From Arthonia radiata (lineage: Eukaryota > Ascomycota > Arthoniomycetes > Arthoniales > Arthoniaceae), in contig PSQN01000017.1 in assembly GCA_002989075.1 (NCBI GenBank), positions 2,177,453-2,241,452 of the forward strand: DNA of 64,000 nt, given 5' to 3'. Position 1 is the first letter of the stretch, and each line of letters opens with the position of its first letter. Below are positions 1 to 64,000 of the stretch, piece after piece. The notes under the pieces are model-generated. The model searched no databases. It was not told the DNA's origin and saw only the letters and a list, made by a program, of their open reading frames with translations. Both the position numbers and the translations under genes were made by a program.

Positions 1-696
1 CACCCTGTCAGATGGATCGTCAGCGCACGATCACAACAGGCGGTATACAGAATTGTATGCGATGCTGTGTGACAAAGCTAAGATTGAAGACCACGTCTCC
101 AAGCTTGTGCGTATGGAGAGAACAATCTGGTACTGACCTGTAACCAAAAGTTATCCGCGAACCAGCCGAAGCCACAGAGCACGAAAAGCTCCCATTGGTA
201 TCGGCCCATACCCATGTCTTGTATGGCCTTGTTGATGACCTTGGATTTGCCTACCAGACGTCAGCGTCTGTCGTTATCCGTCCATGGGTCTGCGCACTGG
301 GCGGGAAGAGAAATGTGAAGGAGGGCATGTCTTCGTCTGAAGGCGTCTAGGGATCAATCAACATTACGTACGATCGTAAGCGGTATTGCTAGCACCGAAA
401 GCCGACAAGTCACCATCAATCTCAGACCTCAAGCCCTCGATGGTGTGAATGTCGTATGCGGCAACGCTGGACCGACGGGGGTGACCCTCGAACCCATTGT
501 CATCAGAGCCGGAGCCAGAACCCTTCTCGGCATCACCAATGTCAATGGTTTTTTCGCCGTCTTTCTCGGCCTTCTCGACAACAGAGTGATGCCGCTGAGC
601 GTGCTCGAGCGGGATGATACAATGCTTGTAGTCCTCGGTCGAGACGGTCTTGAACTGGCGGGCGAGGAAGTGGGGTAGATACTTGTGGAAAGGCAT
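1..696 (-). CDS. MFS transporter, N-terminal part (cut by window edge)
   Basis: This is the 5' end of a major facilitator superfamily transporter of the fungal SVOP-like type; the rest lies outside the window. Three exons can be read: 372-696, 138-250 and 1-4, with donors GTACGT and GTCAGT and TAG/CAG acceptors. Exon 1 encodes a charged cytoplasmic N terminus that ends with an IHTIEGLRSEIDGD segment. Exon 2 continues with a KSKVINKAIQDMGMGRYQW segment, and the first membrane helix starts at FVLCGFGWFADNFWLQ. This order (conserved lead-in, GxGRYQW, first helix with a D) is how the family begins. I chose the ATG at 696, which gives MPFHKYLP; an in-frame ATG at 738 would add 14 residues. The substrate cannot be deduced. 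Confidence 0.85.
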
Positions 697-738
697 GATG
701 GCTGTTGAATCGGTGGAAGCTGTGAAGCTAGGTATCAA

Positions 739-2359
739 CGGGTTTCAAATTGGGTTGGAGAGGAATTTTGGTGCTTTGGCGACAAGAGAGCTACTGTCGA
801 ATGGCGACAGGCGCTGGTGCTGTGGGCGAATGCTGCTGGTGGGCTATGTCACGGATGCTGGCGATGTCGACTCAACTGTTGCTGTTCACTGCTCTAGCGA
901 CGAGAAACAGCAAGGTGATGTGGTGCTCTGGTGGTGCTGTGGGCGCAAGTTCAGAGATAGTAGTCGGGGGAGTACGTGTGGAGAGTGCTCAGACTGCGAG
1001 AGCGCAGGAGGAGTCGAAGTTTGGAGCTGGCGCTATCGTGCTGCGTCAGAGCGAAGACGCTGAATTGTTGCTGTGGGGTTTTTGACACGACAGCCGTGGA
1101 TGCTGGTCACGTAGAGCTCAATGTTGGATGTGTATGGAATTGAGGAGCGCTGAGACTGATTCTCGATTACGCTACAGAATGTGAGGGCTCAAGCAGCAGC
1201 TGGATGGCGCTGCGTGCTTGTCAATGATGAGTCTGTAGGAAGGGCGACGGGTGGCGTAGTCGCTGAAGAAGAGAGGAGAAGGCTTGGGCAGAGAGGGCGG
1301 TGTAGAAAAGCGACAGTGTCTGCGCCAAGAGAAAAGGCATCGGCCATCTGAGGCTAAGAGAATTTGTGCGCATGCCCACGAGTCTCGAATTGAAGATTGC
1401 GGTGATGCTCCAGCCTCGAGCCGCGCCCGCTCAGACCCAACCCCCACTCGCCGCCGCCATGCACGCGAGCGATAGGACCGTTCGCCGCGGCGATGCTCCG
1501 ACTCGCTCACTCCGCTCTCTGCTCGTGTGGGACCTCGACTTGGCGTGTCCCACCTTCGCTCCTCTCAACACTCACAGCTTCGGCTTTGCCTCGGACCAGA
1601 ATACGGAAGCATCGTCTCTATTCGGTGTTCAATCGCTATCGTGCATCTCAATGAGGAGATTGAGATCAGCATCACGCAATGACAGCTGCGAGTCGGACTG
1701 TAGTTATCCGCTAGATGGAACAGGGAAGGTGCGCGTCTGTGCGAGGCTGACACTAAGTCTTGGGTCACTTGGCCGTGTTGGTTGCGCCCTTGTCACGAGA
1801 CATGTCTCTGCGATGAATGAGGCTGAATGGATCCTTGCGGATTCATGTCTTGCGATTACGTCCGCGAAATTCGAATACACGGTATTGAGGATGCCAGTTT
1901 CTTAGGGGCGACTTGTCGAGAGCGCAGCACTTCCAGAATCAAAAGCTCTGGTGGGAAATGTGGGCATCTTGTGAGCTCATTGGCAAACGAGGTAACGCGT
2001 CGGCATCCCGCTTATTCCAATGCATGGACGCATATGCAGTCGAAACAGCTATCATTTGATTGGAGTATGAGTTCTTTGAGGAGGGAGGCAGAATGTCACA
2101 CGACACCATAAAGCTTATCCCGCAAGAGAGAAATTGGTGTAGAGTGCATCTTCGTGATTTCGTGTGCTATCTCTTTTGATGAGCAGTGCCTCGCAGACTG
2201 CAAACATCCACATAAGAAGCGCCCCCACGATTGCGACTTCTGAAGTATCGACGTTTGCAGTAGCCATTGGGTTGCTAGCATATGTTGGCCCCCATCGGCT
2301 TTTGACACTCGCATGTACATCGACGTTCAGGCGGCGCAGAGGTTTGCTTGAGGTGTTGC
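739..2359. other. intergenic, upstream of the MFS transporter
   Basis: About 1.6 kb separates the MFS start from the stop of the next gene. It has short open frames on both strands with no recognisable protein and no good splice structure. A GGTGCTGTGGGCG word occurs twice near 810-950. I see no gene here. Confidence 0.5.
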
Positions 2360-2835
2360 CTATCCGTGGGGAACTGAGCCTCCCTGGGAAGAATTCTTGT
2401 CGCCCATTCTTCCTTTAGTCTGTAGATAGCTGCGTCAGTCTCATGTGCGCCAATATGATCATCCCGCTTGGCTTACGTCTCGGTCCTGGGCATCGCCCTC
2501 TTGCAAGATCTTTGCTACGACATCATCTTCATTGTGCGTGCCAAACTCATCGTCCAATTGCTGATTCGACGCAGTGTCGTAAGGGCCCTGAGTGCCATGT
2601 CTGCGCCCACGTCAGTCGTCCGGTTTCAGCGCAGTCTTCCAGTGCGGAGCTTTACTGACTTATGGGTGACCTTGACTGCTTCGTTCTTCTTGATCTGAGC
2701 AAACTCGGCCATGGCAATCGTCTTGTCGTTGCGCCACTCGTCGAGGCGCGCTTTGTCGTCGATGAAGACAATAAAGTCGTCGTCCTTGCCCTTGTAGTGG
2801 ACGAGGCTTGAGACTCCTGCTTCTCCACGAGGCAT
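2360..2835 (-). CDS. Rtc3/SBDS-N-terminal-domain-like small protein
   Basis: A single-domain fungal protein related to yeast Rtc3 (YHR087W), which resembles the N-terminal FYSH domain of the ribosome maturation factor SBDS and is linked to RNA metabolism and stress. Exons are 2660-2835, 2477-2600 and 2360-2419 (donors GTCAGT and GTAAGC), giving 119 residues. Exon 1 holds the typical start MPRGEAG, then VHYKGKDDDFIVFID and an EWRNDKTI segment. Exon 2 gives VTHKHGTQG, then DEFGTHNEDDVVAKILQEG, both family hallmarks. Exon 3 gives a short polar tail with a GDKNSSQGG stretch. The ATG at 2835 is preferred over one at 2883 because homologues begin MxRGxxG. The protein is normal in length, and its exact role in filamentous fungi is not established. 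Confidence 0.85.
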
Positions 2836-3398
2836 GTTGTTCACTGGTTTTGAGGGCTGGAGCTGTTCAGATGTGTTGCTCAAGGTGTTGTTGTGAGTGA
2901 TGGAATTGCAAGATGACTTGAATGGAGTTCGAAGGGCTTAGGCAGGTGTTTGTTTTGATCGTAGAGCGTCCCAAACAACCGTGCCTACGTCATCTTACCA
3001 ACACGTGATCTAATATCCCTGCCGTAACAGAGCTGGCCTTGTCCCAGCTTGTCGACTGCAAGGCGGTCAACACTAGCAGTGAGGTCTTACTTATCTGATT
3101 CTCGTTTCTTGCATTTACGGCATTGTCGAGGATGAGCCACCTGTCACAGCCAAGGCGTGTGCCAGCTTGGCAGGAAGGTGCCCGATCATTCAATGGGGCG
3201 GCGGAACACGTCAAGGGCGCGCATAGTTGACTCTGCCACTCTGCCTAGGGCAGCTGAAATAGCGTTCGCGGTTCATAGATCATGCGATTTCACTATATAA
3301 TCGCTAAAGCTGTACAATGGTCGTTCCCGACCCCTATAAATGGATATATTGCCCTCCGAAACGCCTTCATGCTCATCTCCAATCATCACTTTCATGCC
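2836..3398. other. intergenic, upstream of the Rtc3-like gene
   Basis: Contains the 5' region of the Rtc3-like gene and the 3' region of the permease. No coding frame with support was seen. Confidence 0.5.
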
Positions 3399-5300
3399 TT
3401 ATGCAATCCAGAACCATATGCGCTCAATGATGTTGCGTGGCACACGCTCAGGGAAGTAAAGATTGTCGATTGCTTCTTTTCCGGTCCATAAGTCGCATTC
3501 GCTGGCCTTGACGATCTTCGTCTTCTTGAAGAGCTTCCAGCCGAACAAAAGGCCGAAGTAGATCGGCACGCCAATGTACGCGGTGAAGAAGTCAACAAAT
3601 GCGAAGTTGCCCTTGGTGAAGACCTTCCAGCCGTTGAAGATGAGAATGACCGAGAAGAAGACCAACGCGATCCATGCAATGTAAGGCTGCCCACGAGCCT
3701 TGAATGGCTTGAGATGCAGCGCGTTCTGTGCTTTCAGTGCGCCGTTGAACTTGATCGATGCGATGAGGATGGAGAACCAGGTGAAGCAGTTGGCAATAGT
3801 TGTCAGATTGAGGAACCAGCTGAAGACCTTGCCAGAGCCACTGCCTACGGCAAGGTATGAAAGCAACGATATTGATGCGGTGACGATAACGCACCAGTAG
3901 GGTACTCCCCCCTTGTTGCACTTGAGGAAGATCTTGGGGGCTTGTCCGTTCTGTGCCAATCCGTACAGGAAACGAGAGCCGCTGTACAAGAAAGCGTTCC
4001 CTGCAGAAGAAGCCGAGATGAGGATGATAGCGTTGATGATGCTGGGAAGGGCTTGGATCTTGAGAAGAACCGCCGAGATGACCCATGGCGATGCGCGCGT
4101 GCCATCAGAGACGAGGTCGTCTGTATCGTAGGGTACCAGGACACCGATCGCAAGAGAGCCGAGGAAGTAGAAGAAGAGGATTCGCCAAAAGATACGTTTG
4201 ACGGCCTTGGGGATATTTCGGCGTGGATCTTCGGTCTCACCCGCTGCAATGGCGACGGACTCAACACCACCGTAACTGAACGCAGCGTTGACCAACGTCG
4301 AAAAGAAGGATAAGAAGCGGCCCCCGTCGCCGGAGGCAATGGTGGGGGGCATGTAACCAGGCGAAACCCAGTAGCGGAAGCCCAGTCTGTCGTGAAGGGG
4401 GTTGCCACCCAAATCAGCGATAAAAGCATAGATGATCAAGCCTAGGCATTGATATCAGCAGGCCAATCTTAGAATAATAGCAACATTATCCAGCGACCAC
4501 TCACCGAAAATACCGAGCACCTTGATGCCCGCAAACCAGAACTCGACCTCTCCATAAATCTTGACGGCAAAGATGTTCAATGAGATGATGAGAATGATCT
4601 CGAGGGTGATCCAAGGCGCGGGGCTGATGTCGGGAGCCCAAAACCCAATCAACGATGCCGCGGCGCTGATCTCAGCACATTGTGTGATGGCGTTACAGTA
4701 CCATTGGTTCCAACCGACCGCGAAGCCAAGAGCTGGATCAGCAAATCGAGCACAGTATTGTGGAATGGCGCCTGGAAGCGGTAGCCAGGTTGCCATCTCG
4801 CCCTAGAATTTGTAAGCGGGCAATTCCGTATCGCGGAGGACAGCATGACGCTTACCAAGGACATCATCATGAAGTAGATGGCGATACCCGTGATAGAGTA
4901 TCCGAGGAGAATGGACAAAGGGCCTGTTTTCAGGTGGTAAGTATGGTCGCACTTCAGTATGCACAGGTCTCTACGTTGGAGAGCTCACCAAAATTGTACA
5001 GCGCCTGACCGATACCGAGGAAAAGACCAGTTCCGATGGCACCACCAAGCGCGATGAATTGTACGTGTCGTGCCTGTCAAAGCTTGTCAGCGGGAACATC
5101 GTCAGACAGCAACTGTAGCAACATACCTTCAAGCCACGATTGACGTATCCATATTGCTCTGCAGACTCAACAGAGCCAAACATCTCTCGAGCTTCAGCAT
5201 TCTCTGAAGCTCGTCGGTGGTACGCGACCGAGCCCTGGCGCGGCTTTTCAGTGTCGACGACGTCGCCGTCGTGGACGTCGTAGGCATTCTTCTCGTCCAT
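3399..5300 (-). CDS. amino-acid permease (APC superfamily, YAT family)
   Basis: A plasma-membrane amino-acid/proton symporter of the yeast amino-acid transporter family. Five exons (5127-5300, 4989-5073, 4856-4923, 4505-4802, 3399-4441) join in phase to 555 residues, normal for the family. The N-terminal cytoplasmic tail ends at RGLKARHVQFIALGGAIGTG, the canonical first-helix motif. GPLSILLGY, a GEMATWLPLPG loop and NQWYCNAITQCAEISAAA in helix 3 follow. The VESVAIAAGETEDPRRNIPKA segment after helix 6 and the STLVNAAFSYGG helix are also typical. The C terminus is cytoplasmic and ends near ERIWFWIA. The ATG at 5300 starts MDEKNAY; an in-frame ATG at 5399 is less likely because the extra residues are serine/alanine rich. 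The substrate range cannot be told from sequence. Several GATA words lie upstream, which would suit nitrogen control. Confidence 0.93.
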
Positions 5301-6443
5301 GGCGAAGGCGGATGCGGCAGTAGAGGTCGATGGACTGGCTGAAGGAGAAAAGAGACGTGGGGAACAGGCCCCGGAAAAGGTAAAGACAAGAGACCTCAAC
5401 GGTGGTGCAGAGAGAAGAGATGAGGGGGAAAAGACAAGGTAATTAACGAACGCAGATCCACTCAGGCCACGCTACGCAGTGTCAAGGTCGTCGCGTGCGG
5501 GCATGTAAAATCTTAACCCAAGGAGCGGAGCTGGGACGGCCAGTGCGCGGCGAATGCAACATCGAACAGAGACGCTTGCCGTGCTTGTGCAGCTTCGAAA
5601 CTCTGTGGAAGTCATGCTGCAGCGACATGCTGATAGCAGTGATAGCGGCGACAAGTCGATAGTACGGACATGCCATCGAAGTGGAATGAAGGGGGAAGCT
5701 GATTGGCGGTGCTGGGTCGCATTGGAATTGCTAGCACCCTCCCCATACCCTAGACGTCCGACCGAAAACGCCACATCCGGTCTGGCGCGCGAATGGGCGC
5801 CAAATGCCGTCGCTAGTCTCAGCCCAGCAATCTTCTAGAAGCCCGGCTGGTCTTCTGCCGTTCCCTCGCTCGTTCGCATACCCACTTGCGCCACTTCCTC
5901 GTCATCTAGACGTCTTCTCTGGCGATAAGGACCCTCCACAGAGATTCCGAGTGTCTCAACACTTGATATGTGTCGCAAACTTGATAGGAAGGCCTGAGGT
6001 GGGTACTTTCGCACGTGGCCGTCGCGATGTTGGATCTTTGCGACGTTCAGTCGCTGTCATCTCGAATCAAGCAATCGCCCAGCACCGTTGCGATGTCAAG
6101 CTTCTCTCTCGCCAGGTAGCAGTTCGCCGGCATATGCTATTGCAAACACTGGATTCTTTTTCGTTCGTTCGGACAAGACCTCCGCGCAACGAACATGCAT
6201 AAGCAAAAGAGGCAACAGCTCGCATGCCTTTAACGTTGCAGTAGTCATACCCGAAGCGAGATCTCGCTACCACCGAAATACTTGGCGCTGCCGTGGTATT
6301 ATCAGCTAGCGCATCGATCCAAGACACTCATCCTGGCTTAACAGATTTGTCGCGGAATAGAACTGCTAGGGGCTAGAGTTATCGTTATATTACATTATTA
6401 TGTCTCAAGCAGGTTGCAGAGGCTGTGCAGGAGCGGACGCTCC
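5301..6443. other. intergenic, permease promoter region
   Basis: About 1.1 kb between the permease start and the Clr2 stop. GATA-type words occur near 5633, 5643, 5924 and 5981, consistent with GATA-factor nitrogen regulation but too common to prove it. No gene was seen. Confidence 0.4.
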
Positions 6444-9129
6444 CTATTCATCTTTGCTCGCCGTTCGAGGCTTCTTTGACTCAGGTGCTATCGCCCAACC
6501 CAAGGCATTCACCAGACTACCACCCACCTTCGCGATTGACGACGTCTTGCTCCTCGCTACCCCTTTAACGTCTTCGTCTTCTACGGAAGATGCCTCATCT
6601 GCTTCGTCGACTCCGGCAACGCTTCGACTGCGCTTGCGCGAGTCTCTGCTCAAGCCGAAACGGGCATTGATCTCATCCTCGTCCTCTTCTGCTTCTTCCT
6701 CGTCGTCTTCGTCTTCACTGCCTCCATCATCTTGCGAATCTTCAGCCTCTTCGGATGATTTCTTATCAAGCGTCGATGGAACATCGGCACGGTCTTGCGT
6801 CGAATAATCTTGCAGTTCCTCGGAAGGAGTCGCAGACGGTCGTAGACGCTGTCGGCCATTCGCAGGAGTGTCTGTGCGCACTGGCGCTGGGCTGTCCTTC
6901 GCGTCTTCATCAGCTTCTGTAGTAGGCACAGCGCTGTCTCTGTTGGCCTGGCTGGCCTTCTGATTAAGCTTGTATTTGTCGAATTTGCCTGCGGTGTTCG
7001 AAAGCATCCTGGTAGCGGATGTCCTAGTTATAGATGTGGTCAGTATAATACTACAAGTAGCGAGTAACTAGATGCATAATTTATGTTGTGCTTACCAATC
7101 ATCGAGCCTGTCCTCGTCGCGCTCGGGATCATGCCTACTAAGTAAGACCCCGTTCAGTTCCGCGATCTCTAATGCCTCTCCACGGTTGTCTGCCCAGTAT
7201 AGCGATTTGTCTGGGAGTACCCGCTTGTCGTGATCTCTAGCATAGTTACGAGCCTGATCGTGTCCAGCGAGACCCAGGGATAGTGATGGGACAGAGCTCC
7301 TCTCACCGCTGGAGGTTGGGAACCAAAGCTGAATCGACTCCGCCTCAAAGCATCGGCCGAGGACCTTCTTTAGAGGCGCCCGAGCACTCTTTCTGGGGTC
7401 GTGGCGGTGATAAAGTGTGTATCCTTTGAGTCCCTGCGGTAACGCATGCTCCTCTTGCTTGGTCAGGCGCTCAGGGATATTCCGCCAAGTGCGCGTGCGA
7501 TCCGTGGTGTATAGCTTTCCATACAGCCAGACTGTCGAATTGTAAGGGTGCTTGTCGTCGTCGTCATCGCTCGTTGACGTATCGAGATTGCTCAACTCCA
7601 GCACTACAGACGTAATGTGCAGCACGTCAGTGACCTCTTGGCCGGAATCTGGTAGAATGCGCACAGCGTCTCCAGTAACCCATAGCTCCGCTCCCACGTA
7701 GACACCTTTGCAGTTGATTTGCGCTTTTGGCCACGTGCCTGAAAAAGCATACTTCTCCATTAAGGAGAAAGACGCCATAGCTGTTCGGACGTTGTGTATC
7801 GTCGGATGCCAAGTAGACTCGGGAATACCACGGAGAAATTCTTGCCAGAAGGTAAATGGGCGTATCCAGTGTAGTGGAACATATTTGTATTGCTTCGATG
7901 CGGACTTGTCGCTGTGGCCAGGCTTAGGTAGGGGCTCGATTCGGAACCCAGCGAGAGCAGAATTCCTCGTCTTGTTCGAGGGGACTAAAATGTCTTCAAG
8001 CTGCACGGGGGCGTTTTGAGCGACAACGCCAGCCTCCCACCTATACCAAACGTTAGCTCTGAAGAGAAACAGGAGTCGCAATCCCCTTGTTAGAGATTCC
8101 ACCACTTGGGTCCGGGTACATACCTTGGGAAGTTTTGGAACTGTTGTGTGTTCAGATCGAAGATCTTGTACTCGCCGCTCTCGTCTTCCCGGCAGATTTC
8201 AGACTCGTCATCCAAAAAGCGAACAAACAGAACCAGCTCTCCGACCCGCGGCACGAAAGAAGCATGCTTAGGCAGGGCGTTCAGCAAGCGCGGCAGGCTC
8301 CCTCGTTCAGATCTCCAATCCATTGACAGCTCCTCGTTGAAGTCGGTCTCGAGCTGACCCTGACGCTTAAGGCGGTCAATAAGGATGCGGAGAGTATCCG
8401 GTACGTGCTCATCATCTTGATAAGCTGGGACGACCTGTGTCGGAGGCTTAGTACTGGGCTTCGGCTTGAAACCAGGCTTTCGCCCTGGACCCGGCTTAAC
8501 ACTGGCTGGTCGTGCTGGAAGGTTCGCTCTCATTGGTAAAGATGGACCACCAACGGCGTTGCAGACTGTGCACGGGCAGTCTCTCATATCTTTACCATCC
8601 ATCAAGTGTAAGAAGTGGGGGAAGAAACGGTTGGGCGAGTCGAAGTACTTCTACACGCCTCAATGTTAGCTCGTGTAGTCTGATCAGAGCTTGATATTGA
8701 TCACAAACCTGTATCCGGGAGCCGAAGAGACGTTTGTCGGTCTAAAATAGCGTCAGCGCGTTCTTATCTTACCAGAGCAGGGCCACTACTCTTGCCAATT
8801 TAGTCCCAGCGACACCAGTCTTTCGCTGCTTTTCGAAGAGCGCATAGCCGTGGGGTAACTTGTCCAAGCGATATGTGGCACCTGCTCGAATTAGCAGGCT
8901 TACCTTAGGCAAGACCAACAAGGAGACGACCACAAGAAGGGCAGCGACTAGAAGGAGAAGTCGACATACCGCTAGCAATAGGCTTTCCCTGCGCTTTCAG
9001 CCAGAGAACAGCCAGCTTCTCGAGATAGATAGTAGGGGGATTGATGATGGTCCATTCGGTGTCTTTCGGCCGATGTGAAGGATCACCGTCGGAGTGGTTA
9101 GTGATAGGAACGATTTGAGTCGGAGCCAT
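6444..9129 (-). CDS. clr2: transcription-silencing protein Clr2
   Basis: A homologue of fission yeast Clr2, a subunit of the SHREC histone-deacetylase/remodeller complex acting in heterochromatic silencing. Exons are 8970-9129, about 8790-8881, 8709-8741, 8124-8650, 7096-8040 and 6444-7023, giving about 776-778 residues. The N-terminal Clr2 region has EKLAVLWLKAQGKP, a RLDKLPHGYALFEK segment, then KYFDSPNRFFPHFLHLM and a CPCTVC zinc-knuckle-like end. The C-terminal Clr2 domain begins near FVPRVGELVLFVR and holds VPLHWIRPFTFWQEF and GVYVGAELWVTGD, closing at DEDRLDDW. The tail is acidic, with a long D/E run. The third exon is only 33 nt. The donor of exon 2 is uncertain: GTAGTG at 8789, or a GC donor at 8795; both keep frame. 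The ATG at 9129 fits the family start. Confidence 0.9.
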
Positions 9130-9681
9130 CGCGTGATATCGGCAGCAGAGGTCGTTATCAAATTTCTGTTGTGTAAGGTGGTCGGTTTGCGATCAGATTT
9201 AGCAGCAGACCATAGCGCGTCTATGGCGAGGGGGCAAACCTCACGGCAGAAATGTTCATGCTTATAGGTCCACCAGATGAAGTGGCAACGAAGAGCAAAC
9301 GTCGGCCCTCAGAGCGCCGGCTGTATCCTATACTTAGCGCTACTTAGCGCAACGAGTTGGTGATGATGGTGAGCATGGCCATGGAAGGGTGCGTAGCTGT
9401 GCTTTATTTTGCTTCAGGGCATTTGCTAGCCAGATTAGATGAGACGACGCGGTGAGAAAGCGTTTGCACATGGCAAAAGAAGGTAATCGACGCGAAGTGA
9501 AGTTGAAATGCATGGCGAGGAACACAGGGTAGCACATGTGCGCTCAAAGAGGAAAGAACGCGAAGATGTGGTCAGCATATGCGAGGCGATTATCGAATGT
9601 CAAAAGCGAGGCAAGCACGAGACGATCTCAACGTATTATGTTGGTGAACGCAAATAATGTACAAAGGTCGACAGTGGTCCG
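9130..9681. other. intergenic between clr2 start and HRD3 stop
   Basis: About 550 bp holding the clr2 upstream region. A short direct repeat ACTTAGCGCT/ACTTAGCGCA lies near 9334-9353. No gene was seen. Confidence 0.4.
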
Positions 9682-12306
9682 TCATTGGCCCATACCAGCA
9701 GCTGCCCACTGCGCTGGATCCATGGGGTTGTTGATGCCCCCACCACCTTGCTGATGTTCCTGACCGTCAACCCGCTGCTGATTGAGATTCTGATTCTGCT
9801 GCTGTTGACCATCATTGCTACCATCACCGCCTTGCTGCCTTTGTCGTACGAGCTGCCGATACCAAACGAGCACGGCTAAGCCCGCAGCCAGCACCGCGAA
9901 CATCAGAGCCTCAAAGAACTGGTCGCTCACCAGGTCCTCGTACAACCCCTCGTCGCCGATACCGCCCGCAGTATCCCATTCATCAGCACCAGCGTCCTCC
10001 CCATTGACCCGCGCCTCCTCTTGAGCAGCTTCTTCCTCTAGCGCGCCCAGCTCAGCGACTAAAAACTCTGTCAACCAGTCCGACAGGCTGCGTTTCGGCT
10101 TCTCTGCATCCAAATCGCCGATGCCTTTCACTTTGCCGCCAGAGACGCCGTTCCACCAGCTTCGAATCCTCAGTTTGAATAGTGCTAAAGTGACGGGCAA
10201 GTAGGCTTCTGCGTTTGTCTCCAAGCTATGATCGTAGTAGCGCTTGGCCAGATGAAAATCTTGAGCCATACCTCCAAGACCATTCTCATGCATCCAGCCA
10301 AGGTTCCAATAAGCTTGAGCAGACATTTGCGTCTCCGCAGCAGCAGAGTAGCAAGCAGCCGCTCGGTCAGGTGCTGCCTCGAAAGCTGACGCGGGCATGC
10401 TCTGATGTGGACTGGCGTGCGGTGAGCTTGAGGAAGAAGTGGTCGACCCCAAGCCTGTTAAATAGTAGTCTCCCATCTTCACCAATGAGTCGATGTTCGC
10501 TTGCTTAGCTGAACGTGTCCAATATGTCAGAGCTTGGGCAGCGTCCGAAATTCTGGCCGAAGAGTAGCGGAACAGCGACGGGAATAGAGCATGTAGCGTT
10601 GTCAGGTAAGACCGCGCTGTCTTATCGAGGATGAAAGCGACATTGGCCTGTGCAGCTTCGTAGCCCTGCTCTGCGGCTTGCAAGTACAACACGAGTGCTC
10701 CTTCGAGGTCGCCAGAGTTGAAGAGTCCGTTCGCTTCGCCAAACGCTGAGTGCAATGCTTCGGTTCTTTCGGCGACAGTCTTGTAGTAGTGCGCCGCGAC
10801 GTTGCAAGAGCGATCCCTTCCCAGACCTTGATTGGAAAGCTCCGCCAGATAGTACAGCGCCTCTATGTTGTTGTACCTAGAAGCAACTTCGAAGTATCGC
10901 ATGGCAGCAGTCAAATCGCCTTGGTCCATCATAAGGGCACCGAGCCGCACCTGAGCGTACGGATGATCGAAATCTGCTGCAGCACCAAAGTATTCAGCTG
11001 CTTTGACGGCATCAACATCCATGCCAAGGCCGTTGAGATGCATGAGACCCATCGAGTATTGACAGGAGTGGTCGCCGTTGTCAATGCCTCTTTTGAACCA
11101 TACTCGCGCTTTCGCGAAGTTCTGCTCCATGCCCTCTCCACGCAAGAACATACTACCGAGATATGCAGCAGCTTTGGACGCCAGCTTCTCCAGATCCCGA
11201 TCGGCGTCTGGCTTTATCTTGCCGTCCTTTGACCAGTAACGTCGCGCGATGTCGAGGAAGATCTCCTTTGCTGCTGCGAGATCCGGCTTGAGGACTCGAG
11301 AACCGTCATAGTAGTATTGACCTAATCTGAATTTTGCTTTGAGGTCCCCTTTGCGCGACATGATGTCCAGATACTCCAGGTAGTTGTCTAAGTTCTGATC
11401 CGAGTCTGCTGCCATGGTCGATCGCGCGTTGGGGCCAGCGCTGGAGAAGCTGGCGCCGTCGCCGTAGACACCGCCTTCGTCGTCCGCTATCCGATACGAC
11501 TCTTTGACCAGTCTCCGGCCTCCGGGTGGGCCTGAATGCACGAATTCGATTGCCTTGTCAGCAACTTGCTTGTAGTATTGCACTGATTTTTCGCAGTCAA
11601 TCGCGGTGGCAATGCCGGCGTGATACCTGTAAGCAGTCGTCATTTGAGCTTTGGTGTTTCCTCCGTCCGCAGCAAAAGTATGATACAGTAATGCTCGCGC
11701 CTGATCTTGCTGAATCACATCGCCAATGCCGGTCGCATGCATAAAGCCCACCATGTGCTGCGCTGTGGCGTTGCCTTCTTTTGACGCGAGTATCTTGTAG
11801 TTCTCGAAAGCCATCGTGTAATTCCTTGGATGCTCATATCGTCCATAAAATGCAGTCTCCGCCAACGTGAACGTGGCATCCGAGTTGCCTTGCTGCGCTG
11901 AAGCCGCGAGGAGGTCGATAGCCGTGCGGAGCTGCGATGTGATCGGTCTGCCCGTGTGCGTCCGTGCACCGCTCAGAAAGAGCATGCTAAAGATCTTCTT
12001 GAAGTAGTACCAGACCAGTCCGAAGGTGCCATGGCCTTTGGAGATGTGGTTCGTCTGGACCGGCTTTGGTCGTATCGTACTGAGGATTTCTTGAGCCCGC
12101 TCGTAATCTTTTAAGCCTGGGGTATCCGGTTGAGCTTCTTGCTTGCCTGAAGAAAGCACATGTTGCTCGTCAGCCTCCTCGACCGCTTGAACATCTTTGT
12201 TGGGCATCCCCCAAGCTGCGGACGCAGCGTGGACCGCAAGGAGGAAAGCAAGGAGGAAGAGCGGCCAAATGCGCCGCCTCATTGAGGTCATAATGCGTCT
12301 CGACAA
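9682..12306 (-). CDS. hrd3: HRD3/SEL1L-type ERAD ubiquitin-ligase subunit
   Basis: An ER membrane protein that recruits misfolded luminal proteins to the Hrd1 ubiquitin ligase. It is a single open frame of 874 residues. The N terminus has a basic stretch followed by a hydrophobic core (IWPLFLLAFLLAVHAASA), a clear signal peptide. The body is built of Sel1-like repeats with the usual AxxxY/GxGxxxDxxKA pattern, for example FAKARVWFKRGIDNGD and GLGMDVDAVKAAEYF. One membrane helix lies near the C terminus (ALMFAVLAAGLAVLVWY). A short cytosolic tail rich in Q/G/N follows. This is the full HRD3 architecture at normal length. Several ATGs are possible (12306, 12291, 12282); all precede the signal peptide. 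It diverges from the DNA glycosylase gene with about 125 bp between the frames. Confidence 0.92.
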   Translation of the reverse strand: MSRRIMTSMRRRIWPLFLLAFLLAVHAASAAWGMPNKDVQAVEEADEQHVLSSGKQEAQPDTPGLKDYERAQEILSTIRPKPVQTNHISKGHGTFGLVWYYFKKIFSMLFLSGARTHTGRPITSQLRTAIDLLAASAQQGNSDATFTLAETAFYGRYEHPRNYTMAFENYKILASKEGNATAQHMVGFMHATGIGDVIQQDQARALLYHTFAADGGNTKAQMTTAYRYHAGIATAIDCEKSVQYYKQVADKAIEFVHSGPPGGRRLVKESYRIADDEGGVYGDGASFSSAGPNARSTMAADSDQNLDNYLEYLDIMSRKGDLKAKFRLGQYYYDGSRVLKPDLAAAKEIFLDIARRYWSKDGKIKPDADRDLEKLASKAAAYLGSMFLRGEGMEQNFAKARVWFKRGIDNGDHSCQYSMGLMHLNGLGMDVDAVKAAEYFGAAADFDHPYAQVRLGALMMDQGDLTAAMRYFEVASRYNNIEALYYLAELSNQGLGRDRSCNVAAHYYKTVAERTEALHSAFGEANGLFNSGDLEGALVLYLQAAEQGYEAAQANVAFILDKTARSYLTTLHALFPSLFRYSSARISDAAQALTYWTRSAKQANIDSLVKMGDYYLTGLGSTTSSSSSPHASPHQSMPASAFEAAPDRAAACYSAAAETQMSAQAYWNLGWMHENGLGGMAQDFHLAKRYYDHSLETNAEAYLPVTLALFKLRIRSWWNGVSGGKVKGIGDLDAEKPKRSLSDWLTEFLVAELGALEEEAAQEEARVNGEDAGADEWDTAGGIGDEGLYEDLVSDQFFEALMFAVLAAGLAVLVWYRQLVRQRQQGGDGSNDGQQQQNQNLNQQRVDGQEHQQGGGGINNPMDPAQWAAAGMGQ

Positions 12307-12430
12307 CGCAACGCGCGCTTGATCATGCCTGGTAGTCGAGACGATCCTTCTTGAACGTCGCGAACGCTGTCACCTTGAATCCGGGTGCACGGACCACCTG
12401 CACCGGACGAAGGGCGGCAACTTCCGTTGA

Positions 12431-13531
12431 ATGTCGGAGCTGGGTATCTTACTTTGCTGCAAACTTATTCAGATGTCGAATGAAGACGCCCAGAATGGCG
12501 TCGTGGATGCATCAAACAAACAAGAAGAGCCATCAGAGGTCTCATCAGACCTGAAAAGCCGCCTCCGCATCTTCAAATACACAGCCAATGGCTCCGATCC
12601 CGCATCCTCATCTCGCAAACGCTCAAGCCCCGATATAGACGAACCCTCCCAGTCCACCAGAAAACGCCGCAGAAAAGCCAACTACACCGACAACACCGCT
12701 TCCGCCTCGCCTCAAGATGCAACACCCTCCCACCTCGACCGCCGACTTCCCCCCTCAACGCCCACCACCTCCTCCCCATCCCAGCTCAAACCCTCAAAGT
12801 CCGCCGGCTACGCCCCACCCTCCAAATACGCGCATCTCTCGCACCTCACGGACGTCCTCGCGCCGGACCTCCTCATCCTCTTCGTCGGCCTCAACCCCGG
12901 CGTCACCACCGCCAAGCAAGGCCACTCCTACGCCCATCCCTCCAACCTCTTCTGGCGCCTCCTCCACACCTCCGGCATAACACCGACCCGCTACCCGCCC
13001 AGCCACGACGTGCACATGCCCGGCCTCTGCGCCTGCGGCTTCACGAACATCGTCGCGCGGCCCACCGCCACTCAGTCTGAGCTATCGAGAACAGAGATGG
13101 TAGCGGGCACGCCGGTGCTGGAGGAGAAGGTGAGGCGGTGGAAGCCGGAGGTCGTGTGTATCGTCGGCAAGGGGATCTGGGAGGCCGTGTGGGAGTGGAG
13201 GAAGGGGCGGAAGTTGAAGAAGGAGGAGTGGGCGGGGCGCGGGTATGGGTGGCGGAGTGAGGGGGAGAAGATGGGGAGGGTTGAGGGGAAAGATGCGAGA
13301 AGTGCGGGGGAGACGGGAGAAGGAGATGAGGAATGGGATGGCGCATGGGTGTTCGTTGCGGCGAGTACGAGTGGCGCGAGTGCGAGTTTGCGGCCGCATG
13401 AGAAGGAGGAGATTTGGCGGCCGCTGGGGGAGTGGGTGCAGAAGAGGAGAAAGGAGAGGGCTGAGGTGGACACGCAGAAGTCTGAAGCTGTGCAGCAGAC
13501 TCAAGACACGAACGACAAAGGTCAGCAATAA
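12431..13531 (+). CDS. TDG/MUG-type mismatch-specific uracil/thymine DNA glycosylase
   Basis: A base-excision-repair enzyme removing uracil or thymine from G mismatches, like fission yeast Thp1 and bacterial MUG. The catalytic GLNPG motif is at about residues 153-157, followed by SYAHPSNLFWRLLHTSG. A NIVARPTATQSELS segment then matches the second conserved block. KPEVVCIVGKGIWEAV precedes a lysine/glycine-rich insertion, and a late ASTSGASAS segment sits where the family has its DNA-intercalating serine-rich loop. The first 130 residues are polar and look disordered. The frame opens at 12431, but an ATG at 12473 (MSNEDAQ) may be the real start. Codon third positions switch from C-rich to G-rich in mid-gene. 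Its stop is about 100 bp from the stop of the convergent oxidase gene. Confidence 0.9.
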   Translation: MSELGILLCCKLIQMSNEDAQNGVVDASNKQEEPSEVSSDLKSRLRIFKYTANGSDPASSSRKRSSPDIDEPSQSTRKRRRKANYTDNTASASPQDATPSHLDRRLPPSTPTTSSPSQLKPSKSAGYAPPSKYAHLSHLTDVLAPDLLILFVGLNPGVTTAKQGHSYAHPSNLFWRLLHTSGITPTRYPPSHDVHMPGLCACGFTNIVARPTATQSELSRTEMVAGTPVLEEKVRRWKPEVVCIVGKGIWEAVWEWRKGRKLKKEEWAGRGYGWRSEGEKMGRVEGKDARSAGETGEGDEEWDGAWVFVAASTSGASASLRPHEKEEIWRPLGEWVQKRRKERAEVDTQKSEAVQQTQDTNDKGQQ

Positions 13532-13635
13532 TACCCAAATCACACAACATCAAAAAGTCAAGCAGTGAAGCTTCATGCTAATGCCGTCAATCATACCATG
13601 CAACTCATACACCTTCCTCGACCTCCAATCCCCAC

Positions 13636-15376
13636 CTAAAAATGCTCCTTCCAAAACCTAAACCTCACCCCCTCCCCCTGCGCACCCTTACACGCCCGCC
13701 GAATATCCCTCGCCGCAGCATTCGGCCCACAAAAGTACACCCCCACGTCCGTTCTCTTCTCTTTCAGCCCATCCAGCCTCTCCCCCAGGTACGCGCCGCT
13801 CCTAATCCCATCCCGCATGCCGCCCAGCAGCTTATCAAAGTCCGGCCTCCCAAAATTCGTCCGCGTGCTCAACTCCGTCAGTGGATCCTTCTCTGTTCCC
13901 ACAGAATTCAGTACGATATTCTGGGCGGTATCCGCGTCCATCTTCTGCGTCAGGTACGTATGTATCCGTAGAAATTCTGCGGGCGCGCCGGCGGCGGTGT
14001 CTTGCAGTGCTTGGGCTTCGAGGGAGCTGAGGAGCGCCTGAAACCACTCGAAGGAGGAGGTGTCTTTGCACACCCAGATGAACTCGACGCGGCGTAATCG
14101 GCGCGGCGGATTCGGGCCGGCGCGCATGTTGTATACGTTCTTGAGGATGCTCGCCCAGGGCGTAACGCCGATGCCTGTGCCGATCAAGACTGCGACGTCG
14201 TTGTCGAATACGTCTTCTGCGGGGGCGCCGTACGGGCCATCTACGCGTATGGTAGGCGCACCGCTCTCGCCGAGGTCAACCTCGAAGATGCCAAGTGGAT
14301 CCATGGATTCGTAGAGCTGGGCATGTTCTGGGCCCGCACCGAAGGCAGAAGCAAGATCCCGCGTCCAGTCCCCGACTTGTCGGATGTGCACGGAGATGTA
14401 AGGGTCGAAGGGGCAGGAAGTGATGGTGAAGGGATGCCATTGGGTGGTGGAGACGGATGGGCAATTGAGGAAAAGCCATTGGCCCGGGCGATAGTGGAAG
14501 GAGGGTTTGATGAATTGGAGCTCGACGGCGTCTTTGCGGGTTGTTAGCTTTCTCGTCGGAACTGGTGGAGTGAAGAAGGGACGTACCGTATGGATGTCTG
14601 ATCACTTTCACGATCTCTGTTTTCCGCCGTGATCGGACTTCGCGGTATATGCGCTCGCAGAGGTAAAGAAAGCCGCCTACGAGCTCCCACCGCCAGCCTT
14701 CGTAGCCCAGGCAGTGTCCCCAGAAGGGCGAACCTGCAAAAGGGCTGTACGGGATGGTCGTGTCGCGTACAAAGCAGCCAGTAGCGTGCGTATACATCGC
14801 GAGGAGGAATGGGATGAAGAGGTGATGGCTGTACCAGAACGTCTCGTAGCTTTGCGACCGGATCTTTGCGTGCGCCGTCGTGTACATGATGAGCATGCAG
14901 AGGACCATAATGTGCCCCGTGATACCACCGGCTTGCTTGTAATGCACCTCAATCGCAGACTCGGGTCGAATCTGAAAACGCTCGACGTTGAAGAAGTTGA
15001 CGTAGTGCGAGGTCGTGTGGACGATCGTCCAGAACAGCAGCGAGTAGGCACACTGTCGGTGAAAGTACTGCGTCTCGTCCAGCGGCACTGCGCGCATCTT
15101 CGGTCGTAGCCATGTCATGATGTTCCGGCACATGGGAAATAGGATGAGCGTTACGTCTACGGACAGGACGAGCGCGGCGCCTCGTGATATCCATACTGAC
15201 CAGTTGAGCGCGTTCAGTCCGGCGAGGGCTTCACTTGATGCTTGCGCCCACCAGCCGACGATGAAGAGGCCGATGTGAATGCCATGAAAGATGAGGTAGA
15301 ATGTGATCTTCGGCAGTGTGAACTGCTTGCGCCAGTGGCCATCGGCCATGCCAAAGCGGTAAGGCTGGGAGCCCAC
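13636..15376 (-). CDS. noxB: NADPH oxidase, NoxB type
   Basis: A flavocytochrome making superoxide from NADPH and oxygen; fungal Nox enzymes act in sexual development, hyphal fusion and host penetration. Two exons (14587-15376 and 13636-14531; donor GTACGT, 55-nt intron) join in phase to about 561 residues. The ferric-reductase domain has LNALNWSVWISRGAALVLS, the haem-helix histidines in FHRQCAYSLLFWTIVHTTSH, and the second pair in YSHHLFIPFLLAMYTHATG. The FAD site is at QWHPFTITSCP, straddled by DPYISVHIRQVGDWT. The NADPH site has LIGTGIGVTPWASILKN and VGVYFCGPNAAARDI, and the protein ends RFWKEHF. It lacks N-terminal EF-hands, which excludes NoxC. The wording around VRHPY and the C-terminal end fit NoxB better than NoxA. 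The start may be 15376 or 15349. Confidence 0.92.
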
Positions 15377-16677
15377 GAGGGGCTGCCCAAAGACGAAGGC
15401 TTTCTCACCCTCTCAGCGTCTTAGAGTGCTTTGTTCAGACCGCTATCTTGACATGCCGTGGATCTGCTACGAAGAATTCGTGCTTGAAAGTTTCAGAAAC
15501 AAGCTTGCCACGTTCCTAGGCTCAATCTTTAGGACCTTCGCGTGACTCAAGTGAACAGCGCTTGGGGCGAATGGCTTTTTTGAGGAGATTATTGGTACAA
15601 GGTAGGTCGTGTATGAGAGCGCTTGAAGAGGAACAAAGATGAAACGCAGGTACGCTGTGTAAGACGTGGGGAAAGAGACAAGATTCAGGACATGCAAAGT
15701 ACCGATGTCTGTCCAAAGCCTTACGTTGTTGATCAGAGAAGATGACAAGGTCCAGCCTTTGCATGCTCTGGTTGCAGCGGTCAACAGTTACGTGCAGCGT
15801 GCTAGGACAAAGTCTGTTGCATAGGACTCGACGAGCGAGCGAGTATTGAAGGCCTACGGAGCTGTGATTGGCGTGGGGCGAGATGCAGCAAAGACTGGGC
15901 GGCGGCTGTCGATAACCTGTGGGCTGCACATCGCAGGGCCCGTGCCGAGCCAGATCCAGCAAGTGAGTGGCTGTCCGGGGTGCTCATGGCGGCCTCTTGC
16001 TGCGTGGTTATTTTGACGTCCCAGCTGCCGGCGACATGAAGGAGATCCTGCTAAGGCGTCCTTCTGCCTTGCCAGGTCGCTGGTACACGACTTGCGCATG
16101 TATGGGGCACAGCAATCTTGAAACAGCGTCCTTGTGCGGCTTATGGCTGACGAGAAAAGCAAGAGTGGATGAGGAGAGAGCCCGAATGAAGAGAAGGGTG
16201 TGTCCGCTTTGAGCATAGCGCGTCATGTGCCTGTCGCCGGGAGGAGGTGAAACGGCCTGCTATTGGCCATGACCTCACGGACCGCTTCTGCGACCCCCTC
16301 CGCACTGCAGCCATTCAGGCCATCGCTCCTCGACTTCTTCAATGACTGACTCGCTCGGCGCTTAACGGAGTGCGTGGACGACGAGCTGCGATGGCGAGAT
16401 CTTTCGCCAAATGCGTGATGGGTCGGTGCTTGATGAGACCCTGTGTGCTAAGGTTCTTGACCTCGCTTGTTCGTTGAGATCGTGCATCGTCAATCACACC
16501 TCCATATCTCAACCGGCATCCTTGCGCTTTTGATCTGTCTGTTAAGAGCGGGGAATCGCCCTTCGACTCTGCGATAGCGTTGTCGACCATGGTCTTTTGC
16601 ACATAAGAAGGTCTCCTCAGAAAGGCCTCTGTCCTCGACTTTGAGGCGCTTGCGGTCGCCGCAACCAGACCGCAAGC
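15377..16677. other. intergenic, noxB upstream region
   Basis: About 1.3 kb between the divergent noxB and small-membrane-protein genes. An ATTGG (reverse CCAAT) word lies near 16262. Several antisense frames are open but have no recognisable protein. I see no gene. Confidence 0.4.
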
Positions 16678-17174
16678 ATGGGCAAGCTCATCAAGAACCA
16701 CCTCGCTCGTCTGGTCTGTCTCACCGCTGGTGTCTGTGAGTGCTATCCTGAACTGTCCCCGCCACGCATGAACAAAACTGACAGTGTCCGCCAGATCAAG
16801 CATGGGCATCTCTGTACGCCTTCTTCTGGCCGAAGCTCCTCTTCGACTTCCTCACCGTCACCCTAAATCCCATCGTCAAACCGGTACCCGTACTGCAGAT
16901 CGTCAACATGCTCTGCGGCCTCTTCGTCATCTGTCTCGAGTACCCACTCCCACTTTTAGCCGGCACCGGCCTCCACAAAAGCATCGAAGCGCGGTTAGCG
17001 CTCTATCCCGCAGTAGCATTATTAGCAGCATTACTTTACCAGGCGACCGAGGCCGCCGGCTTTTATATCATTGGCATAGCGATTTGGTTTTGGGCATATA
17101 CGGAGGGCGAGGTGGTCTGCAAGACGCCCTGGACGTTGCCGAGGAAGGGACGGAAAGGGGAGGGAAACGTATGA
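16678..17174 (+). CDS. conserved fungal four-helix small membrane protein
   Basis: A 145-residue protein of a family widespread in ascomycetes and, from memory, listed as DUF7727; its function is unknown. Two exons (16678-16735 and 16795-17174; donor GTGAGT, CAG acceptor) join in phase. It starts MGKLIKNHLARLVCLTAGVY, the family's conserved opening. FFWPKLLFDFLT, then KPVPVLQIVNMLCG, follow. Helices follow at LFVICLEYPLPLL and YPAVALLAALLYQ. A conserved GIAIWFWAYTEGEVVC ends at a PWTLPRKG tail. Four hydrophobic segments are predicted by eye. Length and motif order are intact. It is divergent from noxB and convergent with swr1. Confidence 0.85.
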
Positions 17175-17529
17175 AATGAGGGTTTGGGAATCTACTTGCA
17201 TCATCTCCACGACTTCACGACAAACACTGCTGCTGGAAGGAGCCACTGAGCTTCACTTGTACATAATGCAAGCTCAAATGCGGCCATTGACTGGTCCCGC
17301 AACACGGTTTATCATCAGTCTACACGTTCCTTGTACACCTTAGATACTGATGTTACAGTGCTCGTAAGCTAAATTCGGCCCTTGTGCGCAGGTCCAATCG
17401 CAAGTCTAGACGTTTGGGAGGCGCCTTTGTTGCACGCGATCATACAGAGAAAGCAATTCTGACACCGCTATGCCAACCCACGCTATGCTAAAATGCTGAA
17501 CAACAAAATGTGTTGGTCTTGACCATGAC
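17175..17529. other. intergenic between convergent genes
   Basis: A 355-bp stretch between the stops of the small membrane protein and swr1. No coding frame was seen. Confidence 0.5.
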
Positions 17530-20500
17530 CTACCTCCGTATAATACCGAACTCGGAACCCTTCTTCTTTTTCTTCTTGTCTTTGGCACTCTTCGGTGGCA
17601 CCCATATTATGTGACGCAACTCCCAGCCCATCAAACGAATAAGGTAATCATCAGAGCCAGCCGGGCAGGCATTGCCTTCCTCATCCTCGTCGCGGAAGAC
17701 CGGCTTGTCTTGAGGTAGTGGTCCCGAGGCGAAATGGTCGAACAGTTGCTCTCGCGCCGCTGAGTCGATGTCTTCAGGATTGGACTGGCTGCGATCAAGC
17801 TGTGGTGGCTTCTTATCTGCTTGACCGGCGCCACTGTCAACTGTAGGACTCTGCTTGTCCAAGACAGTCGCCGAACGCGGTGTTTCTGGACCTGATCCTT
17901 GATCAGCACCCTTGTCCCCAAAGTCTGCATCGTCAGCCTGCAGTTCTTCCTTCTGGGCCTCTTTGGCAGCATCTTGATCCTCTTTGTCCTCTGCTTGCTG
18001 CAGCATACGGGTACTGCCGCCGCCAAAGACCTTATCAATGGCGGCGTCGGCTTCCTCGTTGCCTTCATCATCGCTGACGCGGTTGAAGTACTCCGTAGTG
18101 AAGTCACCCTCTTGGATAACGACGTCATCCAGCATTCGCTTCTGGTTCGATTTCCGTAGAATGTTGGCTTCAATGGTACCTTCAGAGACAAATCGGTAGA
18201 TGTGAACGTCGCGGGTCTGACCAATGCGATGACATCTGTCTTGGCACTGCTTGTCCATGGCCGGGTTCCAGTCGAGATCATAGAAGATCACAGTGTCAGC
18301 GCCTGTCAGGTTGATTCCCAACCCTCCAGATCTCGAGCTGGAGATGAAGGCAAGAATTCGCGTATCTGTATTGAACCGCTCGGTGATTATTTGTCGCTGC
18401 TCAATCTTGGTAGAGCCATCCAGTCGCAAATATCGATGACCGTGCAAGTTCATGAATTGCTCGAGAATGTCAAGTACCTTGGTCATCTGAGTGAAAATGA
18501 CTGCGCGGTGACCACCTGATTGAAGATTGCGAAGAAGCTTGTCCAGCTGCTGCAGCTTGCCGCAGTCATACTGGATGAGTGACTTGTCGGGGAACGCTAT
18601 TGAGAGGCGTACTCGAGCTTCATGGAAGGGATCCCGCTTCAACCGCGAGGTCGTAGATTCAACAAGGTCGACGCCGATGTCTGTCAATGTGAGCCGTGCC
18701 AGACCAGGTGCAGTGACGTTGGGTGTTGTGCAGCAGAACTTCTCGACGAGGGGCTCCAGTGCTAAACTGCGCCTATCGAGGTCTTGAACTAAGCCACTGA
18801 GAATGGAGGATCTGTCCAAGAGCGCATCATTGCCTTGCCTCGACGGATGAGAGGCAGGCGTGAAAATGTATGGCAGAGTATCCAGGCGTATCTGCTGAAT
18901 CAATCCCTCAGAGTATGCTGGTCGCAAGCCATTTCGCTGAGATGTCAAACTACGACGCCTCTTGAGCGCCTCAATTTGAGCCTGCTGAAGGTGAGTCGCT
19001 ACGCCTCTTAGGGAAGACACGAGACTCTCGTCGTTTGTATCGTGAACGTGTCCTGAGCTGGCGTCTTCAAGTAGTGAGGAGAACATCGGTTCAGCGGTGA
19101 GTCGCTGGCCTTGTTCTGCCGCAAAGGACGATGTATTGACATGCCATAGGCTGGCCATCTCCAAACTGCTTTGGTTCGCTTTCTGTAAGAGTTTGCGGCG
19201 TACGAGCTGCTCTCTCATTTCGTATCCAGCAACAGCTGACTTTGGCATTGCAAATGACGTTACGATCTGTCTCGTCTCAAACAGGTCTGGATGATTGCAG
19301 ACTTTGCGCAGCTGCATTAGACAATTGATGATTGACATGTAGTTCCCAGACGAAAAACTATCACGGGTGCCTGCGCGGCTCATATACCCGTCATAGAGCT
19401 GACGCTGACGCTTCGACAAACGGCAGACCGTGACGTGCTCGTACTTCTTGGGCATCTGCTTTTCGACGTCGGCCTTGAGCCTACGAAGTAGATGTGGGCG
19501 TAAGACTTGGTGCAACTTCGAAACGATTCCCATGCCTTCTTTGTCAAGGGAGCCTCGACCATTCTCCAGGATCTGATCGACAGGTCGGTGGAAAATTTTG
19601 CTGAACTGACTGAGATCCCCAAAGCTCGTCCTACCTTCTTCATCTTGCTCGGGTGCAAGGAAGAATAGTAAAGACCAAAGCTCTGCTAGATTGTTCTGGA
19701 GTGGCGTGCCCGTAAGAAGTAGTCGTGCTTCGCTTCTGAAGCTCAGTAAGGTTTGCCATCGTTGTGATTTATGATTCTTGATGTTGTGGGCTTCGTCGAG
19801 CACAAGATAGTGCCACCTCCGACGCTTGAGGACTGCTTGATCGGAAAGCGCAAGCTGATATGAAGTAATGACGACGTTCCATTTGTCGTCATTATTCCAA
19901 CCTTTCCGCTTCTCTTTGCGCTCATCCTGAGAGCCGTAGTAGGGGAGGACTTTGAAGCCGGGTAGGAATTTCTTGAACTCGATCTCCCAATTGAGAATAA
20001 CGCTGGTCGGCACTACGATCAGATGAGGACCCCAGACATGGTAACGAGTTGCCAGATGGGCAAGTAGTGCAATGGTTTGGAAGGTCTTCCCCAGTCCCAT
20101 TTCGTCAGCGAGGATGCCATTTGTTGAGTTCTCGTACATCCCTGCAAGCCACTCGAAGCCGGCATGCTGATATGGGCGAAGCTGCCCTCGAATTAACTGC
20201 GATATCTCTATTTGAGGTTCCGAATTCTCATGCGTATAGTTCAGAAGATTGTTGAGGTCGGCTCCATTGGGGGCGTGAGCTCGGATCTCACTGCTTTTGC
20301 TGATGGACTGCTCGACGTCATTTTTTGTTGTGTCTTCCTGGTCTCGGGATGGGTGCGTTTCTCGAGGCGTTGTTTGCAGTGATTCAGCGGCAGATTGAAA
20401 TTCCAAAGGAGTTTCGGGTTCATCAGTCTCCATTTTGACGTCTTCTCGAGGCTTTGCTGGGGAACATTCCCGCACTGGACGTTCTTCATCATCGCTCTGC

Positions 20501-22488
20501 AATTTTTTCGGCCAGTCTTCATCCTTCTTCAGGTCATCGATCTCCTTCTTGTTGAGAAAGCCTAACAGGCTGGCACCGGCGCTTGATTCCTCTTCGGACT
20601 CGGATTGGAGTGATCCGCCATCGCTGTTGTCATCGGTTGTGTCTTGTTCTTCGTCCTCAGACGGAGTCCCTGAGGTGTCGCTCTTGTCTTCGTCATCAAG
20701 CATGACCTCGTCAACCTCATCGAGTTCAGGCATGTGTTGACTCAAATCATTGCCGACACCCTGTTCGCCGTGGTCAAGCGCAGATGCACCTGCCTCGGAA
20801 TCGACATGAGTGAGCCGGCTAATGGTCGACTGCGCTGCTTCGTTGTCCACTATCTCGTCCGCGTCGTCCACAACGGACGGCTCGGGTATACTGGCGTACT
20901 TTGCACGGAGTTCATCAACACTGAGGCCGGCGTCGGGATTGTCCTCCTCCTCGTCTGTAGATGTACTACCTTCACTGTCCTCGTCGTCATCCCCACTACC
21001 ATTATCTGTCGACTCACTCGAACCGTCGTCCTCCTCGTCGCTAGGGACTGAGCTCTCCGCTGGCCGTTCGCCTTCACCTTCACCTTCATCAGGAGTGTCT
21101 GTAAGATGAGCTGTTCTGGCTGTTAGGAGGCCTTCTGATCTGTCAACCAGCACTTTCATGCGCTCCCGGCCCACGGCTGCCTCTCGATCAAAGTAATCCT
21201 GCTTCTTGAGCTCCATGATTTTCTGAGACGCTAAATCGAGATGCGATCTGAGTTGTCCTAGTACGTTTCGCATCCTCTCGCTGATTCTTGTCCGCGCCTC
21301 AGCCTCCAACTCCTCTGCCGTCTTCGGCATTTTTGCGCGCACAGCAGCTGCTGCAGCGTAGGCGAGACGTTTCGCAGTAGCTCGGTGCTCTCTGGCTTCG
21401 CGCTGCATCCGCTGCCGTAGGTCCAGAACATGAAGTACGAGGTGGTCGAGGTGAGCATAGCCAGCAAAAGGCTCGTCTTCCGGGGATTCTTCCAAGACAA
21501 TAGAGTCTTTGCTGAGCGCGCCGCCTGGTCGACTCGCGTTAAGCAGCCTCAGCCTAGCTTTCGCTTCTTGTGTTGCCTCCTCTTCCGTTGGCCGCCGATC
21601 ATCTTCGCCTTCGAGTGGATCGTCATACTGAAGCCAGTCTCCGAGAGATGCAAGCTTCCGCACAGGTGGTATGTTGCTCGGGTTGAGAATGGGGAGGGCT
21701 CGAGGACCAAGCCGTAACATGATGCGAGGGCTTTCAGTCAACAACGGCTTGTTGCGAAGCCGATTGTCACGTCTTGCCGCGTTGGGTGAACTTTTGGCGG
21801 TAGCGTGAGTGTTCTCGATTGATGAACGGTGCCTTCGTAAGCTTCGCTGGCTCGTGCTGAGATGCTGTGGCTCTCGATGTGATATTGAAGATCGCTCGTG
21901 CTCATCTTTAAGGCTTGCTCTTGGATTTTTCGATCTTGGAGCTGACGCGTTATTTGCAGATGTGGGGTCGATGGACGAAGTGACGGTCTTGAGGTGTACC
22001 CGCCTTTGACCAGACGAATGTTTGCCGCCTCGTGGGCGGATTCTTTCATCTCGAGAAGGCGGGGCGCCATTTCTGTCATCTGAATGTTTGCTGTATTCTC
22101 CGCGAGTCTGCCTCTTGCTGCCCGGTGGTTGCAGCTCGAGGGGTACAGCATTCTGACGAGCAGACTTCCTTTTCCCATCCTCGGTTTTGAAGAATGTAGG
22201 CCCCTCTGCAGAAAACTTCTTCCATGGTGGAGATTCTTTCTTGGGCTTTGGTGATCGAGTGTCAGATAGTTTGCGCTTCCTTCCACGCGTAGGCGAGGAC
22301 GGTGTCGTGGCTAGATGATGCTGGTTATGCTCGAAGTTCGTTGCATGAATGGGAGAGGTGTTGCCGTCGGGTTCGTGAGAGCCATTGGGGATGACTCCAT
22401 TGGTTTCATGGGGACCTTTCGTCAACTCTGGGACATCTTCGAGATTGTGTTCAAGATGAGACGAGGTGCCGTTGTGCATGGACGACAC
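17530..22488 (-). CDS. swr1: SWR1 chromatin-remodelling ATPase
   Basis: The catalytic subunit of the SWR1 complex, which exchanges H2A for H2A.Z in nucleosomes. It is one uninterrupted frame of 1652 residues, usual for the family. The first 300 residues are basic and disordered. An HSA-type helical region lies around 340-470 (DLRQRMQREAREHRATAKRL), where actin-related proteins bind. A long acidic, serine-rich stretch precedes the ATPase. The Snf2 N-lobe begins with QLRPYQHAGFEWLAGMYE. It has the Walker A DEMGLGKT at 795-802 and DEAH at 898-901. An INO80/SWR1-type insertion splits the two lobes, and the C-lobe has GGLGINLTGADTVIFYDLDW and the HRIGQTR motif near residue 1420. The tail is lysine rich. 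The short lobe gap, HSA region and ATPase wording fit SWR1 rather than INO80. The ATG at 22488 is the first in frame. Confidence 0.95.
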   Translation of the reverse strand: MSSMHNGTSSHLEHNLEDVPELTKGPHETNGVIPNGSHEPDGNTSPIHATNFEHNQHHLATTPSSPTRGRKRKLSDTRSPKPKKESPPWKKFSAEGPTFFKTEDGKRKSARQNAVPLELQPPGSKRQTRGEYSKHSDDRNGAPPSRDERIRPRGGKHSSGQRRVHLKTVTSSIDPTSANNASAPRSKNPRASLKDEHERSSISHREPQHLSTSQRSLRRHRSSIENTHATAKSSPNAARRDNRLRNKPLLTESPRIMLRLGPRALPILNPSNIPPVRKLASLGDWLQYDDPLEGEDDRRPTEEEATQEAKARLRLLNASRPGGALSKDSIVLEESPEDEPFAGYAHLDHLVLHVLDLRQRMQREAREHRATAKRLAYAAAAAVRAKMPKTAEELEAEARTRISERMRNVLGQLRSHLDLASQKIMELKKQDYFDREAAVGRERMKVLVDRSEGLLTARTAHLTDTPDEGEGEGERPAESSVPSDEEDDGSSESTDNGSGDDDEDSEGSTSTDEEEDNPDAGLSVDELRAKYASIPEPSVVDDADEIVDNEAAQSTISRLTHVDSEAGASALDHGEQGVGNDLSQHMPELDEVDEVMLDDEDKSDTSGTPSEDEEQDTTDDNSDGGSLQSESEEESSAGASLLGFLNKKEIDDLKKDEDWPKKLQSDDEERPVRECSPAKPREDVKMETDEPETPLEFQSAAESLQTTPRETHPSRDQEDTTKNDVEQSISKSSEIRAHAPNGADLNNLLNYTHENSEPQIEISQLIRGQLRPYQHAGFEWLAGMYENSTNGILADEMGLGKTFQTIALLAHLATRYHVWGPHLIVVPTSVILNWEIEFKKFLPGFKVLPYYGSQDERKEKRKGWNNDDKWNVVITSYQLALSDQAVLKRRRWHYLVLDEAHNIKNHKSQRWQTLLSFRSEARLLLTGTPLQNNLAELWSLLFFLAPEQDEEGRTSFGDLSQFSKIFHRPVDQILENGRGSLDKEGMGIVSKLHQVLRPHLLRRLKADVEKQMPKKYEHVTVCRLSKRQRQLYDGYMSRAGTRDSFSSGNYMSIINCLMQLRKVCNHPDLFETRQIVTSFAMPKSAVAGYEMREQLVRRKLLQKANQSSLEMASLWHVNTSSFAAEQGQRLTAEPMFSSLLEDASSGHVHDTNDESLVSSLRGVATHLQQAQIEALKRRRSLTSQRNGLRPAYSEGLIQQIRLDTLPYIFTPASHPSRQGNDALLDRSSILSGLVQDLDRRSLALEPLVEKFCCTTPNVTAPGLARLTLTDIGVDLVESTTSRLKRDPFHEARVRLSIAFPDKSLIQYDCGKLQQLDKLLRNLQSGGHRAVIFTQMTKVLDILEQFMNLHGHRYLRLDGSTKIEQRQIITERFNTDTRILAFISSSRSGGLGINLTGADTVIFYDLDWNPAMDKQCQDRCHRIGQTRDVHIYRFVSEGTIEANILRKSNQKRMLDDVVIQEGDFTTEYFNRVSDDEGNEEADAAIDKVFGGGSTRMLQQAEDKEDQDAAKEAQKEELQADDADFGDKGADQGSGPETPRSATVLDKQSPTVDSGAGQADKKPPQLDRSQSNPEDIDSAAREQLFDHFASGPLPQDKPVFRDEDEEGNACPAGSDDYLIRLMGWELRHIIWVPPKSAKDKKKKKKGSEFGIIRR

Positions 22489-22790
22489 CTCGCGAGGCAG
22501 CGGTGGCTACCCACGGTTCGGCGCGAAGAGACACCAAAGATTCAGTACTACGGACTATTTCGAATGCTTTGTATTTCATTTCTCGCAGTAGCTGACTATG
22601 CCGTGTATCAATACCTAGGATCTAAAGTTCAGGTAGAAATGATCGAATTTTGAGTCGCCGCTTCGCGTCTGCATAGTCACTTTGCCTGAATTAGGCAATC
22701 GGTACTCCGTATCTGCACCCACCTTCAAAGCTCGCTTCTGCTGCAGACTTCAAGCTCTCTTGCTACGTACGGGTCATACCACCAAACACC
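22489..22790. promoter_or_regulatory. divergent promoter region, swr1 / NDUFB8
   Basis: About 300 bp lie between the two start codons, so both genes are probably transcribed from one nucleosome-free region. A TACTCCGTA word lies near 22702. No specific factor site can be assigned. Confidence 0.45.
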
Positions 22791-23428
22791 ATGGTATGAC
22801 TGATTCCTGGGAGCTACTACGAGATACTGACTGGCCTTCCTTAGAGTCTCTTGAGGCGATTGCACGCCGTGCGACCGCCGGCGCAGGTGCTTAAACCGTC
22901 CGTCGCGAGACCAGCCTTCAGCCACATCCGACATGCCTCCGCCTTTCAGAACGACCCAAGCGTCACCGACCCAAACATGGTAGGATGAGAATATGTAAAG
23001 AGGAGCGTTCCATTGTTGATACGTGTGTTAGAACGGTGGCTATATCAACCCTCCTCCTGGCAAACGCGCCCTGCGAGATCCATACGCGGACTGGTGGGAC
23101 AAACAAGAGCGGCGCAACTTTGGCGAGCCTATACATGAAGACAACGACATGTTTGCCGTCTTTTCTCCCGAGCCGTACACTCATTCTCCACCCGGCAGGG
23201 CAGCTTTCCATCTACTTGTGTTTGTATCGGGCGTTTTGGGACTGTGCGGCGCGGTCTACATGTACTATCCAGATCGGCCATCCGCGCCGAGAACATGGAG
23301 GAACGGGCTAGAGACGGAGCTCGGCGGCAGAGGAGCACTGCTAGTATGTTGTAGCAAGGTGAACACCCCAAGTCGCTGATTGCTGATCATATCTTTAGGC
23401 AAATACCCCAAAGGATGTCGATGAATAG
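22791..23428 (+). CDS. mitochondrial complex I subunit NDUFB8 (ASHI)
   Basis: An accessory subunit of NADH:ubiquinone oxidoreductase in the inner membrane arm. Four exons (22791-22793, 22845-22979, 23032-23343, 23399-23428) join to 159 residues. The first coding exon is only the ATG, directly followed by a GTATGA donor. The branch site TACTGAC and the acceptor TTAG are clear, and no ATG in frame exists in exon 2 before conserved sequence. Exon 2 gives a basic presequence (MSLLRRLHAVRPPAQVLKPS). DPNMNGGYINPP spans the second junction, a strong proof of frame. YADWWDKQERRNFGEPIHED and a FSPEPYTH segment are family hallmarks. One membrane helix (FHLLVFVSGVLGLCGAVYM) follows, then ETELGGRGAL. The gene is divergent from swr1. 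Confidence 0.9.
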
Positions 23429-23991
23429 ACTCAATGTAAACAGTCTACAGTGAATCCCTCTTCCAACCGTTTGTGGCCTGAAATCATTTAACCTTTCCGG
23501 AGTCTTCTCAACAGCCGCGCTGTACTTCACTTCAGAGCTCGCACGCTGTCTTCAGCTATCGCCAGCACTTCGAATTAGTGCAAGTAGACGTACACTATTT
23601 CTAATGAAGTGGAGCAAGCTCTCAGCAGATGATCAGTCGCTGCCATCCTCATCCGGGACAGGTCCTATACATGACATTGATACCCGGGCCTGATGCAAGA
23701 AGGAATGACATGTGAGATGAGTGCGGATGCCGATCTCGCACCTATATCGTAGGACTGTTAAGATGACCATCTGACGCTACCTGCATACGACTCGATCGCT
23801 TCATCCAGTCATTCGCCATTCGCCATTGCCGCTCCCTCTAATGAACCTCGTCGGGGTATTTGCGCTTGCTCACTGTGACCCTCACGTGCTTTGCTCATGT
23901 ATGCTTCTTGCTCATGTTTCTCGTCACTGCATTGAGTCTCTTCGAATTCCGAGTCTGTTGTTGCGTGCTTTGCGTGCTCTAATTCTGGTGA
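23429..23991. other. intergenic
   Basis: About 560 bp downstream of NDUFB8. It contains a small CATTCGC-type direct repeat near 23812-23826. No gene was seen. Confidence 0.4.
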
Positions 23992-25265
23992 CTATGCTCG
24001 AACTTCCCCGGCCTCAAACATTGAGATGGGAAATGGACGTAGGGACTCGCCGCTCAAACTTTGGAAGATGACAGTATCCTCAAAATCCATTGCACAAACA
24101 CCCACCAGCAGTTGATGCTGCATCCGATTGAGTCGTTCGGTTATACGTACGAACAACGTAAGATCGCGAGGACATGAGGCCAGGCAGGGGATCTGATGCT
24201 TATTGTGTCGAGGCATCTGTTAGCGTTGTGACATGCGTTCCGCGTCGAGTTGATGTGACCGGGCTCTAAACGCAGATGGGAGGGTCTTCCACATGCAGCA
24301 TTCCCACACAGATGGGAAGAAGTCCAAGCATGTTTTTGGAACAGTTATCAGAACAGTCACATACCAGCTCATAGGCTCGCGTGTCTTGAGATTACTTACG
24401 TATCCCTGTCCCGCGAGCAAGGCAGTCTCGTCGGCGGACGAGCCTGCATACACGGCGGCAAGAATAAACAACAGCCATCGTTCGGAGGTGCACTCTTGCT
24501 CCCAGTACCTTGAGTGTTGTTGTTTGCTTGGGTCTTCGTTTGCTTGCCTCTTGAGTGCTCGCTTGGCCCGGTCTCTTTTGTTGGTAAGGCCCTGCAAGAT
24601 GTCGAAGATTTGCCGGAATGGTATGCAGCGTCGATTAAGCTGCTGGCGCCATGGCAGGTGGCTTGCACTTGAGGGCACATATCCTCCTGGGAACCCTCGC
24701 GCATTCGACAGCATACCGGTAAATCTGCGAGCTGCTGCCCATAGGCTGAATGTACCATAGCAAATCGTCAGGATGTCCTCATTGACCGTCGCAAGGCTCA
24801 CGCTGTTGTCATGTGGCAGTCGGGTAGTTCGACCAAAGGAGAGGCCGTCATTCGGGCGGGGTCGCTCAAAGTGCGCGTTGACTACGATGACTTTAGTTGC
24901 GTCAATGAGGTCTGTGCCATTCCCGTGAAATGCCTTAGCAATAGTAGCTCTACCCGCTATGTTAAGGTTGCTGAAGCGAGTTTTGTGGCGATCGCGATCA
25001 GCGCCCAAATTTGGACGTGGGTTTCAAATCCCAGGTCACCCATCGTAAACGTCTGAGACCTACCGCCCCGAAGTTCTTTGTTGGTAATTGGAGTCAAAGG
25101 TGGGTTGGGGATGCAGCACAAGGCCTCCGTAGAGTGATGAGTGTGCTCAGGACTGTACCAATGTTGCCAGTCTACGAAGCCGTCTGAGATCACGCGTTCT
25201 CGGCTTTCAATGGCGTCTGGATTATTATCGCTTTTTTGCTTGATGAACAGCAGCTGTCTGTAGTC
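23992..25265 (-). CDS. unrecognised multi-exon gene, 5' end not resolved
   Basis: I do not recognise this protein. Three blocks on the minus strand read as coding, with codon use like the neighbours, and join in phase: 25064-25265 (after a CAG), 24400-24956 and 23992-24216. The junctions are GTAGGT...ATAG (107 nt) and a strong GTAAGT...CTAACAG (183 nt). Together they give about 327 residues. Visible elements are FVDWQHWYSPEH in the first block and RYWEQECTSERWLLFILAAVYAG with one hydrophobic stretch in the second. The second block also has a basic segment NKRDRAKRALKRQ, and the third has a QLLVGVCAMDFEDTVIFQ segment. Further upstream (25266-25459) a Q/D-rich frame stays open but does not join cleanly. 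It may be a gene with an unseen exon, or a decaying one. No function is proposed. Confidence 0.35.
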
Positions 25266-25903
25266 CTGCCCCTGACCGAAGCTGTTTCTTGTCCGCCTTC
25301 GGTGACATTCTTATCGGCCAGGTCTTGCCGGGCAAGGAAATTACTGTGCATATCGTACCCATCCTGGCTGTCACTCCGTTGCTGTTCGTCTTGCTGACTA
25401 TCATCTTGCTGGGCAATGCAATCCTCTTCTTCAATTGTACCGCCTTTATCAAGAATCAAACTTGGAGTCTCGCTAGCATGCCTAATGTGTCTGACTCAAT
25501 GCAAGTAAGAACTTCTAACAAGCCTAAGTACGACAGCGACAGCGAAATAATGTCGATTTGGTGTCGGCCAAGGAGAAGGTGGTGATGCGCCAGAGATGCC
25601 AATTGACGACAAGATCAGCCTGCAAGATTTCCTTGATTGCGTGAACGTTGGGGACGAGCACAAAGAGGCGCCCATTACAGCATGTACCCTGCGAGGCCGC
25701 CGCTTTGCACTCCTCTCGAATATTTGCATGGGCATGGCGAGCTGGATGTCGGAGTACTCGGACTCACACGGGAAACGCCAGTACATGCTGGAACGTGCTG
25801 ACAGCTCCGACGACATACGGTCTTCACATGTTTCTCGAAGGGCGCCCAACAGCCGGTACAAGCGCGTGTGAGACCGTTCTAGCGGTGACTGAGTTGCTTG
25901 CAT

Positions 25904-26818
25904 GAAGGATTAATGGTTCAGATATCTGACCTGGCAGAGCATGTCCCGTTCTTTAGTCGTCTTATTGATTTGCTGGAGGGTTTGGTGCACCCGTACCGAA
26001 AGAGAGCATAGTGCATGTCAGGATAGATTGCCGACCCCTTGGACTGGCTCTGGAATCCTAAGCACATACATGAGAAGAATGTTGTCCTCGAACTGGCTCT
26101 AACGAAAGCCAAGAGCTAGAATTAGGGCACTCTATAAATCGAGGACGATACTTGATTTCGGCGAAGGTTCTACTGTTGGAAGATTATAACTGACTCCAGC
26201 AAGTAGACGGCAATGGAACCTGATATGAAAAGTAGCGTCGCGTTTTCCGCCCCTGTGAAGGAAGGCCGTGAAGAAATCACGATCGCGCCCGGCAAAAAGC
26301 TGCACTCGCGCGCTGAAGCATGTAACCCACGCGGCTTTGCATATGCTTCTGGAATGTTGCAACGCCGTGCTCGCATCTCGTCCCAGCAATTGAGTTTGCT
26401 GTCATGTGGAATGGCACGCTGGTGATTCGTGTCAACTCAGCAAGGCGGGGCAAGCCGCAAGTACCGCAAGGCCATCCTGCCACCGGAGTCGGAGCAGCTG
26501 CTCGTCACTTTCGCGCGGGTTGTAAAACGTTTAAAAATCTGACCGCTTCCACATAGATTGTGCTGTAGTCGCTAGAAGAATTCTGCAAACTTCGCAGTGC
26601 ACGTGCTAACTACCATTCATCGGAAAAACTGCTCAACAACGTTGGGGTAGAGAGCTTCCCCATCATCTCCAATTTTCGCGGACGCACGATTATACAAATT
26701 TCACCATCGACAGCGCTTTCTTTAATCCTACAATCGCAATAACTTAGCCTGCGGGGGACATCTCCTCCATTCGCGATCCTCCTCAAATCTTTCCAAGCGT
26801 CCCACGAGGACGAACAAG
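25904..26818. other. intergenic, arrestin-like gene upstream region
   Basis: About 900 bp with only short frames, becoming A/T- and pyrimidine-rich just before the arrestin-like start. No gene was seen. Confidence 0.45.
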
Positions 26819-28417
26819 ATGCCTAACTCCCAATCAATCAGCGGGCGCGTACGGAATCTCGCCAATCTCAGCAAGCCTGATATCCAAATCAACGTAGGAG
26901 ACGATGTGGAGAACGGTCGTAGCTACATCAACAGCTTCACGACTGGCGATAAGATCCAAGGCACCATCTCCATCGCTGCTCCTCACGAAACGCGATTCGA
27001 CCAACTCGAGGTCTCGCTGGTCGGCTCTACGAAATGCTACGTCGACCGCATTAGTCCCTCTGCTGCCATCTCAGCGCGCAGCGAAGCCTTCCAAATGTTC
27101 TTGAAGATGGACTGTCCCATCAACCAGTCCGACATGCCTGGCAATGGCGTGCTAAAGGCTGAGCGTACGTACGATGTTCCCTTCAATTTCGTCGTGCCTG
27201 GATCATTGCCTGGTTCTTGCAAGCACAAGACTTCCAATCCGCAGATCAAAGACTTACACTTGCAATTACCGCCATCCCTAGGTGATCCGGAAATGGCTGG
27301 ACGAGGGTCTCAATTGATGGATGACTGTACACCCGACATGTGCCGGATCTCCTATGCTCTTCGCACTCGTCTCGTGAAGTGGCGCGACGGTGAGAGCAAG
27401 CAGATCATTCTCTCAGATCGCTCGCGCAAGGTCCGCATTGTGCCGGCCATGGCGGAGCAACCACCGATATCAATCGATGAAACAGACGAGGACTACTGCT
27501 TGCGCGCGGAGAAGGGCGTTCGAAAGGGTCTCTTGAAGTCGAAGAGCGGTAGATTGGTCATGGAAGCGTCTCAACCCAAGAGCTTGCACATGCCGGGTCC
27601 CAATGAGGATCACACAGGAGCGACGACCATGGCGTCCGTCCAGCTTCGCTTTGATCCAGCTTGTGAAACCGCGGAGCCTCCCAAGCTTGGCCAGCTGGCG
27701 ACCAAGCTACGAGTTGGCACCTTCTATGCCAGCACACCGCGCGTCAAGATCCCAACAGGAAAGTCAGCCCACATTGACACCACGCAAGGCTTGTACGTGG
27801 ATGTCCTGAATCTTTCTGCTCGATGCCTATCAGGAGCCGAATGGCTGAAGCATGACCCTCACACTGCCAGCAACTCCGCAAGCCTGCGACGGGATTCAGC
27901 AATGTCGATCGGAATGGGAGGCGATGCTGGCTGCCCAGCACCAAGTAGCATCTACAAGTCTCAGCTACCTTTCTACACCGCCCAAGTCCTCGTGCCCATC
28001 TCTCCACCAAAGGGCAGAATACTTGTACCGTCCTTCCAGTCTTGTCTCACAAGCAGAGTCTACATCCTCGAGGTGTCTCTCAGTCTTCCTCAAACCTCCA
28101 GCATCACTCTCAAGCTGCCGCTTCAGGTCACGTCAGAGGGCGGTGCAGCGCCGCCGCCGGACTTTGCAGAGATCGACGATGAGCTTCCAGAGTTTGAGGA
28201 GGTCGACTCAGTTGATCAGTACCTGACGCCTAGGCGCATGTCTTCTCCGGCAGATACAGTGGCTCAGGCTGCAGCACAGCGGACGAATCCACCCCGCCGA
28301 CAAAGCGCGCAGATACTACCCCCACCTGAGTACTCGACCTTTGCTCCAAGGACTGGTGGTGTCATGCGGGCGGAAAATTCACCATCTCTATACCACGCTT
28401 TGAACATGGTCAGATGA
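26819..28417 (+). CDS. arrestin-like protein with a PPEY motif
   Basis: A 532-residue single-exon protein of the fungal arrestin-related type. Such proteins link membrane cargo to the Rsp5 ubiquitin ligase for endocytosis. The N-terminal arrestin domain is visible from PDIQINVGDD through SFTTGDKIQGTISI, FDQLEVSLVGSTKCYV and RTYDVPFNFVVPGSLPGSC. The MCRISYALRTRLVKW strand follows. The C-terminal half has YTAQVLVPISPPKGRILVPS and SSITLKLPLQVTSEGG. Near the C terminus a proline-rich stretch contains PPPEY, a PPxY motif that binds WW domains. It lacks the second PPxY often seen in this family. Substrates cannot be predicted. The ATG at 26819 follows a C/A-rich leader and gives MPNSQSISG. Confidence 0.8.
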   Translation: MPNSQSISGRVRNLANLSKPDIQINVGDDVENGRSYINSFTTGDKIQGTISIAAPHETRFDQLEVSLVGSTKCYVDRISPSAAISARSEAFQMFLKMDCPINQSDMPGNGVLKAERTYDVPFNFVVPGSLPGSCKHKTSNPQIKDLHLQLPPSLGDPEMAGRGSQLMDDCTPDMCRISYALRTRLVKWRDGESKQIILSDRSRKVRIVPAMAEQPPISIDETDEDYCLRAEKGVRKGLLKSKSGRLVMEASQPKSLHMPGPNEDHTGATTMASVQLRFDPACETAEPPKLGQLATKLRVGTFYASTPRVKIPTGKSAHIDTTQGLYVDVLNLSARCLSGAEWLKHDPHTASNSASLRRDSAMSIGMGGDAGCPAPSSIYKSQLPFYTAQVLVPISPPKGRILVPSFQSCLTSRVYILEVSLSLPQTSSITLKLPLQVTSEGGAAPPPDFAEIDDELPEFEEVDSVDQYLTPRRMSSPADTVAQAAAQRTNPPRRQSAQILPPPEYSTFAPRTGGVMRAENSPSLYHALNMVR

Positions 28418-29020
28418 AAAATAACCCAGCAGATGATTGGGTTGACATGGGATTGCGTGTGCAGCTCGATATGTCTACATTGTTATCGGCGCGTCTCCTT
28501 GATTCATTCGACTTTCAACGGACAAATTGCATTGTTTTGATAGATTTCCTGCATGGCGCTTGGGACGGGATGGACGAGCGGTCTGTCTCACTCAACGAAG
28601 CACGAAGATACCCAAATCACCGTCGAGCTGATGGTAATTCTGACGAGTCTTCTCATGGATTGTACACACACGGATCTCCGATTCCACTTCCAATAGTATG
28701 TTAATGATACTCATGTTAATCCACATGCCACTCTGTTCGATTCTGTACCACTTCTCCTTCAGTAACGGTCACCACCCTCAGTGCCTCGTCGCCACCGTCA
28801 CCTGCAAGTCCGGACTTTACTGCTTACGTCCGCAGCCGAGGCCATTGGCTTCGGATTCGTCTTCTAGTTCGCGCAAAGTGTCTGCAGTGCATGTAACAAC
28901 ACGGCATACTCAGCCGCTGACAGCCCGAAAACCTCAGCAACATACTCATCTACGCTCAAACCTGTCACCCTAACACATCAACAGCCTCCCCGCAGCGCAA
29001 CGCCACCCACCAAACCCACC
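28418..29020. other. intergenic
   Basis: About 600 bp between two plus-strand genes; only short open frames without recognisable content. Confidence 0.4.
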
Positions 29021-30037
29021 ATGTCCACCGCCGCCCCTCCCAAACCCCCAAAGATCCTCCTCTTCGACATCGGCGGCGTCCTCGTCCGCTCCCCCCTCGC
29101 CCACATCCTCCACTACGAAACCACCCACGCCATCCCCCCCGGCTGGATCAACTTTGCAATCTCCCGCTCCGCGCCCAACGGCGCCTGGCAGCGCCTCGAG
29201 CGCGGCGAAATCCCCATGGACGCCAGCTTCTTCGCCGCTTTCAAGTCGGACCTCCAGAACCCTGCGCTCTGGCGGCAATTCATACTCGAGCGCGCGCGGA
29301 AGCAAGGGGGCGGCGACGCGGCCGGGGCGTGGGGGAAGACGTACGTGGAGAAGCTGGTGAGGAAGGGCGTGGAAGTGGATGCGGAGGAGATGTTCTGGGG
29401 GATGATGGGGTACGCAAGAGGTGTGGATCCGGTGATGGGGCGGGCGGTGCGGAGGCTGAAGGAGTATGGGGAGAGGTGGTTGGTGTGCGCGCTGAGTAAT
29501 ACGAGTATTTTTCCGGGGGGGCATCGGTTCAGTATGCCTGGGGAGGGACGGGGGGTGAGTGAGGTGGGGGAGAAGGGGCAGAGTGACCCGCAGCTGCGGG
29601 ATACGACACGGCCGGAGACGGAGAGGAATAGGAGTGATGAGAGTAAGGGGGAGCGGACGCCGACGGGGCCGGAAGACCCGGTGACGGGCGATGTGAAGGA
29701 GCTGTTTGATGTGTTTGTGAGTAGTGCGCATGTGGGGATGCGGAAGCCGGAGAGGGAGATCTATGAGTTGGCGGTGCGGTGGTGTTGCGATGCGTGGAGG
29801 GAGAGGGTCAAAAAGTGGAAGAGGGAGGGGAGGGGTGAAGGGTTGAGTGAGGAGGTGGGACCGGGAGATTTTGTGTTCTTGGATGATATTGGGGCGAATT
29901 TGAGGCCGGCGAGGGAGCTGGGGATGAGGACGATTAAGGTGAGACTGGGGGAGGGTGGGACGACGGAAGCCGTGAAGGAGTTGGAGAAGGTGACGGGTGT
30001 GAGGTTGTTGGATGATGGAGAGCGGGCGAAGCTGTGA
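29021..30037 (+). CDS. HAD-superfamily hydrolase
   Basis: A haloacid-dehalogenase-like phosphatase/hydrolase of 338 residues, resembling the N-terminal domains of ACAD10/EPHX2-type proteins. Motif I is LLFDIGGVLV with the nucleophile Asp16; position +2 is Gly18 rather than the common Asp, as in the EPHX2-like branch. An alpha-helical cap follows (about 40-140). Motif II is CALSNTS near residue 158, motif III the Lys in VGMRKPE, and motif IV FLDDIGAN near 288. Between motifs II and III there is a low-complexity insertion rich in G/E/R/D of about 60 residues. The third codon positions are almost all C in the first 90 codons and almost all G afterwards. The substrate is unknown. The gene converges with the serine-rich protein gene, with 174 bp between stops. 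Confidence 0.85.
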   Translation: MSTAAPPKPPKILLFDIGGVLVRSPLAHILHYETTHAIPPGWINFAISRSAPNGAWQRLERGEIPMDASFFAAFKSDLQNPALWRQFILERARKQGGGDAAGAWGKTYVEKLVRKGVEVDAEEMFWGMMGYARGVDPVMGRAVRRLKEYGERWLVCALSNTSIFPGGHRFSMPGEGRGVSEVGEKGQSDPQLRDTTRPETERNRSDESKGERTPTGPEDPVTGDVKELFDVFVSSAHVGMRKPEREIYELAVRWCCDAWRERVKKWKREGRGEGLSEEVGPGDFVFLDDIGANLRPARELGMRTIKVRLGEGGTTEAVKELEKVTGVRLLDDGERAKL

Positions 30038-30211
30038 GCGTTGAGACCGAGCATTCTCCCCTCTTGATATGATGAGTACTTATGAGCAAGGCGTCTGCCG
30101 TCAAAACAGACATGTCAAGGAGTGACTCGGGTCAGTTATTAAGCTAAATGATAGACATAGACAATACCACAATCCCATCTGCAGCTACCTACCGAACCGA
30201 CTCTCATCACC

Positions 30212-32356
30212 TCAGTAACTCTCCACCTCCAAACTCTCATGATTCCTCATGCCACCCAGCGCTGGGTTGAACTCATCTCTCACCCTCATGCCCTCTTCGC
30301 ACCCCGTCACACCGCCAGTCTGATCTTCACTCCACCAACCCGGCGTCTCCTCACCCACCACTCTCGGTACCAAACTCGTCGGCGACCCCTCTCCGTCCTT
30401 GACACAACAGAAGCGCTTGATCACATCGGCGAAGTGCTGTCGCCTCGACTCCTGCTGCTCCACGGAGGAGTAGCTAAAAGAGCTCCACCGGCTGAAGCGT
30501 GACTTGAGGTTCCCGTGATGGAGTGAGCCGAGGGTGGTGCTGACGGACTGGTGGTGTTTTGAAGCGCTGAAGTCGGGATGAATGCTTGAGGCTGAGCTTG
30601 AGCTTGAGATTGAATTAGGTGTTGGTGGTGGTACGGCTGGGGTGTTGGATGGGGATGCGATGGCATGGGAGATGATCTGGACCGCAGAGTTGTTATTGGG
30701 GGCTTCTACCTCATCGAGCTGTGGAGCCACTGCGGCGTGATGTTGTGATGTCTCTGGACCTTCAGTTGTGACGTCCTCAATGAGTTGGCTCGAAACACGA
30801 CCGTAGCGCCAGCGCTCGCCGTGTCGCTCTTTCCACTCCCGGAGTTGCTTCGCTGCTTTGATGGTGCTGTCATTCTCCTCGCCGTCAGTAGTGAGATCAG
30901 CGGTCATGCGTCGAGCTGTGTCTGGTGATGAGTACGACTCGTAGATGTCGCTGACATGAGTGGAAGAACGAGGCATCCATGTTGTTGTATCTCGTGGCGA
31001 AAAGGGTGACGCACTCGACGTAGCGCATGGCTGGCAAGGAGAGTAGACAGATGAAGGCGAGGCGATGCACGAAGCGTACTCGTCGACAGGTGAGGATGGT
31101 GGAGGAATCGTGATGTTGAGTGCCGAGACGACAGGAGGAATGACCATTGCTGGCGTGAGAGGTACGGAGACCATCGACGATGCTGATGACTCCTCATTAT
31201 CTGTGGAGGAGGGGATTGAAGCCGAAGAGCTTGCGCCGGATGAGCCATCGTCACTTCGACGCCGACCAGCCTGATGAAGCTCGTGTTGCCAGTAGAAATT
31301 GTGCGGCGTTGGAAGGATGCTAAAGCTAGAGTCGTGAGACGCATCAACACGCGGCGTTCTCGACTGCTCGAGCTTGTAATCGTGATCGAAGAGGTCGGCG
31401 TCGGGCTTCCAGGCTGGAAATGCCTCAAAACAGAATGACCGATCGCACTGGAAGCTGAAGCAACGATGTTCGCTGTCAGGTATCCACTGACCATGTTGTC
31501 GGCTATGGTTCCAGTCAGGTGGCGAAATGGGAGACCCGTTGTCAGACCAATGGCAAGTCTTCCGCTTTTTGCGCTCTGGCAAGTCGTGAGTTGTCCAAAG
31601 CTCATGCTCGTCTTCTTCATCGTCCATAGAGTAGCCCTGGTGACTGTCGACATCGTCCGATTCTGCTTCCTCGTCGACATCAAAGTCCTCACCGTAGTCG
31701 TACTCACCCAGCTCTGATTCGTCATCGGCCTCGTAGCCATCATCTATGTCAAGATCTGCAAGTGTGGCCGTGATTGCATCAAGCTGCATCTGAAAGCATG
31801 AGGTAGGCACATCGTCGTAGCTGAAAGCTCGGCCGTAGTCTACTGCACCACGCCGCCGGTGCCTCACGCATCTGCAGAGACAGCAGCGGCGGTTAGACCT
31901 CGACTGACCGCCTCGAGTTTGGAGTGATGTTCGCTTGCGCTTCAAGCCTCGCGTGGTGTTGCGTGGAGCTGAGCGTCGTGCCATATTTGCCGGCAAGATG
32001 ATGGAATCCGTCTGCGAAGGTTGTGAGTAGCGTGCAGTCGAGAGGCGTGAGTCTTTGCGGAGAATTGTCGTGACGTCCCTCAGGAGGGATGAAGCAACCG
32101 GGAAGGTTATTTGCGATAGCGTAAAGAGCGCAAGTAGCACGCGGTTAATGATGGTGAAGATTCGGAGTACGAAAAGGACGGAAGACACGGCCGGCGTGCT
32201 GAGAATAACAAGAATGAATAGGATGCAAAACAGATCTGAAGAAAGATCAAGAGATGAGGATTGAGACTGTGTTATATGTACGCTGGGTGTGAGCTTGTAT
32301 GATGCATACGTTCCCAAAGCGTTCATCTCGTTTGCATGATCTTGCACACTGACCAA
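30212..32356 (-). CDS. unrecognised serine-rich protein with basic Cys-rich segment
   Basis: I do not recognise this 714-residue open frame. If translation starts at 32356, residues 40-95 form a strongly hydrophobic stretch that could be two membrane helices. A start at 31984 (MARRSAPRN, with A at -3) would remove them and leave 590 residues. A basic, cysteine-rich piece (RRCCLCRCVRHRRR) follows at about residues 155-170, then an acidic segment. A CFSFQCDRSFCFEAF segment and a long S/P/T-rich region come next. Short basic pieces such as KQLREWKERHGERWRYGR and KSRFSRWSSFSYSS lie in the C-terminal half, and a VIKRFCC segment lies near the end. The clustered conserved-looking islands in a disordered background suggest a regulatory protein, but this is inference. 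Confidence 0.6.
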   Translation of the reverse strand: MVSVQDHANEMNALGTYASYKLTPSVHITQSQSSSLDLSSDLFCILFILVILSTPAVSSVLFVLRIFTIINRVLLALFTLSQITFPVASSLLRDVTTILRKDSRLSTARYSQPSQTDSIILPANMARRSAPRNTTRGLKRKRTSLQTRGGQSRSNRRCCLCRCVRHRRRGAVDYGRAFSYDDVPTSCFQMQLDAITATLADLDIDDGYEADDESELGEYDYGEDFDVDEEAESDDVDSHQGYSMDDEEDEHELWTTHDLPERKKRKTCHWSDNGSPISPPDWNHSRQHGQWIPDSEHRCFSFQCDRSFCFEAFPAWKPDADLFDHDYKLEQSRTPRVDASHDSSFSILPTPHNFYWQHELHQAGRRRSDDGSSGASSSASIPSSTDNEESSASSMVSVPLTPAMVIPPVVSALNITIPPPSSPVDEYASCIASPSSVYSPCQPCATSSASPFSPRDTTTWMPRSSTHVSDIYESYSSPDTARRMTADLTTDGEENDSTIKAAKQLREWKERHGERWRYGRVSSQLIEDVTTEGPETSQHHAAVAPQLDEVEAPNNNSAVQIISHAIASPSNTPAVPPPTPNSISSSSSASSIHPDFSASKHHQSVSTTLGSLHHGNLKSRFSRWSSFSYSSVEQQESRRQHFADVIKRFCCVKDGEGSPTSLVPRVVGEETPGWWSEDQTGGVTGCEEGMRVRDEFNPALGGMRNHESLEVESY

Positions 32357-32785
32357 TGTCTCTCAGCGTTTGCAGCCTGTCCAATCATTCCGCACCAACA
32401 TTGCGCAGACGTTGAACATGGACAAGGAGTGATGATCGTGCTGAATCGATCGAGAACCCAGCAGACATTGGCAAGCAAACGACCGCTACGTTGATGTCCA
32501 CACATACCTAGATGAGACATCTTGTTTGGTCCCTTCTGCACGAGAGCACTTCTTTGTGGTATCAAACATTTCTGTCTTTCCTTACTCAGCAAACGAACCA
32601 AATCGCACACCTAGCAGTTCGAAATCCAGGTCTCAGAAGAGCAATGTGTCATGGAAAACGCGCGGATATATGCAGGAATGAAGCATCATGCTCCTGTCTT
32701 GTCTTGAGCGGGAAGAGTACAAACCTGTTCCACCCCGTTTACGCCAACGCTCATGCTCGCCTAAATCGTTTTGGACCGACCCTTA
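32357..32785. other. intergenic
   Basis: About 430 bp between the serine-rich protein start and the prohibitin stop, both minus strand. No gene was seen. A GTTCGAAATCC word near 32619 is not part of a tRNA fold. Confidence 0.45.
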
Positions 32786-33704
32786 TCACGAGCGCAGACC
32801 CAACAGGTAGCTTGGGCCACCACCACCTCCAGAAGCGCCATTCTCGCCACCGCCGGTCTTGCCATTGCCCGCAAGATACGTGATGTTGGGGTTCTCTGCC
32901 ATCTTCTCCGCGATATCACGTTGCGTCTCGATTCTTCTGATCATGATCAAGCCGTCACCAGACTTGCTGACAGCTTTGCTGATGGTGTCGGCAGCCTCAG
33001 CTTCACCCTCTGCCCTAATGACACTCGCCTGCCTCTCCTGCTCTGCCTTCTCAACGATGAACCTTGCGCGTTCTGCTTCCTGCTGGGCAATCTGCTTATC
33101 TTCGACGGCCTTGGTGAATTCTTTGCCGAAGGTCATGTGCGTGATGGAGACATCCTCGAGAGCGATGTTGAATTCTTGCGCTCGCTTGAGCAAATCTGCG
33201 CGGATGCGGTTTGATACTGTCTCTCGCTGAGTAATGAGCTCTGCTGCGTCGAACTGGGCCACGATGGCTTTCAGAACTTCGTTGCCGATGGAGGGCAAGA
33301 CACGCTCGTCGTAGTCAGAGCCGAGGTTCTGGCGTCGTAGTCAGTAAGGTTTTCACGTTGGATACAATGAGCCTTCGCCATACTTGATAAATTTTGGGCA
33401 GCATGCGAACTTCGGGTCTATGTAGCACCCTCAAAGTCAAGCTAACCATCTGCAAATCCTTGCTGCCGGTTGTGGTGCTAATGTTTCTCGGCTTCGTCCG
33501 GACATCGAACATGATGCTGCGCTGCACCCAAGGTATGAGAAAATGCGTGCCTTCGTTGATCACCTGTTCTTTGACACCGGATAGACGGTCGAAGATTACT
33601 GCGCGCTGTCCGCCTTTCACATCGTAAAGGGCAGCGCTGGCCACCGAAAGGCCGATGAAGCCAGGCACGGCGAACTTGTAGATTGCTCCGAGAGCGTTTG
33701 CCAT
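32786..33704 (-). CDS. phb1: prohibitin-1
   Basis: A subunit of the ring-shaped prohibitin complex in the mitochondrial inner membrane, which guards protein turnover by the m-AAA protease and cristae integrity. Two exons (33384-33704 and 32786-33328; donor GTATGG, 55-nt intron, CAG acceptor) join to 287 residues. The N-terminal membrane anchor is [19 protein letters not shown]. The PHB domain has [24 protein letters not shown] and [10 protein letters not shown]. The junction gives [19 protein letters not shown], exactly the conserved block. A coiled coil with [16 protein letters not shown] and [13 protein letters not shown] follows. The end ([12 protein letters not shown], then PSYLLGLRS) is glycine rich. 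Wording fits Phb1 rather than Phb2. It is divergent from qcr8. Confidence 0.96.
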
Positions 33705-33991
33705 CTTGTCGGAGATTTATCTAGTTGGAAGAGGGTCGTGAAGACTAAACAATGGTATGTGCTCGTGAACGAGTCTGGAAAGCATACTCCCAGAGGTGAT
33801 CAAGAGTCTCCATAGTTACCGCATTCGGACACGTGTGATAATTATCTACTGCTCATCTCAAACCTAGAGGTCCTCGAGCTTCGGACGCCCTTTACTCGCG
33901 CCATCGAACACAACCATCAAACCTCAAGCTGCGTCCTCCTTTCAAGTCTTGCATCATACGCAAAGGTTTCCTCTGAGCCGAAAACATCAAT
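33705..33991. promoter_or_regulatory. divergent promoter region, phb1 / qcr8
   Basis: A 287-bp interval between the start codons of two nuclear genes for mitochondrial inner-membrane proteins. It is probably a shared promoter; no specific site is assigned. Confidence 0.45.
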
Positions 33992-34560
33992 ATGCGTCCA
34001 ACAGCACCCAGAATGGGCGGCGGCGACAAGATTCCCGGAAAGTACGTATCAATCCTCGCAATCTTTCTTCAGCTCTATCAGCTTGACGAAGTTCATCGTC
34101 TGCGACCTTGACTCCTCAGTACATGGGATGGCTAACAACATGTCTAGGTACATTGGCTGGTGGGGCAACCTTGGTACGAATGCTCCTGCGATCCTTGCCA
34201 CTCGCCCTCTTCCTCATACCCTCACGTCGAAAACGGCTATCGTGTGACTATGTTGAGCGCAGTGCTCACTGACTCGGACTTTGGCGAGCAAACTAGGATA
34301 CGAGAACTTTAGCTGACACCAAGGAAGGATCTCAACCACAGAAAGGCATCACATCTTATGCCCTTTCATCAAACCAACAGCGGCCATTCGCCGGCGCCCT
34401 TAATGCAGCTATCTTCAACACATGGCGACGATTCAAAGGCCAAGTCTTCTACGTCGCTCCACCTTTCATCGCGCTTTACTTCATCATCGATTACGCCGAG
34501 CGACGGAACAAATACTTGAACAGCAAGGCAGGACGAAAAGAGTACGCAGGAATGGAATAG
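33992..34560 (+). CDS. qcr8: cytochrome bc1 complex subunit 8 (QCR8)
   Basis: The small ubiquinone-binding-type subunit of respiratory complex III. Three exons (33992-34041, 34148-34173, 34328-34560) join to 102 residues. Exon 1 gives MRPTAPRMGGGDKIPGK, and the 26-nt exon 2 gives YIGWWGNLG. Exon 3 gives QPQKGITSYALSSNQQRPFA, then GALNAAIFNTWRRFKGQ. One membrane helix VFYVAPPFIALYFIIDYA follows. The end NKYLNSKAGRKEY is the family's conserved tail. The acceptor of exon 3 is placed at GAAG/GATC because this keeps the QKG block in frame, just after a GCTGAC branch site. An upstream TTTAG acceptor (after 34314) would insert four residues. Length is normal. Confidence 0.88.
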
Positions 34561-35136
34561 GCATGACAGGTGAATGCAGGAGGGGTTTCGAAACAAATCC
34601 CACATGGCGAGAGCGTGGAAAGAATGATAACATGACCGTCAATAGCGGTACCGAGTCCTCATTGAAACCTGATTGAGCCAAGCTGGTCATTGTTTGATGA
34701 GTCGAAGCCCGACCTGCAAGACCCTTTTTATGCTTCTGCAGTCAGACATGATAAGCTTTCTACTAATACCAGCAGCATCGACTATATCGTCAAGTCGTTT
34801 TTGTGCACAGGATGGGATAGTTGCGCCACATATCGCCGACAGCGTTTACCATCTTCGCGTTTTCGACCGTGGTCCACCTACACAATTACTCTGTGTTTCG
34901 GTGTTTGTGCTCAACGAATTCCTCAGTTTCGTGGTAAGTCTACCTCCCCGCCATCGATCACGTCCAAGATCTATTCCTAAACTGAGACCATGCCCATCAC
35001 CCCCCACTACGACTTAGCTGCCGCTGAGTGCGGCACAGTCTCCCGAATTCAGGCTCGCCAGCTCTCGATATCGTCTCACTTAAAGCCTATGATGCAATTC
35101 TCCTTGACTGTTACCACCTGGGGGCCAAGACAATTC
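34561..35136. other. intergenic before the paralogue cluster
   Basis: About 580 bp with overlapping short plus-strand frames and no recognisable protein. Confidence 0.4.
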
Positions 35137-35664
35137 TCAGTGAAGCTTTGCGTGCTCATTGTTGCGAACACTGTCTTCCCATTGATTCGCAGTTCGAAGT
35201 GTCAGACCGCCGTGCATCCATTTCGCCGCTTTCCATAAGACCGCCATCGCCCCCACGATCGCCGACACAATGATGAATACGATCGTTGTGCCACAGAGCA
35301 GGCTATAAAAGCTAAAAAGGACTCCGAACGCAAACGACGATATGTATTCCTCCCACGTCTTGGGCGAGTCGTCGAAGTGATATCGAAACATCTCCCGTGC
35401 CTGGTCCACGCACGGGAATATTAGACCGGTGCAAATTGCAAGGAGAAATACTCCTCCAGCGAGATTGAAAATGGCGATGACAATCTGAGCGCTGATGCTG
35501 TTATCATCAGAACTTCTGGGCCGATTCGCATTCTTATGTTCACGTAATGGTTCTCGAAAGCGCACCTCCAGGTCCACACAGTAGCTACGTGGTATCGAAG
35601 CTGTCGAGGCCGAGGCCGAGGCTTGGTTGCCTGGCCACGATGGGGTGGCGAGCTTGGGTGGCAT
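35137..35664 (-). CDS. cluster paralogue 1: two-helix membrane protein, divergent copy
   Basis: The first and most diverged of five tandem paralogues; no known family is recognised. It has 175 residues in a single exon. Where other copies have PPxY plus DVEMQ, this one has IPRSYCVDLEV, so the motif is lost. The first hydrophobic segment is about residues 60-85 (AIFNLAGGVFLLAICTGLIF). The paralogue loop signature is present in weakened form as FRYHFDDSPKTW. A second long hydrophobic stretch follows at about 110-143 (SLLCGTTIVFIIVSAIVGAM). The C-terminal tail is short and polar. The ATG at 35664 opens MPPKLATPSWPG. The 13-bp upstream element lies 207 bp before it. Confidence 0.6.
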   Translation of the reverse strand: MPPKLATPSWPGNQASASASTASIPRSYCVDLEVRFREPLREHKNANRPRSSDDNSISAQIVIAIFNLAGGVFLLAICTGLIFPCVDQAREMFRYHFDDSPKTWEEYISSFAFGVLFSFYSLLCGTTIVFIIVSAIVGAMAVLWKAAKWMHGGLTLRTANQWEDSVRNNEHAKLH

Positions 35665-35870
35665 ATTTTGGCTTCGAAAGGTCGAGGTTGGTGGTTGAAC
35701 GCGATACTTGGTCTGAATGAACCTCAGTCTTGGGGCGAGATGGTTAGCGCCTAGAATCTTGCGTGTCTAGCAGTGAAGACTTCGTGGAGAAAATTCGACG
35801 GGGAAGGTATGTGAGAGAAAAGGCGACGGTGAAGGTATGTGAAAGTCCACGTCAGAGCGAGACTTTCGCT

Positions 35871-35883
35871 AATACTGACTTCA
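35871..35883 (-). promoter_or_regulatory. shared upstream element, copy 1
   Basis: In gene orientation it reads TGAAGTCAGTATT. It lies 207 bp upstream of the ATG of cluster paralogue 1. Near-identical words sit 185-196 bp before three other paralogues. Confidence 0.45.
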
Positions 35884-36153
35884 TCTACCGTCCTTCCTTC
35901 AGTGGCGAAGTCATTTCAGCCGCCGAACTCGCACGAAAAAGGAAGTCGCGATAGTGAGACGAATACAGTCTCCAAATACTCAAGCGCCAGATCATTCGCA
36001 CGATAAGTACAGACTTCTGAGACAAGTACGTTTCGGGCCTGTTGAGTTAGACCAGATTTGCCCGTTGCACATGCTATCGACTTAATCACGAGCATTTCGA
36101 CACTCTCCCGGCCGTCTCAAGCTGCGAACATGTTGGGGCGTCCAGCCACCAAA

Positions 36154-36693
36154 CTACGACTTCCAGAAATAGAGGTCTCTCCAGGTATATCTCTTTTGAG
36201 GCACGTCGCACCTCATACCAAACTCGATATTGTCCTCTGGAACGACCTCCCGCTTTCGAGCCTTTATGCACGTTCGTGCGGTTTTGCATATCCAAGAAAT
36301 TCCTTCCCGAAGGCCTGTGCCCACCTCAAATAGAATCAAGCCGATGGTCGTGACGACGAGGCTTGCTAGGAGCAAGGCGATGAAGCTGATGAGTCCTCCA
36401 GAGAAGAAGTACAATGCGGATACGATCCAAGGCCGCGGTGAGCCGTCGAAGGCAGATCGAAAGCAGCTCAATGCCCCATGCGCCAGAGTCCATGCCAAGT
36501 AGCAGCATAGGACGAAGATGAACGCTGCGATGAACAGGAACACGGTGCCGCCCAAGATGACAAGTGGTATAAAAGCGACCATCGGCATGTCGTCAGCAGT
36601 TCGTTTCGGTCTCGGTTGAATGCTGCTCTCTGTCGCTGATTGCTGTTGCATCTCGATATCTCCGGAGTGGCTAGAAAGAGGCGTTGAAGACAT
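36154..36693 (-). CDS. cluster paralogue 2: two-helix membrane protein with long C-terminal tail
   Basis: A member of the tandem family, 179 residues from the ATG at 36693 (the frame stays open to an ATG at 36819). The start MSSTPLSSHSGDIEMQQQ keeps the acidic xDIEMQ motif but has lost PPxY. Hydrophobic segment one is IPLVILGGTVFLFIAAFIFV, running on through LCCYLAW. The loop signature is CFRSAFDGSPRPW. Segment two is SFIALLLASLVVTTIGLILF. The C-terminal tail is long and basic. It ends with KRYTWRDLYFWKS, a motif whose twin survives out of frame behind paralogue 3. No function is known; a two-helix membrane protein with a cytosolic N terminus is inferred. Confidence 0.65.
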   Translation of the reverse strand: MSSTPLSSHSGDIEMQQQSATESSIQPRPKRTADDMPMVAFIPLVILGGTVFLFIAAFIFVLCCYLAWTLAHGALSCFRSAFDGSPRPWIVSALYFFSGGLISFIALLLASLVVTTIGLILFEVGTGLREGISWICKTARTCIKARKREVVPEDNIEFGMRCDVPQKRYTWRDLYFWKS

Positions 36694-36877
36694 CTTGAAG
36701 TATGTGCCGGATGTCGACGGAGAGTCAATGTATTCTGGTGCTGAATCAAGATTGGGGCTTTCGATGCTTGCTGTGAGAAGGTTGGGAAGATCTTTCTGGC
36801 GGTCTGAAGATTTTCGCATTCGCGAGAAACGACGCGTAGTTACTAGGCCCTGTCAAAGCGCTTGATAGTGTTGGCAT

Positions 36878-36890
36878 AATACTGACCTCA
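36878..36890 (-). promoter_or_regulatory. shared upstream element, copy 2
   Basis: Gene-orientation sequence TGAGGTCAGTATT, 185 bp upstream of the ATG of cluster paralogue 2. A CCAAGGCC-rich flank follows on the distal side, resembling the CCAAGGC word near copies 4 and 5. Confidence 0.45.
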
Positions 36891-37281
36891 CTGATGGCCT
36901 TGGCCTTGGCGAAAGATGGCAGACGCTGCGCACCGTACTTTAAAGGACTGCAGACGATACAGGAAAGTTATGCTAACGGCATTGATAATACGCAGTGGAC
37001 GATTAGCGATGCAAGTGTTTTCAGGCGGCATATGCATCGCTTCTAGGCCTGATATGTGCGCAGATGCGGGTGTCTTCCGATTCATGAACTCGCTCTTTCA
37101 GTATGCGCCATCGTATTGCTTACACAGTATTGGTGGTCTGAGCTGGTCGTCAAGCGTCCAATCGCTCGATTCTCCTTCAAGTCCAGACTCAAGTCGCTGA
37201 CTCCTCTTGAGCGGTAGCAGGGCGTCGGGCTCAACCATGCTGGGCGCCGAGCTTACATGACACCAAATGCCCGTCAAACTG

Positions 37282-37326
37282 GACCTCCCAGGGGAAAATG
37301 TCCCTCCAAGCATATCTCCTCTTAGG
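37282..37326 (-). pseudogene. out-of-frame C-terminal remnant of cluster paralogue 3
   Basis: One base after the stop codon, the +1 frame reads PKRRYAWRDIFPWEV. This matches the paralogue 2 ending QKRYTWRDLYFWKS at most positions. It looks like the ancestral C terminus, now disconnected by a small frame change. Confidence 0.55.
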
Positions 37327-37327
37327 G

Positions 37328-37828
37328 CTAGCTAGCTTGACCACCAGCCTCAACATCTTCCTCTTGAACGATTGTTCGGCGTCGGCTCTCCATGCGCGCT
37401 CGTATAGCGTTGTAGATCCAGCGACCTCCGAAATAGACACCCGTGCCGACCGCTCCGAGAAGGGCACCAACCATGAGCAACAGAGCACCACTGGCAAACA
37501 AGGTGAGAGTGCCCTTGAATATGCCACCCAAGACCGAGTAGGCGGAATCTGTCCGAGGTCGCGGTTCTCCGTTGAAGGCATACTGAATGCATTCAGAGGT
37601 CGCTTTCCATCCTATGCCGGCCAGCCAAAGGGACAGTACGAACGCGAAGTTGCCCGGGGGGAGAAATGTGATGGTGAGCATGATTCCGAAGCCGATTTTT
37701 TCACAGAGAGACGTCTCTGGCTCATATTTACGAGGAGCGATGTTGATACCGCGGCCGCCTTCGATGTGCAAAACTGGCTGCATCTCCACATCCTCCGAGT
37801 AACTTGGTGGCGCCGTTGAGGAGGCCAT
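37328..37828 (-). CDS. cluster paralogue 3: PPSY two-helix membrane protein, shortened C terminus
   Basis: A member of the tandem family, 166 residues from the ATG at 37828 (an in-frame ATG lies at 37864). The start MASSTAPPSYSEDVEMQP has both the PPxY motif and the DVEMQ motif. Segment one is GIMLTITFLPPGNFAFVLSL. The loop reads CIQYAFNGEPRPR, with Arg replacing the usual Trp. Segment two is TLFASGALLLMVGALLGAVG. The basic tail ARMESRRRTIVQEEDVEAGG then stops. Just past the stop, in the +1 frame, a piece similar to paralogue 2's C terminus remains. This copy therefore appears truncated by a frame change. Its product may still insert in membranes. Confidence 0.65.
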   Translation of the reverse strand: MASSTAPPSYSEDVEMQPVLHIEGGRGINIAPRKYEPETSLCEKIGFGIMLTITFLPPGNFAFVLSLWLAGIGWKATSECIQYAFNGEPRPRTDSAYSVLGGIFKGTLTLFASGALLLMVGALLGAVGTGVYFGGRWIYNAIRARMESRRRTIVQEEDVEAGGQAS

Positions 37829-38029
37829 TGTGGTTGTTGTCCGGATATCGGGTCGCTTGAACACCAGCTAGAATTTTGTAAGTTTTTGGTGTACGCTGAA
37901 TGCAGTTGTGTTTAATACCTGGCTGTATTTTCGTGCTGATGGCGGATCAAGGAGCCGATGCAGGGCGAAAAGCGCAAAGATGTAGACCGTGGCAGAGCGT
38001 TGTTTTCATACTATACAATATTGACATCA

Positions 38030-38042
38030 GATACTGTCAAAG
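38030..38042 (-). promoter_or_regulatory. possible degenerate upstream element, copy 3
   Basis: A word GATACTGTCAAAG (plus strand) lies 202 bp before the ATG of paralogue 3, where the others carry AATACTGACTTCA. Eight of 13 positions agree; homology is suggested mainly by position. Confidence 0.2.
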
Positions 38043-38241
38043 CATTGCGCGATAGTAGAGCAGGAAAGAACCACGCGGTATGCCAAGCCATTGAGGTAGG
38101 TCTGCTAGTACGAAATAAACCTCATCTTCGTGACCTGATCTGACGGACTTGGATGGTGTAGCACGCACTACACAAGAGTACAACGAGTGATATCTCTCGA
38201 CTGACCCCCACCAGCACACCCGAACGACTGGAGAATTCTGT

Positions 38242-38715
38242 TCAATTTGCTGGCTCCTCTTCAGCAGCCGCAGCAGCAGCAGCAGAGCGTCGCACTACCA
38301 GTCGCGTCTTCGTAGCCTGAAAGATAGGATAGATGCACTGTCCAAGACCCCACAATCCCGCTACTAGCACGCAAGCCACCCCAGCTCCGATTGCCAAGGA
38401 GACAATGCAAACGAAGAATCCCCACAAGAACGTCAATGGGGAATCAATCCAAGGCCTCTCCGGTGGGCCTTTGAATGCAGACCTCAACTCGCTCCATGCC
38501 TCCTGCGCTGCGAGAGAGAACAAGACGATGAGTAGTAGGAAGACGAATATCCATGCGACGAAGATCGAAACTACGGCGCAGATATTGCCGCAAGCTGTCA
38601 TATCTGGCCATGGTTTGCAGGAAGAGGCCTTGGGGCTGCGAAAGGCGGTTGGGTTGTTAAGCGGCTGCATCTCGACGTCCGCAGTGGAGTAGGTGGGCGG
38701 CGTTGTCGGAGGCAT
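38242..38715 (-). CDS. cluster paralogue 4: PPTY two-helix membrane protein
   Basis: A member of the tandem family, 157 residues from the ATG at 38715; the frame is open to an ATG at 38865, but homology begins at MPPTTPPTYSTADVEMQP. PPxY and DVEMQ are both intact. After a polar linker comes KPWPDMTACGNICAVVSIFV, very close to paralogue 5. Hydrophobic segment one continues through WIFVFLLLIVLFSLAA. The loop signature is ELRSAFKGPPERPW. Segment two is FFVCIVSLAIGAGVACVLVA. The tail is basic and ends in a run of eight alanines encoded by a GCN repeat, then EEEPAN. It is the copy most similar to paralogue 5, so these two are probably the youngest duplicates. Confidence 0.68.
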   Translation of the reverse strand: MPPTTPPTYSTADVEMQPLNNPTAFRSPKASSCKPWPDMTACGNICAVVSIFVAWIFVFLLLIVLFSLAAQEAWSELRSAFKGPPERPWIDSPLTFLWGFFVCIVSLAIGAGVACVLVAGLWGLGQCIYPIFQATKTRLVVRRSAAAAAAAEEEPAN

Positions 38716-38909
38716 TATGAACACGTGTCGGTCGTTTGGTTGTCTGAATTGTAGTGCTTCTGAGTTGTGATGGTAGTTGAGTCGCGAGTGCAGATGCTGT
38801 TGATGACGGTAGAAAGCTTGCTGATAACCCTCTAGGTCAGGCCAACGAGTCAAGGAAGTGGCCAAGTTTGTCCAAAGGTTTGCCTATCTAGCGTCTACTT
38901 CGTTCACCT

Positions 38910-38922
38910 AATACTGACTTCA
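38910..38922 (-). promoter_or_regulatory. shared upstream element, copy 4
   Basis: Gene-orientation TGAAGTCAGTATT, 195 bp upstream of the ATG of paralogue 4. Similarity to the copy before paralogue 5 extends to about 38974, through GCCTTGGCAT and ACCGAAA words. Confidence 0.5.
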
Positions 38923-39150
38923 CCTAGGTTAGGCCTTCCAAATTTGCCTTGGCATGGCACGTCGAGACCGAAAATTCACTAGTCAGGGGATCTCGGGCGC
39001 CTTCGACGTGCGGCACGAGCTCAGCCACTGAGACGGTCGGACACTTATTCAACGTTGCCCACGTGCTGTGTGGATGGTGAAGCGGGTGCCGCGGAAGTTC
39101 ATAGCGCGCAGGATTTTGTGGGATATCATTCAGCCTGTCCGCAGCCGTCC

Positions 39151-39618
39151 TCAGGCCCCAGTATCATCCTCCGCTTGACAAATATTCCCACGTCGCATCA
39201 GTATAAACATCTTTACAGCTCGACGAATAACGTGCATGCTCTTCCAGAGCCCCCATACACCCAACCCAACCAAGCAAAGAACCCCAGCACCAAGCACCAA
39301 GGCAATAAGCCCAACGCCGATCCCGTAAAAGAATACAACCGTTGCCTCCGTCCAAGGTCTACCGACCGGACCGCTGAAGGTATATTGGAAAGCTCGCAAC
39401 GCCTCTTGCCCGGCCATGACAGTCAGAGCACTGCCTAGGACGAAGAAACTGCTCCAAGCGACCAATATTGAGACTGCGGCGCAAATGTTTCCGGAGATGC
39501 TCATAGTTGGCCATGGCCTGCTCGCTTTGTTTGCTGGGCTGCCAGGGGTCGACCCAGTGTCTGACAGCTGCATTTCCACGTCCGTGGTGTAGTCAGGCGG
39601 CGATGCTGATGACGGCAT
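39151..39618 (-). CDS. cluster paralogue 5: PPDY two-helix membrane protein
   Basis: A member of the tandem family, 155 residues with the ATG at 39618. The start MPSSASPPDYTTDVEMQLS has PPxY and DVEMQ. RPWPTMSISGNICAAVSILV follows and matches paralogue 4. Hydrophobic segment one runs to VMAGQEA, and the loop signature is AFQYTFSGPVGRPW. Segment two is VGLIALVLGAGVLCLVGLGV. The C terminus is short and basic, then acidic. Single exon. All recognisable family elements are intact, so this is the best reference copy for the family. Confidence 0.68.
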   Translation of the reverse strand: MPSSASPPDYTTDVEMQLSDTGSTPGSPANKASRPWPTMSISGNICAAVSILVAWSSFFVLGSALTVMAGQEALRAFQYTFSGPVGRPWTEATVVFFYGIGVGLIALVLGAGVLCLVGLGVWGLWKSMHVIRRAVKMFILMRRGNICQAEDDTGA

Positions 39619-39813
39619 CGTCGATTGAAGGATATGTTCACCTTAATGGTGATCTAATGAGCTTTGATTAAGTGTTTACAGCGTTGCGGAAGAGTCCAAT
39701 TGGCGTTGATGTTGATGATACATTTGTGGGAAGAATCGAGTTGGGTTGACATGGAAAGTACGTCGAGCAGTCTCTGAGGCTCTACTTTCTCGACACTAGT
39801 TCTGCACCTACCT

Positions 39814-39826
39814 AATGCTGACCTCA
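39814..39826 (-). promoter_or_regulatory. shared upstream element, copy 5
   Basis: Gene-orientation TGAGGTCAGCATT, 196 bp upstream of the ATG of paralogue 5. The similarity with copy 4 continues to about 39880. Confidence 0.5.
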
Positions 39827-40070
39827 CCTGCGTCGAGCCTTCCCGATACGCCTTGGCATCTGCGCATCAAAACCGAAACGACCGCCTTTCAGTCAACCGT
39901 TTGCGCGCCGGCAAACAAAAGATCTTTGACGAGCAGATGCAGCACTCTGAAAACGAGTGCCTCCAGGACTAGAAGCACGATCACATTGAAGCCTGCACTA
40001 TATGTAGTGAGCGCCATACACACGAGCCTGCTGCCCAGTCCGTACCTGATCCAAGACTCATTTATCCTTA

Positions 40071-40862
40071 TCAAGCTTTCTTGGATAGCCTAGCATGATG
40101 AGCATCATATGCGTCCAATACAACCTTCCGAGATTTATCGCTAATCTCTTTCTGGTAGTCACTAACAAGCCAAAGGAGAAGGGCCGCACAAAAGCCACTG
40201 AGCCTGAGCCAATATCTCTTCCGCTTCCAGGATTACATCAACAAGAAGAGAAGCGCTAAACATGGCAATATACATACCATATTATATATGTGGTCGTACA
40301 GCGGATTCTCCGACACAGGCCTGATAAGCTTGGCAGCGTCGTTGGACGCAACGGCGAGTGTCTGCTTGAGGGCCACACTGAACAATACTTTCTGCACGTT
40401 GCTGGTACTTGTAGTCGATTCTTGCAAGCTCGACGGTTCTTTCGTTACGTCTATTGAATTCTTTGGGTTGCGCTCTATGCTTGATTGTATGATCCCACTG
40501 GCTCGACTCAGAGGCTCGGCGAAAGGGCACATATGTTGGCAATGATCGCACGAAGTATGAGTAGCGCACGTCTCGTCGACTAGCAGGTGCCGCGCATGGT
40601 ATTGATGCAAATAAGAGGCGAAATATTCTCGACATTTCTCGCAAGAAATCGTTGACAATGGGGACGGGTTGTGGTGAGCTGAAGTAGCGTTGCGATTTTC
40701 AACATGACACTGGAGAGCATGTCGCCGCCTGTGACATGCCACTGATGTTGATGTACAAGAGGCGCATCCTTCTGAGGGTTGAGGCGCTGGCTGAGCTGAT
40801 GATGCTCTCCGGTCGTCCCAATCTGGCGGAGGGCAAGGCGACGTTCCCACTGGAATATGCAT
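40071..40862 (-). CDS. unrecognised Cys/His-rich protein
   Basis: A two-exon gene (40278-40862 and 40071-40151; donor GTATGT, acceptor CTACCAG, phase 0) encoding 221 residues. I do not recognise it. The N-terminal half is rich in paired cysteines and histidines: CASC, a CHRRRHALQCH piece, then SCEKCREYF, HQYHARH, and SCDHCQHMC. This spacing could bind zinc in two sites, but it fits no finger type I know. The middle is S/T rich, and the second exon gives a charged end (KEISDKSRKVVLDAYDAHHA). If the intron is not removed the frame ends in a hydrophobic piece instead, which looks like an artefact. It lies inside the run of minus-strand membrane-protein genes but shares no motif with them. Confidence 0.5.
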
Positions 40863-41361
40863 TATGCCGGCAACTTTGTGCTCGACTCAAGCAGCACCTT
40901 CATGGATTTGGATGACTAAAGAGGCCAGAGAGGCAGTGCTGAGATTTTTTGAGGATACACACAGGTACGGTCAATGTCGGAATGGATGTTATGGTGGTGA
41001 GCGGCACGATGCACTCGTTTCGATCCATGACCTTCATTTTATCATACCCTCTCGAAAACTCTTGGCGAATGGTTAATCAAGCTTATAAACACGTCATGCA
41101 GATTTCGGAACAGTTTTTGACCATGTTGTCAAAGTGTCGTAACCTCAGTACCAGCGCGTGACAGAATGTCCCTCTGGAGCAAAGTCATTTTGGAACAGCG
41201 ATGACGACCTTGCAACTTGCAATAAGGCGACGAGCTGTAAAACAAGTTGAAAATCACCAGGTCATGCAAGCCTCGCACCACAGGAGAGAGACCTCGACTT
41301 GGTAGCTCATCAAATAATCAATCATCCACACATCCAAGTCATTCACGCAGTACACATCCAC

Positions 41362-42228
41362 TCAAACTATGTTCCCACCTATATTGGCGTAAATCAACCG
41401 GAGCCGCCGGTCCTGCATCCCATAAGCAATTGCAAAGAGGGTGACTAGAGCCACCACCATTGCAATGCCAGCAAGCCAAAGTAATATCTCCCGTCGAAGC
41501 CGGTGCCATAGTACCAAGTCGAATACTGTAGCGAGGATGATGATGACCACGACATAAATATCGATGAGGTTCTCGCCGCCATTCGCTTGCGACTCAATAT
41601 GCTTCCTGGCGCTCTCAGCTGTGGTTGTTTTCTTCACATTGCGGGCACTAGAGCTTTTTGACGTTGAGGGCCCTGCCGTAGTTGTGTTCAACGGGGAAGC
41701 GGTTGCCTTGGGCGCGTTACCAGCTGCTGAGGCGGGTGCACCGGCATACGCGTTGTCTGCAAGGGTAGCGTTCAAGCCAGCGTCTACGTTGCTTCCGCCA
41801 GGCTCGCTATCAGCGTCGGCAAATTTGGTATCGCGACGCTGCTGCTCAACCGCAAGTCTGGATGCAGCAGTAGCGAGACCCGAGCTACGATGTTGGGAGG
41901 TATAGTGTGCTTCTTTGGATCTCGGTGCGCCAGTCGCAAAGGAGGAATTGCGATCATTAGAGGTCACTGGGACTCCACTAATCACTTTTGAAGGCTCCGG
42001 GCGGTTGGCAGAAATGTATACACTGCCGTCAAAGCTCATGCGACCCGTCGGAGTGATGCGGTATGGCTGCCGAATTGAAGCGAGATCGGAGTATGGCTCA
42101 GTTGCGCGGGGCTGGGCAGATTCCCTCTCCAATGCAGCTGCAACTTCCAATGGGATACGCATGCTGCTCGATTCCGTGTTCGTCGAATACTGAGTGCTGC
42201 TTATGTGAGGACCTGTGTCGCTGGGCAT
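41362..42228 (-). CDS. unrecognised protein with C-terminal membrane helices
   Basis: An open frame of 288 residues from the ATG at 42228 (MPSDTGPHISS); it stays open upstream to an ATG at 42387. The first 200 residues are S/T/A/N-rich and look disordered. The C terminus holds two adjacent hydrophobic segments, DIYVVVIIILATVFDLVL and ILLWLAGIAMVVALVTLFAI, joined by a basic turn (WHRLRRE). A short tail ends YANIGGNIV. This is a tail-anchored or hairpin layout with a large cytosolic N-terminal part. No PPxY motif is present. It shares gene direction and layout (disordered head, membrane tail) with its neighbours at 42.5 and 43.5 kb, but no clear sequence identity. Confidence 0.5.
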   Translation of the reverse strand: MPSDTGPHISSTQYSTNTESSSMRIPLEVAAALERESAQPRATEPYSDLASIRQPYRITPTGRMSFDGSVYISANRPEPSKVISGVPVTSNDRNSSFATGAPRSKEAHYTSQHRSSGLATAASRLAVEQQRRDTKFADADSEPGGSNVDAGLNATLADNAYAGAPASAAGNAPKATASPLNTTTAGPSTSKSSSARNVKKTTTAESARKHIESQANGGENLIDIYVVVIIILATVFDLVLWHRLRREILLWLAGIAMVVALVTLFAIAYGMQDRRLRLIYANIGGNIV

Positions 42229-42504
42229 CTCTTGCAAGTTTACCGTCAGAGATGTCGGCGTACATGAGGGTTTAGAAAGATTAATGGAGGATGAGCACGA
42301 GGTCATAAGAAGTCTTCGGCATGTGCTCAGACACACTTCGACACTCTCTAGCGCCTCAATGTTCACGTGGATGTGATCCACTCTCACATGGCAAGATCCA
42401 CTGGCAATGACAGCACAAGAACGTCAGCCTGGCACGTGAGGTAACATTCATGTTTCATGCTTACACGCTGACATAACAGTCACCTTTCCCAACATCCGAA
42501 CGCC

Positions 42505-43041
42505 TCAATAATGCCCGTCCCTCCGACCTGGCTCCTGTAATCTGTGGCGGAATGCCTCCTTCCCGGCCCCGCATCCAACACAGCAGCCAATGACTCCTAG
42601 GAGAGCGAAGGGCACAGATCCTAGGAGCAGAAAGATGCTACCGAGGATGAAGTCGAGGTAGTGTTCTTCATCTCCTTGTACGACGCGATGTATCAGATAC
42701 ACGGCTGGAGCGGCGAGGCCAAGAGCCACGACCATGGATGCTATCGCTAGTGGGAAAGGTGATTTGATTCCTCTCTGCTGTGTGCGAAGCTCTGAGGCTG
42801 GCTGATCCCGCCGCACTGGACGTGGCTCTGCGTTGTTGGCGGCGGCGCGTGAAGGAAGGTGATCGATGGTGATGGTCAAGTTGCCTTCGTTGTCGTAGTG
42901 TGTTCGAGCGGCTGGCGGTGAGTCGTTGGCTTGGTTTATCAGGGCTGACGCTGTCACGTACGAAGGTGGAGGCCGTTGGGGTAGAGTGTATCGTGGTGGA
43001 TCTTCACGTGCTGAGTAGAGCGGGAGAGTCGTGTCGGACAT
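42505..43041 (-). CDS. unrecognised two-helix membrane protein with PPRY and PPSY motifs
   Basis: A 178-residue frame from the ATG at 43041 (the frame remains open to 43287). The start MSDTTLPLYSAREDPPRYTL contains PPRY. About ten residues later RPPPSYVTASA gives a second PPxY. Two PPxY motifs close together are typical of WW-domain ligands. Hydrophobic segments are FPLAIASMVVALGLAAPAVY and YLDFILGSIFLLLGSVPFAL, the latter running on into LGVIGCCVGCGAGKEAF. The protein ends in a short basic tail. It shows no F-x-G-x-P-x-R-P-W loop, so it is not an obvious member of the five-copy family, yet it has the same design. Function unknown. Confidence 0.58.
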   Translation of the reverse strand: MSDTTLPLYSAREDPPRYTLPQRPPPSYVTASALINQANDSPPAARTHYDNEGNLTITIDHLPSRAAANNAEPRPVRRDQPASELRTQQRGIKSPFPLAIASMVVALGLAAPAVYLIHRVVQGDEEHYLDFILGSIFLLLGSVPFALLGVIGCCVGCGAGKEAFRHRLQEPGRRDGHY

Positions 43042-43476
43042 GTTGTTTCGCTTGTAGAAGGCAGCGTTGACGTTCGTGTGCACTGAATGGATAACGGTAG
43101 GTAAGTAGAGGCATCCAAAGGCGACAGTGTTTTTGCTGATGTCTAAGCGCATTGGACATTCAAGCCAAGCCTGCAGCAGTAGATGATGGAACAAAGTCGT
43201 CATTGCCACGATGTCGAACGAAATGCTAGAAAGAGAGAGGATGAAGAGGTGATTTAATCGGGGCAGTGCTATGGTAGAGCCACGCACGAAGACATACCCT
43301 CTTGCAGCGACGCGCTGAATCGTACTGCACCTTGCAGCCTATTTTTCAGGCACTGAGAGTGCATGCACGTAGACTGCACAGACTTTCACGGGATCTGATT
43401 TCCAGCTTTCTGTCAGCTCTATCCTTCTTTTGAGAATCCGAGGGACAGTCCTTCGAGGCATGCTCTGTTCCAGCTT

Positions 43477-43959
43477 TTAGACAATAATACCATTGTATCT
43501 TGCAATACCTATGCCCAAGCAGATCAGAAGCATGGCAACAAACAAGAAACCTAGCACTCCGGTCATCCAACGCATGCAGGGCCGCTCTCGTGGAGCATCA
43601 CGCGATCGTTCCCGTTGTCGCTGCACAGATCGTGGTGAGCTTGCTGTGACTGGCAGAGGTAATTGTCGCGCCGCATGCAGTCCACCTGGTGGGAACACAT
43701 CTGCCGGCGGTTCACGAGCTCGTGGCCATGGCCGAGTAGGGGGGAAAGTTTCGTTATTTCTGTCTGTTGCCGTATGTGGGCGTCGCGAGCCAGCAACGAC
43801 AGTCGAAAACTGCTCTGCTGGCGTCGGAAAATATGGAAGAATGTCGGAATGGCGATTGATATTCGCGACGGTGCAGCCGCGTTGCGGGAGTCGTGCAGGG
43901 CGCACAGGCGGGGCCACATTAGCGTACGAAGGTGGTGGCGTGCGTGAGGGGCCAGGCAT
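43477..43959 (-). CDS. unrecognised tail-anchored protein with PPPSY motif
   Basis: A 160-residue frame from the ATG at 43959 (MPGPSRTPPPSYANVAPP); an ATG at 43992 is also in frame. PPPSY is a PPxY motif within the first 12 residues. The body is rich in P, R, S and A and looks disordered. It ends in one hydrophobic segment, MTGVLGFLFVAMLLICLGIG, and a few residues, which is a tail-anchor layout. The antisense strand also has a long open frame here, so coding is not certain. The PPxY-plus-membrane design repeats that of its neighbours. Confidence 0.48.
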   Translation of the reverse strand: MPGPSRTPPPSYANVAPPVRPARLPQRGCTVANINRHSDILPYFPTPAEQFSTVVAGSRRPHTATDRNNETFPPTRPWPRAREPPADVFPPGGLHAARQLPLPVTASSPRSVQRQRERSRDAPRERPCMRWMTGVLGFLFVAMLLICLGIGIARYNGIIV

Positions 43960-45025
43960 TGCTGTATGAACATCTGTCAGCAGCATGCCCAACTCGATGA
44001 AGCAGCGTCATAATGCAGGAAAGCAAGAGAGAAGGGATGCGAGTTGGCTGCTCCAAGGAAAAGCCTGCATACAGCCACTCCCGACTTTACTTGGGTCAGT
44101 GGAAAGAGGCGTCTGCCGGCCATTGTAATTGGACTCACGTGTCATTTCGAATTGCTTGTGGCGGGCACATGTACGGCCCATTGCACACCAAGGGCACCGC
44201 CATTCAGTAGATGTGGCCATTTCCGTAGACTTGGTAGCTGCCGGTATGTAATGTATGTGATGTGTGAATAATGTACTCGATTGATCAATTTTCGATGGTA
44301 ATGAGAAGGAAGAATAGGAATCAAGGTCTAGCAGAGCGCTTTATCCTTTTGAATCGGAGTTGTTGAGCGGTCCATCTGGTCGCGAACGCTCTGACACAAG
44401 ATGAGGGAGCTCTGACGAGGCGTTTACTTCAAAGAGAGTTTGCGATCTCGACATGCCATCAAGCCAGGCACGCAAAGCAGAGAGGCCTATTAGTCGCTCC
44501 CATTTTTGAGGCTTTGCTACGACATAGCACCTGCGAGCGGTACCCGCAGTGGGCGCACATGATCTTCAAAGCCGCTTGTGCTGTATGAAGATTCAGGTTA
44601 ATGCTTCGACGCATATACCGCTGCGTACTAGACCAATGCAACCCTCAGCACCTGCACGCAGCTTGCTTGATGTACCTTGGGACGGCGCAAGTGAGTCGAT
44701 GAGCGCTCTTGGGCCAGGACCATCTTGAGGGACGGCGTCCAACATTTCTCGCACTCAGACACCAAACCGCGAGCGACCACAGCCTTTCTAGGTGGAGCGT
44801 TTCCCTGGCTTCTCTTTTTTAACGTAGCACAGTCCTATGCGTTCTCGGCGAGAGCAAGCGCGCAACAAGCCTCATGCTCTTCGCTTCTAGCCCCGACCAA
44901 TTCTCTTCCTTGATGAGCTGCGAAATCCATCCTGGGCTGGATGGCTTGCGGTGATCTGGCATAGACGACGCGCCGTTAGGTATTCATAGAACGCGAAGAC
45001 CCGTCTTTCTCAAATCGTGTTCAGC
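43960..45025. other. intergenic
   Basis: About 1.1 kb between the PPPSY gene start and the pex4 stop. It has short frames on both strands only. Confidence 0.4.
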
Positions 45026-45574
45026 TCAACCTCGTACTTTGTCTCGCTCCGTAAAGAAACGGACCAAGCTCTCAGTGCCAACCAAATCGCCTTCTCTCAT
45101 GAGCCCGGCTATATCCACGTTCAGTGGGCTGTCAGGCTCGGCACTCGTGAGCAGCTGATGGACCGCGGTGAGGGTCTTGTCGATCGTGTATGCTGGGGAC
45201 CACGAAGTCTTCAGGAGGTCGAGGCAGATCTCCCCGGTCTTGAAATGTACATTGGGATGGCATATTGGCGTCTGAAATTTCACCGTAGGAGCAGCGAGAG
45301 GGTAGGTGGTTGGAATGGAAATGGAGAGTTCCCAGAGACCGTCTGGGATGAATGTCAGCTCTTTGCTGAGATTATGCAATTGAAGCAAGCTTGTTCGTTT
45401 GTCTCACATACTTTCATACGCGGTACCAGGTACGCCTCTCATCAGGGCTCTCCATTCGAAGAGGTTGTCATCGCTAACAGGGCCCAGCGACTGGAGCGCC
45501 GGGTTGGACTCGTCTTGTAGGCTTCTGACTTCCTGGAGCAAGCGCTTCTGGGCAGACTGATTGGACTTTGACAT
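45026..45574 (-). CDS. pex4: peroxisomal ubiquitin-conjugating enzyme PEX4
   Basis: An E2 enzyme that monoubiquitinates the peroxisomal import receptor Pex5 so that it can be recycled. Two exons (45412-45574 and 45026-45342; donor GTATGT, acceptor CCAG) join in phase to 159 residues. Exon 1 gives QKRLLQEVRSLQDESNPALQ, an LGPVSDDNLFEWRALMRG segment and TAYE. The junction reads YENGLWELSISIPTTYP. The HPN motif is at about 83-85 and the catalytic cysteine is Cys94 in GEICLDLLKTSWSPAYT. The end TESLVRFFTERDK is that of fungal Pex4 rather than Ubc4/5, and the LxPVSDDNL opening agrees. Length is complete. It is divergent from the exosome gene. Confidence 0.88.
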
Positions 45575-45802
45575 GGCCGTGATGATCTAGCGGACTCTTT
45601 CGACGATAGACCAACACCCTAACGATTGATTCGACTCAAAGAACGTGTTGACTGAAGCTGAAGTCGACCAAAACAAACATCGCCAGCATCACCTGGCCCA
45701 AGCTCTTGAGCTTGCATTAGCGCCGGCACTATCCGTCGGTATCAAAATGTCTATCGTGCTGTGTATAAATAATCAGGACCGCGCTTTGCGCCAATAGCAA
45801 CT
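45575..45802. promoter_or_regulatory. divergent promoter region, pex4 / rrp46
   Basis: A 228-bp interval between divergent starts. A TATAAATA word at 45764-45771 lies about 40 bp before the rrp46 ATG. Confidence 0.4.
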
Positions 45803-46588
45803 ATGTCAACAATGTCCTTCAAGCCACCTCAGCTCACCTTCTCGCCGCTTCCGTATCCACAAACGCAAGGCTCAGCCCAGCTCACCCACGCCGGCTACAC
45901 CGTCCTCGCCTCTGCCAATGGCCCGATCGACCCTGCGACGCGCTCACAGCAACAGCCAGAGGAGTGCACGCTCGAGGTGAATCTGCGCGAAAATGCAGGT
46001 GCTGGTGGACCACGCGAACGAAATGTCGAGCGTTTGCTTGGCCGGACGCTGAAGCCGCTTATTGATGTGCGAGCGCATCCCAGGACGATAGTGCAGGTTA
46101 CGTTACAGGTTCTGAGGACGCCCAGAGATGCAGAAAGTACGACGCCGGTCGGACAAGCGGAGTCTGCCGTGGAAATCCTACCAGCTTTGGTCAACGCGAG
46201 CGTTGCGGCGCTGTTAAATGCAAACGTGCCCATGACAGGTGTGGCTGTTGCGGTAGGTGTGGTGACACCAGCGATAGCTGACGAGGACGAGGACGTGGAG
46301 ATGAGCGAGTCGACACCGCGCATCGTAAGCGACGACAAGGCATTAGAAGACGTTGCGCTTGGCGCAGCTGTGCACGCGTTTGCATGGACTGGCAAAGGTG
46401 AAATGCTGTTGGCGGTGAGTGAGGGAGCTTGCGAGATGGACGTGTGGGAAGAAGCCGCTGGCCTTGCGCAAGAAACATGCTGTGGCAAAGGCAAAAATGA
46501 TGAGGGTATGGTTGGATGGCTGAGAAATGAGCTTGCTGCAGAGCTCAATAGGACGAGACGATGGAAGCAGAATAGCGAAGAAGGGTAA
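45803..46588 (+). CDS. exosome RNase PH-fold subunit, RRP46-like
   Basis: A ring subunit of the RNA exosome, which processes and degrades RNA in nucleus and cytoplasm. The frame encodes 261 residues. The RNase PH fold is visible in GSAQLTHAGYTVLASANGPI near the start, matching the GSA...G.T.V...GP pattern. LLGRTLKPLIDVRAHPRTIV and VQVTLQVLRTP follow, then an LPALVNASVAALLNANVPMT helix. The late strand is GEMLLAVSEGACEMDVW. The phosphorolytic active-site residues of bacterial RNase PH are not evident, as in other eukaryotic ring subunits. A D/E-rich insertion lies around residue 160. Assignment to RRP46 rather than another ring subunit rests on overall wording and is likely but not certain. 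The start may be 45803 or 45812. Confidence 0.8.
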   Translation: MSTMSFKPPQLTFSPLPYPQTQGSAQLTHAGYTVLASANGPIDPATRSQQQPEECTLEVNLRENAGAGGPRERNVERLLGRTLKPLIDVRAHPRTIVQVTLQVLRTPRDAESTTPVGQAESAVEILPALVNASVAALLNANVPMTGVAVAVGVVTPAIADEDEDVEMSESTPRIVSDDKALEDVALGAAVHAFAWTGKGEMLLAVSEGACEMDVWEEAAGLAQETCCGKGKNDEGMVGWLRNELAAELNRTRRWKQNSEEG

Positions 46589-46861
46589 TCTGTTCATGGC
46601 TCGTGTTAGGGAGGACACATAGCTGAATCCGACGATGGTAAACAAAAGCAGATCGCACGTAGAGTGCGGGCCGTGATTCAAAAGCATATCTGTCGTTATT
46701 CGTACAGCAACGCCAACGCTGTGTTGGAGAAATAATTTGTCCTGTCACATTTAATCGCTGAGGGCCCACACCAGGTCGCCACAGAACCACCCGCGAAGGA
46801 CCATATGCCCCTTCAGGCTGTTCACCAAGAGGAGACCGAGCTGCTGTCGCAAGGCGAGCAC

Positions 46862-48610
46862 TCAGAGAGTCTGCTGCCGAGCAGGCTGTCTAACGCCTAG
46901 CACCGTTCGAGGTATTGGATGGCCATCTAGCCCACTCGTGTTACTAGCTGCGTCGTCATAGCCAGAATCGCGGCTATCGATAGCCTCTTCATCCTCAGAG
47001 ATGTCAATGTCATACTCTTCGGGCTCTTCATCTTCTCCGTCTTCGTTGTCGGCGCCGTCTTCGACTGTCAGCTCCTGCAGAGTTGAGCTTAGAGAGCCTG
47101 CTCGGCCTGTGATGGCATGTGAACCACTTATTGAAGCGCGGGCATAGGGACCTAGACTAAAACTCTTGCCACCCCAGGCCTTCTGTTGGGCTTGCCTGGT
47201 GTTCCACCGTAGTGTTCTACTTACACTGTCAATCCATTCCATTTTACCACCAACAACTGTCGGGAAGGGATATTTGCTGGCCATGATATTGACATAGTCG
47301 CCTTGCTTCAGCTCAATGCGACCCTTTCCGTCGAAGCTGCAGTATGCAGTTGCTCGACTATGTCGGGGCACGGCGATGCGTAACGCTACTGTGTCGTTTA
47401 ACAGCATTGGCCTAAAGCTCAGAGTATGTGGACAGATCGGGGTAAGGAGGATTGCAGGAATGTCTGGATGCACAAGCGAGCCTCCTGCTGACAACGAATA
47501 TGCCGTGCTTCCAGTGGGAGTGCTGAATATGACACCGTCGGCCTGAATGACCGTTAGAAGGTTATCGTCACCAAAAAGCTCGAGATTCGAGACGTATGGT
47601 GACGGTCCTCGGTCAATGACCAGCTCGTTCAAGACTTCAAACTGTGAAAACTCTTGAGCTGGTCCTTGCAGAAGCTTTCCCAGTGCATTTCGTGGAGAGC
47701 GAAAGACGGTGCAGGTAAAGCGCATCCTAAAGTTGACATGCATGCCTGCGTCAGAAACAATGTCACTTGACGTACCAGGGCTCAGAGGCTTCGGCATAGG
47801 GCTCGATGTTCCTGTACTACCGTTTCTGCCACCCATAGTCCGATCAAGATGCTCACGATAATCACCAAAATTGTACGGTGTTAAGAACCCAAGTGAACCA
47901 AGCGAAAAAGAGAGGATAGGCGGGACGACTCGCTGGAAAAGCCAGGATGTAAAGAGTACCGTTCCATCGCCGCCAAGCGTCACCACCAGATCGAATCGTT
48001 CTGGGATGCTCCAACACAGGTCTGGCGTCCAGTACTTCAAAAGCCGCTCAAAGTTCTTATCCTCAGCGACGAGCCCCGGCCCATCGAAGCGCTTAGACTT
48101 GCGAAGCTTGTCATCCACATAAACCGTGACGCCATGCGGCTGGCCGTAACGAGGTGTGGACATGAGCCATTTCGCCAAATGTCGAGTCAACAGGACGAGA
48201 TTGTTGTCTCGGGCTTTGGTCACGACCAAGACTGTTCTTGATGCTCGTTTGATCGGTCGCCGCTGCAATTGTTTGGAGACCTCTCTAATGCCGGTCGCTG
48301 TTTGTACGAGTCGAGAATGAGACATAGACTCATCTCCAGCTATCTCGCTGAGGACTTTGCCAATGTCGAGGGCATCGCCGAATCTTCGGTGGAAGTAGCA
48401 GGGTGATGTCAAAGCGGCTATCTTCTCGCTGGTAGCAGACTCGACGTTGGACTGTGTCATCTTCAAGGCGTTCACAGGCTCCGGACATGAGGACCGTTGG
48501 GCACGCAAGTTGCCCTCGCTTCGCGCAGACGAGAGATCGGCGGAGGAGGAGGACCGGCTCGAGGTGTCGAAGCGTGCGACAGACTTGGACATGGCGGTTG
48601 CGGGCGCCAC
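46862..48610 (-). CDS. NAD(+)/NADH kinase, UTR1 family
   Basis: An ATP-dependent NAD kinase producing NADP. Single exon of 582 residues. The N-terminal 100 residues are polar. The catalytic domain starts near RTVLVVTKARDNNLVLLTRH. The GGDGT motif is at 213-217 (LVVTLGGDGTVLFTSWLFQ). PPILSFSLGSLGFLTPYNF follows, then the conserved LVIDRGPSPYVSNLELFGDD block. ADGVIFSTPTGSTAYSLSAG, the NAD-binding segment, and HPDIPAILLTPICPHTLSFR are also present. The acidic C-terminal extension (EDEEPEEYDIDISEDEE) is common in filamentous fungal homologues. No mitochondrial presequence is obvious, so a cytosolic enzyme is more likely. Start codons at 48610 and 48592 are both possible. Confidence 0.92.
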   Translation of the reverse strand: MAPATAMSKSVARFDTSSRSSSSADLSSARSEGNLRAQRSSCPEPVNALKMTQSNVESATSEKIAALTSPCYFHRRFGDALDIGKVLSEIAGDESMSHSRLVQTATGIREVSKQLQRRPIKRASRTVLVVTKARDNNLVLLTRHLAKWLMSTPRYGQPHGVTVYVDDKLRKSKRFDGPGLVAEDKNFERLLKYWTPDLCWSIPERFDLVVTLGGDGTVLFTSWLFQRVVPPILSFSLGSLGFLTPYNFGDYREHLDRTMGGRNGSTGTSSPMPKPLSPGTSSDIVSDAGMHVNFRMRFTCTVFRSPRNALGKLLQGPAQEFSQFEVLNELVIDRGPSPYVSNLELFGDDNLLTVIQADGVIFSTPTGSTAYSLSAGGSLVHPDIPAILLTPICPHTLSFRPMLLNDTVALRIAVPRHSRATAYCSFDGKGRIELKQGDYVNIMASKYPFPTVVGGKMEWIDSVSRTLRWNTRQAQQKAWGGKSFSLGPYARASISGSHAITGRAGSLSSTLQELTVEDGADNEDGEDEEPEEYDIDISEDEEAIDSRDSGYDDAASNTSGLDGHPIPRTVLGVRQPARQQTL

Positions 48611-49261
48611 AAGCCGAAGCTCGGCGGCTTAAGAGTCTGCGCTAATGAAATATTGGTTGACCTACATCAAGGCATGCTTTGGAGAGGAACAACAACATGC
48701 CAGAAGAATAATGTAAGCCAGCTGGGTCAGCGCCAAGCTTCGGAGCTTTCGGCGGTTTAACGCCGTGGTCTCTAGCGTCCGCAAGGGCCGTAGATGATCG
48801 TCGTTGAGATGTCAGTCTGAGTCCGGACAGCGGACGTTGCGATCCGTACCACGTCATCTAATTCAACACCACAGCCCAGTCGCTGTGGTCGCTCTCGTGC
48901 GACCTGTTTTGAAGTCGATTGTAACGCGCCTTTGGGCTGATGACCCTGTTCGGAGGCTCTCTAGAGTAGTCTCCGTTAGGCAAAACTAAACCACAATTTG
49001 CGAAGCGGTATTTCATCGCCATACGTCCACCTGCTCAACCATCCAACGAGCGAGCTATTGAGCCCGGGACGGCTCTGGGAAACAACGCCTCCGCTCAAGT
49101 TGCAAACCCGCCACTGCTGGGATCTACCCATTCTCAAGCGGAGGGTCGACACTACCGGCCGCTGCGCGTGACCCTATACATCATCCTCACGCGCACAAGG
49201 CCTTCAATACACGTCGCCCACCAGTCATGACATTTGCGACCATTTGGGAGGAGTAAAAATC
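48611..49261. promoter_or_regulatory. divergent upstream region, NAD kinase / SYLF protein
   Basis: About 650 bp between divergent start codons. No convincing gene or specific regulatory site was seen. Confidence 0.35.
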
Positions 49262-52171
49262 ATGAGCGCCCCTCAAGGTGGCTCCCAGATCAGCGCAAAG
49301 ACCGGCTCGCCGCGGATAACTTCGGGCTTTTGGGCACGCGCAAAGACTCAGTCCAAGGTCGGTTTCGACAAGCTGTGGGCCACCGCCGACAAGCTGGGCG
49401 ATCCTGTAAACAAACTCTCAAATAAGATTGGCTCGGAAGCTTTTTGGCCCACAACTATCGATAAAGAGTCGGAGAAGGCGGCGCGGATATTGAGGAGCTT
49501 CTGCAAAGACGGCTTTTACGAGGAGGAGGTCACCAAGACGCCCGATGGGCCACAACAAAAGCAGCGAGTGCTCAAGCGTATACCCGCAAGTGTAATTCAG
49601 AATGCGCGAGGCCTTGCCATCTTCACGACCATGCGTACCGGCCTGTGGGTGAGCGGCGCAGGAGGGAGTGGTATCTTGGTTGGCAGAAAAGATGACGGAA
49701 GTTGGAGCCAGCCCTGCGGCATTATGCTCCATACCGCAGGCCTCGGCTTTCTCGTTGGTGTCGACATCTACGACTGTGTCTTGGTTCTGAATACCCCTGA
49801 GGCTCTTGCGGCATTTTCGAGATGGCGGTGCACGGTAGGAGGCGAGATCAGCGCAGTCGCTGGACCTGCAGGAGTCGGTGGAGTACTGGAGACAGAGTTG
49901 CACAAGCGGCAAGCAGCCATATTCACATATCTGAAAAGCAGAGGCTTCTACGCTGGCGTGCAAATCGACGGAACTGTGGTCATCGAGCGGACAGATGAGA
50001 ATGAGCGATTTTATGGCGAGAAAATCTCGGCTAAAGAAATCCTTGCAGGCAGAGCTCAGTCAAGAGAACCAGAACTCAAGATGCTTATGGCGACACTCAA
50101 GGCAGCCGAGGGGGACTCGAAAGTCGATAGTTCGCTACTCCCGAGCGAGCCGCCACCCGCTGACATGCAGGTTGTAGCAGATGGTCAACTTTTTGGCGTA
50201 CCAGATCGTGAAGATCCAGATCCGTACGGTGTACACGCGCTTGAGAAAGAAGGCTTCGTCATCAAAGAAGCCGGTACCCATACACCTGCCGACACAGACC
50301 AATTTGATTTCCACCCTAGTATTACCAGTCCCGTGTATGACACCTTCAGGCGGAGCGGCGATACAATGAGTAGAAGAGGCAGTTGGCGAAGCAGTATCAT
50401 TAGCAGTAGCACGGCAGCCGAACGGGAAAAGGAGCGGGACCGGCCTCGATACGTGACGAACGACTCCGCTACTCAGACGGACTTCCCTCCTGTCAACTTC
50501 CCAAGCCCGAAATCAGCAATGAACGACATCCGCGAGATTAAAGAGGTTTCGCCTACTAGAAGCGCCAGGTCACCGCTTAGTCATGGGCTTGGTATTCAAG
50601 TCGACACAATGCATGACAGAGGTACGCTTGCAGAATCCACGATTTCTAGTCGGGGAGCAAATGAGCTGCCGGGTTCGGCTGAGGCAGGTCAAGAACATGT
50701 CTCCAAGGCACAACCGGCCGAGGACCCGATGTATGAGCAACAGACACCCACTGCTACTTTTCACGATCAACAGGCTATTGCAGGTGCAGTGAAAGAAGTT
50801 CCACCAGAGCCCGAGACTGCGAGTGACTCTGGCTCGGGGAATGACGATGACGATGACGAGGAAGAACCAGTCATCGTGCATGAAGCGCCTGTCGTTCATC
50901 AAGTCTCGCAAGCAGCTCGCCCACAAGTAGTTACGAGGGCGAAAGTGACCACGGTGGCGGTACCTAAGCGTGGGCCAGTAAGTACACTTGTTCAGATCTC
51001 ATTAACACACCCCTCCGTTACCCAATCCGCCGGCGTGACCTCCAGTAACCCACTTTCAACCAGCGTCGACCCCGGGCAAGTGCTCTGCTGACATAGCTAG
51101 CCTCCCACGTTACCCCCTCGTCATCCTGCGCGCAAACGCTCATTTGGCGCAAACAGTGCCCAGACTTCAGACAGTGAAGCGCCTGATAATGCCAGCATTT
51201 CAAGCTTTCGAAGCTCGGGCAAGCCACCGTCAGTACGCTCCAGTCGTGCAAAATCGGGGTCGCGAGAAGATAACGTGTCAACCTCGACGACTGCTGTGCA
51301 AAGTCCTAACCAGACGCCGGCGGAAGAGAAGGCCAATCCTGTGGAGGACGACACAGCAGGCGGGCAAGTCGAGCCCATGCCAGTACGAGGAATGCAACCG
51401 GCCCCTCTAAATTCTACACCAAGGAGTGCGCGTCGTTCAACGGAAGTGTCTCCAGTGGTACGCCCTCGACCCAATATTGCTGCGACAGTACGGCAAAACT
51501 CTGGCTCTGGGTCCGTATCTGCGCTCAAGTCCCGCTTCGAGACCACTAAGAAGACACCGCCACCACCGATTAGCACGACATCAGTTAATAGCCGACCCAC
51601 TTCATCACATTCAAACAGCAACCGCAGCTCGTCGCCGCTGAAGCAATTGTCTACTTACACGACCACAGAAGACGAGCGCAAAGCTAGACGAATAAGCCCG
51701 CTGCCCAGCCCAAGAGCGCCATCACCACTAGGCTCCAAGCCCGATGAAGTAGACGTTTTACCCGGCGCTTTTCCGTCGGATTCGTTTGATGGCGCTTCTG
51801 ACCCAAAGCCTGCGCTCGCCGCTGCAGCAGAGCAACCGCAGCTCAATGGGTTCAGCCGCAGTCCATCACCGACGACTTTAACGGAGGTTGAGCCTCCACG
51901 CAGTCTACGAACAGGTCGTTCGCCGCTGGAACATCTACCAAATGAGCAGAGCAGTACAAACGGGGCATCAAGCGAGGGTGAAGCACCCAATACCGGCGCT
52001 GAACAAGTGACCAGCCCACCAAGATCGCCCAGAAAGGGACCGAGCCTCGTGGGCTTGAGAAATAGCTTACACCCCATGCGAGATGACGATAGCGATATTG
52101 GCAGTCGGAGTCGTAGCATGAGCCCAGTCAAGACCCCGATCAAAGTCGACACGGACGACGACTTCTCCTGA
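49262..52171 (+). CDS. SYLF-domain (Ysc84/SH3YL1-like) protein with long disordered tail
   Basis: A lipid- and actin-binding protein of the Ysc84 type, linked to endocytosis at actin patches. Two exons (49262-50977 and 51101-52171; donor GTAAGT, GCTGACA branch site) join in phase to 928 residues. The SYLF domain covers about 60-270. It has AARILRSFCKDGFYEEE and IQNARGLAIFTTMRTGLWVS, then GSGILVGRKDDGSWSQPCGI and GLGFLVGVDIYDCVLVLN. ISAVAGPAGVGGVLETELHK and a KSRGFYAGVQIDGTVV segment follow. The domain is near the N terminus, and there is no SH3 domain as in yeast Ysc84. Instead a 650-residue S/P/T-rich tail carries acidic runs and, at the splice junction, a proline-rich PPPTLPPR piece that could bind SH3 domains. 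The first in-frame ATG is at 49262. Confidence 0.9.
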
Positions 52172-52751
52172 GCCGCGCCAGCGTACCGGAGTATTTCAGG
52201 CATGATTCGAACAGATGGAACCTCGACGACTCGCTGCGACCCTAGTGAATCTACGGAAAATGCGCATAATGTATGAATAGCACAGAACATAGCAATACGT
52301 TCGAATTGAGGATCCCTTCTTCAGAGGTGACACTGAGCTCCTGAGAAACAGTGCGACAGTCTGCTCAGATCGGACGACTTGTCCCCGAAAAGGAAGCTCT
52401 TAAACTGCACACGTCATTGGAGGACGCCATAGTATAAAGTATACATCAAATTTTTGCGTCTCATTTTTGCGTGCTTGGCAGTAGAAGCTCTCTAAGCATA
52501 TTGAATCCGGAAACAAACGTATATTAGCCCGTAGGTGAGTATATACTAGTCCTTAGCAAGCACACGACTTACGGTTGTGGAAGAACATACGATCTGCCAA
52601 AGTACTGCTATCTGTACCATTTATCTTGGCAACGGCTTTCGTGAAGCCGTAGAGCCTCAGGAAGAGAGTACGCTGACTCTTGGTGTGACAGAATAACATA
52701 GCATCCGATAGCATACCCACACTACTAAACCCACTGCGTTCGACCACCAAG
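52172..52751. other. intergenic
   Basis: About 580 bp between two plus-strand genes, A/T-rich in the middle. No gene was seen. Confidence 0.45.
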
Positions 52752-53855
52752 ATGGCATATTCCCACGACTTCTCCACCAGCGCCCTCTTCAACGTCAAAG
52801 GCCTGGTCGTCATGATCACAGGCGGCGGCAGCGGGTAAGCCCGCACACCACCTCCGTCCCCTTCCCCTTCTCCCGCACGCACTGAAGCCCCACTACAGCC
52901 TTGGTCTCGCCATGGCCCGCGCGCTCGCGACCAACGGCGCGAAAACCGTCTTTATCCTCGGCCGGCGCGAGCAGGTCCTCAAAGACGCCGCGTCGTCCCA
53001 TCCAGATATCACCATCCCAATCGTTGGCGACGTGACGTCGAAAGACTCATTGAAGGCTGCAGCCGAAAAGGTGAAGCAGCGGGAGGGGTATCTGGACCTG
53101 TTGATTGCGAACAGTGGGATCTTGGGTCCGAGAGCTGGGGAGTGGATGCCTAAGGATCGGACGCCAGGGCTAGAGGAGTGGACGAGTATAATGTGGTAAG
53201 CCTAAGCCCCTCACTGTCCCGTCAGCAAGGGGAAGCAGAGCGCAGAATCCGAATGAGTGGAGTAGCTGATGAGAGCCAGGGACAATATGTCCATCGAAGA
53301 ATTTACGAACGTCCAACACGTCAACATCACGGGCGCCTTCTACACAGTCCTCGCCTTCCTACCGCTCCTCGGCGAGGGCAACAAGCGGCGGCAGCCCGTC
53401 AAGGGCGTCGTCGGCCCGCTCCAGCAGAAGAGCCAGGTCATCATTACAAGCAGTATCGCGGGCTGGAGTCGCGTACCGGCGGCGGGGTTCCACTACTCGA
53501 CGAGTAAGGCGGCCGTGACGCATCTGATTAAGATGCTGGCGACCAAGTTGGGCGAGTTCAGTATAAGGGTGAATGGGATTGCGCCGGGGTGGGTGAAACT
53601 TCTGCCATGGATGAGTCTGTGTGAGGTTAGCTAATTCACAATAGGATGTTTCCGAGCCAGATGAACCTGTCAGCGAGCGAGAAGAAGAACGAGGGCGATG
53701 TGTCCGAGAGCATGATTCCGATGAAGCGGGTTGGGACGGAAGAGGAGATGGCGGGCCTGGTGTTGTTTTTGGCGTCGCCGGCTGGTGGGTATATGAGCGG
53801 GGACGTTATGTGCTGTGATGGTGGGCGGCTTAGCACGACACCTGCGTCATACTAG
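52752..53855 (+). CDS. short-chain dehydrogenase/reductase
   Basis: A classical SDR oxidoreductase using NAD(P)H. Four exons (52752-52834, 52899-53195, 53280-53588, 53645-53855) join in phase to 299 residues. The cofactor motif TGGGSGLG spans the first junction (VVMITGGGSGLGLAMARAL). GRREQVLKDAA and GDVTSKDSL follow. The usual NNAG is IANSG here. The catalytic serine is in ITSSIAGWS and the YxxxK pair in FHYSTSKAAVTHL. The third junction restores GIAPGMFPSQMNLS. The C terminus is EEEMAGLVLFLASPAGGYMS, then GDVMCCDGG. Three introns of 56-84 nt have good donors (GTAAGC, GTAAGC, GTGGGT). The substrate cannot be predicted. Codon use is strongly GC-ending. Confidence 0.9.
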
Positions 53856-54442
53856 GTAGATCGTTTTGCAGAGGCCTGATCGCGACATTGGACCATAGAT
53901 CTCAGGGAGTGGGGCAAGGTCAGGCGGGATAGATCGTAGAGAGAAGCCGCCATCGTTCGAAAGCAGCAACGAGCACAAATCTTCCCGCCCAGTACGTGTT
54001 GAACTGGTGCCTTGCGATGATCCGGTAACTAAGACTTTTGATCTTGTCCAACAATCTTATCCAAGCCGCCATTGCAATTCAGAATCTCTGAAGCAACCCT
54101 GCAAGCATATCGTCAGCCAGACGTTCGTTTACCTCCGCTCATCGTACATGGCCTCGAGACTTTTCTTCAGAGAATTGAGAAGATTTATATTGCTGGTGTT
54201 TGTAATCAATGCTGCAATGGCTCACTGACGCGTGTGCAAGGTCGTAGACCGAGAGCAGTATGGTCTCAGATGGCCCCAGCGTAGTCATCATTAGAGATAG
54301 TAAGAGGGCATGACAGTAGTACTCACCTTTGATTTGAGTCAAGAGCTGGCTGCGAGCTTTCGCTTCACACCAGCAGAGCCTTTGTGCCAGCGTCGATCAA
54401 GGTTTCCATCCTTCACAGCAGTCATCCATAAACTAAAGCTGC
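53856..54442. other. intergenic between convergent genes
   Basis: About 590 bp between the SDR stop and the rrp7 stop. No supported frame was seen. Confidence 0.45.
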
Positions 54443-55423
54443 TCACATTGGCACAAAAGCCTCCTTTCTTCCCTTCGTCCTCCGCATCTCCTCCACCTTC
54501 TTCTTATCCTGTTCGAACTTTCGTACCAGCTCCTTCTCCGCTTGCTTTCTTCTCTCTCGGTTCTGAAATCTGTAAAAGTCCGCCATACCCTCAGCCTTAT
54601 CTTTCTCTTTTTTCTTCTGCTTCGCCAAGCGCTCAACAGTCTCATCCGTCCTCGCCGGGCCCTCCTTCCCGCCTCTCGTGACCGTGACAAAGCCTTCTTC
54701 ATCCGGCTGACTTCGCAGCCTGGCTTGTTCCCTCTTCTGCGCCTCCTCGTACTCGCCGAATGCCGTCATGAACTTATCCGCCGCCTCCTGCAGCACCTCA
54801 TGACTTGGATACAGCATCTGCTCATGCTGACGATATCTTTCCGAGCCCAGCGGTGGGATCTTCTTGTCCACCTCTTTCCCGCCCCACGGCACGTCTTGAT
54901 GCCCATTGGCAGGCTTCTTCACGGCTTTCATCGCACCCTTTGCACTCTTCTCATCCACGAAGACGACCACAGCGCTGCTCCCACTCTTGTGCACCTCCCT
55001 GTCCCATGTCTCCGGCAAATTCAGCTCAGGCTTCTCGGCCGCCCCGTCCGCGCCGCGCTTCCGCTTCTTGCCACGCTTTGATTGCGCACCACTGGCCTGC
55101 GCTTGTGCACGCTTCGCTGCATTCTTGCTTGCCTTTGCCTCGTCGAAATCCACGCGCTCGACGCGGAAGCCGCCGAGATGCGTGGAGAACAGATGCCGGA
55201 AGTGTACAAGTGTGCTGTCAATTGGAATGTTTGCAATATAGAGTGAGCGACTCGAGTCGGGATCTGGAAGCTTCGGCGCGTGCGGGCGGACGTAGAGGTA
55301 GTGGGTCGTAGGTCGTGGAAACGCGGGGAGCGGTGGGATAGATATCGGCAGGACGGTGAAGCCAGAAATAGTTGCAGGGATCTTCGGTGGCCCATGTGGG
55401 GATTGGGAATTGTCTTGCGCCAT
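54443..55423 (-). CDS. rrp7: ribosomal RNA-processing protein 7
   Basis: A small-subunit processome factor in the UTP-C/CURI complexes needed for 18S rRNA maturation. A single frame of 326 residues. The N-terminal region has a degenerate RRM: ISGFTVLPISIPPL, THYLYVRPHAPK, then SLYIANIPIDSTLVHFRHLF. GGFRVERVDFDE and SGSSAVVVFVDEKSAKGAMK complete the fold. A basic insertion (SKRGKKRKRGADG) interrupts it. The C-terminal Rrp7 domain holds DEEGFVTVTRGGKEGPAR, then FYRFQNRERRKQAEKELVRK and a lysine-rich coiled coil ending GRKEAFVPM. Order and ending are those of Rrp7. Third positions are more G-rich towards the 3' end. Confidence 0.92.
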   Translation of the reverse strand: MAQDNSQSPHGPPKIPATISGFTVLPISIPPLPAFPRPTTHYLYVRPHAPKLPDPDSSRSLYIANIPIDSTLVHFRHLFSTHLGGFRVERVDFDEAKASKNAAKRAQAQASGAQSKRGKKRKRGADGAAEKPELNLPETWDREVHKSGSSAVVVFVDEKSAKGAMKAVKKPANGHQDVPWGGKEVDKKIPPLGSERYRQHEQMLYPSHEVLQEAADKFMTAFGEYEEAQKREQARLRSQPDEEGFVTVTRGGKEGPARTDETVERLAKQKKKEKDKAEGMADFYRFQNRERRKQAEKELVRKFEQDKKKVEEMRRTKGRKEAFVPM

Positions 55424-55822
55424 ATTCGATGTAACCGAGCGCGGTACCTTGAGATTACACGACGGTTAATATTTGCGCATCGTGGTCCTAGTTGAGGTTC
55501 ATTCCTAGGTGAAAGCGGAGTTAAGAATGAAACTTATGTCCGGCAGTATTTGGCCTCATGAAGTTTGGCAGGGCTCGAGCAATGCAGCGTAATTTTTACA
55601 AAAGCGTGCACTATTCGCGCCTCGATTATCACAAGACAGAGCTCAGAAATGAGACAAGTCAGTGTGAGGAGCACGATGTGGGTGCTAGTGTGTACTTTCG
55701 CCTGTCAGGAGGCCATTTTGCCTCCCTCAGATGCTCGTCGGCTACAGTAAACGCCTCGCTATGCTTTCCAGAACCTCGCGCGTAATGGGTATCAATCAAC
55801 AAGCCTTCTTTACTCTCCCACC
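55424..55822. other. intergenic
   Basis: About 400 bp between the rrp7 start and the nup85 stop. Nothing recognised. Confidence 0.45.
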
Positions 55823-58800
55823 TCATTCGCCTCTCAGCCACGTCCTGCTCACCTCTTTGGAGAGCCCCAGTCGCAGGATCCTCAGCATATTCTGGCCCGA
55901 CGCGCTGCGGTCAAAGCCTCCCCGCCAGTCCCATCCGCGCTTGACGGCTCCTTTCACTAGCACTCCACTGTTGCTCGTACTGGAATTCGACTGGCTCTGT
56001 TTGAGCATCTCACTACCGATGAGGGAGAATTGGGAGCCGCTCATGTTAGAGACTGACTTCTTAAGTGTTGCTCGTGGTGAGGGTGGTGCTGAGCCATGCG
56101 CGCTGGCGATGGCCGACTTGAAGCAATCCTCGCACTGATCAAATATTGTGGACGACACCGTTGATAAATCCTCAACAGCCTTGAGTATGGTGATGGTCTG
56201 CGCATGTGTGAGGAGCGACTTCGGATGATTGGTAAATGGTAGCGTTTCCCCGAGGAGTGCGAGGAGGCCGTCTACCGGTATCGCTGTGTCCACAGAGTCA
56301 TCGTACAGACCTCCATGTATGCAGTCACAAGCACTCTGTATCAAGCTCACCAGATTCGAGAGAGCTTCCTTCTTCCGTGCGAGCGGCCGCTGCGAAGGCG
56401 TCGTATCCATCTTCGGAAGATGTTCCTGATCTCGCAGTTCGTAGAACTTGCGGACAGTAGCGTAGCCGCTCAGATGGTGAAGTAAAGATGCTGAAATTTC
56501 CGGATCGAGCACTGCTAATCGAGCTGTAGTCTGTCTTGGCGTTTGAATGAGAGCCTTGAGAGAGTCGTCAAGCTCATTCCTGGGAGGATAAGCCATTGAC
56601 TGAACTAAGCTGAGTGACGTAAGTAAATCGAGGACTTCCTTTATCTTGCGACTGGCGCCCGCGTGTGTGTAGTGGAAGATTGCCGTGCCATAAAGATGAG
56701 TTGTTTCGAGCAACTTGTCGCCATATCGCTGAGGAGGATCAGCCGAAAAACACGAAAAGAAAGAATATATGCGATCTCACCTCAGAAACCCGCTTGGCGT
56801 GACTTTGCAACCCGATCCTGCTGCAAAGCCGAACAGTCTCGTCCACCTCGGTGGCATCTTTGAGGTCCAAATGATCGAGGAGCTCGGCGATTCTCTTCTC
56901 GCCCTCGCTTTGATCTTGCAGCCGCCCTAACACTTCGATTGCCACCTGCCATCCAGGACGTGTAACGCCGCGGTCTTGCAGCTGGCGGTGGTGGAACAAA
57001 AGCTCGGCATAGTCGCTGAGAATGGTGTCATGACCAAAAGTTGCGCCCTGGTGTTGAGCGTAGCTGAGAACCATGAGATCACTTTGGTTGAAGCCATCAA
57101 TCATCCCATCTGATGGACGTGCGCGGGCCATCCAACCCCCTCGATCAGCAATCTCTACGACCGCTGTTGCTATCACGGGCGACCACCCTCTCATCAGTCG
57201 AATCAAGCCCTCCATTTCGCTCGTGAGAATGCATCCGAGTCCGACTTCGACAGCATCAGTCGGGTCGACTTGAAGCTCTGCGTCGTCGTCTTGACTGTCC
57301 TGTACTACCATCAGAGCCTCTGCCAGCTTTCGCGAGTAGGCAGCCTGAGGGTGCGTATCAACAAATCGATCTCGGCGCTGAATGGATTTGTTGAGTCTTC
57401 GGCTGGCAGCAAGATCCTTTTGCGCAGCGTCTTCGTCATCTCCATCCCACCATATTGTGATGCCCAATGCGCCTTCCACCCAGTCGCTGGACGCAGCGAG
57501 CACTTCGCTGGGGGTCCCCAACAATTGGCCATAGAGGTACATTAGGCTCTGATATATGCTCCAGGGTACTTTGCTTTCCGCTTCACGGCTGCGTTGGCTC
57601 ACTGATATTCGTTTGGAGGCCGATGCGCTCATGCCAAAATGAGAGGCTTCGAAGTTCGAGTCGCCGTCAGAGTATCGGTCTGCGCTGGTACCCTCAGCGA
57701 AGGTTTGTAGGTCGCTCATCGCTTGATGCACTCGACGTCGAAATATCGTCCATTCGGAACCCTTGACATTCCAATCCCCACTTTGTGCAGCCGGACATGA
57801 CGTGAGCACTTGCAAGGCGCGCTGCACGACTCGATTAGCGCTTGCAAGCTGTTTGCTTTGATAGCCGCGCTTCTTGTAACCATCATGTACCGCAGTGGCC
57901 GCATGGCTGAAGTCCGCTTTCTGCAGGAGCTCGCAGGCGCTCTTGATGTTGCCGCGCAAGACTGTATTGTAGATGACGTCCCAAAATCTCTCGTGACTTG
58001 TAGGATTCGGAGTATAGTCGAAGCACTCATCAAAATCGCCCAGAAACGGCCAATGGTACTTTTCAAGCCACCCGAGAAGCACTTTCGGAACAGGATCTGT
58101 CTGCTGCTGAAGACCAACAGGGCTTCTAATGTTGTTCCCTCGGATTGGAGGATGATGAATCTGCAGCAAAAGACTTGCCAAGAAGAGCGCCTTCGCAGGT
58201 GGTTTCGAGGAACTGCCTGGGCCGACTCTGTCGTTGTTAGACTTGAGAGGATACGCCTGCCGCCAGACTTCAAGCAAGGACTGCGTCGTTGAGCTGAGTA
58301 TTTGCGCCTCCTGCGAACTGTCGTGCTCGATCTCTTGTGACAACTGATCCAAGATGCGCTCTGTCTGCAGGATTACGGTATCAAGCTCCTTCAGAGATGT
58401 CGGCGCCGCTGTAGCAAGACCTTTGGCGGTCTCGCGCAAATTCAGGCTCTCCGCACTGGGAATGATGTCGTCTCTCGTGGCTTGCGAATACTCCATGAGG
58501 TCTTTGCTTGGCTCCTCGTCCTCATCCATCGCGTCGGGATCTTCTTCCTCATCTTCCGCAATCGCTTCTTGTTGTGACCGGAGTGAGCTGCTATTGGGTG
58601 CTTTGCGGCCGAAAGAGTTGAAAGACGGGAAAGGCACAGCGGATCCATTCGTTCTGGAAGCAAGGAAAGACGACGCTGGGGGATTGCCAGCAGGTGTAGT
58701 GGAGAAGCCGGTCAGAGATGATGGAGGAGGGCCTGCGGGGGTGGTTGACGGGTGATCATCGAGGTTATGACCAGGCCTATCTGGAGTCGAGGGAGGGCTC

Positions 58801-58823
58801 GAGGATGGAACTCGAAAGCTCAT
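55823..58823 (-). CDS. nup85: nucleoporin NUP85
   Basis: A scaffold subunit of the Y-shaped Nup84/Nup107 complex of the nuclear pore. Two exons (56781-58823 and 55823-56728; donor GTGAGA, CAG acceptor, phase 0) encode 982 residues. The N terminus is S/P-rich with an acidic run. The helical body follows from about residue 130. It includes LLGWLEKYHWPFLGDFDECF, ERFWDVIYNTVLRGNIKSAC, and WSIYQSLMYLYGQLLGTPSE. GWMARARPSDGMIDGFNQSD and GWQVAIEVLGRLQDQSEGEK come next. The junction gives AKRVSE/RYGDKLLETT. Exon 2 continues with the all-helical ACE1-like tail, and a serine-rich insertion lies near the end. Identification rests on domain order and wording and is quite secure. Confidence 0.85.
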
Positions 58824-59189
58824 GGTAGCATCCGGGGCATGTCTTTGGCTTTCGAGGCGAGCTACATGTGAGGCTGCTGAGCTAAAATTGAGACTACCCT
58901 TTCGAGGATGCGTAGTCTGCAGGATTGTGCCAGCCTTTCGGTCGTTGGCGAGGTTGCTCCGATTTGCAGACCAGACTTTGGAGCTGTTGCGCGATTTGAA
59001 TTAAGACGCGCGAAAGACGCGACGAATTAGGGTATAACCCTTTACTATACTCTTACCAAACTAGCTATCACGGCTGCCTGGGCAGACATCCCGTGTCCTG
59101 ATCCGACGTGTTTCCAGGTCACCAAGATGTGAATACATAGGCTACTGAATGCCTGAAGGTGAGCGTCGGCTGGCCCTGTGTGATTTCTT
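58824..59189. promoter_or_regulatory. divergent upstream region, nup85 / Zn2Cys6 gene
   Basis: A 366-bp interval between divergent start codons. No specific site is assigned. Confidence 0.35.
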
Positions 59190-61675
59190 ATGTCCAGCAA
59201 GGCAAAGAAGCTACCGTGTATCAATTGTCGCCAAGTGAGTTTATAGCCTTTGCATTCTTTTTCTAAATGTCACGCATGAGGCTCCCCCTAAGTCGGGAGC
59301 TTGTGTTTCTTGGAAAAAAAGGCTCGAGCAATTCTTGATTGTAGGCTAGGCAGGATGCATTGTGCTGACGATCTTACTTTTAGCAAAAAGTACGCATGGC
59401 ATCCAGCCTTCATTTACGAGTCAATGATTGTTACGGACTGTTGATGACCATGCTAGGCACGATGTGATATCGACTTGGCCTCGGGTAAGCCATGCTCGAG
59501 ATGCGATCGCCTAAAGCAAGTTTGCCAAACGAGCTCAGAGTACAAGCGGCAGACGAAGCGCCGGTATGTATGGCCTGAAGCCGGCCATCACATTATGCCG
59601 CTGACCAAGCTGTAGCCGAGCCGATGGAGAAAGCTCACAGCATACGGTCAACGCTCAAAGTGTTGACAGTGGATTCGGCGAGGAGTTGATCAATGGAAGT
59701 CATGATGGTTCCCTAACTCCTGGTGCCCACTATGAACTTAGCACGAGACCTGCTTCGAGTCATGCACGGCTCTTGGATGGCATCGAAGTTCCTCCGCGTG
59801 TGGTCGAGGAGACCTTTTCAGTCTTTTTCAACAGGTAAGTTGGCAAGTGACTCAACGAAAGCGAGGAACGGCAAGCATTGGCGTGTAGCCACTTGCTATG
59901 CACCATCATTCCTCGATCGTAAGCCGCCGCCGCCGTGATGTCGAAGACGCTTATGCGTTCATCAAAGACACCAGATCGGACTTGGGGGCGATGATGCTGG
60001 AGCGTCAGTTGTCGCAAGCCAAGCCATAACAACACCTACCACTATGCTTTCCCAAGGTTCGGGGTTCCGCCGCGCTTCGGGACTCTGTCAAGGCGATTTG
60101 ACTCCTGGATTCTTATGCTTACTTGTCCTTAATTAGGTATCATGACTTCATGCCAATACTAGAGCGAACGAAAGAACCTCAAGAGTATTACGAGAGCTCA
60201 CAGTTCCTATATTGGACCATACTGGCAATCGGAGGCAGATCATCTAAGCACACTGTGCTGACATACGATATACCACGAAAAGTCAATGACCTTGCCGTGG
60301 AATCTATGAAATATCGCGAGGAATATTTGGAATCCATCAGGGGACTACTTCTTCTACTGACATGGCCTGTAAGCGCGGGGTGCCCAGCAGATCACTTCGC
60401 GTTTGCAGGCGCTGCGGTACACATGGCGATGGCCATAGGGCTGCATGTTCCCATATCGAGCCAAGATTTCGCCGCTTCGAAGATAACGCTCACGGAAGCT
60501 GAAGTCAATGAGCGAGCCGAGCTTTGGACACATTGCTTGGTTGCTCACGGTCGAATGTGCAGCATAAAGGGCATTGCTGCTATGACCGGTCACGCTATCG
60601 GCAGCGATCCTGATGCGCTTAGCACCATCGACGCTCGGCTGTCTTCGCGTCTGGCGTTTTCCTCGAGACTGCACCGCATTGTCATGAGGTGTAGTCTTGC
60701 TATGCAGAAGAACGGTCTCAGAATACTTTCAGCAGATCAAGAGCGAGCGCTGGGCATACTTATCCGCGTATTCTCTGATCAGCTGGATGAAATGGCGCGC
60801 GAGATCAATTCAGGTCAGCCTACTAACAATGCCTCACTGTAGCCGTGCTGACCTCTTCAGTAGATTATGAAAGCTTTGTGCACGCCGTTGCTCAGCTCCA
60901 GTGCCAGTCTTTTCTCTTTTTCAAAATGCACGAGCCTATTGATGTTGAGAGCTTGGTTTCCCTCAATACGATATGTTGTCGCATCATAAGGCTTGCTACC
61001 AGCCTTGACGAAGCTGACGGATTTCTACCGGTGGCGCCGATTTACCACCGCTTCGGCATTCTCGTCGCTGCTTGTGTCTTACTCAGGCTGCTGAAAAGCC
61101 CTTTCTCCAAGTACCTCACTTCAGAGAGCACGCAATGCTTTCAGTGCGCAGTCGACATGGCAAGTCGGCTTTCCAGAACTGCGGGAGACACACCCCACAG
61201 ATACGCGACTGCTTTAAGCCAACTCTGGGGCAGCACGAAAGCATTTAGGAAAACAGATGGTTCCGAGTATTTAGGCTTGCGCTTGAGGACGCGGTTGACG
61301 ATGAGTGTTGTTCTTGGTACGTTGATTCTTCAGCGAAGGTCATTTCCCATAAATCTACACTTGCTGACGAGATCATCAGACGCCTCCTGGTGGTGGAAAG
61401 CAGAGTTTCAGAGCGGACCAGAACCTCGTAAGGACCGGCTTGACACTGGAGCTCACGATACCACTGCCATGCTACCATCGCATCCAACGGAGGAAGGTCC
61501 ACAGAGCACTGCTTTTGATGACCGATGGCTGGACTCTAACGACGGCAGCCAAGACTTGAACATCTTCAACGATCCTTTGCTTGCACAATTTGGCTTCGGC
61601 ACTCAGTTCGAGAACGATCTGTTCATTGGTTGGCCGCAGATGTGCTACGATTTTGGTCATCAGTATACGACTTGA
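59190..61675 (+). CDS. Zn2Cys6 transcription factor with a 6-nt microexon
   Basis: A fungal binuclear zinc-cluster regulator. Seven exons (59190-59234, 59384-59389, 59457-59563, 59616-59834, 60137-60813, 60861-61316, 61380-61675) total exactly 602 codons. The DNA-binding cluster is built from three exons: CINCRQ, then QK from the six-base exon CAAAAA, then ARCDIDLASGKPCSRCDRL with a VC ending. Without the microexon the spacing C-x2-C-x6-C is broken; with it, the spacing is canonical. A linker leads to VVEETFSVFFNRYHDFMPIL, the start of the fungal-specific TF domain. SSQFLYWTILAIGGR, a LLLLTWPV segment and a second half ending in SWWWKAEFQSG follow. The intron at 59835-60136 is long (302 nt) and could hide a further exon. 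Target genes are unknown. Confidence 0.85.
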
Positions 61676-62077
61676 GTGGTAAAATGGGTGAGGCATCGTG
61701 ATAGCGAAGTGCTGCTCGGCTACAGGAAAGCATTGGCGTGAAACTCTGCCGATATGATGATAGACATCTGGATTCGACATCGAGAGCAGCGTCTAGCGCT
61801 CACTTGGGAAGATTATTTGCGATGCAGTTCACGATAGAACTTGCATGCGCACGCTATCTCCATCGAAGATATCCACCCAATTCACGTCACACAACTTTAA
61901 CCTAGCGTGGCAGTGACTGGGATAGCCGTTGCCAGCAATCGAGCTAGCAGCCCTACATCCAATGCACCGTCCCTGCGAACGTTGACGTCCAGACTTTTTA
62001 CTCAATACAGCCTCGTACCTCTCTCCTTTCCTCTTCGTCAGCATGGAGGCCGGGGAGACACTTCAAAAATCCAAAGG
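61676..62077. other. intergenic
   Basis: About 400 bp between the transcription factor stop and the next start. Nothing recognised. Confidence 0.4.
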
Positions 62078-63685
62078 ATGTCGATGACGGCTTTGGAACA
62101 TGCCAATGCGTTCTTGCGCGGCTACAAGAGATGGTTTGGTCTCGTTGCTTTCGTTCTTCTTCTTACGGTGTTGTTACCGAGGCGCGATAGCAGTCCAGGT
62201 ACCGTGCGTAAGGTACGTGAAGAGTTTCATGGCTTAATACTTCGACATGGTGCAAGCACTGACATTGGTGATCTGCAAGCATGTAGGAGCTTTAATCGGT
62301 AACGTGGATTACAGCCCGTACTCACAAATCAATGGTTTCGAGCATTTCAAGCAGACGCCAGACTGCAGCATGGACTCATTGCAATTGTACCGTCCCACCA
62401 AGGCATTATGTCGGGAGCGTGCGAGCCTGATGAGTGCGATGTCCGAGGGCGGACGCATTGGGTTTGATGCACCGTATCAGACACGTGACTGTGGTGAGTA
62501 CTTCCTGAATCCGTCCGTACAGCAGAAAACCCCAGGATAAAATGTGCGGTGATGAACGAGCCTTCTGCAAAAATTCCAGACGAGTTCAAGAGCATGTATC
62601 ATCAATCTGGCTGAGGAACAGACACAATTATCGAAACTTCTACCACTGCAGCAACAGCATTCCAAATTGCACACCCCATGCTGCTCGTTCGGTTCGGATG
62701 CATTGACTTGTGGTGCTCACCACTAACGATTACACTAGACATGCGCTGGTTCACCACCCCCGAACTCTGCACCATCCTCTCCCGCTTCTCCGCCGTCCAT
62801 ATCGTCGGAGACAGCATGATGCGGCACCTTGCACAATCCATCAATCTCCTCCTGCGCGAGGACCTACCCAACGGAGCTCGCTCAACCTGGCGCTCAGGCA
62901 ACCCCGACAAGCTCGACTGCACCTGCCACACGCTCTTCGACAACCACGACTGCGACACCGAAGGCTTTGTCGCCATCGGCACCGATGCGGTCTATACGTA
63001 TGACGCGCCTTCGATGAAGTGCCCACAGTCAACCACCGCGGTCGTCGATTTCTTGCCAAGTACCAAGGACCCTCCGCAACCGCGCGAGATCGAGGACTTT
63101 AAGAAGCAGATCAAGAGCAATGGGAAAGGCGAGGCCTTCGTTTTCGGCCAGGGCGGCTGGGATGACTTCGAGATCGAGCCAGCACAGCGATGGGTCAATG
63201 CATTTGAAACCGCGCTGGGCGAAGCGATCAAAGGCTTCGAACCGCCGCCTCCGCCAGTACCACCCGCACCTGAGAAGGGCGTGGACCCCTCGAAAGCGTC
63301 AGACGCGGGTCACACGACTGGCGTCCACCTCAACAAAGCCCGTCGCGCCAGCCCCGCTTCCGAAGACGACTGGCGCACCGAATTCATCAAGAAGCCCCGC
63401 GCAAAGGACCTCCCGCACCGCCTCTGGATCAGCCCGAACGCGCAGGGCCTGCACAAGAACCCGTTCTTCGTGCTGGGCCAGAACAACATCAAGCTCATGA
63501 CGTTCGAGCGGGACATGCGGGCGTGGCTGGACTTCCGCGGGTTCGACGTGCTGGGGATGTTCAATCTGACGGTGCAGAGCGAGAGCCTGGATGGGACGCA
63601 CGCGAGCATGGAGGCAAATTTGGTGAAGGCGATGATGGTGTTTAATTGGTTGGATTGGGCGGGGAGGGAGGAGGAGGGGGCCTGA
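62078..63685 (+). CDS. single-pass membrane GDS/DxxH acyl-esterase-like protein (PC-esterase/TBL-like)
   Basis: A putative Golgi- or ER-membrane carbohydrate O-acyltransferase or esterase resembling the PC-esterase/TBL group. Three exons (62078-62198, 62287-62493, 62739-63685) join in phase to 424 residues. An N-terminal signal anchor is seen in KRWFGLVAFVLLLTVLLP. Exon 2 has cysteines in TPDCSMDSL and TKALCRE. The junction gives TRDCDMRWFTTPELC. The nucleophile motif is in VHIVGDSMMRHLAQS, and the C-terminal catalytic pair is in LDGTHASMEANL (D-x-x-H). A proline-rich run (FEPPPPPVPPAPEKG) sits in a probable insertion. The DxxH near the end and GDS near the start are spaced as in the family. 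The real substrate is unknown. The ATG at 62078 precedes the anchor by about 20 residues. Confidence 0.7.
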
Positions 63686-63917
63686 ATGGCATTGGTGACT
63701 GTGTTGGGACATTGTAAAGCTACGTGCTATCGCGTGGCGGCACGTGTCAGTGGTAGGAAAAGCGTGGAGGTGCACTCGTCTTGTGCCATCGGGATTGTTT
63801 GGCGCTGTTCGTATCTTCTGGGCTCGTCTCTTCCTTTTGTGTCATTGCATCGCTTCCCTGTAGTACTGTGTGTGGATAGCATTGCCCTGCGTCGGATTCG
63901 CTCTGCGACAATGTCGT
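63686..63917. other. intergenic
   Basis: Downstream flank of the esterase-like gene leading into the terminal repeat. No gene was seen. Confidence 0.4.
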
Positions 63918-63998
63918 TCACAGACAGCCTCGCTTACAGACGGCATCCTCACAGGCAGTATCGCTTACAGACAGACAGTATTGCTTACGGACGGCATC
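63918..63998. repeat. degenerate short tandem repeat at the window end
   Basis: About five imperfect units of the form TCGCTTACAGACGGCATC, with shortened versions such as TCACAGGCAGTA. The array reaches the window edge and may continue beyond it. Confidence 0.6.
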
Positions 63999-64000
63999 AC

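Follow-up and report, generated by a model that had tools for sequence, protein, structure and literature searches.

Adaptors of Rsp5/NEDD4-type ligases determine which membrane proteins are destroyed; Tre1/2, Ear1 and Ssh4, which bear PPxY and recruit or activate such ligases, are themselves membrane proteins. The Cos proteins of S. cerevisiae are a multigene, subtelomeric set, and yeast Sna3, of the Sna/Pmp3 family, presumably belongs to PF01679. As described in the passages cited here, Sna3 is a small protein with two transmembrane (TM) segments that binds Rsp5 via PPAY and enters the multivesicular body pathway (PMC2171029), non-arrestin Rsp5 adaptors are known as precedents (PMC9105457), and Bsd2, Rcr1/2 and, in mammals, NDFIP1/2 and ENTREP are membrane proteins with PPxY that recruit or activate Rsp5/NEDD4-type ligases (PMC9105457, PMC8811627). 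D-x-E is a known Sec24/COPII signal for exit from the ER and, in the part of the source cited, the D-x-E in the cytosolic tail of Sys1 binds Sec24 for this exit (PMC3358343).

In the window, the whole 64,000-nucleotide stretch of Arthonia radiata DNA that was analysed, five intronless minus-strand ORFs of 155–179 aa, each with two hydrophobic segments, lie at 35137-39618:

35137..35664, minus strand: g1, 175 aa, two TM segments; tail PRSY-CV-DLEVR, degenerate; loop FDDSPKTW; the most divergent copy
36154..36693, minus strand: g2, 179 aa, two TM segments; tail LSSH-SG-DIEMQ, no PPxY; loop FDGSPRPW
37328..37828, minus strand: g3, 166 aa, two TM segments; PPSY-SE-DVEMQ; loop FNGEPRPR
38242..38715, minus strand: g4, 157 aa, two TM segments; PPTY-STA-DVEMQ; loop FKGPPERPW
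39151..39618, minus strand: g5, 155 aa, two TM segments; PPDY-TT-DVEMQ; loop FSGPVGRPW

The original prediction of five neighbouring minus-strand genes with two hydrophobic segments each thus holds at these positions, and all five share a conserved N-terminal tail, two hydrophobic helices and a short conserved loop. That loop had been written as F-x-G-x-P-x-R-P-W, which in its literal form fits g4 only; a looser common loop, F-x-[GD]-x-[PV]-(x)-[RK]-x-[WR], is present in 5/5.

Like Sna3, g3–g5 are small two-TM proteins with PPxY in a tail, which is cytosolic in Sna3 according to the cited portion of the source (PMC2171029) and may be so in g3–g5. Unlike Sna3, g1–g5 are without a Pmp3 match and have an additional D-x-E, and the PPxY of g3–g5 is N-terminal rather than C-terminal. 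As far as the accounts drawn on here extend, g3–g5 share PPxY with Bsd2, Rcr1/2, Tre1/2, Ear1, Ssh4, NDFIP1/2 and ENTREP; in the excerpt cited, NDFIPs have three TM segments and ENTREP one (PMC8811627), whereas g1–g5 have two. The D-x-E of Sys1 recurs in g1–g5, where it would likewise be cytosolic, but Sys1, in the cited part, has four TM segments and D-x-E in its C-tail (PMC3358343), and g1–g5 have two and carry it in the N-tail. The Cos proteins offer a model for the possible role of a locally expanded family, although they are tetraspans by the title of the cited work and are set apart from the two-TM g1–g5 by description, not by sequence.

Kinship of the five copies and the search for relatives

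By alignment, g1–g5 are paralogues. Smith-Waterman z-scores for the 10 pairs were 2.6–18.5 against block-shuffled sequences keeping the hydropathy layout, and 9 pairs scored above all 200 shuffles, the exception being g1-g4 (z 2.6); three nearby membrane ORFs gave z of -1.0 to 2.6 against g1–g5 (15 comparisons). Amino-acid identity is 20–37%, eight alignment columns are invariant, and second codon positions are better conserved than third in 10/10 pairs. Divergence is near saturation (NG86 dN 0.54–1.02, dS 1.11–2.73; YN00 gave no estimate in 6/10 pairs), and the C-tail of g3 appears frameshifted relative to that of g2, which is longer and terminates in RYTWRDLYFWKS.

Searches of the fungus's own genome (33.5 Mb) with g4, g2, g3 and g5 gave 4, 5, 4 and 4 matches, all of them cluster members; g1 was left out as a query and was reached by the g2 query only. 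A profile search, proposed together with the original prediction and run here with the five-copy alignment against 5.8 billion proteins, returned 5671 candidates, none at E ≤ 0.01. Residues 1–104 of g4 returned 5 candidates from the protein collection, none at E ≤ 10. The word filter of these searches takes at most 100 words, and remote or fast-evolving relatives may escape it. As a control, the same protein search with a nearby arrestin-like ORF gave 324 matches among 7996 scored, the four best at 61–69%, with Coniosporium apollinis at 46% among the matches listed. Because near relatives of the fungus are thinly represented, the absence of relatives for g1–g5 in these sequence collections is moderate evidence.

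A Pfam scan of g1–g5 at E ≤ 1 gave no family above its curated cut-off, including NDFIP, Rcr and other modelled membrane adaptors; matches below the cut-off were weak, the best being TauE (E 0.0036, for g4). Membership in Pmp3/Sna (PF01679) was rejected, this family being absent from the scan at E ≤ 1; eight Pmp3 matches lie elsewhere in the genome. A sequence search of the PDB gave a single irrelevant match (E 8.2), and none of the best 50 of 162 Foldseek matches at E ≤ 10 reached E ≤ 0.001; confidence in the query models was low to moderate, many folds resemble a hairpin of helices, and we drew nothing from these matches. No paper on the family appeared among the matches listed from the open-licence literature, which is no proof of absence. 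The earlier statement that no described family has this design is borne out by the Pfam scan and the two protein searches, and the proposal of a locally expanded set gains support from the genome searches with g2–g5 and the absence of outside relatives in the protein searches. Sequence comparison thus supports the view that g1–g5 are a family of small two-TM proteins that has expanded locally and has not been described before.

The upstream element and the N-terminal tail

A near-identical element (TGARGTCAGYATTA) stands 197–219 nt before the ATG of g1, g2, g4 and g5, with a weak copy at g3:

35868..35883, minus strand: upstream element of g1 (TGAAGTCAGTATTAGC), -219 from the ATG
36875..36890, minus strand: upstream element of g2 (TGAGGTCAGTATTATG), -197
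38014..38029, minus strand: weak copy at g3 (TGATGTCAATATTGTA), -201, with 5 mismatches
38907..38922, minus strand: upstream element of g4 (TGAAGTCAGTATTAGG), -207
39811..39826, minus strand: upstream element of g5 (TGAGGTCAGCATTAGG), -208

The best common 16-mer of g1, g2, g4 and g5 has 5 summed mismatches, where the lowest of 60 genomic nulls has 12, and that of all five genes has 10, where the lowest of 120 nulls has 16. A match equal to the weak g3 copy occurred in 190/2000 genomic stretches anywhere in 420 nt and in 12/2000 at the same position. Outside the element, at -420..-241 and -180..-1, the 16-mers shared by the upstream DNA were no better than random (equalled or bettered by 18/60 and 17/60 nulls, respectively). 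The exact 14-mer has five genomic sites where about one would be expected by chance, and four of them are in the g1–g5 cluster, so co-regulation of the cluster genes is likely. At the fifth site (C12:39471), the 3-kb locus contains 9 ORFs of 80 aa or more, none of which was seen to be a family member; next to the site, two ORF pieces look like what we take to be a UstYa-type protein. The original prediction had overlooked this upstream element.

The N-terminal tail carries two motifs, both outside the membrane segments; the PPxY codons were placed by motif scan and alignment:

37799..37810, minus strand: PPSY codons of g3
38689..38700, minus strand: PPTY codons of g4
39589..39600, minus strand: PPDY codons of g5
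35560-35574, minus strand: DLEVR of g1, D-x-E at the aligned place
36646-36660, minus strand: DIEMQ of g2, D-x-E at the aligned place
37778-37792, minus strand: DVEMQ of g3, D-x-E at the aligned place
38665-38679, minus strand: DVEMQ of g4, D-x-E at the aligned place
39568..39582, minus strand: DVEMQ (D-x-E) of g5, in the best-conserved 5-residue window of the family

PPxY is intact in three copies, as PPSY, PPTY and PPDY in g3, g4 and g5, respectively, just as first proposed, and is degenerate in g1 and g2; shuffling of the N-tails produced PPxY in at least three of five copies in 1/20,000 trials. The copy said to keep DIEMQ without PPxY is g2. For g1, which had been credited with neither motif, the intact forms are indeed absent, but its tail retains a degenerate form of both at the aligned place. 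D[VIL]E[MV] is present in 5/5 copies at an aligned position that is the best-conserved stretch, and both its D and its E belong to the eight invariant columns. Mean pairwise identity is 0.70 in the five-column DVEMQ window, 0.50 in the best loop window and 0.14 in the adjoining linker. The invariant part of the tail is therefore D-x-E, not PPxY, a point missed by the original prediction. Genome-wide, the pattern PPxYxxD[VI]EM matches twice, in g3 and in g5.

Both tails may be cytosolic, an orientation that K/R counts favour weakly. Flanking the helices are 2–4 K/R in the N-tail stretch and 3–5 in the C-tail stretch, and the loop holds 2–3 K/R and 1–6 acids; K/R in the loop are hardly below the tails, making the positive-inside signal for cytosolic tails weak. 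Two AF2 models (pLDDT 69.5 and 63.2, low to moderate) predict two helices folded into a hairpin, with a short loop between them.

Possible roles of the family and its neighbours

The reading that we favour, and hold with middling confidence, is that g1–g5 form an orphan tandem family, probably co-regulated, of ER-exported two-helix proteins that act as Sna3-like cargo or adaptors, with the PPxY copies recruiting an Rsp5-type ligase. Judged by domain matches, such a ligase is encoded in another part of the genome, where three WW matches at C12:872945-873517 are followed by HECT pieces at 873832-874893 (match-level, C12:872945-874893). The N-tail would then combine two adjacent sorting signals, D-x-E for ER export (5/5) and PPxY for WW domains of the ligase (3/5). 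COPII vesicles would carry the proteins out of the ER, and Rsp5 would be met on Golgi, endosomal or plasma membranes. Once ubiquitinated, the proteins would be routed to multivesicular bodies together with partners attached through the hairpin of helices or through the conserved loop of F-x-[GD]-x-P type. Points against the Sna3-like reading are the shortness of the D-x-E motif, the loss of PPxY in 2/5, the failure to find orthologues in the protein searches, the weak positive-inside signal, the weak upstream element of g3 and the near-saturated divergence. If it is true, one fungal lineage has evolved and diversified Rsp5 adaptors afresh, starting from proteins matching no known family, and their tail is bipartite, serving ER exit and ligase binding.

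The original interpretation as a whole is partly supported, and adaptor and substrate cannot be separated from sequence. It is possible, if somewhat doubtful, that the family members are substrates only, the three PPxY copies binding Rsp5 for their own turnover while the membrane role is unrelated (structural, transport-accessory or stress-protective hairpins). PPxY would then tune abundance and be dropped where turnover is unneeded, a view favoured by its presence in 3/5 compared to 5/5 for D-x-E, hairpin and loop, and by the full-length open frames of the PPxY-less copies. Nothing decisive speaks against it; yeast Sna3 is itself described as both cargo and adaptor in the passages cited (PMC2171029, PMC9105457).

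The adjacency and near-fixed spacing of PPxY and D-x-E would also fit PPxY-x2-3-D[VIL]E[MV] being a single extended WW-domain ligand, with D-x-E unrelated to ER exit. This is improbable: DIEMQ is kept in g2 and DLEV in g1 despite a degenerate PPxY, which a purely WW-bound extension does not predict.

Three other PPxY ORFs lie near the cluster:

26819..28417, plus strand: Bul1_C-type arrestin-like ORF, some 7 kb away from the cluster, with a PPEY close to the C-terminus
42505..43203, minus strand: ORF with PPRY, PPSY and two TM segments; gene start provisional; no homology to g1–g5 found (42508-43038 part compared)
43477..43986, minus strand: ORF with PPSY and one TM segment; gene start provisional; no homology to g1–g5 beyond nine proline-rich columns

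The ORF parts 41365-42225, 42508-43038 and 43480-43986 were rejected as family members, having no homology to g1–g5; the weak match of the last consists of those proline-rich columns, and 42508-43038 has no convincing paralogue in the genome (best other E 0.208). We think it distinctly improbable that the region is a lineage-specific Rsp5-adaptor neighbourhood, in which co-regulated PPxY recruiters and PPxY-less decoys or brakes jointly decide which membrane proteins are destroyed, with a Bul-type arrestin and two further PPxY membrane genes as neighbours. The PPxY-less copies share hairpin, loop and D-x-E, and might pair with the recruiters. Counting uncurated ATG-to-stop frames of at least 80 aa, PPxY membrane ORFs number 5/133 in the window and 3/283 in 190 kb from this genome (Fisher P = 0.07), or 3/131 and 3/283 with the tandem family counted once (P = 0.29). 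Local Poisson values, both post hoc, are 1e-7, and 2e-4 for three independent events. As the Fisher tests are non-significant and the Poisson values post hoc, we do not claim local enrichment. The natural set of PPxY-bearing and PPxY-less copies, mostly under one upstream element, offers a ready test of recruiter and decoy roles.

Finally, that this is a decaying lineage-specific array, with some copies relics and their motifs inherited remnants, would accommodate the strong divergence, the g3 C-tail and weak g3 element, and the lack of relatives in protein searches, but is very unlikely given five full-length open frames, the codon-position bias in every pair, and an element kept by four genes while the similarity of their remaining upstream DNA does not exceed that of random genomic stretches.

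A divergent family of small membrane proteins

The window spans C1:2177453-2241452 in a genome of 33.5 Mb (16 contigs). On its minus strand are five adjacent genes without introns, each encoding a protein with two hydrophobic segments. An N-terminal tail of 37-58 residues precedes these segments, and the connector between them (23-32 residues, with helix borders placed by hand) contains F-x-[GD]-x-[PV]-(x)-[RK]-x-[WR] in all five.

The five tandem genes, with product lengths and aligned tail motifs.
35137-35664, minus strand: g1, 175 aa, PRSY-CV-DLEVR
36154-36693, minus strand: g2, 179 aa, LSSH-SG-DIEMQ
37328-37828, minus strand: g3, 166 aa, PPSY-SE-DVEMQ
38242-38715, minus strand: g4, 157 aa, PPTY-STA-DVEMQ
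39151-39618, minus strand: g5, 155 aa, PPDY-TT-DVEMQ

Amino-acid identity over aligned codons is 20-37% between pairs, with g4/g5 the closest (37%) and g1 the most divergent copy. Using shuffles that preserve hydropathy layout, we obtained Smith-Waterman z-scores of 2.6-18.5 over the ten pairs, with g2/g3 second-highest (15.9), and nine of the ten exceeded all 200 shuffles. The remaining pair, g1/g4 (z 2.6), was not above all shuffles and equaled the top of 15 comparisons with non-family neighbors; by sequence, g1 belongs with the family through its links to g2, g3, and g5. Codon position 2 is better conserved than position 3 in 10/10 pairs, the pattern expected for coding sequence under constraint, and NG86 dS ranges from 1.11 to 2.73, so the duplications would be either old or fast-evolving. 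In another frame directly past the g3 stop (37231-37340, minus strand), the translation reads PKRRYAWRDIFPW, resembling the g2 end PQKRYTWRDLYFW; the C-tail of g3 thus looks frameshifted relative to g2.

Searches of the genome with g4, g2, g3, and g5 (all copies but g1) produced no matches outside the cluster. A Pfam scan of all five returned no family model above cut-off, protein-database searches with the five-sequence alignment and with g4 residues 1-104 found no relatives at the thresholds used, and no paper on the family was among the literature matches listed. A control search with an arrestin-like ORF from the same window indicated that the database includes fungal proteins, with few near relatives.

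AlphaFold2, given the five sequences, predicted a long helical hairpin for both g4 (helices 41-81 and 91-153; pLDDT 69.5, pTM 0.42) and g2 (helices 38-83 and 89-150; pLDDT 63.2, pTM 0.31), with low-confidence N-tails; a fold search gave no informative match. Beside the helices there are 2-4 K/R in the N-tail stretch and 3-5 in the C-tail stretch, which weakly favors an N-in/C-in topology, as the connector also holds 2-3 K/R, along with 1-6 acids.

Tail motifs and comparison with Sna3

The top five-column conservation window of the family is DVEMQ (0.70, compared with 0.50 for the loop and 0.14 for the linker), and the D and E of D-x-E are two of eight invariant alignment columns. Intact PPxY is found in g3, g4, and g5, a count matched by 1/20,000 tail-shuffle trials. 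D-x-E is kept in g1 and g2 despite their degenerate PPxY, suggesting that it has a role separate from that motif. A cytosolic-tail D-x-E is an established Sec24/COPII export signal, as demonstrated in yeast Sys1 (PMC3358343), and by analogy the motif in g1-g5 could act in the same way. The best-supported reading is that g1-g5 would be small membrane proteins exported by COPII, three of which may be able to dock Rsp5.

Yeast Sna3 provides a functional model for these proteins rather than a family to which they belong. PMC2171029 describes Sna3 as a two-TM protein whose PPAY binds Rsp5, whose endosomal targeting needs Rsp5, and which is ubiquitinated for MVB sorting; PMC9105457 says that it cooperates with Rsp5 in Mup1 sorting. 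None of g1-g5 (0/5) had a Pmp3 domain match in the Pfam scan and the eight Pmp3 matches of the genome all lie elsewhere, arguing that g1-g5 are not Sna3-family members. By their predicted features, they share the anatomy of small membrane Rsp5 cargo or adaptors, yet match none of the corresponding family models, and they additionally have an invariant D-x-E and an upstream element in common. Their sequences fit either adaptors or proteins that are substrates only. Five of the Pmp3-domain (Sna-type) matches fall within 10 kb on another contig (C11:597584-607298), in what looks like a tandem array of this family.

Ligase and neighboring genes

Domain matches indicate that parts of an Rsp5-type ligase are present in the genome.

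Ligase matches and ORFs near the cluster.
C12:872945-873517: three WW matches
C12:873832-874893: HECT pieces
26819-28417: Bul1_C arrestin-like ORF with PPEY
42505-43203: ORF with PPxY and TM segments
43477-43986: ORF with PPxY and one TM segment
49244-51091: Ysc84-domain ORF

PPxY occurs in 6/133 window ORFs of at least 80 aa. Five of these, all located at 37.3-44.0 kb, combine it with TM segments (g3-g5 and the ORFs at 42505-43203 and 43477-43986, for which sequence comparison found no homology to g1-g5); the sixth is the arrestin-like ORF. In 190 kb of background, PPxY was present in 9/283 ORFs, three of them with TM segments. Because this enrichment is not significant (Fisher P 0.07, or 0.29 when the family counts once), a functional Rsp5 neighborhood around g1-g5 is only a suggestion.

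The cluster is flanked by the arrestin-like ORF on one side and the Ysc84-domain ORF on the other, both from trafficking/endocytic families. Among the matches listed for the arrestin-like ORF, 114/120 relatives have PPxY. The first named species among these matches are the Dothideomycete-type fungi Coniosporium apollinis (46% identity) and, at 41%, Lepidopterella palustris, which suggests that the window comes from a filamentous ascomycete, probably one without close kin among the named species. Beside g5, an ORF on the minus strand (40100-40862; no match in a Pfam scan) ends, as read by eye, at a donor-like GTATGT that is followed by a plausible second exon, which suggests an adjoining intron-containing gene.

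A shared upstream element

A near-identical TGARGTCAGYATTA element precedes g1, g2, g4, and g5, at -219, -197, -207, and -208 from the ATG, with a weak copy before g3 (-201, 5/16 mismatches). The best 16-mer common to the four has 5 summed mismatches, whereas none of 60 genomic nulls had fewer than 12; with g3 added the sum is 10, a value that never fell below 17 in 60 dinucleotide shuffles or below 16 in 60 genomic nulls. By itself the g3 copy is unremarkable, with an equal match anywhere in 420 nt for 190/2000 genomic stretches; 12/2000 had one as good at that same position. Similarity among the remaining upstream parts does not exceed that of random stretches. These results suggest that the element is a regulatory site that has been retained, and that co-regulation is likely.

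The 14-mer of the element has five genomic sites, four of them in the cluster, and its reversed pattern none; chance alone would give about one. The fifth lies between two ORF pieces that resemble a UstYa-type protein (in a 3-kb locus on C12, L014, at about 1187-1996), and is probably a chance match. Shortly upstream of the element in g2, g4, and g5, 211-239 nt before the ATG, is GCCAAGG, a candidate match to the PacC consensus, GCCARG.
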